Assembly (NCBI GenBank): GCA_903864895.1
Contig: CAIPHQ010000163.1
Coordinates: 1 to 45,498 of the forward strand
Reading direction: 5' to 3'
Source: an uncultured Rhodospirillales bacterium
GTDB taxonomy: Bacteria; Pseudomonadota; Alphaproteobacteria; Acetobacterales; Acetobacteraceae
Length of the DNA stretch: 45,498 nt
In this document: positions 1 through 45,498 of the stretch, one piece after another
Numbering within the stretch: the first letter of the stretch is position 1
Layout: every line of letters starts with the position of its first letter
Notes under the pieces: generated by a model
The model's database searches: none
What the model saw: the letters and a program-made list of their open reading frames with translations, nothing else
Told to the model about the DNA's origin: nothing
Translations under genes and position numbers: made by a program

Positions 1-150
1 GACTACAAGGCGATGGAAGCCCGCGAGATGATCGAGGCGGTGGCGGCCGGCCGCCCGGCCTATCCGGATTTCGCCTTCGGCCACAAGATCCAGCGCGTGG
101 TGGAAGCCTGCCAGCGCTCACACGAGGTGCATGGCTGGGTAAAGGTGTAA
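1..150 (+). CDS. Gfo/Idh/MocA family oxidoreductase, C-terminal fragment
   Basis: Frame 1 is open from the window edge to TAA at 148-150 and gives 49 residues. The tail contains YPDFAFGHKIQRVVEAC followed by a short polar end with GWVKV. A sequence ending '(Y/W)PDF.FG..IQRVVEA...S...G.WV.V' is typical of the C-terminus of Gfo/Idh/MocA NAD(P)-dependent sugar or inositol dehydrogenases. The nucleotide-binding and catalytic parts lie outside the window, so the substrate cannot be judged. The family call rests on this tail alone. Confidence 0.6.
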   Translation, partial: DYKAMEAREMIEAVAAGRPAYPDFAFGHKIQRVVEACQRSHEVHGWVKV

Positions 151-189
151 ACGGCGCACTCACCACTCGTTAAGCCGCACACGGTAACA

Positions 190-214
190 CGCAGCTTCCT
201 GCAAGGAGGCTGCG
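190..214 (+). promoter_or_regulatory. Hairpin that sequesters a Shine-Dalgarno sequence
   Basis: The 25 bases directly before the ATG at 215 fold into an 11-bp stem, CGCAGCTTCCT paired with AGGAGGCTGCG, with one G-U pair and a GCA loop. The ribosome-binding sequence AAGGAGG (204-210) lies in the loop and 3' arm, so it is masked when the stem forms. This is seen directly. A role as an RNA thermometer or other translational switch is inferred. It could also end transcription of the upstream gene, but no T-run follows. Confidence 0.5.
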
Positions 215-313
215 ATGTTGCGCTTGGTGTTGGGAACCGTGCTGCTGGTGGAACTGGCGGCCTGGCTGCTCGGCGGAAGGGCGGCCGAGTTCTGGGCTGT
301 CCCGCTGGTGTAG
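215..313 (+). CDS. Small hydrophobic membrane peptide (32 aa), hypothetical
   Basis: This 33-codon reading frame starts with ATG, 4 bases after a near-perfect AAGGAGG, and ends at TAG 311-313. The product is one hydrophobic helix from about residue 2 to 20 (LRLVLGTVLLVELAAWLL) followed by a short tail, so a single-pass membrane peptide is expected. I recognise no family. Support comes from the strong ribosome-binding site and the membrane-like composition. The doubt is that the same site sits in a hairpin that could have another purpose. Confidence 0.45.
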   Translation: MLRLVLGTVLLVELAAWLLGGRAAEFWAVPLV

Positions 314-367
314 CCAAACGCGTCAGGGCCGGGCCTCGCTGCCCAGGCCGACAATACCCGGACGTGG

Positions 368-2911
368 CTAAAACGTCTTCAACAGCCGGTCGATATAATC
401 CAGTTCCGGCTGTGGCCGGGTCTTTTCGCCACCACGCTTGCGAAGTTCGTCCTGCAAGGCGCGGGTGCGGGCCTGTTCCATTTCCTCAGGCAACGCCACG
501 TCGGTGCTCTGGTTATTGCCGCTGGCACCCTCCTGCATCGGGCGGCCCAACGGGTCGGTGCGGCGGTCGCCGCGCTGGCCCTTGCCGGGGCGGCCCGCCC
601 AAGGGCGATTGCCGCCGCTTTCGCTCGGTTGCTCGCCATCATCGGCCGTACCAGTGCCCAAGCCGGGGCTGGGTTCGCCTTCCTGGTCGCCCTGCTGGTT
701 GCCCGGGTTGCCGAATTGCTGCGCCAGCATCTCGCTCATCGACTGGCCACCCTTCTGCAGCGCCTCGATGGCGGCCTGTGCGGCGCTGGCGGTTTTCTGG
801 TCGCGGGCCTTGCCCAATGCGTCGATGGCATCCCGCATCGCGGCGTCGGCGTCGCCCAGATTGGGCGGCACTTCGCCGGTCAGGTCGCCGAATTGCTGCA
901 TCAACTCACCCACGGCGCGGCGCAGCGCCTGTTGCAACCGCTGGTCCGCCTGCCGTTCCTTGGCCCCGGCTTCCGGTGGCGCACCGCTGCGTTCCGGGCC
1001 GCTCCGTGCCTGTGCGCGATCCAGAATGCCGCCCTCGCGCTTCACGATGTCCTGCAGCGCGCTCATTTCCTCCTGCCCCTTGCGGCGCTGCTGCTCGCGC
1101 TTCTGCTGCGCCGCGTCGCGGTGCTGCGGGCGGGCGGCCTGCAACTTGTCGAGCAGCTTTTCCAGTTCGGCCATGCGCTGTTTCGCATCGGCCTGCTTGC
1201 CCTGCTGCGTATCCTTGCGAAGCTGTTCGGCCAGATCCTTCAGCTTCTGCGGGTCCAGTTTCGGGGCATCCGGGTCGCCAACCGTCGCCTCGGGATCGCG
1301 CTTCATCTCCTCGGCCAGCGCATCAAGGTGCTTCTGAATGGCCGCTTCCAGTTCAGCGATGCGCTGCTCGATTTCCTTCTGGTCCGGGTGCTCGGCCTGC
1401 AACGCGTCCCGCAAGGCCTGCCGCGCTTCGGACAATTGGCGCGCCGTGCGCTCCGGCCCGGCTTCCTCAAGGTGCAGGGCCAGTTGCCACAAACGCGCCT
1501 GCGCATCCTGAACAGCGGCATAACCGCGCGTGCGGCTGACCTCGGCGATGATGGCGCGCAAATTGAGCAACCCGCCGATGTCGGTGCGCCACACCTGTTC
1601 CTGCTGGGCGATGCGGTCGAGTTCGCCCGCCGCCGTCATACGCTCCCCCGGCCAGAGCGAGAGGTTCTTGCGCACCGCCAGCAGGGCGCGGGCGGTGGGA
1701 TTCTCGAACACCCGTTCCGGCAGCGTGAACTCGGCGGCATCGCTGCGGCCCTTGCGCCCGGCGGCGTCGTGGGCCTCCAGCTTGCCCGTCACCGCCAGCC
1801 CGGCCCACGGATGCGCGGTCAGGTCCACCGAGCGCACGCCCCTGGCTGACTTGGGCGCGCCGCCCGGCAGCGGGATTTGTACGACAAGCGGCGGCGCGTC
1901 AGGCCGCACGGACAGATGCAACTCCGCCTGCAATCCGGTCACGCCATAGTCGTGGGAGACTTCCCACGGCAGGCGGGCCGGTGGAATTTTCGCCGTCCCT
2001 TTCGCCGCCCCCGGCGGCTCCGTCCAGCGCACCAGCGGTGCGACGGCAGGAACCAGCGTGATCTGCCACCGGGCCAGCGTGGCGCCATTGCGGCGCACGT
2101 CCAGCGCCCCGCCCTTGGCAAGGTCGGTCTCGGCCTGAAAACTGCCCGCATCGGCGGGCACAAACGGCACGTCGTCGCCCGCCAGCGTCAGGCTCGGCAC
2201 GCCGTGCCCGCCTGACAGGCTGACGGTCAGGTGGGAGCCTTCCGGCACCGACACGCTGCCGCCTTCGGGGCGCAAGAACACCGGTGGCAGCGCGGTATCG
2301 GCCGGGGGCGTGATCCATGCCTGCAATTCAGCGGCAGCCTCGGCGGCCGGTGGCGCGAAATGTGGCCATGCCGCACGCCTCAGACGGGACGGCGCTTCCT
2401 CGCCCGCGATCCATACACAAGCGGCAAGCACCACCAGCAGACCCAGCCGCAGGGCGCGCGGGTCGCGTGCCGCCAGACCGGGGCGCGGCAAACCCAGACG
2501 CAGGCGGCGCACTTGCGCGGCGGCGCGGGCGCGATGCGCCTGCCACAGGGCATCTGCCCCCGGCAGTGCCGGGCGGTCGGTCAGCACAGCCAGCGGGCGA
2601 TGGCGCAAGCCGCTGTCCCGCTCCAGACGCCGGTCGGCTTCATCGGCACCGGGCAGCCGCACCGCAGCCAGGCCGCGCCACAGCAAGGCCAGCAATGTCA
2701 CGACGGTCAGCGCGAGGCCGATGGCATGCACAAGCGGCGGAACCCGGCGCGGCACGTCCAGCAGCGCCACAGCGGCAAACACGCCCAGAACACCCAGAGC
2801 GGGCCAGATGGCGGGCCAAACCCGCTCGAACGCCAGCGCCGCGCGGGCGAGCAGGCGCAGGCGGCGCAAGCCCGGAACCTGTGGCCCTTCAGTGCTGTCC
2901 GGGCCGGTCAT
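368..2911 (-). CDS. TIGR02302 / DUF4175 family membrane-anchored protein
   Basis: The 847-residue protein has two hydrophobic segments near residues 36-80, a third at about 152-170 (LRLGLLVVLAACVWIAG), a beta-rich middle part, and a long charged C-terminal half rich in Gln, Glu, Lys and Ala (about 480-800) predicted to form coiled coil and low-complexity sequence. This matches the alphaproteobacterial family TIGR02302 (DUF4175), whose function is unknown. The family is commonly encoded beside lysA, as here: the start lies 10 bases downstream of the lysA stop. The likely place is the inner membrane with the charged region on one face. The family call is firm; any role is open. Confidence 0.85.
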   Translation of the reverse strand: MTGPDSTEGPQVPGLRRLRLLARAALAFERVWPAIWPALGVLGVFAAVALLDVPRRVPPLVHAIGLALTVVTLLALLWRGLAAVRLPGADEADRRLERDSGLRHRPLAVLTDRPALPGADALWQAHRARAAAQVRRLRLGLPRPGLAARDPRALRLGLLVVLAACVWIAGEEAPSRLRRAAWPHFAPPAAEAAAELQAWITPPADTALPPVFLRPEGGSVSVPEGSHLTVSLSGGHGVPSLTLAGDDVPFVPADAGSFQAETDLAKGGALDVRRNGATLARWQITLVPAVAPLVRWTEPPGAAKGTAKIPPARLPWEVSHDYGVTGLQAELHLSVRPDAPPLVVQIPLPGGAPKSARGVRSVDLTAHPWAGLAVTGKLEAHDAAGRKGRSDAAEFTLPERVFENPTARALLAVRKNLSLWPGERMTAAGELDRIAQQEQVWRTDIGGLLNLRAIIAEVSRTRGYAAVQDAQARLWQLALHLEEAGPERTARQLSEARQALRDALQAEHPDQKEIEQRIAELEAAIQKHLDALAEEMKRDPEATVGDPDAPKLDPQKLKDLAEQLRKDTQQGKQADAKQRMAELEKLLDKLQAARPQHRDAAQQKREQQRRKGQEEMSALQDIVKREGGILDRAQARSGPERSGAPPEAGAKERQADQRLQQALRRAVGELMQQFGDLTGEVPPNLGDADAAMRDAIDALGKARDQKTASAAQAAIEALQKGGQSMSEMLAQQFGNPGNQQGDQEGEPSPGLGTGTADDGEQPSESGGNRPWAGRPGKGQRGDRRTDPLGRPMQEGASGNNQSTDVALPEEMEQARTRALQDELRKRGGEKTRPQPELDYIDRLLKTF

Positions 2912-2921
2912 GCGGGCCTTC

Positions 2922-4262
2922 CTAGGTGACGACGTCGGGGGTGATGAAGTCGGGGATCGACTCGTTGCGCCACAAATCTTCCGGCTCCTGCCGCGGACGG
3001 ATCACCGCCCAGCGGGAGCCGTCCACCAGAGCAATTGGGGCGAGTCCGCGCGCATTGTAGGTGCTGCTCATCACGGCACCGTAGGCCCCGGCGTCCAGAA
3101 TCGCCACCCGGTCGCCAGCCGCCACAGCGGGCAGCGCCCGCCCGCGCGCGAACGTGTCGCCGCTCTCGCACACGGGGCCGACAATATCCACATTGCGCAC
3201 CGGCCCCACCGCGTTGCCAGACGCCAGTGGGACGATGGCATGGTACGCGTCGTACATGGCCGGGCGCACCAGATCGTTCATCGCCGCGTCCAGCACCACG
3301 AAACGCTCATCCCCCTTGGTCAGCACCACGCTGGCCAGCAGCAGACCGGCAGGCCCCACCAGCCAGCGCCCCGGCTCGACCATCAGTTCCACGCCCAAGC
3401 CGCCGAACGCGGCCCGCAACGCGCCCGCGAAGGCGGCGGGCGGCAGGCCCGGCGTGTCACGGTAGCCGATGCCCAAACCGCCGCCGCAATCCACCACGGA
3501 CACCGTCTGCCCCTGTGCGCGCAGCGTGCGCACCATCTCCGCCGCGCGGGCGTAGGCGGCGCGATACGGCGCGGTGGACAGAATCTGGCTGCCGATATGC
3601 AGTGCGATTCCCACCGGTTGCACGCCCGGCAAGCTGGCGGCATGGGCATACAGCGCCGCTGCGTCGTCAAACGGAATGCCGAACTTGTTGTCGGCGCGCC
3701 CGGTGGTGATCTTGGCGTGGGTGCCCGCGTCCACATCCGGGTTGATGCGCAGCGCCACGCGGGCCGTGACGCCCAATGCGCTGGCGGCCGCCGAGATCAT
3801 CGCCAGTTCGGCGGCGCTTTCCACATTCAGTTGCCCCACGCCCGCTTCCAGCGCGGCGCGGATTTCGGCGTGGGTCTTGCCGACGCCGGAGAACACGATG
3901 TCCCGCCCCGCGATGCCCGCGTGCCGGGCGCGGCGCAATTCGCCGATGCTGACCACGTCGGCCCCTGCCCCGCCGCCCGCAAGCAGGCGCAGCACGGCCA
4001 GATGGTCGTTGGCCTTTACGGCGTAGTGGACATGCACGTTCAGGCCGTCGAGCGCTGCGGTCAGGCCGGCCAGACGGCCGCGCATCGTGCCTGCCCCGTA
4101 CACCCACACGGGGGTGCCCAGTGCATCGGCGATGGCGGACAGCGGCACGTCTTCCAGCACCAGTCCGTCCATGGCGTGCATGGACAGATGCGGGCGCGCG
4201 GCAATCAGGTCGGCCACGGTGGGGTCGGGTTCGCTGGTGTCCAGCGGCGCGGGAGATGCCAT
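2922..4262 (-). CDS. lysA: Diaminopimelate decarboxylase
   Basis: LysA removes CO2 from meso-diaminopimelate to give L-lysine, the last step of lysine synthesis, in the cytoplasm with pyridoxal phosphate (PLP). The 446-residue protein has the fold-type III pattern: PLP lysine K83 in HYAVKAN, HIGSQ at 222-226, the phosphate-binding GGGLGIGY from 260, EPGRW at 296-300, the active-site Cys in CESGDTF (C365) and GAYG with its Tyr at 394. Length and motif order are normal. It is transcribed with the TIGR02302 gene. An 81-bp gap separates it from the M20 gene upstream, so it may have its own promoter; I see no clear one. Confidence 0.97.
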   Translation of the reverse strand: MASPAPLDTSEPDPTVADLIAARPHLSMHAMDGLVLEDVPLSAIADALGTPVWVYGAGTMRGRLAGLTAALDGLNVHVHYAVKANDHLAVLRLLAGGGAGADVVSIGELRRARHAGIAGRDIVFSGVGKTHAEIRAALEAGVGQLNVESAAELAMISAAASALGVTARVALRINPDVDAGTHAKITTGRADNKFGIPFDDAAALYAHAASLPGVQPVGIALHIGSQILSTAPYRAAYARAAEMVRTLRAQGQTVSVVDCGGGLGIGYRDTPGLPPAAFAGALRAAFGGLGVELMVEPGRWLVGPAGLLLASVVLTKGDERFVVLDAAMNDLVRPAMYDAYHAIVPLASGNAVGPVRNVDIVGPVCESGDTFARGRALPAVAAGDRVAILDAGAYGAVMSSTYNARGLAPIALVDGSRWAVIRPRQEPEDLWRNESIPDFITPDVVT

Positions 4263-4343
4263 GGCCGCAGACTAGGGCGCAGGCCGCCGCATCTCAACCG
4301 GGGGCGCGGTCGATTCGGCGGGCCGGGTGCAGCGTTCGGCCGT

Positions 4344-5624
4344 TCAGAGCTTTTCCACCCCGCACCATTCGGCGATGGTCAGCGCCAGAACCGACGTGAC
4401 CTGATGCAGGGAGGCGAGGTCCACACTTTCGTCGATGCTGTGGATGTTCGACCCGTCCGGTCCGTAGCAGGTCGCCTCGGTGCCCTGATACAGCACGTAG
4501 TGCCGCGCATCGGTCAGGCCCTTGGCGGCATAGTGCGGCAGGGTGGCCCCGGTTTCGGCGGCATGGCGGCCGGAAATCAGGCGTGAGATGGCCTGATCCG
4601 CCGGGAAGGTGCAGCCATCGGCCATGAAGCCCTTGAATTCCAGCTTCACGGTCGCGCCGCCCAGTTCCGGCGACTGCGCCGCCCTGGCCACCAATTGCTC
4701 GATGTCGTGCGCCACATCGCGGCAGGAGTAGCCGGGCATCACCCCCACCCGCAGGCCGATACGGGCGCGTGTGGGCACCGAACTGTTCCATTCGCCCCCC
4801 TCGATAGTGCCGAAATTCACATTGATCGGGTGGGTTTCGGCGGCAAACGACGGGTGGCAGCGCTCGGGGCGGTTCATCTCCGCCTCGTACTCCTTGAAAT
4901 GCCGCACGATGGCGAAGGCAGCTTCGATGGCATTCACGCCGGACTGCATGGCCAGCACATGTGCGGGCCGCCCCGTCACGGTCACCCACGCCCACACCAC
5001 GCCCACTTCAGCCACCAGCAACGACGGGAACGGTTCGGGGATCAGGCAGGCATCGGGCTTGTCCAGCGCCTGCATCACCGCCAGCGCGCCATTGCCGGTG
5101 CATTCCTCCTCGATCACGCTGGCGAACTGCACCATCCCGGCGGGTTGCAGCCCGGCCAGTTGCAGCGCCTTGAACGCCAGCACGGTGGCGGCCACGCCCG
5201 CCTTCATGTCGGCCGCCCCGCGCCCATACATCCGCCCATCGCGAATGGAAGGCTCGAACGGCGGCGTGGTCCACAGGTCGGCCGCGCCTTCCGGCACCAC
5301 GTCCAGATGGCCCTGCAACATCAGGCTGCGCCCGCCGCCGACGCTGGGGCGATGCACCGCCGCCACCGGTTCGCGCCCATCATACGGAATCAACGGCGGC
5401 GAGAAGCCGGGATGGCTGGCCAGCGCCGCTGCATCGATGGCAACCCGGCGCGGATGCAGGCCGATCCCGGCATAGGCCGCCTCCATCTCGTCCAGACACG
5501 ATTGCTCATTCCCCAGCAGGCTGCGATGCCGCACGAGGCGGGCCAGCAGCGCCTCGGTTTCGCCGGACAGTGACGCGGCAGCACTGCGGATGGCGGCGGC
5601 AATGGCGGGGTCAAGATGACTCAC
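4344..5624 (-). CDS. M20 family metallo-deacylase (ArgE/DapE-like)
   Basis: This 426-residue protein belongs to the M20 zinc amidohydrolases. Visible metal and catalytic motifs are GHLDVVP (H106), YGRGAADMKAG (D139) and the catalytic and metal Glu pair IEEEC (172-173), with a further His in NIHSIDE near the C-terminus. The family removes N-acyl groups from amino acids or related amides. A separate, more typical ArgE is encoded at 26.1 kb, so this one probably has another substrate. The start is GTG at 5624, inside a GTGA overlap with the upstream deacetylase gene, which shows translational coupling. The substrate is probably linked to the two genes upstream; which one cannot be read from sequence. 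Confidence 0.85.
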   Translation of the reverse strand: MSHLDPAIAAAIRSAAASLSGETEALLARLVRHRSLLGNEQSCLDEMEAAYAGIGLHPRRVAIDAAALASHPGFSPPLIPYDGREPVAAVHRPSVGGGRSLMLQGHLDVVPEGAADLWTTPPFEPSIRDGRMYGRGAADMKAGVAATVLAFKALQLAGLQPAGMVQFASVIEEECTGNGALAVMQALDKPDACLIPEPFPSLLVAEVGVVWAWVTVTGRPAHVLAMQSGVNAIEAAFAIVRHFKEYEAEMNRPERCHPSFAAETHPINVNFGTIEGGEWNSSVPTRARIGLRVGVMPGYSCRDVAHDIEQLVARAAQSPELGGATVKLEFKGFMADGCTFPADQAISRLISGRHAAETGATLPHYAAKGLTDARHYVLYQGTEATCYGPDGSNIHSIDESVDLASLHQVTSVLALTIAEWCGVEKL

Positions 5625-6508
5625 GGCGCTGATACTCCCTCATACCACTCCAGAATCTGCCGCCCCTGCCAGAACACCGCGCCGGGCCGGGCGGCGATAT
5701 GGGCCAGCAGACGTTCGAACGCGCCGATGCGGTGCGGGGCGCCGCTGATATAGGGGTGCACGGCAAGGCCCATCACCTTGGCGCCCTGATCGGCGGCTTC
5801 GGCATACAGGCGCTCGAACTGGGCGATGGTGCGGTCGAACAGTTCCTCGGCGCGGTGATGCTGGATCATCATCATCGGGATGTCGTTCAGTTCCACGCTG
5901 TACGGCATGGTCAGCAGCGAGCCCTGCGTGGTGCGGATGGGGCATGGCAGGTCGTCCACCACCCAGTCGGCACAGTAGCGGATGCCCGCCTCGGCCAGCA
6001 GGTCGGGGGTTTCGAGCGTCTCGGTCAGGCCGGGGGCCAGCCAGCCGACCGGGTCGTGGCCGCCCGCCGCCCGGCAGGTGGCGATGGCGTCGCGGATCAT
6101 GGCGCGCTGGTCTTCCACCTTGTGCGTGGCCATCTGGTGGTAGCCGTGCACCATGAACTCCCACCCGGCCTCGCGGCACGCATCGGTGACACGCGGATAG
6201 GCGGCGGGCACGGCACCGTTGATGGCCAGCGTGGGCGCGATGTTGTGGCGATCCAGCGCCGCCTTCAGCCGCCAGAAGCCGACGCGCATGCCGTATTCGT
6301 GCCACGCCCAGTTCGGCAGGTCGGGCAGCGCCGAGACACCCTGCGGCGCGGTCAGCACCTGCCGGGGCATCGGGCCGCCGATATCCCAGCGTTCAATATT
6401 GACCACCAGATACACCGCCAGACGCTTGCCACCGGGCAGCGCCAGTTTCGGGCGGTCGATGCTGGCAAGGTAGTCCAGCCGCTGATGCGGCTGCATCGGT
6501 GCGGTCAT
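5621..6508 (-). CDS. Polysaccharide deacetylase (CE4/NodB fold) family protein, PuuE-like
   Basis: The 295-residue protein resembles the CE4-fold proteins that include allantoinase PuuE and peptidoglycan deacetylases. It has the strand motif VNIERWDI near the N-terminus, NWAWHEYGMRVGFWR, the FMVHGYHQM motif and a C-terminal HPYISGAPHR. I chose ATG 6508 rather than the longer frame to 6544, because it forms an ATGA overlap with the stop of the upstream lyase gene. Members act on C-N bonds of N-acetyl sugars or cyclic amides such as allantoin. The canonical metal-binding Asp pair is not obvious, so activity is not assured. It is coupled on both sides to a PLP lyase and an M20 deacylase. Confidence 0.8.
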   Translation of the reverse strand: MTAPMQPHQRLDYLASIDRPKLALPGGKRLAVYLVVNIERWDIGGPMPRQVLTAPQGVSALPDLPNWAWHEYGMRVGFWRLKAALDRHNIAPTLAINGAVPAAYPRVTDACREAGWEFMVHGYHQMATHKVEDQRAMIRDAIATCRAAGGHDPVGWLAPGLTETLETPDLLAEAGIRYCADWVVDDLPCPIRTTQGSLLTMPYSVELNDIPMMMIQHHRAEELFDRTIAQFERLYAEAADQGAKVMGLAVHPYISGAPHRIGAFERLLAHIAARPGAVFWQGRQILEWYEGVSAP

Positions 6509-7437
6509 GCGCCGAACCTCACCGCAGTGGTGTTGGCGCCGCACAGCAGCACACTGACGCGCTCATTGGGTGCCGGGACATACCGGCCGGACAACAGCGC
6601 GGCGAAGGCGGCAGCGCCGCCGGGTTCAGCCACCACGCGCAGCCCGTCCCACAGCGACTGCTGTGCAGCCTGAATCGCCTCGTCCGTGACCAGCACGCTG
6701 GCGGCGATATGCCGCTGCGCGATCGGGAACATCAATTCGCCGATCTGCTTCGGTGCCAGGCTGTCGGCGGCGATGCCGCCGTTTGGCGCGTCCACCGGGC
6801 GGCCGGCCGCGAGCGCCATGTTCAGCGTGGGGGCCAGTTCCGGCTCCACCGACACCACGCGCACCCGGCCTTCGCACCACGCCGCCATGCCGCCGATCAG
6901 GCCGCCGCCGCCGCAGGCCACCAGCACCGTGTCGGTGTGCGGCGCGTCCTGCTCCAGTTCCAGCGCCACGGTGCCCTGCCCCAGCATGGTCTCCGGCTGA
7001 TCATAAGCGTGGACCTGCATCGCGCCGGTACGCTCGGCATAGGCGATGCTGGCGGCCAGCGCCTCCGGGTAGCGGTCGCCGCCCACCACAAGGTCTGCGC
7101 CATAACCACGAATCCGGTCGATCTTGGCCTGCGAGGCGATGGCGGGCACGAAGATGGCCGCCTTCACGCCCAGCCGCTGGGCGGCGAACGCCACGGCCGC
7201 ACCATGGTTGCCGCCTGAGGCGGCCACCACACCGGCGCTTGGGATCGTGCGGGTCAGCATGTTGGCGAATGCGCCGCGCGCCTTGAACGAACCGGTGTGT
7301 TGCAGGAATTCCAGCTTGAACTGCACCGGCCCGAACGCCGCGCCGAAATCCCGCCCCTCGGCGGACAGCATCGGCGTGTGCCGGACATACGGGCGGATCA
7401 GGCGTTCGGCGGCGGCGATGCTGTTGCGGTCGATCAT
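6505..7437 (-). CDS. PLP-dependent lyase, threonine/serine dehydratase-like (fold type II)
   Basis: The 310-residue protein shows the fold-type II PLP pattern: the PLP lysine in HTGSFKARGA (K52), the substrate and phosphate loop SGGNHGAA (74-81) and the PLP-phosphate glycine loop ACGGGGLIGG. Such enzymes dehydrate or deaminate threonine, serine, hydroxyaspartate or diaminopropionate-type substrates. At 310 residues there is no ACT regulatory domain, so it is not a feedback-controlled biosynthetic IlvA. It starts 3 bases after the lipoprotein stop and overlaps the deacetylase gene by 4 bases. A catabolic role with its two neighbours is inferred; the true substrate is not known. Confidence 0.85.
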   Translation of the reverse strand: MIDRNSIAAAERLIRPYVRHTPMLSAEGRDFGAAFGPVQFKLEFLQHTGSFKARGAFANMLTRTIPSAGVVAASGGNHGAAVAFAAQRLGVKAAIFVPAIASQAKIDRIRGYGADLVVGGDRYPEALAASIAYAERTGAMQVHAYDQPETMLGQGTVALELEQDAPHTDTVLVACGGGGLIGGMAAWCEGRVRVVSVEPELAPTLNMALAAGRPVDAPNGGIAADSLAPKQIGELMFPIAQRHIAASVLVTDEAIQAAQQSLWDGLRVVAEPGGAAAFAALLSGRYVPAPNERVSVLLCGANTTAVRFGA

Positions 7438-7440
7438 GGG

Positions 7441-7572
7441 TCAATATGCCGGATAACTGCGGGGATAGGTGACTTGGTCGGCGGGGCCATACGGCAGTGG
7501 CGCGGCCTTCTTGCCACACCCGGCCAGCGTGCCCGCCAGGGCCAGCGCCAGCAGTGCGCGCCGCCAGATCAT
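7441..7572 (-). CDS. LptM-like small lipoprotein
   Basis: This 43-residue protein begins [14 protein letters not shown] and has the lipobox LAGC (C19), then GKKAAPLP and a Pro/Tyr-rich tail. The form 'short signal peptide, L-A-G-C-G-K-K, Pro-rich end' is that of LptM-like (YifL-type) lipoproteins, which in proteobacteria are often encoded beside lysA or argH. LptM helps the LPS-translocon protein LptD mature in E. coli; that role is only inferred here. Its ATG overlaps the argH stop as ATGA (7569-7572), so the two are coupled. Confidence 0.85.
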
Positions 7573-8990
7573 GCGAGAACCTGTAGCCAGCGCGCCGCCT
7601 GCTCGGCCACGCGCACCGGCGCGGTGCCGCCGTAGCTGGTGCGCGAGGCCACCGACGCCTCCACCGTCAGCACGCCGAACACGGCATCAGTGATCCCGGC
7701 CTCCTCGGCCTGCATGTCGGCCAGCGTCAAAGCGGACAGGTCCACCCCGCGCGCCTCGGCCTTGGCGACCAGACGGCCGGTGACATGATGGGCCGTGCGG
7801 AAGGGCAGTTTCAGTTCGCGCACCAGATAGTCGGCCAGATCGGTCGCCGTGGCGTAGCCCGAACCCGCGAACTGCCGCATCCGCACGGTATCGGGCTGCA
7901 AGTCGCGCACCATCCCGGCTGTGGCAGCAAGGCTGAGGGCCCATGCGGCGGCGGCGTCGAACACCGGTTCCTTGTCTTCCTGCATGTCCTTGGCATAGGT
8001 CAGCGCCAGACCCTTCATCACGGTCAGCAGCGCCACCAGCGCCCCGGTGATGCGGCCGGTCTTGGCGCGCACCAGTTCGGCGGCGTCCGGGTTGCGCTTC
8101 TGCGGCATGATGGAACTGCCGGTGGTGAACGCATCCGACAGACGGATGAAGCGGAACGGCGCACTGCACCAGATGACGATTTCCTCGGCCAGCCGCGACA
8201 GGTGCATCGCCGAGATTGCCGCAGCCGACAGGAATTCCAGCGCGAAATCGCGGTCGGACACCGAATCGAGCGAATTGGCGGTGGGCCGGTCGAAGCCCAG
8301 CGCGGCGGCGGTGTGGTGCCGGTCGATCGGGAATGATGTGCCTGCCAGCGCCGCCGCCCCTAGCGGGCATTCGTTCATCCGGCGGCGGCAGTCGGCCAGG
8401 CGTGAGCGGTCGCGCGCCAGCATCTCCACATAGGCCAGACAATGATGCCCGAAGGTCACTGGCTGGGCGGTTTGCAGATGGGTGAAGCCGGGCAGCGGGT
8501 CCGCGGCATGCGCGGCCGCCTTGAGCGCCAGTGCGCGCATGGTATCGGCCACCTGCGCGTCGATGCCGTCGATGGCGTCGCGCACCCACAGCCGGAAATC
8601 GGCCGCCACCTGATCGTTGCGGCTGCGCGCGGTGTGCAGGCGCTTGCCGGCCTCGCCCACGCGCTCGGTCAGCCGCGCTTCGATGTTCATATGGATGTCT
8701 TCAAGTGCTGCCGTGAACGGAAACACGCCGGACTCGATCTCGCGTGCAATCCCCTCTAGACCGTGGCGGATGTCATGCTCATCTGAGGGCGTGATGATGC
8801 CGCAGCGCGTCAGCATTGCCGCATGCGCGAGAGACCCCGCTATGTCCTGCCGCCACAATTTCTGGTCGAACCCGATAGACGCGTTGATGTCCTGCATCAC
8901 GGCCGCAGGACCGGCGGCGAAGCGCCCGCCCCATTGCTGGTTGGCGCTGGCGGCGGTGGCGGGCGGGGGCGAATTGGTCAACGGGAGCAT
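7569..8990 (-). CDS. argH: Argininosuccinate lyase
   Basis: ArgH splits argininosuccinate into arginine and fumarate, the last step of arginine synthesis. The 473-residue protein starts with a short extra N-terminus before QQWGGRF, then shows [19 protein letters not shown] (near 120-129), the catalytic region [16 protein letters not shown], and the fumarase/lyase signature [12 protein letters not shown] (291-302) with its catalytic Ser. All key parts are present. It is the first gene of the minus-strand operon. Its ATG lies only 6 bases from the ATG of the divergent tlpA-like gene, so its promoter must lie inside that gene. Confidence 0.97.
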
Positions 8991-8996
8991 TCCATC

Positions 8997-9599
8997 ATGC
9001 TGATAGGTAAACGCCGCCTGATCGTGGCCGGTGCGGCGGTGCTGGCGGGCGGGACGGTAGCGGCGGCAGCGGCGATCCGCAAACCGGCACCCGAGATTTT
9101 TACCCCCGTAGCCGATCCGGCCACCCAGCCAATCTCACTGCAATCCGGCGATACGCTGGTGCCGTCGGCCCCGGCGCGGAAAGTGACGGCGTTCAATTTC
9201 GATGACGCGGAGGGGCGGCAGCACGGCATCAGCGAGTTCGCCGGCTTCGGCGTGGTGGTGAATTTCTGGGCCACCTGGTGCCCGCCCTGTGTGGCGGAGT
9301 TGCCCGCGCTGTCGCGACTGGCGGAGCTGGTGCGGTCGGACCGGATTCTGGTGCTGCCGCTGTCGGTTGACCGGGGTGGCGTAGCAAAGGTGGATTCGTA
9401 TTTCCGTACCAACGGCATCAAGGGCTTGCAGGTGCTGGTGGACCCGCATGGCGAGGCCAGCCGCCTGGTGGGCGCGCGCGGGCTGCCGACCACGCTGATC
9501 ATCGACCGGGCCGGGCGCGAGCGGGCCCGGCTGGAAGGGGCTGCCGACTGGGCGGCAGGCGATCTGGTGCGCGCGGTGCGGCACTACACCGAAGCCTAG
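8997..9599 (+). CDS. TlpA-like thiol:disulfide oxidoreductase, membrane-anchored
   Basis: The 200-residue protein has an N-terminal signal anchor (residues 7-27, Ala/Val-rich) and a thioredoxin-fold domain with [17 protein letters not shown], active cysteines C95 and C98. A cis-Pro loop is seen in GLPTT. TlpA/ResA proteins reduce disulfides in the periplasm, often during cytochrome c or oxidase assembly. I chose ATG 8997 because the longer frame, starting at 8823, would run through argH on the other strand, and because the signal anchor starts here. The gene is divergent from argH; a TlpA-type gene beside argH is common in alphaproteobacteria. Confidence 0.9.
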
Positions 9600-9663
9600 C
9601 CGTGACGGATCGCAGCCGGTAGGATTTCTGGCCCGCACGGGCACACTGCCTGACAGGAATTGC

Positions 9664-10281
9664 ATGCCAGTCTTCATCAAGGGCCAGGCCCGGGTTTTGT
9701 TCATTCACGTGCCCAAGACCGGTGGCACAGCGGTGGAATTCTTTTTCGAGAAGAATGGCTGGGACATCTCGTTCGTGGATCGCGGTGGCGACCATTCACT
9801 GGTGCCGGTGATGCACTGCTCACCCCAGCACCTGCACGCAGACGTGTTGCAGCAGGTGTTCCGGCTGAAGGGCTTCAGTTACATGTTCATGACGGTGCGC
9901 AATCCGCTGGACCGGCTGGTGTCGGAATACCGGATGCGCGCGCATATGCAAGCCACCATTGAAGACATCGACACGTGGGTTGAGGCGGTGCTGGGCGGCT
10001 TTCAGCAAAACCCTTACCTGATCGACAACCACATTCGGCCACAAGCCGAATTCTGGGTGCCGGGGTGCGAAGTCTTCAAGCAGGAATACGGCTTTGGCGA
10101 GGCATGGGTGGATCATATTGCCAGCCGGGTTGGCGGCCGGTTCGATCATCGGCAGGTCGGCGTGGAGATGCGGTTTGATGCCGTGGCACGTCCGGCGCTG
10201 TCGGTTGCCGCGATGCGGCGGGTGCGGGAGTTCTACGCGCGTGATTACGAACTGTTCGCCTATGAACCACCGGCCGTGTAA
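9664..10281 (+). CDS. Sulfotransferase family 2 domain protein
   Basis: The 205-residue protein has the two PAPS-binding signatures of sulfotransferases: the 5'-phosphosulfate loop HVPKTGGTA (15-23) and the 3'-phosphate motif VRNPLDRLVSEYR (78-90). This is the pattern of the family that includes heparan sulfate 2-O-sulfotransferase and bacterial relatives that modify polysaccharides or Nod-factor-like glycans. There is no signal peptide, so it should act in the cytoplasm. A ribosome-binding site, CAGGAA, lies 7 bases before ATG. The next gene encodes a double glycosyltransferase, so a sulfated cell-surface glycan is a reasonable inference. Confidence 0.85.
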   Translation: MPVFIKGQARVLFIHVPKTGGTAVEFFFEKNGWDISFVDRGGDHSLVPVMHCSPQHLHADVLQQVFRLKGFSYMFMTVRNPLDRLVSEYRMRAHMQATIEDIDTWVEAVLGGFQQNPYLIDNHIRPQAEFWVPGCEVFKQEYGFGEAWVDHIASRVGGRFDHRQVGVEMRFDAVARPALSVAAMRRVREFYARDYELFAYEPPAV

Positions 10282-10294
10282 CCCTCTGCGGCGG

Positions 10295-10310
10295 GGCGCG
10301 CTTGCGCGCC
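10295..10310 (+). terminator. Weak GC hairpin after the sulfotransferase gene
   Basis: GGCGCGC-TT-GCGCGCC forms a self-complementary GC element 14 bases after the sulfotransferase stop. No T-run follows, so if it ends transcription it does so poorly. The rest of the 108-bp gap (10282-10389) shows no clear promoter. Confidence 0.25.
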
Positions 10311-10389
10311 GTGCAGGCGGCCACTAGGTTACCGCTGTCTTCGTAACGCACGGCCCGGGCGAAACGGGCATCTTGCCATTTGGTGCAGG

Positions 10390-13233
10390 GTGCTGGATGC
10401 GCGGGGGTTGCAGACCTCGGATGGTAACGTGACCCGGCTGACCCAGATCGACAAAGAACCCCGGATCGGCCGCTTTCTCCACGACCTTGTCAATGAGCGG
10501 CAATATTCTGATTTCTTTCCGCTTGATGACGCAGCCGACTTGGAACGGCAACGGCTGATCTTTCCGGACCCCCCGGAACCGGGCATTGGCCCGTTCGGCC
10601 AATACATGCTCAACCCCGCATTTCGGCGGTATCACACCGATTCGGTGGCGGCTTACGCGTTCGACGACGTTTATGTCATCGGGGCGGATGGCGTGGTGGC
10701 ACTGAACAGCGGCATCTTGCGCAACACGCTGGACAATATCAGCCATTGGGCACCTGATTCGAACGCCGAGGAATTCCGCCGCAACGAATACCTGCGGCTG
10801 CGGCGGCCGATGAACGTGACCACGTTTCACGAGACCGGCCGTTATGTGATTGGTTTCAGCGGCGCGTGGCGTAACTATGGGCACTGGATGCCGGAATGCC
10901 TGCCGAAGCTGTTTGCATTTTCACTGCTGCGGCGCCGGTTCCGCGATCTGAAAGTGGTGCTCCCGCCGCTAGACCCTGCCTCGGCACAGCAACGCACGCT
11001 GGACCTGCTGGGCATTGGCCCGGAAGCCGTTCTGACCGTTGCACCCAACGAAGTGACCGGCTTCGCGCAAGCCATCATCCTGCCGAACTTCAATATCTGG
11101 AGCGTGGCGCCGTTCGTCTCCCAGGCCGCCGAACGTCTGATTGGCGCTGTGCCGGCCGCACCGGCGGGGGCGCCGCCGCGCGCCGAGCGGCTGTTCGTGC
11201 ATCGCAACGTCAAGGCCCGCAGCCTCGCCAACTTTGCCGAAGTGCAGGCATTGGTCGAGCGGTTGGGCTTCACCATCCACAGCTTCGAAGGCACCGATCT
11301 GGCTGACCAGATCGCCACGATGCAGGCCGCGCGCTTTGTTGTCAGCGAGCATGGCGCGGGCACAACCAACATCCTGTTCTGCCGCGAAGGCGCGCGGGTT
11401 CTGGAGTTGTTCAATCCGTTCTGTGTGCAGCCGGCGTTCTGGAGCATCGCCAGCCGGCGCGCGGTGGATTACGGCTATGTCGTCGGCCAGCATGTGGCCA
11501 CCCCGGACCAACCAGAGCCGGGCTGGAATTCGGACTACCGGATTGACCTGAGCGTTCTGGAGGCCGGCCTTCGCACGTTGCTGCGTGAACCCGCCGGACC
11601 GTTGGCCAGCGTGACTCCTGTTGTGCCCAAGCCCGCCGTAACCCCGCCAGCCCCCCCGGCCCCGGCCGCCCAAACCCCTGCTCCTGCGCCAGTTCCTCCT
11701 GCGCCGGTTCCCTCTGCACCTGTTGCTCCGGTCCCTGTGGCTGCGGTGGCAGCCAGCCCGGCGCCAGCGGCCAAACCGGCACCGGTTCAGACCCCCGTTT
11801 CTGCCGCAACCCCGGTTGCTGCCTCCCCCCCTGTGCCGCCTGCTGCAGCGGCGGGTGCCATGATCTGGCAACCACCGTCCGGCCCGGTATCCGCGCCTGC
11901 CGCCAAACCATCTCCCGCGCCGGCAGCAACGGCGCCAGTGCAACCTGCGCCGCTGCCGCCTGCTCCAGTTCAGGCAACACCAGTTCAGGCAACACCAGCT
12001 CAGGCAACACCAGTGCAGCCAGCACCGGCGGCAGCGCCACAAGCGGTTGCGGCACAACCGGCCGCGGCTGCCGCAGCGCAAGTGAAGGCGCTGGCAGCGT
12101 TCAGCGGTGTGATGGAGCCGATTTTCGACATCACGGCCGATGTCGGGACCTTCGGACGCAACGGCGTGACCGAGCGCATTCAGCTGTTCGGAGCCGCCAT
12201 GCCGCCGCCGCAGCGGCCCATCCACCGGCAGGCGGAAATCCGGCCCGACTTCGTGGCAGAGCACATGCACTACCCGGCCCCGGGCGGCGTTCACGTCTAT
12301 TCGGTCAGCGGCGCAGTGCTGTGGGGGAACGGGCTGCTGACCAGCGGCAGCCAGTTCGTGGCCCCGCTGGACTGTATTCCGGGCTATTTCCGGGCGAACA
12401 TGAAGACAGGTGGCACGCCGCTGCCGCAGGTACATGCCGGATCCTTGAACCGGACAGACCCGGAGCCGTTTGCGCTGGATGTGCCGGTCGCCTCGGCGTT
12501 CCATCCCAATGTGGTGTATGGCCATTTCCTCCTGGAAATGCTGCCGCGCCTGTACTTGCTGTCCGTCCTGCGCCAGTACGGCTCGGACTTCCCGCTGCTG
12601 CTGTCAACGACGCTGCCCGCCTGGGCGAAGGCCTTCGTGCGCCTGGTGCATCCGGAAGACGGGATCATCTGGTACGATGCCAGCAAGCATCGGGTGACGG
12701 CCCCTTCGTTCATCATCCCCTCGATGATGCACACCGAACACAACTTCCACCCTGCCACCAACCTGATGATCAACGAGTTGGTAGCGGCCCAGATCCGCGC
12801 CACGCCCGACGCGCCGGGACCGGAGCGCGTGTATATTTCGCGTGCCAATTTTGGTGATGACAGGCTGGAAAACGAGGACGAAGTCGCGGCACTGATGACG
12901 GAGTTCGGGTTTGCCGTCGTCCGCCCGCATGAAATGGCGCCGGATACGCAAATCCGTCTGTTTGCAGGCGCACGGGTCATTGCGGGTGAATATGGCTCGG
13001 CGCTGCACAATGCCATTTTCGCGCCGCGGGGCGCGCGGGTGATCTCGATCAATTTCTTCAACAACTACCAGAGCAAGATTGCCCGGCTGCGCGGGCACCG
13101 CATGGCATTTGTACCGCCCGCCGACGGCACATTCCGCCATTGGCGGCTGACATCGCAACTGGCGCGCAAGTTCCGCGTGGACATCGAGCAACTGCGGCGC
13201 ACGACCGAGGAGATGCTGAACCTAGCCGACTAG
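10390..13233 (+). CDS. Double glycosyltransferase family 61 protein with Pro/Ala linker
   Basis: The 947-residue protein has two GT61 (DUF563) domains. The first has NYGHWMPECLPKL (from 162) and the terminal motif SEHGAGTTNILF (from 319). The second has YGHFLLEMLPRLYLL (from 710) and AGEYGSALHNAIF (from 865). GT61 enzymes transfer sugars such as xylose or GlcNAc, and both domains keep the family's 'GHW/F..E.LP' and 'E.G....N..F' elements. Residues about 410-570 form a linker rich in Pro, Ala, Val and Gln. No signal peptide or membrane helix is seen, so a cytoplasmic enzyme is likely. The start is GTG 10390 with a weak GCAGG before it; a later start is possible. The 3' end overlaps convergent ptsN by 12 bases. 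Confidence 0.85.
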   Translation: MLDARGLQTSDGNVTRLTQIDKEPRIGRFLHDLVNERQYSDFFPLDDAADLERQRLIFPDPPEPGIGPFGQYMLNPAFRRYHTDSVAAYAFDDVYVIGADGVVALNSGILRNTLDNISHWAPDSNAEEFRRNEYLRLRRPMNVTTFHETGRYVIGFSGAWRNYGHWMPECLPKLFAFSLLRRRFRDLKVVLPPLDPASAQQRTLDLLGIGPEAVLTVAPNEVTGFAQAIILPNFNIWSVAPFVSQAAERLIGAVPAAPAGAPPRAERLFVHRNVKARSLANFAEVQALVERLGFTIHSFEGTDLADQIATMQAARFVVSEHGAGTTNILFCREGARVLELFNPFCVQPAFWSIASRRAVDYGYVVGQHVATPDQPEPGWNSDYRIDLSVLEAGLRTLLREPAGPLASVTPVVPKPAVTPPAPPAPAAQTPAPAPVPPAPVPSAPVAPVPVAAVAASPAPAAKPAPVQTPVSAATPVAASPPVPPAAAAGAMIWQPPSGPVSAPAAKPSPAPAATAPVQPAPLPPAPVQATPVQATPAQATPVQPAPAAAPQAVAAQPAAAAAAQVKALAAFSGVMEPIFDITADVGTFGRNGVTERIQLFGAAMPPPQRPIHRQAEIRPDFVAEHMHYPAPGGVHVYSVSGAVLWGNGLLTSGSQFVAPLDCIPGYFRANMKTGGTPLPQVHAGSLNRTDPEPFALDVPVASAFHPNVVYGHFLLEMLPRLYLLSVLRQYGSDFPLLLSTTLPAWAKAFVRLVHPEDGIIWYDASKHRVTAPSFIIPSMMHTEHNFHPATNLMINELVAAQIRATPDAPGPERVYISRANFGDDRLENEDEVAALMTEFGFAVVRPHEMAPDTQIRLFAGARVIAGEYGSALHNAIFAPRGARVISINFFNNYQSKIARLRGHRMAFVPPADGTFRHWRLTSQLARKFRVDIEQLRRTTEEMLNLAD
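11968..12012 (+). repeat. Tandem 15-bp repeat inside the linker of the double GT61 gene
   Basis: Three head-to-tail copies of G(T/C)TCAGGCAACACCA encode VQATP, VQATP and AQATP. A partial fourth unit (VQPAP) follows. The copies are nearly identical at the DNA level, so the repeat number can probably change by slippage and alter linker length in 5-residue steps. Confidence 0.85.
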
Positions 13234-13665
13234 CAGCGCGTGCGCCGCCGCCTTGCTGGCAACTGCACGCAAGGCGGCGGCAACGGCCGGCTCGCGCAGC
13301 CGCCTAGTACCTGCGGCCAGCAACGCAAGGTGTTCCGCCCGTGCCGCAGGCGGAGTCAGCAGCACGAACAGCAGGTCCACTGCCTGGCCATCAATGGCGG
13401 CGAACGGCACCGGGCGTGCGAGTTGCACCAGGTACGCCAGCGGCGCGGCCAACTCCGGCAGTGCTGCGTGTGGCACGGCGATGCCGTTGCCAACCCCCGT
13501 GGAGCCCAGCACCTCGCGCGCCTGCAAGGCGGACACGACCAAGGCGGCGGGCGGTCCTCCCGCGGCCTCGATCCTCCGGGCTATTTCGACGATCAGTTCC
13601 GGCTTGGCACCGGCACGAACGCCCAGGAAGACATGTTCGGCGGCAAGGGCTGTTTGCAGGCTCAT
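13222..13665 (-). CDS. ptsN: PTS EIIA-Ntr-type regulatory protein
   Basis: The 147-residue protein is a fructose/mannitol-type EIIA domain of the nitrogen-PTS kind. It has LGSTGVGNGIAVPHAAL with the phosphorylated His at 66 and the FxxxDGQxVDLLFVLLTP segment. EIIA-Ntr accepts phosphate from HPr/NPr and acts as a regulator rather than in sugar uptake; in E. coli its dephosphorylated form stimulates the KdpD kinase and affects TrkA. The gene is last in the kdp operon, 10 bases after kdpE, whereas ptsN usually lies beside rpoN. The HPr, enzyme I and HprK that could drive it are encoded 20 kb away in this window. Confidence 0.88.
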   Translation of the reverse strand: MSLQTALAAEHVFLGVRAGAKPELIVEIARRIEAAGGPPAALVVSALQAREVLGSTGVGNGIAVPHAALPELAAPLAYLVQLARPVPFAAIDGQAVDLLFVLLTPPAARAEHLALLAAGTRRLREPAVAAALRAVASKAAAHALLVG

Positions 13666-13675
13666 TGCGCTTCGG

Positions 13676-14362
13676 TTACTCCATCACGGCCAGACGATAG
13701 CCAACCCCGGTTTCGGTCAGGACGTAGCGGGGCTGGTCGGGCAGCGCCTCGATCTTCTGGCGCAGTTGGCGGACATACACGCGCAACTGCGGTACATCGC
13801 CGCCCGCACCCCATAGCTGAGCCAGGATATAGCGGTGGGTCAGCACCTTGCCCGCGTGTTTCACCAGCAGCGCGAGGATGTCGTATTCGCGCGGCGACAG
13901 ATGCACCGTCTGGCCGCCGAGCGTGACGATGCGGCGCACCAGATCAACCGACAGGCCGCCGCTGCGGAAAACCGGGGCGACGCCATCCTGTTGCAGGCGG
14001 TGACGCAGCGCGGTGCGCAGACGGGCCATCAGTTCGGCAATCCCGAACGGCTTGGTGACGTAGTCATCCGCCCCGCCATCCAGCGCCGCCACCTTGGCGC
14101 GCTCATCCTCGCGTGAGGTCAGCACCACCACCGGCACGGTGGAAACGGCACGCAGGCGGGCCAGCAGCGCCATGCCGTCCATGTCGGGCAGGCCCAGATC
14201 CAGCAGCACCACGTCGATACCGCCTGCCATCACCAGATCCAGCGCCTCCTGCCCGGTGGCCGCTTCACTGACGCGGAAGGATTGCGCGCCAAGGCTGGTG
14301 CGCAGCAGGCGGCGGATCGGTGGCTCATCATCGACCACCAGCACGCAGGGGGACTGGGTCAT
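13676..14362 (-). CDS. kdpE: Potassium-responsive response regulator KdpE
   Basis: This OmpR-type regulator has 228 residues. The receiver domain has the acidic pair DDE at 11-13, phospho-acceptor D55 in VVLLDLGLPDMDG, and the conserved Lys in YVTKPF. The winged-helix domain contains LSPREYDILALLV and ends in the recognition part RVYVRQLRQKIE and GVGYRLA. It activates the kdp genes when phosphorylated by KdpD. Its ATG overlaps the kdpD stop as ATGA, so kinase and regulator are coupled. A candidate binding region is at 21682-21737. Confidence 0.95.
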   Translation of the reverse strand: MTQSPCVLVVDDEPPIRRLLRTSLGAQSFRVSEAATGQEALDLVMAGGIDVVLLDLGLPDMDGMALLARLRAVSTVPVVVLTSREDERAKVAALDGGADDYVTKPFGIAELMARLRTALRHRLQQDGVAPVFRSGGLSVDLVRRIVTLGGQTVHLSPREYDILALLVKHAGKVLTHRYILAQLWGAGGDVPQLRVYVRQLRQKIEALPDQPRYVLTETGVGYRLAVME

Positions 14363-17046
14363 GCGCGCGGGGCCGGAAAGATGAAGGTAAACGCAGCCCC
14401 GCCGCCGTCGCGGTTTTCGGCCTCCAGCCGTCCACCCATCGCCTCAACAAAGCCGCGCGCGATGGCAAGGCCCAACCCGGTGCCCGCGCGCTGCCGGTCG
14501 CCGGGCATGCCGCGATAGAATTTCTCGAAAATATGCGCCAGTGCAGCGGGCGGGATGCCGGGGCCGCGATCCAGCACCTGAAGGCGGATATCGCCATGCG
14601 GGCCATGGGCGCGGGCGCGCACCGCCACCTCGGTGCCGGGCGGGGCGTATTTGGCGGCGTTATCCAGCACGTTGAACAACGCCTGCTCGAACAGCACCAC
14701 ATCCAGATTCAGCAGCGGCAGACCAGCCGCCATGTCCACTTCCAGCCGGTGCGCGGCCAGCACCTTACTGGCGCGGGCCAGCGCGCTGCCCACCACCTCA
14801 CCCAGATCCGCCAGTTCGCTTTTCGGCGCCAGCGCACCGGCTTCCAGCCGTGTCATGTCCAGCAGATTGGCCACGAACCGGCCCAGCCGTTCGGCTTCCT
14901 CCTGAATGGTGCGCAGCAATTCGCGCTTGCCCGCCGGTTCCAGCAGCGCGTCGTAGCTGTCCAGAGAACTGGCTGCCCCCAGAATGGCGGCCAGCGGCGT
15001 GCGCAGGTCATGCGAGATCGAGGTCAGCAGCGCCGAGCGCAGCCGCTCGGTTTCGGCCACCAGACGCGCGCGGTCCACGGCTTCGGCCAGCGCGATGCGT
15101 TCGATGGACACCGCTGCCTGATCGCCCAGCGCATCCAGCAGGCGGCGCTGGTCCGGAGTCAACAGCGGGCCGGGGCGGTCGCTTTCTATCCCCATCACCG
15201 CCACCTTGCCGCGGCCGGTGCGCAGCGGCAGGAACAGCCGCGGCGTGCCGGGCAGCGTGTCCGACCCGCGCCCGGCCGGGCGGTCATGCAGCCATGACCA
15301 GCGCGCGGCGGCCAGATCGGCGTCGTCCAACTGGTCCTCGGGCGGGTAGCCCGCGCGCACCGAAATACCGTCGCCCTCGCCATCGGGCAGCAGCATCACC
15401 ACGCGCAGCTTCAGCATGGCGGCCACCTGGTACACGGTGGCCCATAACAGATCATCGAGCGTGCCCAGCCCGGCCAGTTTGCGGCTGAACTGGTACAAAT
15501 CGCCGGTGGTGCGCGCGCGGGCCAGCGCTGCATCAGCCTGTGCGCGCACGGCCGCGCCCAGATTGCTGGCAATTACGGCGGCGATCAGAAAACACACCAG
15601 CGCCAGCACGTTTTCCGGGTCGGCGATGGTGAAGGTGTACAGCGGCGGCAGAAAGAAGAAATTATAAGCCAGCACGCTGGCGACGCTGGCGCATAGCGAC
15701 GGCCAAAGCCCCCATGTGGCGGCTGCCGCCAGCACGGCGGTCAGGAACACCAGCGCGATGGCAGGCGCCGCCAGCACTTGTTGCAACGCCATGCCGATGC
15801 CGACGGAAGCCGCCACCAGCGCCGCCGCACCGCCATACGGCACCAGCCCCGGATGGGTGCGCGGCAGCGGCGGGCTGAGCGGGCGGTCCTCGTGCGCTTC
15901 CTGCGCCAGTGCATCGCCGCCCAGCACGTGAATCGGCAGGTCGCCCGCGCCTGCGATAAGTTTCTGCGTCACCGACGGCGCAAAGCGCCAGCCCGTGCGG
16001 CGCGGATTGCCAATGACGATATGGGTGAAATTATGCTCGCGCGCGTAGGCCAGAATATCCTCGGCCACGTCACGGCCCGGTATGGTCACCGCCTGCGCGC
16101 CCAGCGTTTCGGCCAGCCGCAGCGTCTCGGCGATGCGGTCGCGCTCGGCTTCCGGCAAGCGCAGCGTGCGCGCGGTTTCCACGTAGATCGCAGTCCACGG
16201 CACCCGCAACCGCTCGGCCATGCGCCGTGCGTAGCGCACCAGCGCGGGGCCTGCGGTGCGGCGTGTGACGCACACCAGCACCCGGTCGCCCGCAGGCCAC
16301 GGCCCGGCGATGGCGTGCTGCTGCATGTGGTCCAGCAACTGCGCGTCCACACGCTGTGCCGTGCGGCGCAGGGCGAGTTCGCGCAGCGCGGTCAGATTTC
16401 CTGGCGAGAAGTAATGCGCTGCGGCCCGCTCGGCCGTTTCTGGCACATAGACCTTGCCGTCACGCAGGCGTTGCAGCAGGTCGGCGGGCGAGATGTCGAT
16501 GACTTCAATGTCGTCGGCACTGTCCAGCACGGAATCCGGCACCGTCTCGCGCACCCGGATGCGGGTGATGCGCGCGACGACGTCGTTGAGGCTTTCAACA
16601 TGCTGGATGTTCAGCGTGGTGTAGACGTCGATACCGGCAGCAAGCAGTTCCTCGACATCCAGATAGCGCTTGGGATGGCGGCTGCCCGGCGCGTTGGTGT
16701 GGGCGAGTTCATCCACCAGCGCCAGCGCGGGCCTGCGCGCCAGCAGCGCATCCAGATCCATCTCCTCCAGCATCGCGCCCCTATAGGCCACGGCGCGGCG
16801 GGGCAGCAGTTCCAGCCCGTCCAGCAGTGCCAGCGTCTCGGCCCGGCCATGGGTTTCCACCACCCCGGCCACCACGTCCACGCCATCCCGCCGGCGCACG
16901 CGGGCGGAGGTGAGCATTTCGAAGGTCTTGCCCACACCGGGCGCGGCGCCGAGAAAGATCTTCAGCCGCCCGCGTCCACTCTCCCGCGCTGCCGCCTTCA
17001 GCAGCGCATCCGGATTCGGGCGGCCATCTCGCGCGTCCATCGTCAC
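14359..17046 (-). CDS. kdpD: Potassium/turgor sensor histidine kinase KdpD
   Basis: The 895-residue protein has the normal KdpD order: an N-terminal KdpD domain with Walker A GAAPGVGKT (33-41) and VDELAHTNAPGSRHPKR, a Usp-like domain (about 253-375), four transmembrane helices between about 403 and 497, a GAF-like domain (about 525-655), a HisKA domain with ISHDLRTPLAAILG (H679) and an HATPase domain with the DRGPGIPP and GTGLGLAI boxes. It senses low K+ or osmotic stress and phosphorylates KdpE. EIIA-Ntr, encoded two genes downstream, binds KdpD in E. coli. It starts 9 bases after kdpC. Confidence 0.96.
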   Translation of the reverse strand: MTMDARDGRPNPDALLKAAARESGRGRLKIFLGAAPGVGKTFEMLTSARVRRRDGVDVVAGVVETHGRAETLALLDGLELLPRRAVAYRGAMLEEMDLDALLARRPALALVDELAHTNAPGSRHPKRYLDVEELLAAGIDVYTTLNIQHVESLNDVVARITRIRVRETVPDSVLDSADDIEVIDISPADLLQRLRDGKVYVPETAERAAAHYFSPGNLTALRELALRRTAQRVDAQLLDHMQQHAIAGPWPAGDRVLVCVTRRTAGPALVRYARRMAERLRVPWTAIYVETARTLRLPEAERDRIAETLRLAETLGAQAVTIPGRDVAEDILAYAREHNFTHIVIGNPRRTGWRFAPSVTQKLIAGAGDLPIHVLGGDALAQEAHEDRPLSPPLPRTHPGLVPYGGAAALVAASVGIGMALQQVLAAPAIALVFLTAVLAAAATWGLWPSLCASVASVLAYNFFFLPPLYTFTIADPENVLALVCFLIAAVIASNLGAAVRAQADAALARARTTGDLYQFSRKLAGLGTLDDLLWATVYQVAAMLKLRVVMLLPDGEGDGISVRAGYPPEDQLDDADLAAARWSWLHDRPAGRGSDTLPGTPRLFLPLRTGRGKVAVMGIESDRPGPLLTPDQRRLLDALGDQAAVSIERIALAEAVDRARLVAETERLRSALLTSISHDLRTPLAAILGAASSLDSYDALLEPAGKRELLRTIQEEAERLGRFVANLLDMTRLEAGALAPKSELADLGEVVGSALARASKVLAAHRLEVDMAAGLPLLNLDVVLFEQALFNVLDNAAKYAPPGTEVAVRARAHGPHGDIRLQVLDRGPGIPPAALAHIFEKFYRGMPGDRQRAGTGLGLAIARGFVEAMGGRLEAENRDGGGAAFTFIFPAPRA

Positions 17047-17055
17047 AGTGTCCGC

Positions 17056-17658
17056 CTACTTGCCGGCCGCATCCAGCGCCAGATTGACCGCGAGCACATT
17101 GACACGGCTTTCACCGAACACCCCCAGCCAGCGCGGCGTGGTGTGGGCCGCCACTATGGCGCGCACATCGGGCTGGCTGAGGCCGCGGGTTCGAGCGATG
17201 CGCGGCACCTGAAAATCGGCGGCGGCAGGCGAGATGTCGGGGTCCAGCCCGCTGGCCGAGGTCGTCACCAGATCGCCCGGAACGGGAATGCCCGGATTTT
17301 CGGCCTGCAACTTCGTGATGTCATCCTTGACGCGGTCCACCAGTGCCTTGGCGGTAGGGCCGAGATTGGACCCCATTGAGTTGTCCGCTGCATATGGTGC
17401 GGCGACGGTCTTGCCGGCATCCTTCGGGTCCGGCCCGGTGGTGGCCGACGGGCGCGGGTGGAAATAGCCGGAGCCGCTGAAGTTCTGCCCGATCAGTGTG
17501 GAGCCGAGGACGGCGCCACCCTTTTCCACCAGACTTCCCTGCGCCTGCCACGGAAATATCGCTTCGGCGATGCCAGTGATGGCCAGCGGATAGGCAAGGC
17601 CGGTCAGCAGCGTCAGGCCGGTCAGCATGACCAGCGCGGGGCGAATGTGATTGAGCAT
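17056..17658 (-). CDS. kdpC: Potassium-transporting ATPase subunit KdpC
   Basis: The 200-residue protein has one N-terminal membrane helix (about 8-30, LVMLTGLTLLTGLAYPLAIT) and a soluble domain with GSTLIGQNF, YFHPRPSA and ASGLDPDISPAAA, all typical of KdpC. KdpC stabilises the KdpFABC complex and raises its apparent ATP affinity. It lies 14 bases after kdpB in the standard order. Confidence 0.96.
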   Translation of the reverse strand: MLNHIRPALVMLTGLTLLTGLAYPLAITGIAEAIFPWQAQGSLVEKGGAVLGSTLIGQNFSGSGYFHPRPSATTGPDPKDAGKTVAAPYAADNSMGSNLGPTAKALVDRVKDDITKLQAENPGIPVPGDLVTTSASGLDPDISPAAADFQVPRIARTRGLSQPDVRAIVAAHTTPRWLGVFGESRVNVLAVNLALDAAGK

Positions 17659-17672
17659 GGGTGCGCTCCTGT

Positions 17673-19736
17673 TCAGACAAGGCCGATGGCGGTGACGATC
17701 AGATCGATCACCTTGATGCCTGCAAACGGGGCGGCGATGCCGCCCAGACCGTAGACCAGCAGATTGCGCCGCAGCAGAGCCGCCGCCCCCACCGGGCGGT
17801 AGGCAACGCCCTTCAGCGACAGCGGGATCAGCGCCACAATGATCAGCGCGTTGAAGATGATGGCGGACAGGATGGCACTTTCCGGCGAGGCCAGACGCAT
17901 CACGTTCAACCCGTCAAGTTGCGGGTAGATGGCCAGAAACATCGCCGGGATGATGGCGAAATACTTGGCGACATCGTTGGCGATGGAAAACGTGGTCAGC
18001 GCGCCGCGCGTCATCAGCAGTTGTTTGCCGATCTCGACGATCTCGATCAGCTTGGTGGGGTCGCTGTCCAGATCGACCATGTTGCCCGCTTCGCGCGCGG
18101 CCACCGTGCCGGTGTTCATCGCCACGCCCACATCGGCCTGCGCCAGGGCGGGCGCATCGTTGGTGCCGTCGCCGCACATCGCCACAAGCTTGCCCTGCGC
18201 CTGCTCGGCGCGGATCAGCGCCAGCTTGGCTTCAGGGGTGGCCTGCGCCAGAAAGTCGTCCACCCCCGCTTCGGCGGCAATCGCTGCGGCCGTCAGCGCA
18301 TTGTCGCCGGTGATCATCACCGTGCGGATGCCCATCCGGCGCAGTTCGGCGAAGCGTTCGCGAATGCCGCCCTTCACTACGTCCTTCAGATGGATCACGC
18401 CCAGCAGACGGTTCCCGTCCGCCACGGCCAGCGGCGTGCCGCCCGATTTGGCGATGCGGTCTGCAATGGTCCGCAAGTCACGCTCCGCCGGGGTGCCCGC
18501 CGCGCGGACATGCGCGATGACCGAGTCGACCGCCCCCTTGCGGATGGACCGTCCCGCCACGTCCACGCCACTCATGCGCGTCAATGCGCTGAACTTGACG
18601 AATTGCGCGTTCAGCGCCGCCATGTCGCGCCCGCGCATGCCGTAACGGTCCTTGGCCAGCACAACGATGGAGCGGCCTTCCGGCGTTTCATCGGACAGCG
18701 AGGCCAGTTGCGCCGCGTCGGCCAGATCGCGCTCGGCCACACCGGGCATCGGCACGAACTCGCTGGCCTGCCGGTCGCCGATGGTGATGGTGCCGGTCTT
18801 GTCCAGCAGCAGCGTACCCACGTCGCCCGCCGCCTCCACCGCGCGGCCCGACATGGCCAGCACGTTGAACCGCACCAGACGGTCCATGCCCGCAATGCCG
18901 ATGGCCGACAACAGCGCGCCGATGGTGGTGGGGATCAGTGTGACGAAAAGCGCCACCAGCACCAGCACCGAAATGCTGCCACCCGCGTAGGCCACAAAGC
19001 TCGGGATAGTGGCGACCGCGAAGACGAAGATGATCGTCAAGCCCGCCAGCAGGATGTTCAGTGCGATCTCGTTGGGGGTTTTCTGACGGCTGGCGCCTTC
19101 CACCAGCGCGATCATCCGGTCCAGAAAGGTCGAGCCGGGATTGGCGGTGATGCGCACTTTGATGCTGTCGCTCATCACCTGCGTGCCGCCGGTCACCGCC
19201 GAGCGGTCGCCGCCCGCCTCGCGGATCACGGGGGCAGATTCGCCGGTGATGGCGGCTTCGTTGACCGAGGCAACACCCTCGATCACCTCGCCGTCGCCGG
19301 GAATGATCTCACCCGCGTCCACCACCACCACGTCGCCCTGCCGCAGCGATGTGGCGGGCACGTTGCGGATGCTGCCGTCCGCTTGCAGCAGGCGTGCCGC
19401 AGTTTCGGTTTTCGCCCGCCGCAGACTGGCCGCCTGCGCCTTGCCGCGCCCCTCGGCCACCGCTTCGGCAAAGTTGGCGAACAGCACGGTGAACCACAGC
19501 CAGATATTGATCTGCAGCGCAAAGCCCAGATGCCCCGCGCCCACGGCCAGATCGCGCAGGAACAGCACGGTGGTCAGTGTGGAGACCACGGCGACGACAA
19601 ACATCACCGGGTTGCGCCACAGCGTGCGTGGGTCGAGCTTGACGAAGGATTGCCCCAGTGCAGGCCACAATATTTTGGCATTCAGCCGCGCGCCGCTGCG
19701 GCGCCCGCCCATCGTGTCCACGGTGTCCATGGTCAT
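17673..19736 (-). CDS. kdpB: Potassium-transporting P-type ATPase subunit KdpB
   Basis: KdpB is the energy-coupling P-type ATPase of the high-affinity K+ uptake complex. The 687-residue protein has the phosphorylation motif DKTGTIT (D312), TGES at 164-167 (the Ser is the site of inhibitory phosphorylation in E. coli KdpB), the nucleotide-binding region and [18 protein letters not shown] in the hinge. Membrane helices lie near 45-90, 225-275 and in the C-terminal part. Length and motifs are normal. It starts 4 bases after the kdpA stop. Confidence 0.97.
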
Positions 19737-19740
19737 GTTC

Positions 19741-21450
19741 CTAGTAGAGCGTGCCGGCGGTTATCGCCAGATGCTCGGCGATTGGCCCCAGCGCGAGTGC
19801 AGGAAAAAAGGTCAGGCCACCGATGATCAGGATCACGCCGATCACCAGCCCCACGAACAGCGGGCCATGCGTTGGGAATGTGCCAGATGAAGCGGGAACC
19901 GATTTCTTCGCCGCCAGCGCACCGGCAATGGCAAGTGCGGGGATCATCACGAAGAACCGGCCCACGATCATCGTGATGCCCAGCGTGGTGTTCCAGAACG
20001 GCGTGTTGGCCGGCAGCCCGGCAAACGCGCTGCCGTTATTGCCGCCGGCCGACACGTAGGCATACAGCGCTTCGGTAAACCCGTGCGGGCCAGCGGTAGA
20101 AATCGCACCTGCCGGGCCGGGCAGCACCACCGCCAGCGCGGTGAAGCCCAGCATGACCAGCGGCAGGCACAGAATGGCCAGCATGGTCAGTTTGACCTCC
20201 CGCGCCTCGATCTTCTTGCCCAGATATTCCGGCGTGCGGCCCACCATCAGGCCCGCGACGAACACCGCGACGATGGCGAACAGCAGGAACCCGTACAGGC
20301 CCGAGCCGACGCCACCGAAGATGATCTCGCCCAGCATGATATTGACCAGCGCCACCCTGCCGCCCAACGGCAGGAAACTTTCGATCATGGCGTTGACCGC
20401 GCCGCAGGACGCATCGGTGGTGACGGTGGAGAACAACGCCGACTGCGCGATGCCGAAGCGGACCTCCTTGCCCTCCATGTTGCCCAGCGTGGGGTCCATG
20501 CCGAGCGATAACAACGCCGGGTTGCCGTGGCCTTCCGACCAGTAAAGGACCGTGACACCGGCCATGAACAGCAGCGCCATCGCGCCAAAGATCGCCCAGC
20601 CCTGCCGCTCGTCACGCACCATGCGGCCGAACGTGTTGGTCAACGCCCCGCCCAGCGCGAAGATCGCGATGATCTGCAGCATGTTGGTCAACGCGTTGGG
20701 GTTTTCGAACGGATGCGCCGAGTTGGTGTTGAAGAAGCCGCCGCCGTTGGTGCCGAACATCTTGATGGCTTCCTGCGACGCCACCGGGCCCAGCGAGATG
20801 GTCTGCTTCGCGCCCTCCATCGTGGTGGCATCCACCGAGGCCAGCAGCGTCTGCGGCACGCCTTGCCACACCAGCACCAGTGCGCCCACAACGCAGACCG
20901 GCAGCAGCACATACAGCGTGATGCGCGTCAGATCGGCCCAGAAATTGCCGATGGTGGCTGCCGAGCGCCGGGCGAAGCCGCGCACCACGGCCAGCGCCAC
21001 CGCGATCCCGGTGGCGGCGGACAGGAAGTTCTGCGCCGTCAGCCCCAGCATCTGTGACAGGTGGCTCATGGTGGTCTCACCGCCATAGCTCTGCCAGTTC
21101 GTGTTGGTCAGAAAACTGATGGCGGTGTTGAACGCCAGATCGGCGCTCAGCGGCCCCTGCCCCGCCGGGTTCAGTGGCAGCACGGATTGCAGGCGCAGAA
21201 TGGCGTACAGCAGTGCAAACCCGCCTGCCTTGAAAACGAGCATCGCCAGCGCATAGCCAAGCCAGGACTGTTCCTGCGCCGGGTCAACGCCCGCCACACG
21301 ATACAATCCGCGCTCCAGCCAGCCCAGCGCGGGGGTCAACACAAGCCGCTCACCGCTGGCCACCCGCATCAGATAACCGCCCAGCGGGCGTGTCAGGGCG
21401 GCGACGATCGCCGCCAGCACGGCGATCTGCACCCAGCCATTCACTGTCAT
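19741..21450 (-). CDS. kdpA: Potassium-transporting ATPase subunit KdpA
   Basis: KdpA is the channel-like, K+-selective subunit. The 569-residue hydrophobic protein has its pore-loop signatures: [11 protein letters not shown] (115-125), [19 protein letters not shown] (from 233), [12 protein letters not shown] and [12 protein letters not shown]. About ten membrane helices are expected. It is preceded by kdpF and followed within 4 bases by kdpB. Confidence 0.97.
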
Positions 21451-21460
21451 AGAAGTTGCC

Positions 21461-21550
21461 TCAGAACCGTTCGGGGCGGATCAGCGCCAGCAGCAGGTAG
21501 CCCAGCAGGCCCACCACAACGATGCCGCCCAGGATGGAATCCAGCGTCAT
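21461..21550 (-). CDS. kdpF: Small KdpF subunit of the potassium-transporting ATPase
   Basis: The 29-residue peptide is one hydrophobic helix ([19 protein letters not shown]) ending in RPERF. KdpF peptides keep this 'GYLLxALxxPExF' end and stabilise the KdpABC complex in the membrane. The frame runs from ATG 21550 to TGA 21461-21463, with a 10-bp gap to kdpA. The short length, exact place and tail motif make the call firm. Confidence 0.93.
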
Positions 21551-21557
21551 GGCCGCC

Positions 21558-21641
21558 TCACAACCGGTCGCACAGCACGGCGTATCCCAGGCACAGGGCG
21601 AACCAGCCCAGACCCACCGCCACAAAAATCACGTCGGGCAT
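21558..21641 (-). CDS. 27-residue membrane peptide upstream of kdpF
   Basis: The frame from ATG 21641 to TGA 21558-21560 encodes a single hydrophobic helix with FVAVGLGWFALCLGYAVLCD and a short end, CDRL. GGAGG lies 5 bases before the ATG on the minus strand, and the stop is 7 bases from kdpF, so it is placed to be the first gene of the kdp operon. I recall similar 'F.AL...Y...CDRL' peptides in front of kdpF in other proteobacteria, but I know of no assigned function. A seventh Kdp component or a leader peptide are both possible. Confidence 0.65.
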   Translation of the reverse strand: MPDVIFVAVGLGWFALCLGYAVLCDRL

Positions 21642-21681
21642 CACAGCCTCCGCATTGCACCGCTGGCAGTCTCGGAGGTTG

Positions 21682-21737
21682 GGCGTAGGAATTCGACCGG
21701 GCGCGGCTTGCCCCGGCGTAGGGATTGCATAGGAATC
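21682..21737. promoter_or_regulatory. Three direct repeats in the kdp upstream region (candidate KdpE site)
   Basis: The 135-bp gap between the divergent kdp operon and the AtzH-like gene holds GGCGTAGGAATT (21682-21693), GGCGTAGGGATT (21715-21726) and a weaker TGCATAGGAATC (21726-21737). The copies are 33 and 11 bp apart, close to three turns and one turn of the helix, so they face the same side. OmpR-family regulators bind direct repeats spaced this way. Assignment to KdpE is inferred from position. Confidence 0.45.
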
Positions 21738-21776
21738 ACGGCGCCCGGGAAGCTGGCGAACTGCAGGAGTATGCCC

Positions 21777-22163
21777 ATGGACATCGATATCCCCGACGTG
21801 AAGGCCGAGGTTGAAGCCGTGTTCGCCGAATATGAACGCGTGCTGATGGCTAACGACGTGGACGGACTGACAGAGTTGTTCTGGGACGATGCCCGGACCA
21901 TTCGCTACGGTGGCGGCGAGAACCTGTATGGCGCGGCCGAAATCGCCGCCTTCCGCGCCGGGCGCGCGGCGGCCGGGCTCCAGCGGACCATCGAACGCAC
22001 TGTGATCACGACGTTCGGGCGCGACTTTGCGACCGCCAGCACGCTCTTCCGGCGCGAGACTCAGCCGGGCAAGATCGGGCGGCAGATGCAAACTTGGGCG
22101 CGCATGCCGGACGGCTGGCGCGTCGTGGCCGCCCATGTGTCGGTCATCCCGGAGCCGGGATAA
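21777..22163 (+). CDS. AtzH/HpxZ-like NTF2-fold protein
   Basis: The 128-residue protein has the compact alpha+beta NTF2-like fold. Its signature segments are ELFWDDARTIRYGGGENLYG, AFRAGRAAAGLQRT, ITTFGRDFATASTLF and QTWARMPDGWRVVAAHVS. This matches the AtzH-like/HpxZ family, small proteins that accompany amidases in oxalurate, biuret or allophanate breakdown. No amidase lies next to it here. I chose ATG 21777 over ATG 21771 because AGGAG (21765-21769) is 7 bases from the former and only 1 from the latter. Confidence 0.85.
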   Translation: MDIDIPDVKAEVEAVFAEYERVLMANDVDGLTELFWDDARTIRYGGGENLYGAAEIAAFRAGRAAAGLQRTIERTVITTFGRDFATASTLFRRETQPGKIGRQMQTWARMPDGWRVVAAHVSVIPEPG

Positions 22164-22172
22164 CCCCAGACG

Positions 22173-23234
22173 CTACAGCGCAATAGCCCGCGCTTCGGCG
22201 TTGCTGCGCACGAACAGGTCGTAGAGTTCGATCACCCGCCGCCCCTCCTCGCCGGTCAGCAATTGCTGGCTGGCGCGCCCGGCCAGCACATCCAGAAACT
22301 GGCGGGTGGAGCGCGGGAAACTGCCCGCCCAGTCGCTGTCGAGGTTGTGGAATGCCCGTACCTCTCCGCCGCGATACAGCGTCAGCACCGGCTCATCGAT
22401 CATGCGGTCGCTGCATCGCGTGACAGTCAGGATGCCTTCATCACCCTGAATCTCGAAGCGCTCGGCATCGGCGTAATAGTCGGTGCGCAGCGTCATCTTA
22501 AGCGCCAGCGACACGTCCCACATGCCATGCACCGGCGGGTCGCGGTGCCGCCACGTCAGTGTGGCGGGCGCATCGTAGATGCCCGCCGGTGATTCAGTAC
22601 TTTCGATCCGCGCGTAGCCGTCGCGCACGTCACCGAACAGCCACAGCGCCACGGCCATCATGTGGTGGCCGTGGTCAAAAATCATCGGCCCGCCGCGCCC
22701 CTGTGCCGCAAGTTCGTGCCGCCACACGCTCGCGGCAGGCGGCACGTGCCATGCCTGCGAGCGGTCGGCCATGACCACTTTCATCCGGAAATGCAGTGGC
22801 TTGCCGATGGCACCCTCGCGCAGCAATTCGCGGGCGCGCACCAGTGGCGGGTAGAACACGAAATTCTCAAACAGTTTCAACCGCTTTCCAGCGGCGTGCC
22901 CGGCGGCGATCATGCTGTCGCACTCAGCCAGGCTCATCGCCATCGGCTTCTGCACACTCACATGCGCGCCTGCCCGGAACGCGGCCAGCGTCATGGCCTC
23001 GTGCAGCGGGTGGGGTGTGAGGATCTCGATCAGGTCGAGGTCCCAGCCCAGCATTTCCTGAAAGCTTCGGGTGGCGCGTGCGCCCGGATGCTGCGCGGAC
23101 CGCTGCGCCAGCATGGCGGGGTCAGCCTCGCACAACGCGGCAATCTCGGCCTCCGGGTGATCCAGATAGCCGCGCACGTTCAGGTCGAACACACGCCCCA
23201 GCCCCACCAGCCCCACGCGCAGCTTTCGCGCCAT
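22173..23234 (-). CDS. Gfo/Idh/MocA family oxidoreductase
   Basis: The 353-residue protein has an N-terminal Rossmann fold with GLVGLGRV (8-15) and a C-terminal alpha/beta domain with GRGGPMIFDHGHHM (179-192), whose Asp and His positions are typical of the catalytic part. The usual EKP motif reads QKP (95-97), keeping the catalytic Lys. These enzymes oxidise or reduce sugars, inositols or sugar nucleotides with NAD(P). It lies 59 bp downstream of a sugar transferase gene on the same strand, so a role with a surface glycan is possible, but the substrate is unknown. AGGGGA upstream supports the start. Confidence 0.85.
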   Translation of the reverse strand: MARKLRVGLVGLGRVFDLNVRGYLDHPEAEIAALCEADPAMLAQRSAQHPGARATRSFQEMLGWDLDLIEILTPHPLHEAMTLAAFRAGAHVSVQKPMAMSLAECDSMIAAGHAAGKRLKLFENFVFYPPLVRARELLREGAIGKPLHFRMKVVMADRSQAWHVPPAASVWRHELAAQGRGGPMIFDHGHHMMAVALWLFGDVRDGYARIESTESPAGIYDAPATLTWRHRDPPVHGMWDVSLALKMTLRTDYYADAERFEIQGDEGILTVTRCSDRMIDEPVLTLYRGGEVRAFHNLDSDWAGSFPRSTRQFLDVLAGRASQQLLTGEEGRRVIELYDLFVRSNAEARAIAL

Positions 23235-23293
23235 TGCCGTTCCCCTGTTTTGCGGGGGAGTCTGCGCCGGTGGCCGGATGCGTCAAGCCGCGT

Positions 23294-24703
23294 TCAGCGC
23301 ACCCCATCCGGCCACAGCACCACGCGCATGGTCTGGATGATGATGGTCAGGTCGAACAGAACGGAAAAATTCTTCACGTAATAAAGGTCGTAGCTGAGCT
23401 TCGAGCGCGCATCGTCCAGCGACGCGCCATACGGGTAATTCACCTGCGCCCAGCCGGTCAGCCCGGCCTTGACCACATGGCGTTCGTTATACAGCGGCAG
23501 TTTGGCGGCAAGGCCGTCGACGAATTCCGGCCGCTCCGGGCGCGGTCCGACGAAGCTCATGTCGCCGCGCAAGATGTTGATCAATTGCGGCAACTCATCG
23601 AGCCGCGAACGGCGCAGGAAATTGCCAAACCTGGTGATGCGCGGATCGCGCTCGGCCGCCCATGTTGCGCCGTGTTTTTCGGCGTCAATGCGCATCGACC
23701 GCAATTTCAGGATGGAAAACACCCGCCCGCCCTGCGTCACCCGGTTCTGCCGGTACAACGCCGGGCCGCCATCCTGCAGTTTCACCACCAATGCCGCAGC
23801 CAGCAACGGAATTCCGGCCAGCAGCAGCACCGTGCCGCTCACCGCAATGTCCAGTGCGCGTTTCAGCGTCCGGTCGATCAGGCTGAAGCTGAATCCGTCG
23901 GCGTACAACAACCAGCCCAGTTCCAGCCGATGCAGGTCAATGCGGCGGATTTCGCGTTCCAGAAACGTCAGATACTCGGTGACCGGGAAACCCTGCGTAC
24001 GGCATTGCAGCAACGATTCCATAGCAAGCCCTCGACGTTCATCAGGGGCGACCACAATTTCATCGGCATCAAACCGCCGGGCAGCGGCCAGAAACCCGTC
24101 CGTGTCCGGCTCGATGCGGAATTTCGGATCCTCGGCCAGACGTGGGTCAACTTCGCCCATGCTCGGGCCGGTGACGAACAGGATCTCGTAGTTCAGCGTG
24201 CCGCCTTCGCGGCCCAGCAGCCAGACCAGATCCCACGCACGCTTGCCCGCGCCGACGATCAGCACGCGGCGATGGAACATCTGGCCGTTGCGCAACTGGG
24301 CAAAAATCGCCCGTGCCGCCATGCCGGACACGGTAAAGCAAACCGCGGCAGCGGCCAGTACCGGCGCTTGCAGGCTTGGCAGCGGCAACACGGCCGACAC
24401 AAACCACGCAAGGCCCACCCCAAGGCAGGCGGCCAGCGGCACGCGGGTGGCGGCCCGGCGCAGGCTCAACATCGCATCCCGGCGATAAAGCCCCAGTGCG
24501 TACAGGAACAGCAGTGTGCCCGCCGGCGGCAACAGCAACGCGGCCGCATCGCCCAACCGGCCAAGCAGCGCGACCGCGACCAGCCAGATCACCACGGCGG
24601 CCACCGCATCCAGCAACAACAGCCCCACGCCCGCCGAGACCGGCGGGCGGGCCGATGACATGGACACGGCAGGCGGCGATCCGGTGGTCTGCGAAACTGT
24701 CAC
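23294..24703 (-). CDS. Polyprenyl-phosphate sugar phosphotransferase (exopolysaccharide initiation)
   Basis: The enzyme moves a sugar-1-phosphate from a nucleotide sugar to undecaprenyl phosphate, the first step of building an exopolysaccharide repeat. The 469-residue protein has four N-terminal membrane helices (about 25-135), a Rossmann-like middle domain beginning VLIVGAGKRAWDL (147-159), a membrane re-entrant helix near 275-300, and the catalytic domain with KLRSMRIDAE, RRSRLDELPQLINILRGDMS and FVGPRPERPEF. It resembles the WcaJ/EpsB type. Start: GTG 24703 has GAGG 10 bases upstream; GTG 24751 and ATG 24661 are alternatives. It lies downstream of creatinase on the same strand. Confidence 0.9.
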   Translation of the reverse strand: MTVSQTTGSPPAVSMSSARPPVSAGVGLLLLDAVAAVVIWLVAVALLGRLGDAAALLLPPAGTLLFLYALGLYRRDAMLSLRRAATRVPLAACLGVGLAWFVSAVLPLPSLQAPVLAAAAVCFTVSGMAARAIFAQLRNGQMFHRRVLIVGAGKRAWDLVWLLGREGGTLNYEILFVTGPSMGEVDPRLAEDPKFRIEPDTDGFLAAARRFDADEIVVAPDERRGLAMESLLQCRTQGFPVTEYLTFLEREIRRIDLHRLELGWLLYADGFSFSLIDRTLKRALDIAVSGTVLLLAGIPLLAAALVVKLQDGGPALYRQNRVTQGGRVFSILKLRSMRIDAEKHGATWAAERDPRITRFGNFLRRSRLDELPQLINILRGDMSFVGPRPERPEFVDGLAAKLPLYNERHVVKAGLTGWAQVNYPYGASLDDARSKLSYDLYYVKNFSVLFDLTIIIQTMRVVLWPDGVR

Positions 24704-24788
24704 GGCGCGGTTGCCTCGGCCAATGCGGGGCACAGCCGCCCCGCCGGTCACTCCAAGCGGGGCAGCGCCGATCCGTCAAGCGACGATA

Positions 24789-26024
24789 CTACCCCGGGAC
24801 GATGTTGTGCTCCGGTCCAAACGGGAAGCCAGTGATGTTTTCAGCACCGTCCTCGGTCATCACGAGAATATCATGTTCCCGGTAACCGCCCGCGCCCGCC
24901 ATGCCGTCTGGAAGCGTCAGCATCGGCTCCATCGAGACCACCATGCCGGGCACCAGTACGGTATCGACATCTTCACGCAGTTCCACGCCCGCCTCACGGC
25001 CGTAGTAATGGCACAGCACGCCGAACGAGTGGCCGTAGCCGAAGCTGCGATAACCCAGCAAGCCGTGCGATCGGTAGATTTCGTTCAACTCTGCGGCAAT
25101 GTCACCACAGCGGCGGCCGGGGCGCAGAATTTCCAGCCCGCGCCGGTGCACATCGCAGTTGATGTTCCAGATGCGCAGATGCGCGTCGCTGGCGTGGTCC
25201 AGAAACAGCGTGCGCTCCAGCGCCGTGTAGTAACCTGCGATCATCGGAAAGCAGTTCAGCGACAGAATGTCGCCCTTCTGCAACCGCCGCGAGGTCACCG
25301 GGTTGTGCGCGCCGTCGGTGTTGATGCCCGACTGGAACCACGTCCAGGTGTCCATCAATTCGGCGTGCGGGAAGGTCGCGGCGATATGCCGTACCATCGC
25401 CTGCGTGCTGGCCAGCGCCACCTCGTGCTCGCCCACCCCCTCGGCAATCGCGGCACGCACGGCCTCGCCGCCCAGATCGGCGGTGCGCGCACCTTCCTTG
25501 ATCAGCGCGATTTCCTCGGCGGACTTGATCGTGCGCTGCCACATGGTGCGCTGGCCGATATCGACGAATTCCACGCCGGGGAACGCATCCTGAAACTGGC
25601 GGAACAGGTCCAGATTGACATGGTCGAATTCCAGCCCGATGCGCCTGGCCTGTGGCAGCAGCGTTTGCAGTGCGTGGAAATAATTGTCGCGCCGCCAGTC
25701 GGTGTAGGTGATGTTGTCGCCAAAGGTACGGCGGTACGGCTGGCCCGCGTCTATGCCGGCGGACACGCTGGTGATCTTGGCGGGCGTGACCACGAAGGCG
25801 TATTTACGGCCGAAATAGCAGAACAGGAAATCGGAATAGTAATTGATGTTGTGATACGACGTCAGGATCGCCGCATCCAGCCGTTCCACTTCGAGAATGC
25901 CGCGCAGCCCGTCCTGACGGCGCGTCATCTCGGTGGCGCTGAACGTCGGCACGGTCTTCTGGCCATTGTGCATGCGCTGCAGGCGCAGCAACTCGTTGGG
26001 CATGGTGCCGGCCGGGATGTCCAT
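24789..26024 (-). CDS. Creatinase (creatine amidinohydrolase)
   Basis: Creatinase hydrolyses creatine to sarcosine and urea. The 411-residue protein closely follows the Pseudomonas enzyme through its whole length: ILTSYHNINYYSDFL, DTWTWFQSGINTDGAHNPVT, NCFPMIAGYYTALERTLFLD, FGYGHSFG, HYYGREAGVELREDVDTV and EPM.. AGAGGYREHDI. The catalytic His is H240, and E270, R343 and E366 match the substrate-binding residues of the Pseudomonas enzyme with a constant 8-residue shift. It has the M24 'pita-bread' fold but needs no metal. I chose ATG 26024 because AGGAGG precedes it; the longer open frame is only antisense to argE. No sarcosine oxidase or creatininase gene is in the window. Confidence 0.95.
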   Translation of the reverse strand: MDIPAGTMPNELLRLQRMHNGQKTVPTFSATEMTRRQDGLRGILEVERLDAAILTSYHNINYYSDFLFCYFGRKYAFVVTPAKITSVSAGIDAGQPYRRTFGDNITYTDWRRDNYFHALQTLLPQARRIGLEFDHVNLDLFRQFQDAFPGVEFVDIGQRTMWQRTIKSAEEIALIKEGARTADLGGEAVRAAIAEGVGEHEVALASTQAMVRHIAATFPHAELMDTWTWFQSGINTDGAHNPVTSRRLQKGDILSLNCFPMIAGYYTALERTLFLDHASDAHLRIWNINCDVHRRGLEILRPGRRCGDIAAELNEIYRSHGLLGYRSFGYGHSFGVLCHYYGREAGVELREDVDTVLVPGMVVSMEPMLTLPDGMAGAGGYREHDILVMTEDGAENITGFPFGPEHNIVPG

Positions 26025-26129
26025 CGCGATCCTCCTGTTTGGCGCGATTGGTAGTGGCCGCGACGGCGCGGGGGAAATAGGAAGGCATGATCGCGGCATT
26101 GCCGCGCGCGATGCGAAAGGGCGGCGGAT

Positions 26130-27278
26130 ATGGACAGTGTGGCATGGCTCGACCGGCTGATTGCATTCCCCACCGTCAGCCGTGACAGCAATCGCGGGCT
26201 GATCGCCTGCGTGCATGAATATCTGGCCGGTCTGGGCGCGCGCGTGCGGGTGGTGGGCAACGCCGATGGCAGCAAGGCCAACCTGTTCGCCAGTTTCGGC
26301 CCATGGGGCGATGGCGGCGTGTTGCTGTCCGGCCATACCGATGTGGTGCCGGTGGACGGGCAGGTCTGGACGCATGACCCGTTCCGCATGACCGAGCGCG
26401 ATGGCCTGCTGTTCGGGCGCGGGGCCTGCGACATGAAGGGGTTTCTGGCCTGCATGCTGACCGCAGCCGCACAGGCCGCCGCGCGCCCGCTGGCCCGCCC
26501 GCTGCATTTGTCGTTCTCGTATGACGAGGAAATCGGCTGCGTCGGCGTGCGTGCCCTGCTGGACGTGCTGGCCGCCGAAGGCCCGCGCCCGGACCTGTGC
26601 CTCATCGGCGAGCCCACAGGCATGCAGGTTGCCACCGGCCACAAGGGCAAGATTTCCGCGCGCGCCACGTGCTGCGGCGTGGCCGGGCACTCGGCGCTGG
26701 CCCCGCTGGCCTGCAACGCCATCCATCTGGCCAGCGATCTGGTCCAACGCCTCCGCGCCCGGCAGGACAGCATCGCCAGCACCGGGATGCGCGATTCGGG
26801 CTATGACGTGCCGTACACCACGCTGCATGTGGGCCGCATCGGCGGCGGCGTGGCGCTGAACATGGTGCCGGAGACCTGCACGCTGGATTTCGAAATCCGC
26901 GCCATCGCTGCCGACAGCGCACCGGAGATTCTGGCCGCCATAGCGGGCGACGCGGCGGCGCTGACCGCCGAGGTGCGGCACCGCTTCCCTGCCGCAGGCA
27001 TCCGCATCGAGACAATCAACGCCTATCCGGGTCTGGACACGCCCGCCAACAGCGAGGCCTTCGCGCTGGTACGTGCGCTGGCCGAGGCGGGCGGGCCGAT
27101 CAAGGTGGCGTTCGGAACCGAGGGCGGATTGTTTCAGGCCGCCTTGGGGATGCCGGTGCTGGTCTGCGGCCCCGGCCACATGGCGCAGGGCCACGTGCCA
27201 GACGAGTTCGTGTCCCGCGCGCAGCTGGCGCGCTGCGACGCCATGCTGGCGGGCATGGTGGGCCAGCTGGCGGTGTGA
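26130..27278 (+). CDS. argE: Acetylornithine deacetylase
   Basis: The 382-residue protein is an M20A metallo-deacetylase with the ArgE motif set: LSGHTDVVPVDGQVW (metal H69), FGRGACDMKGF (metal D101), SYDEEIGCVG (catalytic and metal E133/E134), and CLIGEPTGMQ. It releases ornithine from N-acetylornithine in arginine synthesis. It is divergent from creatinase across 105 bp. AAAGGG lies about 10 bases before ATG. The DEEIGCxG form is close to the ArgE subfamily, so I prefer this name over a general M20 call, though substrate should be tested. Confidence 0.88.
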   Translation: MDSVAWLDRLIAFPTVSRDSNRGLIACVHEYLAGLGARVRVVGNADGSKANLFASFGPWGDGGVLLSGHTDVVPVDGQVWTHDPFRMTERDGLLFGRGACDMKGFLACMLTAAAQAAARPLARPLHLSFSYDEEIGCVGVRALLDVLAAEGPRPDLCLIGEPTGMQVATGHKGKISARATCCGVAGHSALAPLACNAIHLASDLVQRLRARQDSIASTGMRDSGYDVPYTTLHVGRIGGGVALNMVPETCTLDFEIRAIAADSAPEILAAIAGDAAALTAEVRHRFPAAGIRIETINAYPGLDTPANSEAFALVRALAEAGGPIKVAFGTEGGLFQAALGMPVLVCGPGHMAQGHVPDEFVSRAQLARCDAMLAGMVGQLAV

Positions 27279-27281
27279 CGC

Positions 27282-27905
27282 TCAGCCGCCCGCCACGGCT
27301 TCGGCCTTCAATTTGGCCCGGTGGGCCGCCGCCTTGGCGCGGTTGCCGCATAGCGCCATGCTGCACCAGCGCCGCGTTTGCCGCGCGCTGACATCGCGGA
27401 ACCACAGGCTGCATCCCGCCCCCTCGCAATGCCGCACGGTGGCCAAGCCGGGGCCGCTGAGCAACTCCGCGATACTTTCCGCCACAGGCTGCAGCAACGC
27501 GGCCGGTGCGTTCCAGTCCCGCACCCGCCGCACGGCCAGCGCCGCGCCGTGGCACTCAACCCGCAGGCAACTCGCGTCCTGCGCCAGCAGGGTGTTCAGT
27601 GGTGCAAGTTCGGGCTCCGCTGACCCCGGCACAGCCGCCCCGGCATAGCGGGCCACGAACCCGCGAAACCATTCGCGCAAATCGCGCGCCTGGGCGGCCA
27701 CCGCATCCAGCGCCGAGGGGTTGCCGCCAAACCGGGTGACCGCTTCCGGCGGCGCCAAACCGGCAGCCGCCAGCCAGCCGAGCAACCCGGCCCCATCGCC
27801 CAGCCATTCGAGCCTTTGGGTGTCCGGCAGCGCGAACGAATTCAGGAAATCCAGCGCCCGCTCGTCGGCGAGCAGCAACGGGGGCGGCATCGGGTGCGTG
27901 TCCAT
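27282..27905 (-). CDS. CGNR zinc-finger transcriptional regulator (ABATE domain)
   Basis: The 207-residue protein has an N-terminal ABATE domain (about 10-145, containing LDFLNSF) and a C-terminal zinc finger whose cysteines are C160, C165, C181 and C186, the last within CGNR (186-189). This C-x4-C-x15-C-x4-CGNR layout defines CGNR-type regulators, thought to be ligand-responsive DNA-binding proteins. The gene is divergent from an exported hydrolase gene, with a symmetric operator in the 120-bp gap, so it most likely controls that operon and itself. Its 3' end lies 3 bases from argE, convergent. Confidence 0.9.
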   Translation of the reverse strand: MDTHPMPPPLLLADERALDFLNSFALPDTQRLEWLGDGAGLLGWLAAAGLAPPEAVTRFGGNPSALDAVAAQARDLREWFRGFVARYAGAAVPGSAEPELAPLNTLLAQDASCLRVECHGAALAVRRVRDWNAPAALLQPVAESIAELLSGPGLATVRHCEGAGCSLWFRDVSARQTRRWCSMALCGNRAKAAAHRAKLKAEAVAGG

Positions 27906-27913
27906 GAGTCGGA

Positions 27914-27986
27914 AATAACCATTGAAAGGCCTGTTGACAAGTTATCTCACGATGATAACCTCTCAATTACCATTTCAACGGTTATC
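27914..27986. promoter_or_regulatory. Nested symmetric operator between the CGNR regulator and the hydrolase operon
   Basis: Four copies of a GGTTATC-like half-site lie in the divergent gap. Outer arms ATAACCATTGAAA (27915-27927) and TTTCAACGGTTAT (27973-27985) match in 12 of 13 positions as an inverted repeat. Inner arms GTTATC (27941-27946) and GATAAC (27954-27959) form a second one. Both are centred on base 27950, and equivalent half-sites are 40 bp apart. A TTGACA box (27934-27939) reads toward the hydrolase. Binding by the CGNR protein is inferred. Confidence 0.6.
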
Positions 27987-28025
27987 CCGCCTCCCGGCGG
28001 GGCGCCATACGTCAAGGAGTCCGTC

Positions 28026-29000
28026 ATGCGCCGATTTGCCTTCGCCCTGCTGGCCGCCACCGCCTTCGCCAGCATCCCTGCCGTTGTTCAGCCAGTTATG
28101 GCCGCCCCGCCTGAAGCCACCGCGTTGTCCACGCCGGTCACGCACCATGTGGCGCAGGCTGGCGCGGCCCGCGTGTTCTACCGGGAGGCCGGTCCCACAG
28201 GCGCGCCGGTGGTGCTGCTGCTGCACGGCTTTCCGGCCTCCAGCCACCAGTTCCGCAACCTGATTCCGGCGCTGGCAGACCGCTATCATGTGATCGCCCC
28301 GGACCTGCCCGGTTTTGGGTTCACCGAAGCGCCGCCGCGCGCCGAGTTCGGCTACACGTTCGAACACCTGACCGACGTGATCGAGGCATTCACCGAGACG
28401 CTGGGCCTGAAGAACTACGCGATCTACGTATTCGACTACGGCGCGCCTGTCGGATTCCGGCTGGCGCTGCGCCATCCAGAACGGATCAGCGCCATCATCA
28501 GCCAGAACGGCAACGCCTATGAGGATGGGTTGAGTGCCGCATGGAACCCGATCCAGACGTATTGGCAGCATCCGACCGACGCAAACCGCGCCGCGCTGAA
28601 AGGGTTTTTGACGCCGGAGACCACTCGCTGGCAGTACGAATACGGCGAGCCTGACGCCACTGTGGTTGATCCGGAGAGCTATACGCTTGATGCCGCGCTG
28701 CTGTCGCGTCTCGGCAACGCCGATATTCAGCTTGACCTGTTCCTCGACTACGCCAGTAACGTGGCGCTGTACCCGAAATTCCACGAATTCTTCCGCGACC
28801 GGCGAGCGCCAACGCTGGCGATCTGGGGAAAGAATGATCCGTTCTTCCTGCCGGCGGGTGCAGAGGCGTTCAAGCGCGACAACCCGGCCGCCGAAGTGCG
28901 CTTCCTCGAGGCCGGGCACTTCGCAGGCGACAACCACCCCGCCGAGATCGCCGCCGCCGTCCGCGACTTCCTCGGGCGCATGCCGAAGCCGGCGCAATAA
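28026..29000 (+). CDS. Exported alpha/beta-fold hydrolase with Asp nucleophile
   Basis: The 324-residue protein has a signal peptide (about 1-26, ending VMAA) and an alpha/beta hydrolase fold: oxyanion part HGFPASS (67-73), APDLPGFG, nucleophile elbow VFDYGAP (D137), acid region WGKNDPFF and catalytic His in EAGHFAGD. An Asp in the elbow instead of Ser places it with epoxide hydrolases and haloalkane dehalogenases, which act through an ester on the Asp. Which of these it performs is not shown. AAGGAG lies 7 bases before ATG 28026. It is followed after 22 bp by a SnoaL-like gene and controlled, by position, by the divergent CGNR regulator. Confidence 0.88.
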   Translation: MRRFAFALLAATAFASIPAVVQPVMAAPPEATALSTPVTHHVAQAGAARVFYREAGPTGAPVVLLLHGFPASSHQFRNLIPALADRYHVIAPDLPGFGFTEAPPRAEFGYTFEHLTDVIEAFTETLGLKNYAIYVFDYGAPVGFRLALRHPERISAIISQNGNAYEDGLSAAWNPIQTYWQHPTDANRAALKGFLTPETTRWQYEYGEPDATVVDPESYTLDAALLSRLGNADIQLDLFLDYASNVALYPKFHEFFRDRRAPTLAIWGKNDPFFLPAGAEAFKRDNPAAEVRFLEAGHFAGDNHPAEIAAAVRDFLGRMPKPAQ

Positions 29001-29022
29001 CCCAAACGATCAGGAGAGTATC

Positions 29023-29427
29023 ATGACCCAGACCCAATCTGCCGAAACCGTCGTGCGCCGCTTCTACGAGGCGCTCGGGCGCGGCGATGTTGCCACCGTC
29101 GTTGGTTTGCTGGCCCCCGGCGTGGTGTGGACCGAAGCCGAGCGGTTCCCGTACTACGACGGTGCTTTCCACGGGCCGCAAGCGGTGGTGGACAAGGTGT
29201 TTGTCCGCCTGGCCACGGAATGGGACAGCTTCGGGGCCGCTGCGCACCAGTTCCTGGCGCAAGACGATCAGGTGGTCGCTTTCGGCATCTATACCGGCCG
29301 CTTCAAGGCCAGCGGACGCGATCTGAGCGCACCGTTCGCGCATCACTGGACGGTGGCAAACGGCCAGATTGCCCGCTTCACGATGTATACCGACACCGCG
29401 AAAGTGCTGGAGGCCGTGGCGGCATAA
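29023..29427 (+). CDS. SnoaL-like NTF2-fold protein
   Basis: The 134-residue protein has the NTF2/SnoaL pattern: VVRRFYEALGRGDVATVVGLL, then WTEAERFPY, GPQAVVDKVF, and the closing strand pattern HHWTVANGQIARFTMYTDT. Members are small enzymes or ligand binders; the family alone gives no substrate. CAGGAGAG precedes ATG 29023. The short 22-bp gap to the hydrolase gene suggests they are co-transcribed and act on the same compound. Confidence 0.85.
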   Translation: MTQTQSAETVVRRFYEALGRGDVATVVGLLAPGVVWTEAERFPYYDGAFHGPQAVVDKVFVRLATEWDSFGAAAHQFLAQDDQVVAFGIYTGRFKASGRDLSAPFAHHWTVANGQIARFTMYTDTAKVLEAVAA

Positions 29428-29436
29428 TAGATCGGA

Positions 29437-29478
29437 CGCGGCGCGGCGGCGGCGTTATCCCGCCGCCGCAGCGCCGCG
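29437..29478. terminator. Long GC hairpin between convergent genes
   Basis: A stem of 9 bp (GCGGCGGCG with CGCCGCCGC) extended by about 8 more bp after one mismatch encloses the loop TTATCC. It lies between the convergent SnoaL-like and HugZ-like genes, and the loop carries the HugZ-like stop codon. It could end transcription from both sides, but no clear T-run is present on either strand. Confidence 0.4.
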
Positions 29479-30189
29479 CACCGCCCGCAGCAGGCGCACC
29501 AGTTCACCCCGAACCGCATTGGCATCGGCCACCGGCGCGGACCACGCCACCCGCGCCACTTGCTCGTCGAGCGCGAGATCGCAGCCATCCACATCGGCGG
29601 CCACCATGCGCCACGCGCCGTTACGTGCTGCCACGCGTGCGCCCAGCAATTCCATGGCATCAGCATGATCGGCGTTGCAATGCGCCACCATATCAGCCTC
29701 CGCCGCCGCCAGCGCTGCCACTGCGCCGGGGTCAGGCGTCAGATCAGTCTGCCGCAACCGCGTGGCGCGGGCGAAGCCGCCGACGAACAGCGCGCCCATC
29801 GGGCGGATACGCCACAGATGGAAATCGCCGAAATCGGCATATAGCGCGGCGTAGGGATGCACTGTCAGCCAGCGCGCCTTCAGCGCTGGGTCATCGATCC
29901 GCTCGGCCAGACCCGTCACTGTCACACGCGGCGCGGTCTGCGGGTTGGCCGACTCCGCATTGCCGGCCACCAGCACCGCGCAGCGCGGTTCGCGGTGCAG
30001 ATGGCGGGTATGTTCCGACAGGTCGGACAGCAGCAGCAGCAGCGACAGGTCCGGCGCGCAGGCGGGGGTGACCAGACTGCCGAAGGGTTGGCCATCCAGC
30101 GCGGTGGCCAGCGTGCCCGCCCGCGCTGCGCGCAGCAGTTTCCGGGCCGTCCATGACGGCGATTCCGCATCTTGCGGGGCTGCTGCCAT
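29455..30189 (-). CDS. HugZ-like FMN-binding split-barrel protein (DUF2470)
   Basis: The 244-residue protein has an N-terminal pyridoxamine-phosphate-oxidase-like split barrel ([49 protein letters not shown]) and a C-terminal DUF2470-type domain with [16 protein letters not shown]. This two-part form is that of HugZ/HutZ-type proteins involved in heme iron use. Heme cleavage is not shown by sequence. The open frame runs much further upstream, antisense to chvI and chvG; I chose ATG 30189, with GGAGGG about 10 bases before it. Confidence 0.85.
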
Positions 30190-30216
30190 AATTTGTTCAC
30201 CCTCCATCCAGTTTGC

Positions 30217-30262
30217 GCCACAATTGGTTGCCACAATCAGCCAGCCGGGGCGAGCGCCCCGG
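30217..30262. promoter_or_regulatory. chvI upstream region: direct repeat and hairpin next to the ribosome-binding site
   Basis: The 87-bp gap between the HugZ-like gene and chvI has two copies of GCCACAAT (30217-30224 and 30230-30237), 13 bp apart. A perfect 7-bp stem follows, CCGGGGC-GAGC-GCCCCGG (30245-30262), one base before the chvI ribosome-binding site GGAGG (30264-30268). The repeat may be a regulator site, possibly for ChvI itself; the stem may affect ribosome loading. Both roles are inferred. Confidence 0.35.
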
Positions 30263-30276
30263 CGGAGGACGCAGCG

Positions 30277-30978
30277 ATGAAACAGACCATTGCTCTGGTT
30301 GACGATGACCGCAACATCCTGACCAGCGTGTCGATGACGCTGGAGCAGGAAGGCTTCACCGTCCGCACCTACACCGACGGCGAAAGCGCCTTGCAGGGCA
30401 TCACCGCCCGCCCGGTGGATCTGGCGGTGCTGGACATCAAGATGCCGCGCATGGATGGCATGGAACTGCTGCAACGCCTGCGCCAGCGCACCACGCTGCC
30501 GGTGATCTTTCTGACGTCCAAGGACGAGGAAGTCGATGAACTGATGGGCCTGCGGCTGGGGGCCGACGACTACATCACCAAGCCGTTCAGCCAGCGCCTG
30601 CTGATCGAGCGCATCCGCGCGCTGCTGCGGCGCAATGAAAACAGCCGCGCCGAAGGCTCGGGCGCGGCCCCCGGCGGCATCATGGTGCGTGGCGAACTGG
30701 TGCTGGACGACACCAAGCACCAATGCCTGTGGCGCAGCCACGACATCCAGTTGACTGTGACCGAGTTCCTGCTGGTCAAGGCGCTGGCCGCGCGGCCCGG
30801 CATGGTGAAGTCGCGCGACAACCTGATCGACGCGGCGTATGGCGACAACATTTATGTCGATGACCGCACCATCGACAGCCACATCAAGCGGGTGCGCAAG
30901 AAGTTCCGCAGCATCGACGACACGTTCAACTCGATCGAGACGCTGTACGGCATCGGCTACCGCTACAAGGACGCCTGA
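30277..30978 (+). CDS. chvI: ChvI-type response regulator
   Basis: The 233-residue OmpR-family regulator has the receiver residues DDD (9-11), phospho-acceptor D53 in [11 protein letters not shown] and the Lys in YITKPF. Its winged-helix domain contains [13 protein letters not shown] and ends [14 protein letters not shown] and GIGYRYKDA. In alphaproteobacteria ChvG/ChvI (ExoS/ChvI, BvrS/BvrR) controls cell-envelope, acid-stress and exopolysaccharide genes. Its place directly ahead of chvG, hprK and PTS genes is the conserved order. The start is ATG 30277 with GGAGG 8 bases upstream. Confidence 0.93.
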
Positions 30979-30985
30979 GGCCGCT

Positions 30986-32674
30986 ATGCCCGACAGCGGC
31001 CCCCTGCCCGCGAGTCTTGCACCGCCAGCGGCACCGCCGGGCGCGCCGCGTCTGGCGTCGTCCAAGCTGGTGTCGCCGCTGTTGCGCCGCATCCTGCTGG
31101 TGAATTTGCTGCCGCTCGCGCTGCTGCTGGCCGCCTTGCTGTATCTGGACCAGTACCAGAGCGGGCTGCTGGAAGCCGAAGTCACCACGCTGCGCGAGCA
31201 GGCGCGCATCTACGCGGGCGCGCTCGGTGAAGCGGCAGTCCGCGAGGACGACGCTGACAAGCCGCGCCTTGTGCCCGACATTGCCCGCCCGCTGCTGCGC
31301 CGCCTGACCGAACCCACGCCCAGCGCTCAGGCGCGGCTGTTCGCGCCGGACGGGCAGCTGATTGCCGACAGCCGGGTGCGTGAGGGCGCGGGCGGGGCGG
31401 TGACCACCGAACCGCTGCCGCCGGCCGCCGCACGGGGGCAGATCATCGGTGCCATCGGCCGGGCCTATGATCAGGTACTGGCATGGCTGCCGCACGGCGG
31501 TGACCCGCTGCGGCTGGAATTCGGCCCCTCGGCGGCGGGGCCAGACTGGCAGCCCGACGTGCGCGAGGAATTGCGGCTGACCGGGGCGGACCAGAGCCGC
31601 GAAATGCCCGCCTATATCCGCCGGACGGTGGATGACCGCTTGCTGGTGACCGTGTCCGAACCCGTCACCCGCAACCGGCACACCGTCGGCATCGTGCTGC
31701 TGACGCGTGAGGCGCGCGAGGTGGACAACAGCCTGTTCACCGTCCGCATTTCGATCCTCGCCCTGTTCGGGCTGGCCCTCGGGCTGACCGTGATCATGTC
31801 GTGGTACCTGTCGCTGACCATCGCCCGGCCCATTCTGCGGCTGGCCGGGGCTGCCGAGCAGATGCGCGAAGGGCGCGGGCGCGCCGGTATGGTGGCGCCC
31901 AACCTGTTGAAGCGCACCGATGAAATCGGTGAACTCGCAGGCGCTCTGTCCGAATCGGCCCGCGCGTTGTGGGACCGGATGGACGCCATCGAGCGGTTTG
32001 CCGCCGATGTGGCGCACGAAATCAAGAATCCGCTGACCTCGATCCGCAGCGCCATCGAGACGCTGCGCCGGATCGACGATCCGGCCAAACAGCGCCGCCT
32101 GCTGGCGATCATCGGTGAGGATGTCGGGCGGCTGGACCGCCTGATCAGCGATATCAGCGACGCCTCGCGCATCGACGCTGAACTGTCGCGGGTCGCCACC
32201 GAACCGGTGGACGTGGCAGCGATTCTGGCGGTGCTGGCCGAATTGAACGAAACCACCCGGGACGGTGATGAGCCGCATATCGATCTGGCGCCCGCCGAGG
32301 GGGTCTGCGTTGTGCAGGCTGTCGAGGGGCGGCTGGTGCAAGTACTGCGTAACCTGATCGCCAATGCCCACTCGTTCTCGCCGCCCAACGGGCGCATCAC
32401 GGTCGGCGCGCGCGAGCAGGGTGTGATGGTAGAAATCAGCATCGCCGATGAAGGGCCGGGCATCCCCGAGGCGCGGCTGGAGCATATTTTCGACCGCTTC
32501 TATTCCGAGCGCCCACAGGGAGAGCGTTTCGGCCAGCATTCCGGGCTGGGTCTGTCAATCAGCCGCCAGATTGTCGCGGCGCTGAAGGGGCGGATCAGTG
32601 CCGAAAATCGCCGTGACGCCACCGGGAAGGTGCTTGGCGCCCGGTTTGTGGTTTTGTTGCCGCGCGCCGCCTAA
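30986..32674 (+). CDS. chvG: ChvG-type sensor histidine kinase
   Basis: The 562-residue kinase has a Pro-rich cytoplasmic start, membrane helix 1 at about 36-54, a periplasmic sensor domain (about 55-250), helix 2 at about 254-277, a HAMP domain, the HisKA motif VAHEIKNPLTSIRSA (H344) and an HATPase domain with NLIANAHSFSPP, DEGPGIPE and SGLGLSISRQI. This is the ChvG/ExoS form. It follows chvI by 7 bp. In relatives the periplasmic domain is held by ExoR; no exoR is in the window. Confidence 0.93.
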   Translation: MPDSGPLPASLAPPAAPPGAPRLASSKLVSPLLRRILLVNLLPLALLLAALLYLDQYQSGLLEAEVTTLREQARIYAGALGEAAVREDDADKPRLVPDIARPLLRRLTEPTPSAQARLFAPDGQLIADSRVREGAGGAVTTEPLPPAAARGQIIGAIGRAYDQVLAWLPHGGDPLRLEFGPSAAGPDWQPDVREELRLTGADQSREMPAYIRRTVDDRLLVTVSEPVTRNRHTVGIVLLTREAREVDNSLFTVRISILALFGLALGLTVIMSWYLSLTIARPILRLAGAAEQMREGRGRAGMVAPNLLKRTDEIGELAGALSESARALWDRMDAIERFAADVAHEIKNPLTSIRSAIETLRRIDDPAKQRRLLAIIGEDVGRLDRLISDISDASRIDAELSRVATEPVDVAAILAVLAELNETTRDGDEPHIDLAPAEGVCVVQAVEGRLVQVLRNLIANAHSFSPPNGRITVGAREQGVMVEISIADEGPGIPEARLEHIFDRFYSERPQGERFGQHSGLGLSISRQIVAALKGRISAENRRDATGKVLGARFVVLLPRAA

Positions 32675-32679
32675 AAAAT

Positions 32680-32694
32680 CAGCAATAATTGCTG
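32680..32694. promoter_or_regulatory. 15-bp palindrome between chvG and hprK
   Basis: CAGCAAT-A-ATTGCTG is a perfect palindrome with 7-bp arms, starting 6 bases after the chvG stop and 17 bases before the first possible hprK start. The one-base centre makes an RNA hairpin unlikely, so a DNA-binding site is the better guess. Confidence 0.3.
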
Positions 32695-32710
32695 CGGCGG
32701 CGCGTCCGCC

Positions 32711-33220
32711 ATGCCACACTCGCAGCACGAACATTCAGCACCGAAGCGATGCCGTTTTTCGGGCTTCCCATCGTGCCCTGCCCGCTGCACATTCCGCCCG
32801 ATGCAGATGCACGGAAGTTGCGCCGCCCGCGAGGGGGCCGGCGTGTTGCTGCTGGGCCCGCCGGGTGCGGGCAAGTCGGACATGGTGCTGCGCCTGCTGG
32901 ATTATGGGTTCGTGCTTGTGGCCGATGACAGGGTTGATATCGAGGACGGCATTGCGCGCCCGCCGGCCGGATTGGCCGGGCTGCTGGAGGTGCGCGGGCT
33001 TGGCATACTGCGATTGCCGCATGACACTTCGGTGCGGCTGCGTCTGGCCGTTAACCTGTGCTCTGGCGGCGCCCGCCTGCCTGAGCCGGCACGGCATGAA
33101 GGACTCGACCTGCCGATGATCGTGATCGACCCGGCCCGCATCACCGCAGCCAGACAAGTTGCCCTGGCGCTGGACTGCGCGCTCGGCCGCCTGACGCAAG
33201 TGGCAGGCGCATTCGCATGA
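32711..33220 (+). CDS. hprK: Short alphaproteobacterial HPr kinase/phosphorylase
   Basis: HprK phosphorylates a serine of HPr (and reverses this), linking metabolism to the PTS. The protein has only the catalytic domain, as in other alphaproteobacteria: HGSCAA, Walker A GPPGAGKSD (49-57), VADDRV, the EVRGLGI element and LPMIVIDP. The Firmicutes-type N-terminal domain is absent. The start is uncertain: ATG 32711 gives 169 residues, but the first 30 look unlike the family, and ATG 32801 (MQMHGSCAAR) fits homologues better. The stop overlaps rapZ as ATGA. Confidence 0.88.
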   Translation: MPHSQHEHSAPKRCRFSGFPSCPARCTFRPMQMHGSCAAREGAGVLLLGPPGAGKSDMVLRLLDYGFVLVADDRVDIEDGIARPPAGLAGLLEVRGLGILRLPHDTSVRLRLAVNLCSGGARLPEPARHEGLDLPMIVIDPARITAARQVALALDCALGRLTQVAGAFA

Positions 33221-34185
33221 CAGGCAGCGTTCCCCCGGTGCGGCTGGTGCTGGTCACCGGTCTGTCGGGTGCAGGGAAGGCATCGATTCTTCGCTCACTG
33301 GAAGATCTGGGCTACGAGGCCATCGACAATCCGCCGCTGAGTCTGATCGAGGACATGGTTTCACGCAGCGAGCCGGGCCAGCAAGTTCGCTTGGCGCTCG
33401 GCGTCGATACCCGCAGCCGGGGGTTTGACGCTGACGCGGTGCTGGCCGCGCTGACCAAGCTGCGCGCCAACCCCAACGTGCGCGCCGAACTGGTGTTCGC
33501 CTGGGCGGACGACACCATTCTTCTGCGCCGGTTCACCGAAACCCGCCGCCGCCATCCGCTGGCCCCGAATGGCCGCGTGAGCGACGGTATCGCCGCCGAA
33601 CAGGCGATGACCGGCAATCTGCACGCCGCTGCCGACTGGGTGGTGGACACCTCCGGCCTGCCGATCCCGGCGCTGCGCACCCTGATCGAACGCCGCTACG
33701 GGCCAGACGCCTCCGAAGAGCCGCAGGGCGGACTCAGTGTGACGTTGGTGTCTTTCGCATTCCCTGCCGGTCTGCCCCGCGAGGCGGACATGGTTTTCGA
33801 TGCGCGGTTCCTGCGCAATCCGCACTATGTAGCCGAGTTGAAACCCCGGACGGGTCGAGACCCAGAGGTTGGTGCCTACGTTGAAGACGACCCGGATTTT
33901 CCGGCCTTCTACGCGAAGCTTGTGGATTTGCTGACCCTGCTGCTTCCGCGTTTCGTGCAGGAAGGCAAGAAATACGCGACCATCGCGGTCGGCTGCAGTG
34001 GCGGCCGACACCGTTCGGTCCATATCATTGAGAGGTTGGCGGTGACGCTGACGGAAGCTGGCTGGCGGGTCGCCGTGACCCACCGTGAACTTGCCCGCGA
34101 GGGTGTACTGGCGCAGGCAGTGGCGGCTCGCAGCGGGGCCGTTGCTGTGAAGAGTGAGCCGACGAATCAGGCGCAGGAGGCCTGA
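33217..34185 (+). CDS. rapZ: RapZ-type nucleotide-binding protein
   Basis: The 322-residue protein has an N-terminal P-loop domain, GLSGAGKAS (15-23), then DNPP, ALGVDTRSRGF, and the C-terminal RapZ domain with ARFLRNPHYV, DYxxF-like spacing and the very conserved GCSGGRHRSVHI. In E. coli RapZ guides RNase E to the small RNA GlmZ and so controls amino-sugar synthesis. GlmZ is not expected in alphaproteobacteria, so the partner here is unknown. It is coupled to hprK by a 4-base overlap. Confidence 0.94.
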   Translation: MTGSVPPVRLVLVTGLSGAGKASILRSLEDLGYEAIDNPPLSLIEDMVSRSEPGQQVRLALGVDTRSRGFDADAVLAALTKLRANPNVRAELVFAWADDTILLRRFTETRRRHPLAPNGRVSDGIAAEQAMTGNLHAAADWVVDTSGLPIPALRTLIERRYGPDASEEPQGGLSVTLVSFAFPAGLPREADMVFDARFLRNPHYVAELKPRTGRDPEVGAYVEDDPDFPAFYAKLVDLLTLLLPRFVQEGKKYATIAVGCSGGRHRSVHIIERLAVTLTEAGWRVAVTHRELAREGVLAQAVAARSGAVAVKSEPTNQAQEA

Positions 34186-34194
34186 GCGCAAATC

Positions 34195-34728
34195 ATGATC
34201 GGTCTTGTGCTCGTCACCCACGGCCGCCTCGCCGAGGAACTTCGGTTGGCCATGGAGCATGTGGTCGGCGCGCAGCGCCATTGCGCCGCTGTGTGCATCG
34301 GCCCCGATGACGACATGGAACGGCGCCGCGCCGAGATCCATGACCGGATCGAGGAAGTGGACACCGGCGATGGCGTGGTGCTGCTGACCGACATGTTCGG
34401 CGGCACGCCCAGCAATCTGGCAATTTCCCAGATGGACCGGCGCGGCGTGGAAGTGATTGCCGGCGTCAACCTGCCCATGCTGGTGAAACTGGCCAAGGTG
34501 CGGTCGAAACTGCCGCTGGCCGATGCTGTGGACTGCGCGCAGACCGCCGGGCGGAAATACATCGCCGCCGCATCCCATGTCCTGCCGCATTGCAAGATGC
34601 CCGCTGAAACCGTCACCGGAACACTGAATGGCAGCGGTGCCAGCCATGTGATCGGCGCGGCCGGCGCGATGCCGCTGGCCCCGTTGCCCGTTGTGAACGG
34701 GGCGAAATTGACCGGCACGCGCGGATGA
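34195..34728 (+). CDS. ptsM: PTS EIIA component, mannose family, with C-terminal extension
   Basis: The first 130 or so residues form a mannose-type EIIA domain: LVTHGRLAEEL with phospho-accepting H9, VVLLTDMFGGTPSN and GVNLPMLVKL. The protein is 177 residues long, about 40 more than the usual 130-135; the extra C-terminal part is rich in Gly, Ala and Pro. In this gene order the protein takes phosphate from HPr but no EIIB/C permease is encoded nearby, so a regulatory role is likely. The ATG lies 9 bases after rapZ, and the stop overlaps the HPr gene as ATGA. Confidence 0.9.
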   Translation: MIGLVLVTHGRLAEELRLAMEHVVGAQRHCAAVCIGPDDDMERRRAEIHDRIEEVDTGDGVVLLTDMFGGTPSNLAISQMDRRGVEVIAGVNLPMLVKLAKVRSKLPLADAVDCAQTAGRKYIAAASHVLPHCKMPAETVTGTLNGSGASHVIGAAGAMPLAPLPVVNGAKLTGTRG

Positions 34729-35045
34729 CGTCTGGCGGGGATGATGACCCGGGGGGAGCGCCCGGCTCGCTGACGGTCCTGACCCGCACCGTGACCATCT
34801 GCAACATGCGTGGCCTGCACGCGCGCGCTGCCGCCAAATTTGTGGCGCTGGCTGAGCGTTTTGGCGCCTCGGTCGACGTGGTGCGCGACGGGCAGGAGGT
34901 CTCCGGCCGGTCGATCATGGGGCTGATGCTGCTGGGTGCCGGGCCCGGCACGCCGCTGGAATTGCGCGCCGAAGGCTGGGACGCCAAGGAAGCGCTGGAC
35001 GCACTGGCCGCTCTGGTCGAGTCCGGCTTCCATGAGCAGAACTGA
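34725..35045 (+). CDS. ptsH: Phosphocarrier protein HPr
   Basis: The 106-residue protein has an acidic, Gly-rich N-terminal extension (about 1-18), then a standard HPr domain. H32 in MRGLHARAAAKF is the site phosphorylated by enzyme I, and S63 in VSGRSIMGLMLLGA is the expected HprK target. Keeping the Ser together with an HprK gene two genes upstream supports a working regulatory phosphorylation. It overlaps the PtsM gene by 4 bases and the PtsI gene by 14. Confidence 0.94.
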   Translation: MTSGGDDDPGGAPGSLTVLTRTVTICNMRGLHARAAAKFVALAERFGASVDVVRDGQEVSGRSIMGLMLLGAGPGTPLELRAEGWDAKEALDALAALVESGFHEQN

Positions 35046-36873
35046 CGAACCGGCCGCACTGCGCCCGAAACGCAACGCCCGCGCGCGCGCGCCCGAGGAC
35101 GCACCCCGCCCCGAGCGGGTGCTGGCCGGGATGCCGATTTCCGGTGGCATCGCCATCGGCCCTGTGTTCGGGGCCGCCGAACCCGCCACGGAGGTCGTTC
35201 GCCGCAGCATCGAGCCCGACGATGTGCCCACCGAAACTGCGCGGCTTGACGCAGCCATTGTGCAATCGCGCAAGCAACTCACCAAACTGCGCGCACGCCT
35301 TGGCGTGCTTCCCGAAGACAGTCAGGCGGAAATTGCCCCGCTGATCGACGCCTATCTGCAAATGATCGGCCCGTCGCGGCTGGTGCGCGGCAGCCGAAAG
35401 CGGATCGCCGATGCGCTGGTGAGCGCGGAAACCGCCGTGTCCGACGAAACGGACGCCATCGCCGCCGCCCTGATGGCCATGCCAGCCGACGATGATCCCG
35501 CCGGGCGCCGCCGCCGCGCTGATGAAGTGCGTGAGATCGGCCGCCGCCTGATCCGCAATCTGACCCGCGCGCCGTTCCGCAGCTTCACCGGCTTGCCGGA
35601 AGGCGCGGTACTGGTGTGCGAAAGCCTGCGACCCGCCGATGCCGCACTTTTGGACCCGTCCAAGCTGGCCGGGGTGGCCACCGATGAAGGCGGCTCGGAT
35701 GGGCATACCGCGATCATGCTGCGCGCCCTTGGCGTGCCCGCCGTGCTGGGCACCCCCGGACTGAGCCAGGCCGCCAAGGCGGGCGACTTGATTGTGGTGG
35801 ATGGCTCCACCGGCCGCGTGGTGGTGAATCCGGGACCGGAAACGCTGGCCGAGGCGCGGCGCGCGGTGACGGCATTTGCCCGCCAGCAGCAGAAATTCGC
35901 CCGCCTGCGCCGCCTGCCCGCCGAAACCGCCGATGGCGAGACGGTGGAGTTGCAGGCCAATCTGGAACTGCCGGCCGAATTGCCGCTGATTGCACAGGCG
36001 GGTGCGGCGGGCATCGGCCTGCTGCGCAGCGAGTTCCTGTTCATGAACCGCGAGACACTGCCCGACGAAAACGAGCAGTATGAGACCTATCGCACGGTGG
36101 TGGACGCCATGGCGGGCGACCCGGTGACGATTCGGGTGCTCGACTGGGGCGGCGAGAAGGAAATCGAGGCGCTGCACAGCGAGGGCATCGTGCCCGAGGT
36201 TGCCGACCACAACCCGGCGCTGGGCCTGCGCGGCATCCGCCTGCTGTTGCGCGAACCGGCACTGCTGGAAGTGCAGATGGCCGCCATTTTGCGCGCTGCC
36301 CAGCACGGCCCGGTGCGGGTGCTGCTGCCGATGGTGACCACAGTGGCCGAGGTGCGCGCGGCGCGCGAAATCTACGACCGCGTCGCCCGCCGCCTGCGCC
36401 GCCGGGGCGACAAGCTGCGCGACCCGCTGCCGCCGATGGGGGTGATGATCGAAACCCCCGGCGCCGCGCTGTCAGCCGACGCGCTGGCGCTGGAGGCAGA
36501 TTTTTTCGCCATCGGTACGAATGACCTGACCATGTACGCGCTGGCAGTGGACCGCGCCGAAAGCGACGTGGCGCATCTGTACGACCCGCTGCACCCCGCC
36601 GTGCTGCGGCTGGTGCAGTTCGCCACCGAAGCGGCCCTGCGTCTGCGCATGCCGGTCTCGGTCTGCGGCGAAATGGCCGCGAACCCGCGCCTGACGCCGC
36701 TGCTGCTGGGGCTTGGCATCCGCAGCTTCAGCATGAACGCCTCGGCCGTGCCGCGCGTGAAACAGGCGGTGCGGTCCGCCAATATCGACGACTGCGCCCG
36801 CTTTGCCCGCAAGGTGATGGAGCAGAGCGACCCGGCGCGGATACAGGAACTGGTGCTGGGGGCGGTGGGGTAG
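35032..36873 (+). CDS. ptsI: PTS enzyme I (phosphoenolpyruvate-protein phosphotransferase)
   Basis: Enzyme I takes phosphate from phosphoenolpyruvate and passes it to HPr. The 613-residue protein begins with a short basic stretch and then the enzyme I core: GMPISGGIAIGP, phospho-His H225 in GGSDGHTAIMLRALGVPAVLG, LLRSEFLFM, RVLDWGGEKE, GIRLLLREP, MIETPGAAL, IGTNDLTMYALAVDR and CGEMAANP. There is no N-terminal GAF domain, so it is PtsI-like, not the PtsP form. Start ATG 35032 lies inside the HPr gene (14-base overlap), which implies coupling. It ends 13 bp from the convergent helicase gene. Confidence 0.94.
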   Translation: MSRTDEPAALRPKRNARARAPEDAPRPERVLAGMPISGGIAIGPVFGAAEPATEVVRRSIEPDDVPTETARLDAAIVQSRKQLTKLRARLGVLPEDSQAEIAPLIDAYLQMIGPSRLVRGSRKRIADALVSAETAVSDETDAIAAALMAMPADDDPAGRRRRADEVREIGRRLIRNLTRAPFRSFTGLPEGAVLVCESLRPADAALLDPSKLAGVATDEGGSDGHTAIMLRALGVPAVLGTPGLSQAAKAGDLIVVDGSTGRVVVNPGPETLAEARRAVTAFARQQQKFARLRRLPAETADGETVELQANLELPAELPLIAQAGAAGIGLLRSEFLFMNRETLPDENEQYETYRTVVDAMAGDPVTIRVLDWGGEKEIEALHSEGIVPEVADHNPALGLRGIRLLLREPALLEVQMAAILRAAQHGPVRVLLPMVTTVAEVRAAREIYDRVARRLRRRGDKLRDPLPPMGVMIETPGAALSADALALEADFFAIGTNDLTMYALAVDRAESDVAHLYDPLHPAVLRLVQFATEAALRLRMPVSVCGEMAANPRLTPLLLGLGIRSFSMNASAVPRVKQAVRSANIDDCARFARKVMEQSDPARIQELVLGAVG

Positions 36874-36886
36874 AGGGGAACGCGAT

Positions 36887-38233
36887 TCAAACCCCAACCG
36901 CCTCCAGAAGATCGTTCAGCCCCAAGCGCGCGAGATGGCCAGTGTCGATGCCATCGACGAAACTGTCGAACAGTTCCTGCTTGCGGGCGATAATGTCGGC
37001 AATCCGGGTCTCGATGGTGTCCGGCGTCAGGTAGGAGAAGACTTGGACCTGTTTGGTCTGTCCGATGCGGTGTGCACGGTCCTCTGCCTGCGCGGCCGAA
37101 GCGGGCGTCCACCAGTGATCGAACAGGACCACCACCGACGCCGCCGTCAAATTGAGCCCGATGCCTCCGGCCCGCAACGACAACACAAGGGCGCGGCAGG
37201 CCGGATCGGCACGAAACCGCGCCATGATTTGCGCGCGGACGCCCGAATCCAGACCGCCTTGAATCACCAGCGGGCGGAAGGGACGCAGGCGGTTCGCAAT
37301 CGCTTCGACGCCGAATGGGGCGCGAACGAACTGGCTGAACACCAGCGCCTTGTCTCCAGTGGCCGTGAGAACTGCGGTGCGCTCCGCCAAATCGTCCAGC
37401 TTAGCCGATTCGGCGGTTTCAGGGTGCGCGTTGCAGATCTGCTTCAGACGCAAAATCATTTCTAGCACCTCGGTCACCTGCACTTTGGCGCCGAGCGAGC
37501 GCAGCCAGACGATGCCGTCACGCTCCGCGATGTCGTAGGCGAGACGCTGCGCGGGCTGCATGGGTTGCAGGATGGCGTGGCGGTGTTTTTGCGGCAACAG
37601 CGGCAAAACATCGGCCCGGCGGCGCCGCAGCATCACCTCATCGATCACGGTTCGCAGACCAACTGCCATCCGTCGGCGATCAAACCGGCCCGGAACAACA
37701 AAGTCAAAAATTGCCACCAGATCGTCGAGACAGTTTTCCAGCGGCGTCCCGGTCAAGGCCCAGGAAGAACGCCGTTGCACCGCGCAAACCGCCCGATGCA
37801 CCTCGGTTTCCGGATTTTTGATCCGCTGTGCCTCGTCGGCCACGACGACGCCCCACTGGCGTTGCAACGGCGCGCCGGTGCCGCGCATTGGCAAATCCGC
37901 GACGAGGCTCTCATAGCCGGCAAGCACCACATCGGCCGGGGCACGCCATGCGGCTTCGCGTTCCTGCTGCGTGCCGCGCACGGTTGCCAGCCGCAGTTCT
38001 GGCGCCCACGCGCGCAACTCGGCCCGCCACTGCAGAACCAGACCAGCGGGCGCGACGATCAACGCAGGCGCACGGTCGCCGCCCAAGTGGCGGAGCCGCA
38101 AGGCGGCAATTGCCTGGATCGTCTTGCCGAGCCCCATGTCGTCGGCCAGCAGCAAAGACCCAGCCGAAAGTCGCAGTGCGCCTTCGATCTGGTAAGGAGC
38201 CAACGGGTTGCGCCACGCAAGTCCCGGAGGCAA
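36887..38233 (-). CDS. SNF2-family DNA helicase/translocase (compact)
   Basis: The 448-residue protein is almost only the SNF2 motor. It starts with the Q-like motif NPLAPYQ, then Walker A DDMGLGKT (31-38), the Walker B box DEAQ (133-136), motif III LTGTPLEN, and in the second RecA-like lobe ALVFSQF, SLRAGGIGLNLTAA and motif VI AQAEDRAHRIGQTK. Such proteins use ATP to move along duplex DNA. The N-terminal regulatory region of larger SNF2 proteins is missing. The start appears to be TTG 38233, 4 bases after the stop of the upstream ATPase gene. It is the last gene of a four-gene module. Confidence 0.9.
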   Translation of the reverse strand: MPPGLAWRNPLAPYQIEGALRLSAGSLLLADDMGLGKTIQAIAALRLRHLGGDRAPALIVAPAGLVLQWRAELRAWAPELRLATVRGTQQEREAAWRAPADVVLAGYESLVADLPMRGTGAPLQRQWGVVVADEAQRIKNPETEVHRAVCAVQRRSSWALTGTPLENCLDDLVAIFDFVVPGRFDRRRMAVGLRTVIDEVMLRRRRADVLPLLPQKHRHAILQPMQPAQRLAYDIAERDGIVWLRSLGAKVQVTEVLEMILRLKQICNAHPETAESAKLDDLAERTAVLTATGDKALVFSQFVRAPFGVEAIANRLRPFRPLVIQGGLDSGVRAQIMARFRADPACRALVLSLRAGGIGLNLTAASVVVLFDHWWTPASAAQAEDRAHRIGQTKQVQVFSYLTPDTIETRIADIIARKQELFDSFVDGIDTGHLARLGLNDLLEAVGV

Positions 38234-38237
38234 CTCG

Positions 38238-39458
38238 TCACTCGGGATCTTCGACGCCTTCCGGCACCAGCGTCAGATCGTCGTCCTGAGTGTAGACGGT
38301 CGGTGCCAGTTCGGTGGTAACGGTCGTATGAATACCCCTGAGCCGCAGCATATCCCACTGCATCACCCAGCCGCGAATATGGTGCCGCATGGTCCTGCTG
38401 GCTTCGCGTGGCAGGATCTCTGCGGCGGGTGCCGCCCAGCCATACGCCTCAGTGTAGCAACGGCGGACGATTGCCTCGTTACGTGCCAGCAAGGCGTCAT
38501 CGAGCCTTGGCAGCGCCACTGGGCCTTCGATGGCGCGGATCGCCTGCAATGCGAGCTCCGCCAGATGTGGCGTTCCCCGGAGCCTCAGCCGCTCAGGCAT
38601 TCTCTCATCGTCCTGCCGTGCATTGATGACTTCGGCGGCGAAATCCGACGACACTGCAGCAATCACGCGAATGCCATCGACCCGCAGACCGGCGTTCAGG
38701 CCAAGCCACTGGGCTAGCTCGGCATAGGCAAGCGCGCGTTGCTGCGGGCCATAGCGGCCGATCAACTCCACTTCGTCGAGCATCACCACCCAGCCGGCGA
38801 ACCCGGCGGCCTGAAACAACTTCGGCAGAAAGCGCAGGCGCTGGCGTGCCAGTTCGGCCGGTTTGACCGGTGCAAGATCGAACATACCGCGGGCGCCGGC
38901 GTCTTTCAGTGCCGCCCGGAGCGTGGGCAACGGCGGCTTGCCGCCAGCTAGGAACGCTTCGATCTGCTGACGCAGGTCAGGTTTCATCGCACGGTTCAAC
39001 AAATACAGCGCCGCGGCAAAGACCGGCGACAACCCGGAATCGGGCTCCGAAGCCCAATCGTTCAGCATCCGCACCGCGTCCTGAGTTGCTTCGATTCGCG
39101 TCAGGCAATGCGATATCGTATCGTCATTGATGCGTTGCATGCGTGTATTTCGGATGGCAGCAGCATATATTACGCCAGAAATAGAAAGCGGGGTTTCCTT
39201 GCTGATTGTTACGATGCTCACTGCAAAATTTCGCAATAATGCGACCTGTCGCAGATAGCCCAGCAAATGCGACTTTCCGGTACCGAATTCGCCGGCAACT
39301 AGGAACCCAGGCTGGTTTTCATCGTCCAGCAATGATCGGAACTGCTGCTCGATGTATGCGTCCGGGCTGCCGAGCAGGCGAATGGCCTCATCGTTCGGCA
39401 CTCCGGACCGCAACGCCTCGATTGCCAGCCGATCAGGCACACGGCCGCGGCGGGTCAT
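38238..39458 (-). CDS. BREX-type ATP-binding protein (DUF2791/BrxD-like), intact ATPase
   Basis: The 406-residue protein has Walker A GEFGTGKSHLLGYL (56-69) and, after a helical insertion, Walker B WVVMLDEVELIGRY (223-236, with D228 and E229). The 'GxFGxGKSHLL...LDEVE' pattern is that of BREX ATP-binding domain proteins (DUF2791, including BrxD). In known loci these accompany helicases in phage defence. Here it sits between a SNF2 helicase and a degenerate paralogue. Start ATG 39458 forms an ATGA overlap with the upstream gene. The N-terminal part holds a stretch of low GC (43% over 39121-39240), which hints at transfer. Its exact role is not known. Confidence 0.8.
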   Translation of the reverse strand: MTRRGRVPDRLAIEALRSGVPNDEAIRLLGSPDAYIEQQFRSLLDDENQPGFLVAGEFGTGKSHLLGYLRQVALLRNFAVSIVTISKETPLSISGVIYAAAIRNTRMQRINDDTISHCLTRIEATQDAVRMLNDWASEPDSGLSPVFAAALYLLNRAMKPDLRQQIEAFLAGGKPPLPTLRAALKDAGARGMFDLAPVKPAELARQRLRFLPKLFQAAGFAGWVVMLDEVELIGRYGPQQRALAYAELAQWLGLNAGLRVDGIRVIAAVSSDFAAEVINARQDDERMPERLRLRGTPHLAELALQAIRAIEGPVALPRLDDALLARNEAIVRRCYTEAYGWAAPAAEILPREASRTMRHHIRGWVMQWDMLRLRGIHTTVTTELAPTVYTQDDDLTLVPEGVEDPE

Positions 39459-40396
39459 TGCAGTTCCACCAAGGGTGCCAAAGGATTGTCACCCTGCTCC
39501 GGCCGGACATCATTGCGCACGCGCATGTGCAGCGCAGCATACCGGTCAAGGGAACGGCGAGAACCTGAATCCAGCAGGCCGCCATCGGCGATCACGGCGA
39601 CAAATACCCCCTCCAGTTCGCTCGCGTCATCGATCGTCTGCCGCAGCACCTCGTAGACGTCCAACACCGCCGCCGGCGTGTAGACAATGCCATCGCGGAT
39701 ATCGCGGCGTTCTTTCAGCAGCTGGCGAATGTCGATGAGAATCAGCATGCCGGGTGCTTCGCATGATCGAAGCCAGTGGCAGAGCGACTTCAGCATGACC
39801 CGCGCATTGTGCCGGCCGATTTTCGCGCCGATCCGCGCCTCCTTCACCTCGGTCAGGCGGCGAAGGCGACCGGTCAGCCAGCCGATCAGCCCGTCGCGCA
39901 ACGTGTCCCGGCTGTCATCGAGGCGGGTATCCAGCAAGAACAGCATCGCACTGCGAAAATCCTGCGCCATCGCGGCGTCATCCCAAACGGCGCGCGTCAG
40001 TTGCTGGCTGATCTGCCGCTGAAACAGGCCCTTTGCAACTGTATTCGCCGCGGCCAGCTCCGGCATACCGAGGCGCTTTCCTGGCTCCGGCCAAACATAT
40101 CCGGATTCGGCGACGATCAATTCTAGCCGCCGCTGCAATACGCGATCCCAATCAACTTCCCGTCCAACTGCGAAGAATATGTTCTGCAACATATGCAGCT
40201 TGGTTGCGGCGGCGTCGATCTTAACACAGATCAAATTGCTCGCCTGCGCCTCCTGTTGCAGTCCGTGCAGCACTCTGTCGCCGACCTGCTCCGCCGGAGC
40301 CACGACAAAGCGCACGGCACTGCCGCCATCCGGCAGATAGGATTGCAAATACTCCCTGCGGATCAGCCCAAGCCACTCGTCAACCGCGATTGCCAT
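39455..40396 (-). CDS. Degenerate paralogue of the BREX-type ATPase
   Basis: The 313-residue protein shares the layout of its downstream neighbour but lacks its catalytic residues. Where the P-loop should be it reads RFVVAPAEQVGDRVLHGL (29-46), without GxGKS. Where Walker B should be it reads GMLILIDIRQLLKER (216-230), without the catalytic Glu. It begins MAIAVDEWLGLIRREYL and ends with a conserved-looking RNDVRPEQGDNPLAPLV. I infer a non-hydrolysing partner subunit. I chose ATG 40396 over the frame to 40468, since the overlap with the upstream gene is then 17 rather than 89 bases. The link to DUF2791 is by pattern only. Confidence 0.6.
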   Translation of the reverse strand: MAIAVDEWLGLIRREYLQSYLPDGGSAVRFVVAPAEQVGDRVLHGLQQEAQASNLICVKIDAAATKLHMLQNIFFAVGREVDWDRVLQRRLELIVAESGYVWPEPGKRLGMPELAAANTVAKGLFQRQISQQLTRAVWDDAAMAQDFRSAMLFLLDTRLDDSRDTLRDGLIGWLTGRLRRLTEVKEARIGAKIGRHNARVMLKSLCHWLRSCEAPGMLILIDIRQLLKERRDIRDGIVYTPAAVLDVYEVLRQTIDDASELEGVFVAVIADGGLLDSGSRRSLDRYAALHMRVRNDVRPEQGDNPLAPLVELQ

Positions 40397-41195
40397 CGGC
40401 GCTGTCCGTTTCGGCGGGTAGGGCGTAAAAGCGAATTCCGGCAAAAATATGCTCGCCGCCACGCTCATCGAACACGGTCACGCGCTCGGCCCCTCGCGCG
40501 CTTGTGGACGCGTGCAACGAATACCCGTAACCGTCTCTTGTGCGGGCGTCGGGGGCGCGGTTCAAATGCAGCAGGTCGCACGCGAACGCTTCACGCGGAT
40601 AGTCGGCAGCGGCGGCGGGCAGCACCGTCATCATCTCGTGCAGCCGCAGCAGTGAAATGATCGGCCCGGCCGCTTCCGTTTCCCGCTTCCAGGATTGCGC
40701 CAGAGGACGGTAAACGCGCCAGACCAGTTCCAGAAAGCCCTGTGGATTGGGTTTGCTCTGCTGCTGCGCCTTCAAAAGGCGCTTGACCAGGACACTTGGC
40801 CGCACGTCCCGCACCAGCCTGCGGCCCACGCGCACCGCCTGCGCCCGCGGCTCTAGCTTCAACAGCGATGGAAACGCGCTCAGCCGACTGTCCCGTTCGA
40901 TCAGCACCAACCCGTTCGCTGCCGCCTGCGTGCCCAGTTCAGCCACATAGCGACCATCCTGCATCGCCTGGGAGAGATCGAATTCGAACTGTGCGGCAAG
41001 CGCTCTGGCCACCGGGATGGCCGCTTCCAGCTCGCGTGGCGCGGCTTCCAGTTCGGACTGCATCTTCAGCACATCGCCACCCGCCGCACTGCGCCGCGCG
41101 CGCGCCAGACGCGAAAGTCCCCGTTTCACTTTCGCCTCGGCCGCAGCAATCTCGCTCTCGATATGCCGCAGGGCGGTCTCGAAGTCCCCAGCCAT
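40380..41195 (-). CDS. Unrecognised protein, first gene of the ATPase/helicase module
   Basis: I do not recognise this 271-residue protein. Residues 1-80 are rich in Ala, Glu, Arg and Lys and likely form a long helix or coiled coil (ETALRHIESEIAAAEAK). The middle is basic (VRVGRRLVRDVRPSVLVKRL), and the C-terminal third looks like a compact domain with HEMMTVLPAA and HIFAGIRFYALP. No enzyme motif, signal peptide or membrane helix is seen. ATG 41195 is preferred, with AGGG 8 bases upstream, over a frame to 41270 that would include the promoter and operator. It may be the recognition or scaffold part of the module, perhaps in the place of the TerB-type protein found with such ATPases elsewhere. 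Confidence 0.75.
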   Translation of the reverse strand: MAGDFETALRHIESEIAAAEAKVKRGLSRLARARRSAAGGDVLKMQSELEAAPRELEAAIPVARALAAQFEFDLSQAMQDGRYVAELGTQAAANGLVLIERDSRLSAFPSLLKLEPRAQAVRVGRRLVRDVRPSVLVKRLLKAQQQSKPNPQGFLELVWRVYRPLAQSWKRETEAAGPIISLLRLHEMMTVLPAAAADYPREAFACDLLHLNRAPDARTRDGYGYSLHASTSARGAERVTVFDERGGEHIFAGIRFYALPAETDSADGNRG

Positions 41196-41227
41196 GCACT
41201 GAACCCTGATCCAGAGCGTCCGATGAT

Positions 41228-41256
41228 CGACACGCCGACGCACATATGGCGTGTCG
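41228..41256 (-). promoter_or_regulatory. Inverted repeat (candidate operator) at the module's transcription start
   Basis: CGACACGCC (41228-41236) and GGCGTGTCG (41248-41256) are perfect 9-bp arms with an 11-bp spacer. The repeat begins 4 bases downstream of the -10 box, so it covers the predicted first transcribed bases. This is a common place for a repressor operator; it could also form an mRNA leader hairpin. Confidence 0.5.
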
Positions 41257-41259
41257 TTA

Positions 41260-41287
41260 AGTCTACGCAACTGACGGCAGCTGTCAA
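41260..41287 (-). promoter_or_regulatory. Sigma-70-like promoter of the ATPase/helicase module
   Basis: On the minus strand a perfect -35 box TTGACA (41287-41282) is followed after 16 bases by TAGACT (41265-41260), 4 of 6 matches to TATAAT. It lies in the 111-bp gap between the polA stop and the first gene of the module, so the module should be transcribed on its own. Confidence 0.55.
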
Positions 41288-41306
41288 CGGCACGGCGCCG
41301 GGAGTC

Positions 41307-44090
41307 TCAATGCGCCTCAGCCCATGTCCTGCCGATCCCGGTCTCCACCACCAGCGGCACCGATAGCGTGGCCGCCGCCTGCATCACGTCGCGGGCCAGC
41401 GCAGCCGTGGCATCGGCTTCGGCGTCCGGCGCTTCGAACAGCAATTCGTCGTGCACCTGCAGCAGCATCCGCGCCGACAGCCCGGCTTCGCGCAGCGCTG
41501 CGGGCAGTTTGACCATGGCGCGCTTGATGATGTCCGCCGCCCCGCCCTGCAACGGCGCGTTGATGGCCTGCCGCTCGGCATAGCCGCGCCGCGCCGGGTT
41601 CTTGTCGGCGATGCCCGGAATCCAGCAGCGGCGGCCCAACGGGCTGAGCACGAAACCGTGGATGCGCGCTTCTTCCCGTGTACGTTCCATGTAGGTGCGG
41701 ATGGCGGGGTAACGGGCGAAATAGGCGTCGATATAGGTCTTGGCTTCACCCGGCGCGATCTGCAGTTGCCGCGCGAGGCCGAAGGCGCTGATGCCGTAGA
41801 TGATGCCGAAATTGATCGCCTTGGCGCGGCGGCGCGTCATGGCGTCCATGCCCTGCATGGGCACGCCAAACACTTCGCTGGCGGTGCGGGTGTGAATGTC
41901 CTCACCGGCGGCAAAACTCGCCTTCAGTTGCGGAATATCGGCCACATGCGCCAGCAGGCGCAGTTCGATTTGCGAGTAATCGGCGCTGACCAGTACATGC
42001 CCGGTCTCGGCGATGAAGGCGCGGCGGATGCGGCTGCCTTCTTCGGTGCGGATCGGGATGTTCTGCAAGTTCGGATCGGTGGAGGACAGCCGCCCGGTGC
42101 TGGCGATGGCCATGGCGTAAGACGTGTGCACGCGCCCGGTGGCCGGATTGATCTGCTCCACCAGCGCATCGGCGTAGGTGGATTTCAGTTTGGCCAGTTG
42201 CCGCCATTCCAGAACCCGCGCGGGCAGATCGTGGCCCTGTTCGGCAAGCGCCTGCAGCACGCTGGCATCGGTGCCCCACGCGCCGGTCTTCATGCGCTTG
42301 CCGCCGGGCAGGCCCATGCGGTCGAACAGGATTTCGCCGAGTTGCTTGGCGCTGGCGACGTTGAACGGCTCACCGGCCATGCGGTGGATGTCGATTTCCA
42401 TCACGCCCATGCGCTGCTCGAAATCCTTCGACATCGCACGCAGATCGGCGGCATCCACTTTCACGCCCGCCGCCTCCATGTCCTGCAACACCGGCGACAG
42501 GCGGCGGTCGATCTGTTCGTACAGGGCCAGCGCCTTGTTTTCCCGCAGGCGCGGGTGCAGCGCCTGCCACAGCCGCAGCGTGACATCGGTGTCTTCCGCC
42601 GCATACGCGGTGGCGCTGTCCAGCGGCACCTGCCCGAAACTGATGCGGCCCTTGCCGGTGCCGGTGACGGAATCGTAGCTGACCGGGGTATGGCCGAGAT
42701 GCAGCGAAGACAGTTCGTCCATGCCGTGGCCATGCGCGCCGGCATCCTGCGCGTAGGAGATCAGCATGGTGTCGTCGATGGGTGTCGCGCGCGGCGCCCC
42801 GGCGCGTTCCAGCATCGTCATGTCAAACTTGGCGTTCTGAAAGATTTTCAGGACCGAAGGATCGGACAGCAACGGCGATAGCAGCGCGATGGCGGCTTCG
42901 GGGCGCAACTGCGCCGCAATCACGTTTTCCAGCGTGCCTTCATGGCGCAGCGGCACGTAGCAGGAGCGGCCGGGCGCGGTGGCCAGCGAGAACCCCACCA
43001 CGTGGCAGATCTGCGCGTCCAGCCCGTCGGTTTCAGTGTCCACCGCCACAACGCCGGCCGCGGTGGCCTCGGCGATCCATGCGGCAAGCTGCTCGGCGGT
43101 GGTGACGGCTGTGTAGGGACCGAACGGCACGGTTTGCGGGGCGGGCGGGGCGGCTTCGGGCGGTGGCTCGGCGGCCTGCACGGCCGCGTGGGCAGCGGCA
43201 GCCGGGGTTGGCCCAAGCGCCTTGTGGCCTTCCAGACCCAGCCGGGTCAGCGTGGAGCGGAAGCCCTGCGCCAGCAGCCACGTGGACAGTTTCGTAGGAT
43301 CTGCCTCACGCACCGCCAGCTGCTCGAACGGCACCGGCAGCGGCACGTCGTCGCGCAGTTCCACCAGTTTGCGGGAGATGCGGGCGGCTTCGGCGAATTC
43401 GATCAGATTGTCGCGCCGCTTGGAGGGTTTCATCGAGGGCGCTGCGGCCAGCACCGCCTCGACATCGCCGTATTCCTGAATCAGTTGCGCCGCATTCTTT
43501 GGCCCGATGCCGGGCACGCCGGGCACGTTATCGACCGAATCGCCCATCAGGGCCTGCACTTCGACCAGTTTTTCCGGCGGCACGCCGAACTTCTCCAGCA
43601 CCTCGGCCAGTCCGATGGGCTTCTGCTTGAGGGGGTCCTGCATATCCACGCCGTCGCGGATCAGTTGCATCAGATCCTTGTCGGACGACACGATGGTCGC
43701 ACGCGCGCCCGCCGCCACGGCAGCGCGGGCGTAGCTCGCGATCAGGTCGTCGGCTTCCCAGTCCGCCAGTTCAATGGCGGGCACGTTGAAGGCCTCGGTT
43801 GCCTCGCGCACCAGCGCGAATTGCGGGCGCAGTTCTTCGGGTGGTTCCGGGCGCTGGGCCTTGTAGGCCTCATACAGCCGGTTGCGGAACGTGTAGCGCC
43901 CGGCGTCGAAAATCACTGCGATATGCGTGCCCGCGTGATCCTTCAGCAGCCGTGCCAGCATGTTGGTGAAGCCGAACACGGCGTTCACCGGCGTGCCGTC
44001 GGGCCGGGTCATCGGCGGCAAGGCATGGAAGGCGCGGAAAATGAAGCCCGAGCCGTCGATCAGCAGCAGATGCGGCCCGCCGGCGGCCAT
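41307..44090 (-). CDS. polA: DNA polymerase I
   Basis: PolA fills gaps and removes RNA primers. The 927-residue protein has the 5'-3' exonuclease domain (LLIDGSGFIFRAFHA; SSDKDLMQL; GDSVDNVPGVPGIG), an active-looking 3'-5' proofreading domain (VDTETD with D351 and E353; QNAKFDM) and the polymerase domain with SADYSQIELR (D704), the O-helix RRRAKAINFGIIYG and QVHDELLFEAP (D881). Catalytic residues fall one position from E. coli D705 and D882, which supports ATG 44090 rather than the GTG at 44132. It starts 16 bp after the zinc-finger gene. Confidence 0.97.
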   Translation of the reverse strand: MAAGGPHLLLIDGSGFIFRAFHALPPMTRPDGTPVNAVFGFTNMLARLLKDHAGTHIAVIFDAGRYTFRNRLYEAYKAQRPEPPEELRPQFALVREATEAFNVPAIELADWEADDLIASYARAAVAAGARATIVSSDKDLMQLIRDGVDMQDPLKQKPIGLAEVLEKFGVPPEKLVEVQALMGDSVDNVPGVPGIGPKNAAQLIQEYGDVEAVLAAAPSMKPSKRRDNLIEFAEAARISRKLVELRDDVPLPVPFEQLAVREADPTKLSTWLLAQGFRSTLTRLGLEGHKALGPTPAAAAHAAVQAAEPPPEAAPPAPQTVPFGPYTAVTTAEQLAAWIAEATAAGVVAVDTETDGLDAQICHVVGFSLATAPGRSCYVPLRHEGTLENVIAAQLRPEAAIALLSPLLSDPSVLKIFQNAKFDMTMLERAGAPRATPIDDTMLISYAQDAGAHGHGMDELSSLHLGHTPVSYDSVTGTGKGRISFGQVPLDSATAYAAEDTDVTLRLWQALHPRLRENKALALYEQIDRRLSPVLQDMEAAGVKVDAADLRAMSKDFEQRMGVMEIDIHRMAGEPFNVASAKQLGEILFDRMGLPGGKRMKTGAWGTDASVLQALAEQGHDLPARVLEWRQLAKLKSTYADALVEQINPATGRVHTSYAMAIASTGRLSSTDPNLQNIPIRTEEGSRIRRAFIAETGHVLVSADYSQIELRLLAHVADIPQLKASFAAGEDIHTRTASEVFGVPMQGMDAMTRRRAKAINFGIIYGISAFGLARQLQIAPGEAKTYIDAYFARYPAIRTYMERTREEARIHGFVLSPLGRRCWIPGIADKNPARRGYAERQAINAPLQGGAADIIKRAMVKLPAALREAGLSARMLLQVHDELLFEAPDAEADATAALARDVMQAAATLSVPLVVETGIGRTWAEAH

Positions 44091-44106
44091 CGCCGCGCGC
44101 TCCGCC

Positions 44107-44298
44107 TCAGTGCCCGCCGCCGTGGCCGGCACCCTCGTTCAGCACATACATCCGCGAGCAGTACGGGCACTGCACCTGATGATCCACAATGCGCAGCCAC
44201 ACGCGCGGATGGCCCAGCGCGCCATCGCCGCCGTCGCAGGCCACCACGGCGTCATCGACATGGATGGTCTCGGTGGGGGCGGTGGCTATGGCGGTCAT
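44107..44298 (-). CDS. zf-CHCC zinc-finger protein
   Basis: The 63-residue protein has VVACDGGDGALGHPRVWL, then VQCPYCSRMYVL. The C..H..C..C ligand set (C21, H30, C44, C47) and the GGxGALGHPRV box define the zf-CHCC family, which includes the complex I accessory subunit NDUFS6. Bacterial members are small soluble proteins of unsettled role, often beside polA in alphaproteobacteria. AAAGGA lies 7 bases before ATG 44298. Confidence 0.9.
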   Translation of the reverse strand: MTAIATAPTETIHVDDAVVACDGGDGALGHPRVWLRIVDHQVQCPYCSRMYVLNEGAGHGGGH

Positions 44299-44341
44299 GG
44301 GCAGTCCTTTCAGGCCGGGGGATGCAGGCGAAGGGCGGGCC

Positions 44342-45373
44342 ATGATACCCCTGCTGGCTATGCATTCAACCTTGCAAGACCGTGATGCCGCATCCTGGCT
44401 GACCCGGCGTGCCGTGCTGGGCGCGTTGCCACTGGCCGGGTGTGGCGTAGTGACGCTGGCAGCGGAGCCGTTGGCGGTGCCGGGGCGGTACCAGAACGGC
44501 ACGTTCGTGATGCAAGACGGCACAAGACTGCCCTATCGGCGCTGGCGCCCGGCGGGACCTCCAACGGTGGTGGCGCTGGCGTTGCATGGCTTCAATGACA
44601 GCCGCGACGCTTGGGATCTGCCAGCCACCGAGCTCTGCGCCGCCGGGTTCGTGATTTACGCGCCCGACCAGCGGGGATTTGGCGGCACCGCCACCCGAGG
44701 CCAGTGGTCCAGCACGGCACAAATGGTCGCAGATGCTGCCGACATGGCCCGGCAGGTGCAGGCGTTGCACCCGGCAGCCCAATTGGTGCTGTTGGGTGAA
44801 AGCATGGGCGGCGCCGTTCTGATGTGCCTTGCCACCAGCGGGCAGGCACCTGCGGGTGCGCGCTACGTGCTCTCGGCACCGGCCGTCTGGGGCCGCATCA
44901 CCATGAACGCCGCCATGCGTCTGGGTCTGTGGCTGACATCCGCACTCTTGCCGGGGCTGGCAGTCAGCCGCGCTCCGGTGCGGGTTGTGGCCTCCGACAA
45001 TCGTGAAGCGCTCGTACGCCTGTCGCGCGACCCGCTGACGCTGCATACGACCAGGTTTGGCACGCTGCGCGGCCTGGTGGACCTTATGGACGCGGCCCTG
45101 TCCGCCGCCCCGGCCTTCACCGCGCCCGGACTGTTCCTGTATGGCGGGCGCGACGAACTGGTACCGCCCGGGGCCATGGCCCGGATGTGGCGCCGGCTGC
45201 CAAACGGTGACACGGTGCGCGCCTATTACCCGCAAGCCTATCACCTGCTGCTGCGCGACATGCACCGCGCCGCGCCCTTGCAGGACATCGCCACTTGGGC
45301 GCAGGCAGCGGATGCGCCATTGCCTTCCGGTGCCGATCGCGCGGCAGAAAGTTGGCTTGCACGCCAACCCTGA
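44342..45373 (+). CDS. Lysophospholipase-like serine hydrolase with lipobox
   Basis: The 343-residue protein has a twin-Arg signal-like start, LTRRAVLGALPLAGC, whose LAGC (C34) is a good lipobox, so a lipid-anchored envelope protein is likely. The alpha/beta hydrolase domain shows LHGFNDSRDAW (oxyanion part), APDQRGFGGT, nucleophile LLGESMGGA (S154), acid region YGGRDELVPP and His in YPQAYHLLLRD. This is the Hydrolase_4 (monoacylglycerol lipase/lysophospholipase) pattern. The substrate is probably a lipid ester but is not proven. Start ATG 44342 follows AAGGG; ATG 44360 is another option. It is divergent from the zf-CHCC gene. Confidence 0.88.
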   Translation: MIPLLAMHSTLQDRDAASWLTRRAVLGALPLAGCGVVTLAAEPLAVPGRYQNGTFVMQDGTRLPYRRWRPAGPPTVVALALHGFNDSRDAWDLPATELCAAGFVIYAPDQRGFGGTATRGQWSSTAQMVADAADMARQVQALHPAAQLVLLGESMGGAVLMCLATSGQAPAGARYVLSAPAVWGRITMNAAMRLGLWLTSALLPGLAVSRAPVRVVASDNREALVRLSRDPLTLHTTRFGTLRGLVDLMDAALSAAPAFTAPGLFLYGGRDELVPPGAMARMWRRLPNGDTVRAYYPQAYHLLLRDMHRAAPLQDIATWAQAADAPLPSGADRAAESWLARQP

Positions 45374-45401
45374 TTGCGAAGGCTTTCCCCGCAGCGCAAT
45401 C
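45372..45401. terminator. Weak inverted repeat before the tRNA gene
   Basis: GATTGCG (45372-45378) and CGCAATC (45395-45401) form a 7-bp stem with a 16-base loop right after the hydrolase stop. No T-run follows. It may slow read-through into the tRNA gene. Confidence 0.25.
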
Positions 45402-45421
45402 CGCGCTATGCACTACTCGCG

Positions 45422-45498
45422 GGACCCGTAGCTCAGCTGGATAGAGCGTTGCCCTCCGAAGGCAAAGGTCGTACGTTCGAATCGTATCGGGTCCGCCA
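45422..45498 (+). tRNA. tRNA-Arg, anticodon CCG
   Basis: The 77-base gene ends exactly at the window edge. The acceptor stem is GGACCCG paired with CGGGTCC, discriminator G, and an encoded CCA. The anticodon arm TTGCC-CTCCGAA-GGCAA gives anticodon CCG, which reads CGG, a common Arg codon in GC-rich genomes. The T arm has GTTCGAATC. All parts are intact. Confidence 0.95.

What the first reader, a model, noticed from the sequence alone, without database searches (positions are those of the whole stretch)
36887..41287. Four-gene ATPase/helicase module: candidate undescribed defence or DNA-processing system
A compact minus-strand operon encodes, in order, an unknown protein with a coiled-coil start, a degenerate ATPase, an intact BREX-type ATPase (GEFGTGKS, LDEVE) and a stripped-down SNF2 motor. 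The genes overlap by 17 and 4 bases or are 4 bases apart, so they are made together, and they have their own promoter. BREX-type ATPases and SNF2 motors are known parts of phage-defence loci, but no methylase, PglZ phosphatase, DUF1998 or nuclease gene is present, so this fits neither BREX nor DISARM. It lies between housekeeping genes (ptsI and polA), as defence islands of small size often do.
Basis: partly seen in the sequence, partly recalled or inferred. Interest (0 to 1): 0.85.

Follow-up and report, generated by a model that had tools for sequence, protein, structure and literature searches.

The report
Undescribed AAA+ loader and SNF2 module
A four-gene bacterial operon belongs to a widespread, apparently undescribed family in which a probable DNA-binding protein and a dead/live pair of ATPases travel together, often with a DNA motor that in some relatives carries a DNA-cutting domain, so it is probably a defence against foreign DNA, though no experiment shows this yet.

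Summary
The four minus-strand genes are real (A 40380-41195, B 39455-40396, C 38238-39458, D 36887-38233). B and C are BrxD-like AAA+ proteins; B has lost the Walker A motif, C is intact. D is a minimal SNF2 motor. A is new: predicted coiled coil plus probable winged helix.

A-B-C is a conserved unit: adjacent in 71 of 81 relatives' loci from several phyla; the other ten are cut by contig ends (6), fused B-C (2), interrupted (1) or incompletely called (1). D follows C in about half. Elsewhere an extra gene X often precedes D, and in 10 loci D ends in a Mrr nuclease domain, as ZorD does. A-B-C without D stays under purifying selection, so A-B-C is the core and D an optional effector. Distribution is patchy, at differing sites. 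Four of 45 loci inspected have confirmed defence neighbours; here the flanks are housekeeping.

It is not BREX, Shango, Zorya or DISARM. It most resembles the BrxD-BrxHI and SngB-SngC pairs: an AAA+ protein beside an SF2 motor. Best reading: an anti-invader module in which A-B-C places a motor on foreign DNA. Defence is inferred, not shown.

The parts
40380..41195 (-). Gene A, 271 aa: N-terminal antiparallel coiled coil (helices 5-39 and 42-69), small beta domain (99-128), C-terminal probable winged helix (about 133-258)
   Evidence: translation; AlphaFold2 mean pLDDT 92 from 68 sequences; Pfam only sub-threshold matches (E 0.06 or worse), PADLOC and NCBIfam none; winged-helix reading from weak fold matches, Z 5.5-6.3
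39455..40396 (-). Gene B, 313 aa: AAA+ fold, nearest ORC/Cdc6 type, without Walker A; Walker B Asp kept, next residue never Glu
   Evidence: PF10923 8.3e-9; AlphaFold2 pLDDT 95; A. pernix ORC2 1w5t Z 11.5 over 168 residues, BrxC 9zll Z 9.6 over 213; no GK[ST] in the first 60 residues of 55 of 55 B proteins, Asp222 in 55 of 55
38238..39458 (-). Gene C, 406 aa: intact BrxD-like AAA+ ATPase
   Evidence: PF10923 5.8e-15; GKS and DExE motifs in 81 of 81 C proteins, window plus 80 loci
39270..39293 (-). Walker A of C, GEFGTGKS (residues 56-63)
   Evidence: sequence
38766..38780 (-). Walker B of C, LDEVE (residues 227-231)
   Evidence: sequence
36887..38233 (-). Gene D, 448 aa: minimal SNF2/SF2 motor, no accessory or nuclease domain (TTG start)
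   Evidence: PF00176 1.6e-45, PF00271 2.5e-17; PADLOC best ZorD, DpdE; translation
38120..38143 (-). Motif I of D, DDMGLGKT
   Evidence: sequence
37826..37837 (-). Motif II of D, DEAQ
   Evidence: sequence
41260..41287 (-). Promoter-like site TTGACA-16-TAGACT (weak evidence)
   Evidence: 10 of 12 matches; 2 sites found against 0.6 expected

Best explanation
The operon is one branch of an undescribed anti-invader module whose core is A-B-C. Shown by sequence or prediction: B (dead) and C (live) are BrxD-like AAA+ proteins and in two loci are one polypeptide; A is a predicted coiled-coil protein with a probable winged helix; D is a SNF2 motor, with a Mrr nuclease domain in some relatives. Inferred: B and C form a mixed AAA+ assembly, as ORC and clamp-loader complexes mix dead and live subunits; A gives it DNA contact; ATP binding by C makes it grip foreign DNA and place or license the motor D, which tracks along the duplex. 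Versions with Mrr then cut. The window's version must block by translocation or DNA remodelling, or rely on another nuclease. Versions without D presumably act by gripping DNA or use another cellular motor.
For: A-B-C adjacency in 71 of 81 loci, the other ten explained; B-C gene fusions in L125 (two copies) and L127; Mrr domain on D in 10 loci, with D and QCK of the signature in all 10 and RDGG in 9 (RDRG in L111). Both other pairs of BrxD-like ATPase and SF2 helicase that I met belong to defence systems: BREX type 2 BrxD-BrxHI (PMC12839542 section 24) and Shango SngB-SngC, which restricts phages (PMC10250203 passages). Patchy distribution: 12 of 299 in the order, 13 of 33 in one genus at three or more sites; in that genus a gene that adjoins A in three genomes is matched in 29 others with the match ending before A. 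Fast change: A 51, B 56, C 60, D 70% identical to the same-genus genome against 90 and 92% for polA and the PTS enzyme. GC3 0.69-0.76 against a mean of 0.81. Defence genes near the module in L070, L105, L110 and L126.
Against: No experiment. Only 4 of 45 loci inspected have a confirmed defence neighbour; I read neighbours by eye, profiled only some, computed no enrichment, and did not profile neighbours of the other 36 loci. The window's flanks are housekeeping. I saw no recombinase beside the operon. The window's D has no nuclease, and about half of the loci have no D, so the effector of those versions is unknown. One flanking gene (44342-45373) is also only 65% identical to its same-genus counterpart, so fast change at this place is not unique to the operon. 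Protein searches with C found one weak hit on plasmids and none in phages, fewer than one might expect of a mobile defence system.
Confidence: 0.55

Rival explanations
1. A-B-C(-D) is a genome-maintenance or replication-stress machine of the cell itself (an ORC-like loader acting at damaged or stalled DNA, with SNF2 as remodeller), not a defence.
For: Housekeeping neighbours here: polA and the PTS cluster; beside polA in both held genomes of the genus and at one shared site in three g78 genomes; purifying selection, dN/dS 0.10-0.44; in two Acidimicrobiia loci the core sits next to an XPB-like helicase; phyla partly cluster on the C tree, 18 label changes against 34.8 in shuffles.
Against: Absent from most sampled relatives, different sites within one genus, fast divergence, a restriction-type nuclease domain on D in 10 loci of several phyla.
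Confidence: 0.25
2. The Acetobacteraceae version is a defence system being reduced: it has lost X and the nuclease, often D, and may keep only a regulatory or domesticated role.
For: No X and no Mrr found in the window or in any held locus of its group; D remnants in L036 (the same contig as L076) and L037; truncated X and no D in L102, a locus outside that group; no close D elsewhere in the D-less family genomes searched.
Against: A, B and C stay under purifying selection without D; P-loop and Walker B intact in 81 of 81 C proteins; D motifs I and II intact in the window. The direction of change (loss or gain of X and Mrr) is not established, as the tree is unrooted.
Confidence: 0.15
3. It is a divergent BREX or Shango remnant.
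For: Shared PF10923 ATPase and a neighbouring SF2-type motor.
Against: BrxD model scores 47 and 36 bits against a cut-off of 350; no TerB-containing gene, no PglX/PglZ/BrxC in the operon or among 10 flanking genes tested; A and X match no PADLOC model; A-B-C recurs as a unit in 71 of 81 other loci.
Confidence: 0.05

Closest known systems
BREX type 2 BrxD-BrxHI pair
   Same: BrxD-like ORC/Cdc6 AAA+ ATPase encoded directly beside an SF2 motor; BrxD is proposed to load or activate the helicase (PMC12839542, section 24)
   Different: One ATPase, not a dead/live pair; BrxHI is Ski2/Lhr-like, D is SNF2; BREX has BrxC, PglX and PglZ; no A or X
Shango (SngABC)
   Same: A PF10923 ATPase next to an SF2 helicase in a compact three-gene system; anti-phage activity reported (PMC10250203 passages)
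   Different: SngA has TerB_N, TerB and TerB_C domains and SngC is a DEAD-type helicase; here no TerB, a SNF2 motor, two ATPases and the unrelated protein A
Zorya type I ZorD
   Same: SNF2 motor, and in some relatives a C-terminal Mrr nuclease domain
   Different: No ZorA/B/C; D is shorter, and nuclease-less in the window
DISARM DrmD, Dpd DpdE, BREX BrxHI/BrxHII models
   Same: Motors of defence loci with PADLOC profile matches to D, DrmD and DpdE also in NCBIfam
   Different: None of their partner genes seen; D has nothing but the motor domains

Membership tests
BREX (type 2) | BrxD equivalog: NCBIfam NF033438 above its cut-off | tested here: not met
   C 47.0 bits, B 36.4 bits, cut-off 350
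BREX (type 2) | PglX methylase, PglZ and BrxC/PglY in the locus | tested here: not met
   None among the 4 operon proteins and 10 flanking proteins scanned; the rest of the genome was not scanned
BREX (type 2) | Ski2/Lhr-like BrxHI helicase beside BrxD | tested here: not met
   D matches SNF2-rel_dom 1.6e-45; Ski2 class of BrxHI from PMC12839542 section 24
Shango | SngA with TerB domain | tested here: not met
   A has no TerB match; two Shango loci, L140 and L141, show TerB_N/TerB/TerB_C
Shango | SngB ATPase | tested here: inconclusive
   C matches SngB at 4.9e-5 over 40 residues around the P-loop only
Shango | SngC DEAD/DEAH helicase | tested here: not met
   D is SNF2; SngC of L140/L141 is DEAD
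Zorya type I | ZorA-ZorB motor genes with ZorC | tested here: not met
   No such match among operon and 10 flanking proteins (for D 25 of 39 families were shown)
Zorya type I | ZorD: SNF2 plus Mrr-like nuclease | tested here: not met
   Window D scores 160.7 against a cut-off of 1500 and has no Mrr domain; some relatives have one
DISARM | DUF1998 gene, PLD gene and methylase with DrmD/DrmA (definition recalled) | tested here: not met
   No such domain in the operon; D scores 69.5 and 62.8 against DrmD cut-offs of 950 and 610; 10 flanking genes are none of these
Any anti-phage system | Demonstrated restriction of phage or plasmid | not testable with these tools
   Needs a plaque or transformation assay

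The most novel reading that the evidence does not exclude
A-B-C is a self-sufficient ORC-like DNA-gripping machine, a dead/live AAA+ pair with a winged-helix subunit, to which effectors are attached interchangeably (SNF2, SNF2-Mrr, perhaps XPB-like or SCO1167-type helicases, or none) and which inhibits foreign DNA even without its own motor or nuclease.
Probability: 0.3. Interest if true: 0.8.

Novelty: new variant of a known kind. Interest (0 to 1): 0.62.

Why it matters
It would add a third kind of locus in which a BrxD-like AAA+ protein is coupled to an SF2 motor, besides BREX type 2 and Shango, and the first that I know of with an explicit dead/live AAA+ pair plus a candidate DNA-binding subunit. 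The role of BrxD is called uncharacterised in PMC12839542 (section 24), with helicase loading as a proposal. The natural B-C fusion proteins, the D-less versions and the Mrr-bearing versions form a natural deletion series that makes the loader idea directly testable.

Tried and rejected
Single-sequence scan of genome contigs with C found no relative; the alignment scan found 237. Sequence searches of the PDB gave only designed and other coiled coils for A and nothing better than E 0.05 for C and B. Fold search with A gave no Foldseek match at E <= 0.001 and mostly coiled-coil rows. Fold search with B gave no Foldseek match at E <= 0.001 either; the AAA+ rows come from the second aligner, where VCP (Z 10.2) and HslU (9.5) stand close behind ORC2 (11.5), so the AAA+ fold is firm and the ORC kinship less so. 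Direct profile comparison of B and C was weak (probability 7.5%, E 0.0047), so their kinship rests on PF10923, the NCBIfam and PADLOC BrxD matches and the B fold. Plasmids gave one weak hit and phages none. The class and phylum scans with B added one true member (G675). Nine of the weaker hits were opened: L133-L139 look like BREX type 2 by gene order read by eye (profiled for L137 only), L140 and L141 are Shango. A tRNA-targeted element was considered: the only tRNA found in the window is 4 kb from the operon, so it was dropped.

Literature: searches, in an open-licence library only. That the module is undescribed rests on these and on parts of PMC12839542 (outline, passages, section 24); its supplements were not read.

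Weak points of the counts: the 80 loci are the best of 237 matches and over-represent the window's family. Of the 38 loci with D next to C, one is a remnant (L076) and one another SNF2 (L119). The five close D genes are rows of the query itself. Ten of 55 B proteins have GK[ST], but near residue 215 and not at the P-loop place.
Full report
WHAT IS THERE. The window is contig C163 of a 5.08 Mb genome of a family that, judged by the titles of its relatives' records, is Acetobacteraceae. Four minus-strand genes lie between polA and a PTS enzyme gene: A (271 aa), B (313 aa), C (406 aa), D (448 aa), overlapping by 17 and 4 bases and then 4 bases apart. C and B both match Pfam BrxC_BrxD (5.8e-15 and 8.3e-9); the credible matches of D are SNF2 and helicase domains; A has no credible family match. 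The promoter claim is weak, and co-transcription from polA is possible.

COMPOSITION AND RATE. GC3 of A-D is 0.69-0.76 against a mean of 0.81 (SD 0.045) over 37 predicted window genes, the operon included. The only other held genome of the genus has the operon beside polA too. There polA and the PTS enzyme are 90% and 92% identical to the window's and the other genes of the PTS and two-component cluster 78-96%, but A 51%, B 56%, C 60% and D 70%; a hydrolase beyond polA is also low, 65%. The operon changes faster than most of its neighbours, or was exchanged at that place.

CONSERVED UNIT. An alignment-based scan of the genome-contig collection (84,980 species) found 237 relatives of C, of which the best 80 were kept; with one more (L132) they give 81 loci. 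A-B-C are adjacent on one strand in 71 of 81. Of the other ten, six are cut by contig ends (L070, L074, L082, L086, L094, L111), two have B and C fused (L125 twice, L127), L112 has a partial second A in between, and in L128 A was seen only in the ORF scan. By record title the hosts include Pseudomonadota, Chloroflexota, Acidobacteriota, Actinomycetota, Bacillota, Nitrospirota and Myxococcota.

THE MOTOR IS OPTIONAL. A D profile hit follows C within 1.5 kb in 38 of the 72 loci with room to see it, is absent in 34, and 9 contigs are too short. One of the 38 is an 87-residue remnant (L076) and one is a different SNF2 helicase of the SCO1167 type (L119). On the C tree this state changes at least 12 times. 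In 14 genomes of the window's family, a close D (E below 1e-240) occurs only in the five where it adjoins C; other SNF2 genes score 348 bits or less. dN/dS is 0.10-0.44 in all 28 gene comparisons of 10 locus pairs; in three of the pairs (L091/L092, L082/L086, L072/L107) D is absent from both. So A-B-C is a selected unit without its motor.

THE NUCLEASE AND X. Outside the window's group, a protein X of about 180-200 residues and unknown family follows C in 20 loci (in 18 with D behind it; two contigs end first), is truncated in L102, and is fused to the front of D in L132. In 10 loci D ends in a Mrr-type domain; three were tested with Pfam and match Mrr_cat at 2.2e-26 to 1.2e-22. The Asp and QCK residues are present in all 10, with RDGG before the Asp in 9 and RDRG in L111; their catalytic meaning is recalled, not computed. 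The window and the held loci of its group have neither X nor Mrr. Whether they lost them or others gained them is open.

STRUCTURE. A: pLDDT 92; helices 5-39 and 42-69 form an antiparallel coiled coil, then a small beta domain, then helices and beta strands. Residues 148-262 align with six chains at Z 5.5-6.3, among them RctB, a TFIIE-containing complex and Wadjet JetABC, whose matched parts I recall as winged helices. That is in the range where only a common arrangement may be shared, so 'winged helix' is an inference. B: pLDDT 95; best matches are archaeal ORC2 (Z 11.5, 3.1 A, 168 residues), then VCP, yeast and human ORC complexes, BrxC (9zll, Z 9.6, 4.6 A, 213 residues), RdrA, HslU and TnsC. 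No B has GK[ST] in its first 60 residues (0 of 55). The Walker B Asp is kept in 55 of 55 and is never followed by Glu. All 81 C proteins keep GKS and DExE. B thus looks like a conserved dead partner of C.

DISTRIBUTION. Strong C matches: 12 of 299 genomes sampled from the order, own genome included (6 further rows are weak, E 3.5e-4 to 9.9e-4); 13 of 33 in genus g75; 3 of 5 in g78; 2 of 2 in the window's genus. Among 11 g75 loci there are at least three sites: L154/L155, L033/L157 and L160/L161 each share several flanking genes; L158 shares one gene with L161; L031, L156 and L159 share none, on short contigs. L030 shares its left flanking gene with L154/L155: DNA of L030 matches G1057 and G1064 from that gene through A-B-C, while in 29 other genomes of the genus the match to that gene ends before A (the list was cut). 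The C tree keeps phyla partly together: 18 label changes, minimum 10, shuffled mean 34.8. This fits old spread with some transfer and repeated insertion or loss, not a uniform vertical housekeeping set.

NEIGHBOURS. Ten flanking genes of the window are polA, PTS/HPr/RapZ/HprK, a two-component pair and two hydrolases; PADLOC hits only polA, with a DRT polymerase model. Of 45 loci whose neighbours I read by eye (the other 36 were left out as Acetobacteraceae-like), four have defence genes confirmed by profile: L070 (Argonaute-associated TIR protein and short Argonaute), L110 (DUF1156 methylase and PLD-helicase before, pPIWI-associated nuclease after), L105 (HsdR-like), L126 (HsdM). Neighbours tested in L092, L100, L102, L103, L125 and L127 gave none. 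No enrichment was computed.

MECHANISM. Shown: kinship of B and C to BrxD, the AAA+ fold of B, the dead/live split, gene fusion, conserved order, SNF2 motor, nuclease domain on some motors. Inferred: B-C assembly, DNA contact through A, ATP-gated gripping of foreign DNA, loading or licensing of D. The analogy is to the BrxD-BrxHI pair, where helicase loading has been proposed (PMC12839542, section 24 read whole), and to Shango, which restricts phages (PMC10250203, passages). ZorD is another defence motor with a Mrr-like domain (PMC11890865, passages; its SNF2 class from PADLOC).

COMPARISON. It works like those pairs but is a member of none: the BrxD cut-off is missed by far (47 and 36 of 350 bits), there is no TerB gene, no PglX/PglZ/BrxC and no ZorA/B in the operon or the 10 flanking genes tested, and the motor class differs. 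I rate it a new variant of a known kind. PMC10952713 and PMC11096173 were seen as passages; other papers only in listings.

LIMITS. The 80 loci are the best-scoring third of 237 and favour the window's group. Gene calls come from a simple codon model of mine. Tree support is SH-aLRT only. Defence is an inference from parts, relatives and distribution.

Noticed in passing
L117 and L126 (Acidimicrobiia), around A-B-C: The core sits between a conserved protein of 573-622 residues and an XPB-like SF2 helicase instead of SNF2, suggesting a different motor partner.
   Followed up: partly
L125:2207-6914: The fused B-C gene is present twice in tandem, and no SNF2 gene was found after it.
   Followed up: partly
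L110:457-12835: A-B-C-X-D lies in an island with a DUF1156 methylase, a PLD-helicase and a pPIWI-associated nuclease.
   Followed up: partly
L112:3433-4335: A partial second copy of A lies between A and B.
   Followed up: no
   Followed up: no
L119 and L131 (Actinomycetota): A SCO1167-type SNF2 helicase follows C in L119, and a 1111-residue SNF2 protein lies on the other side and strand in L131: perhaps another motor partner.
   Followed up: partly
window 45422-45498: tRNA-Arg (CCG) at the window's end, 4 kb from the operon, also beyond polA in the same-genus genome (L009).
   Followed up: no
window 9664-10281: A gene of lower GC (0.597) than the window mean (about 0.67).
   Followed up: no
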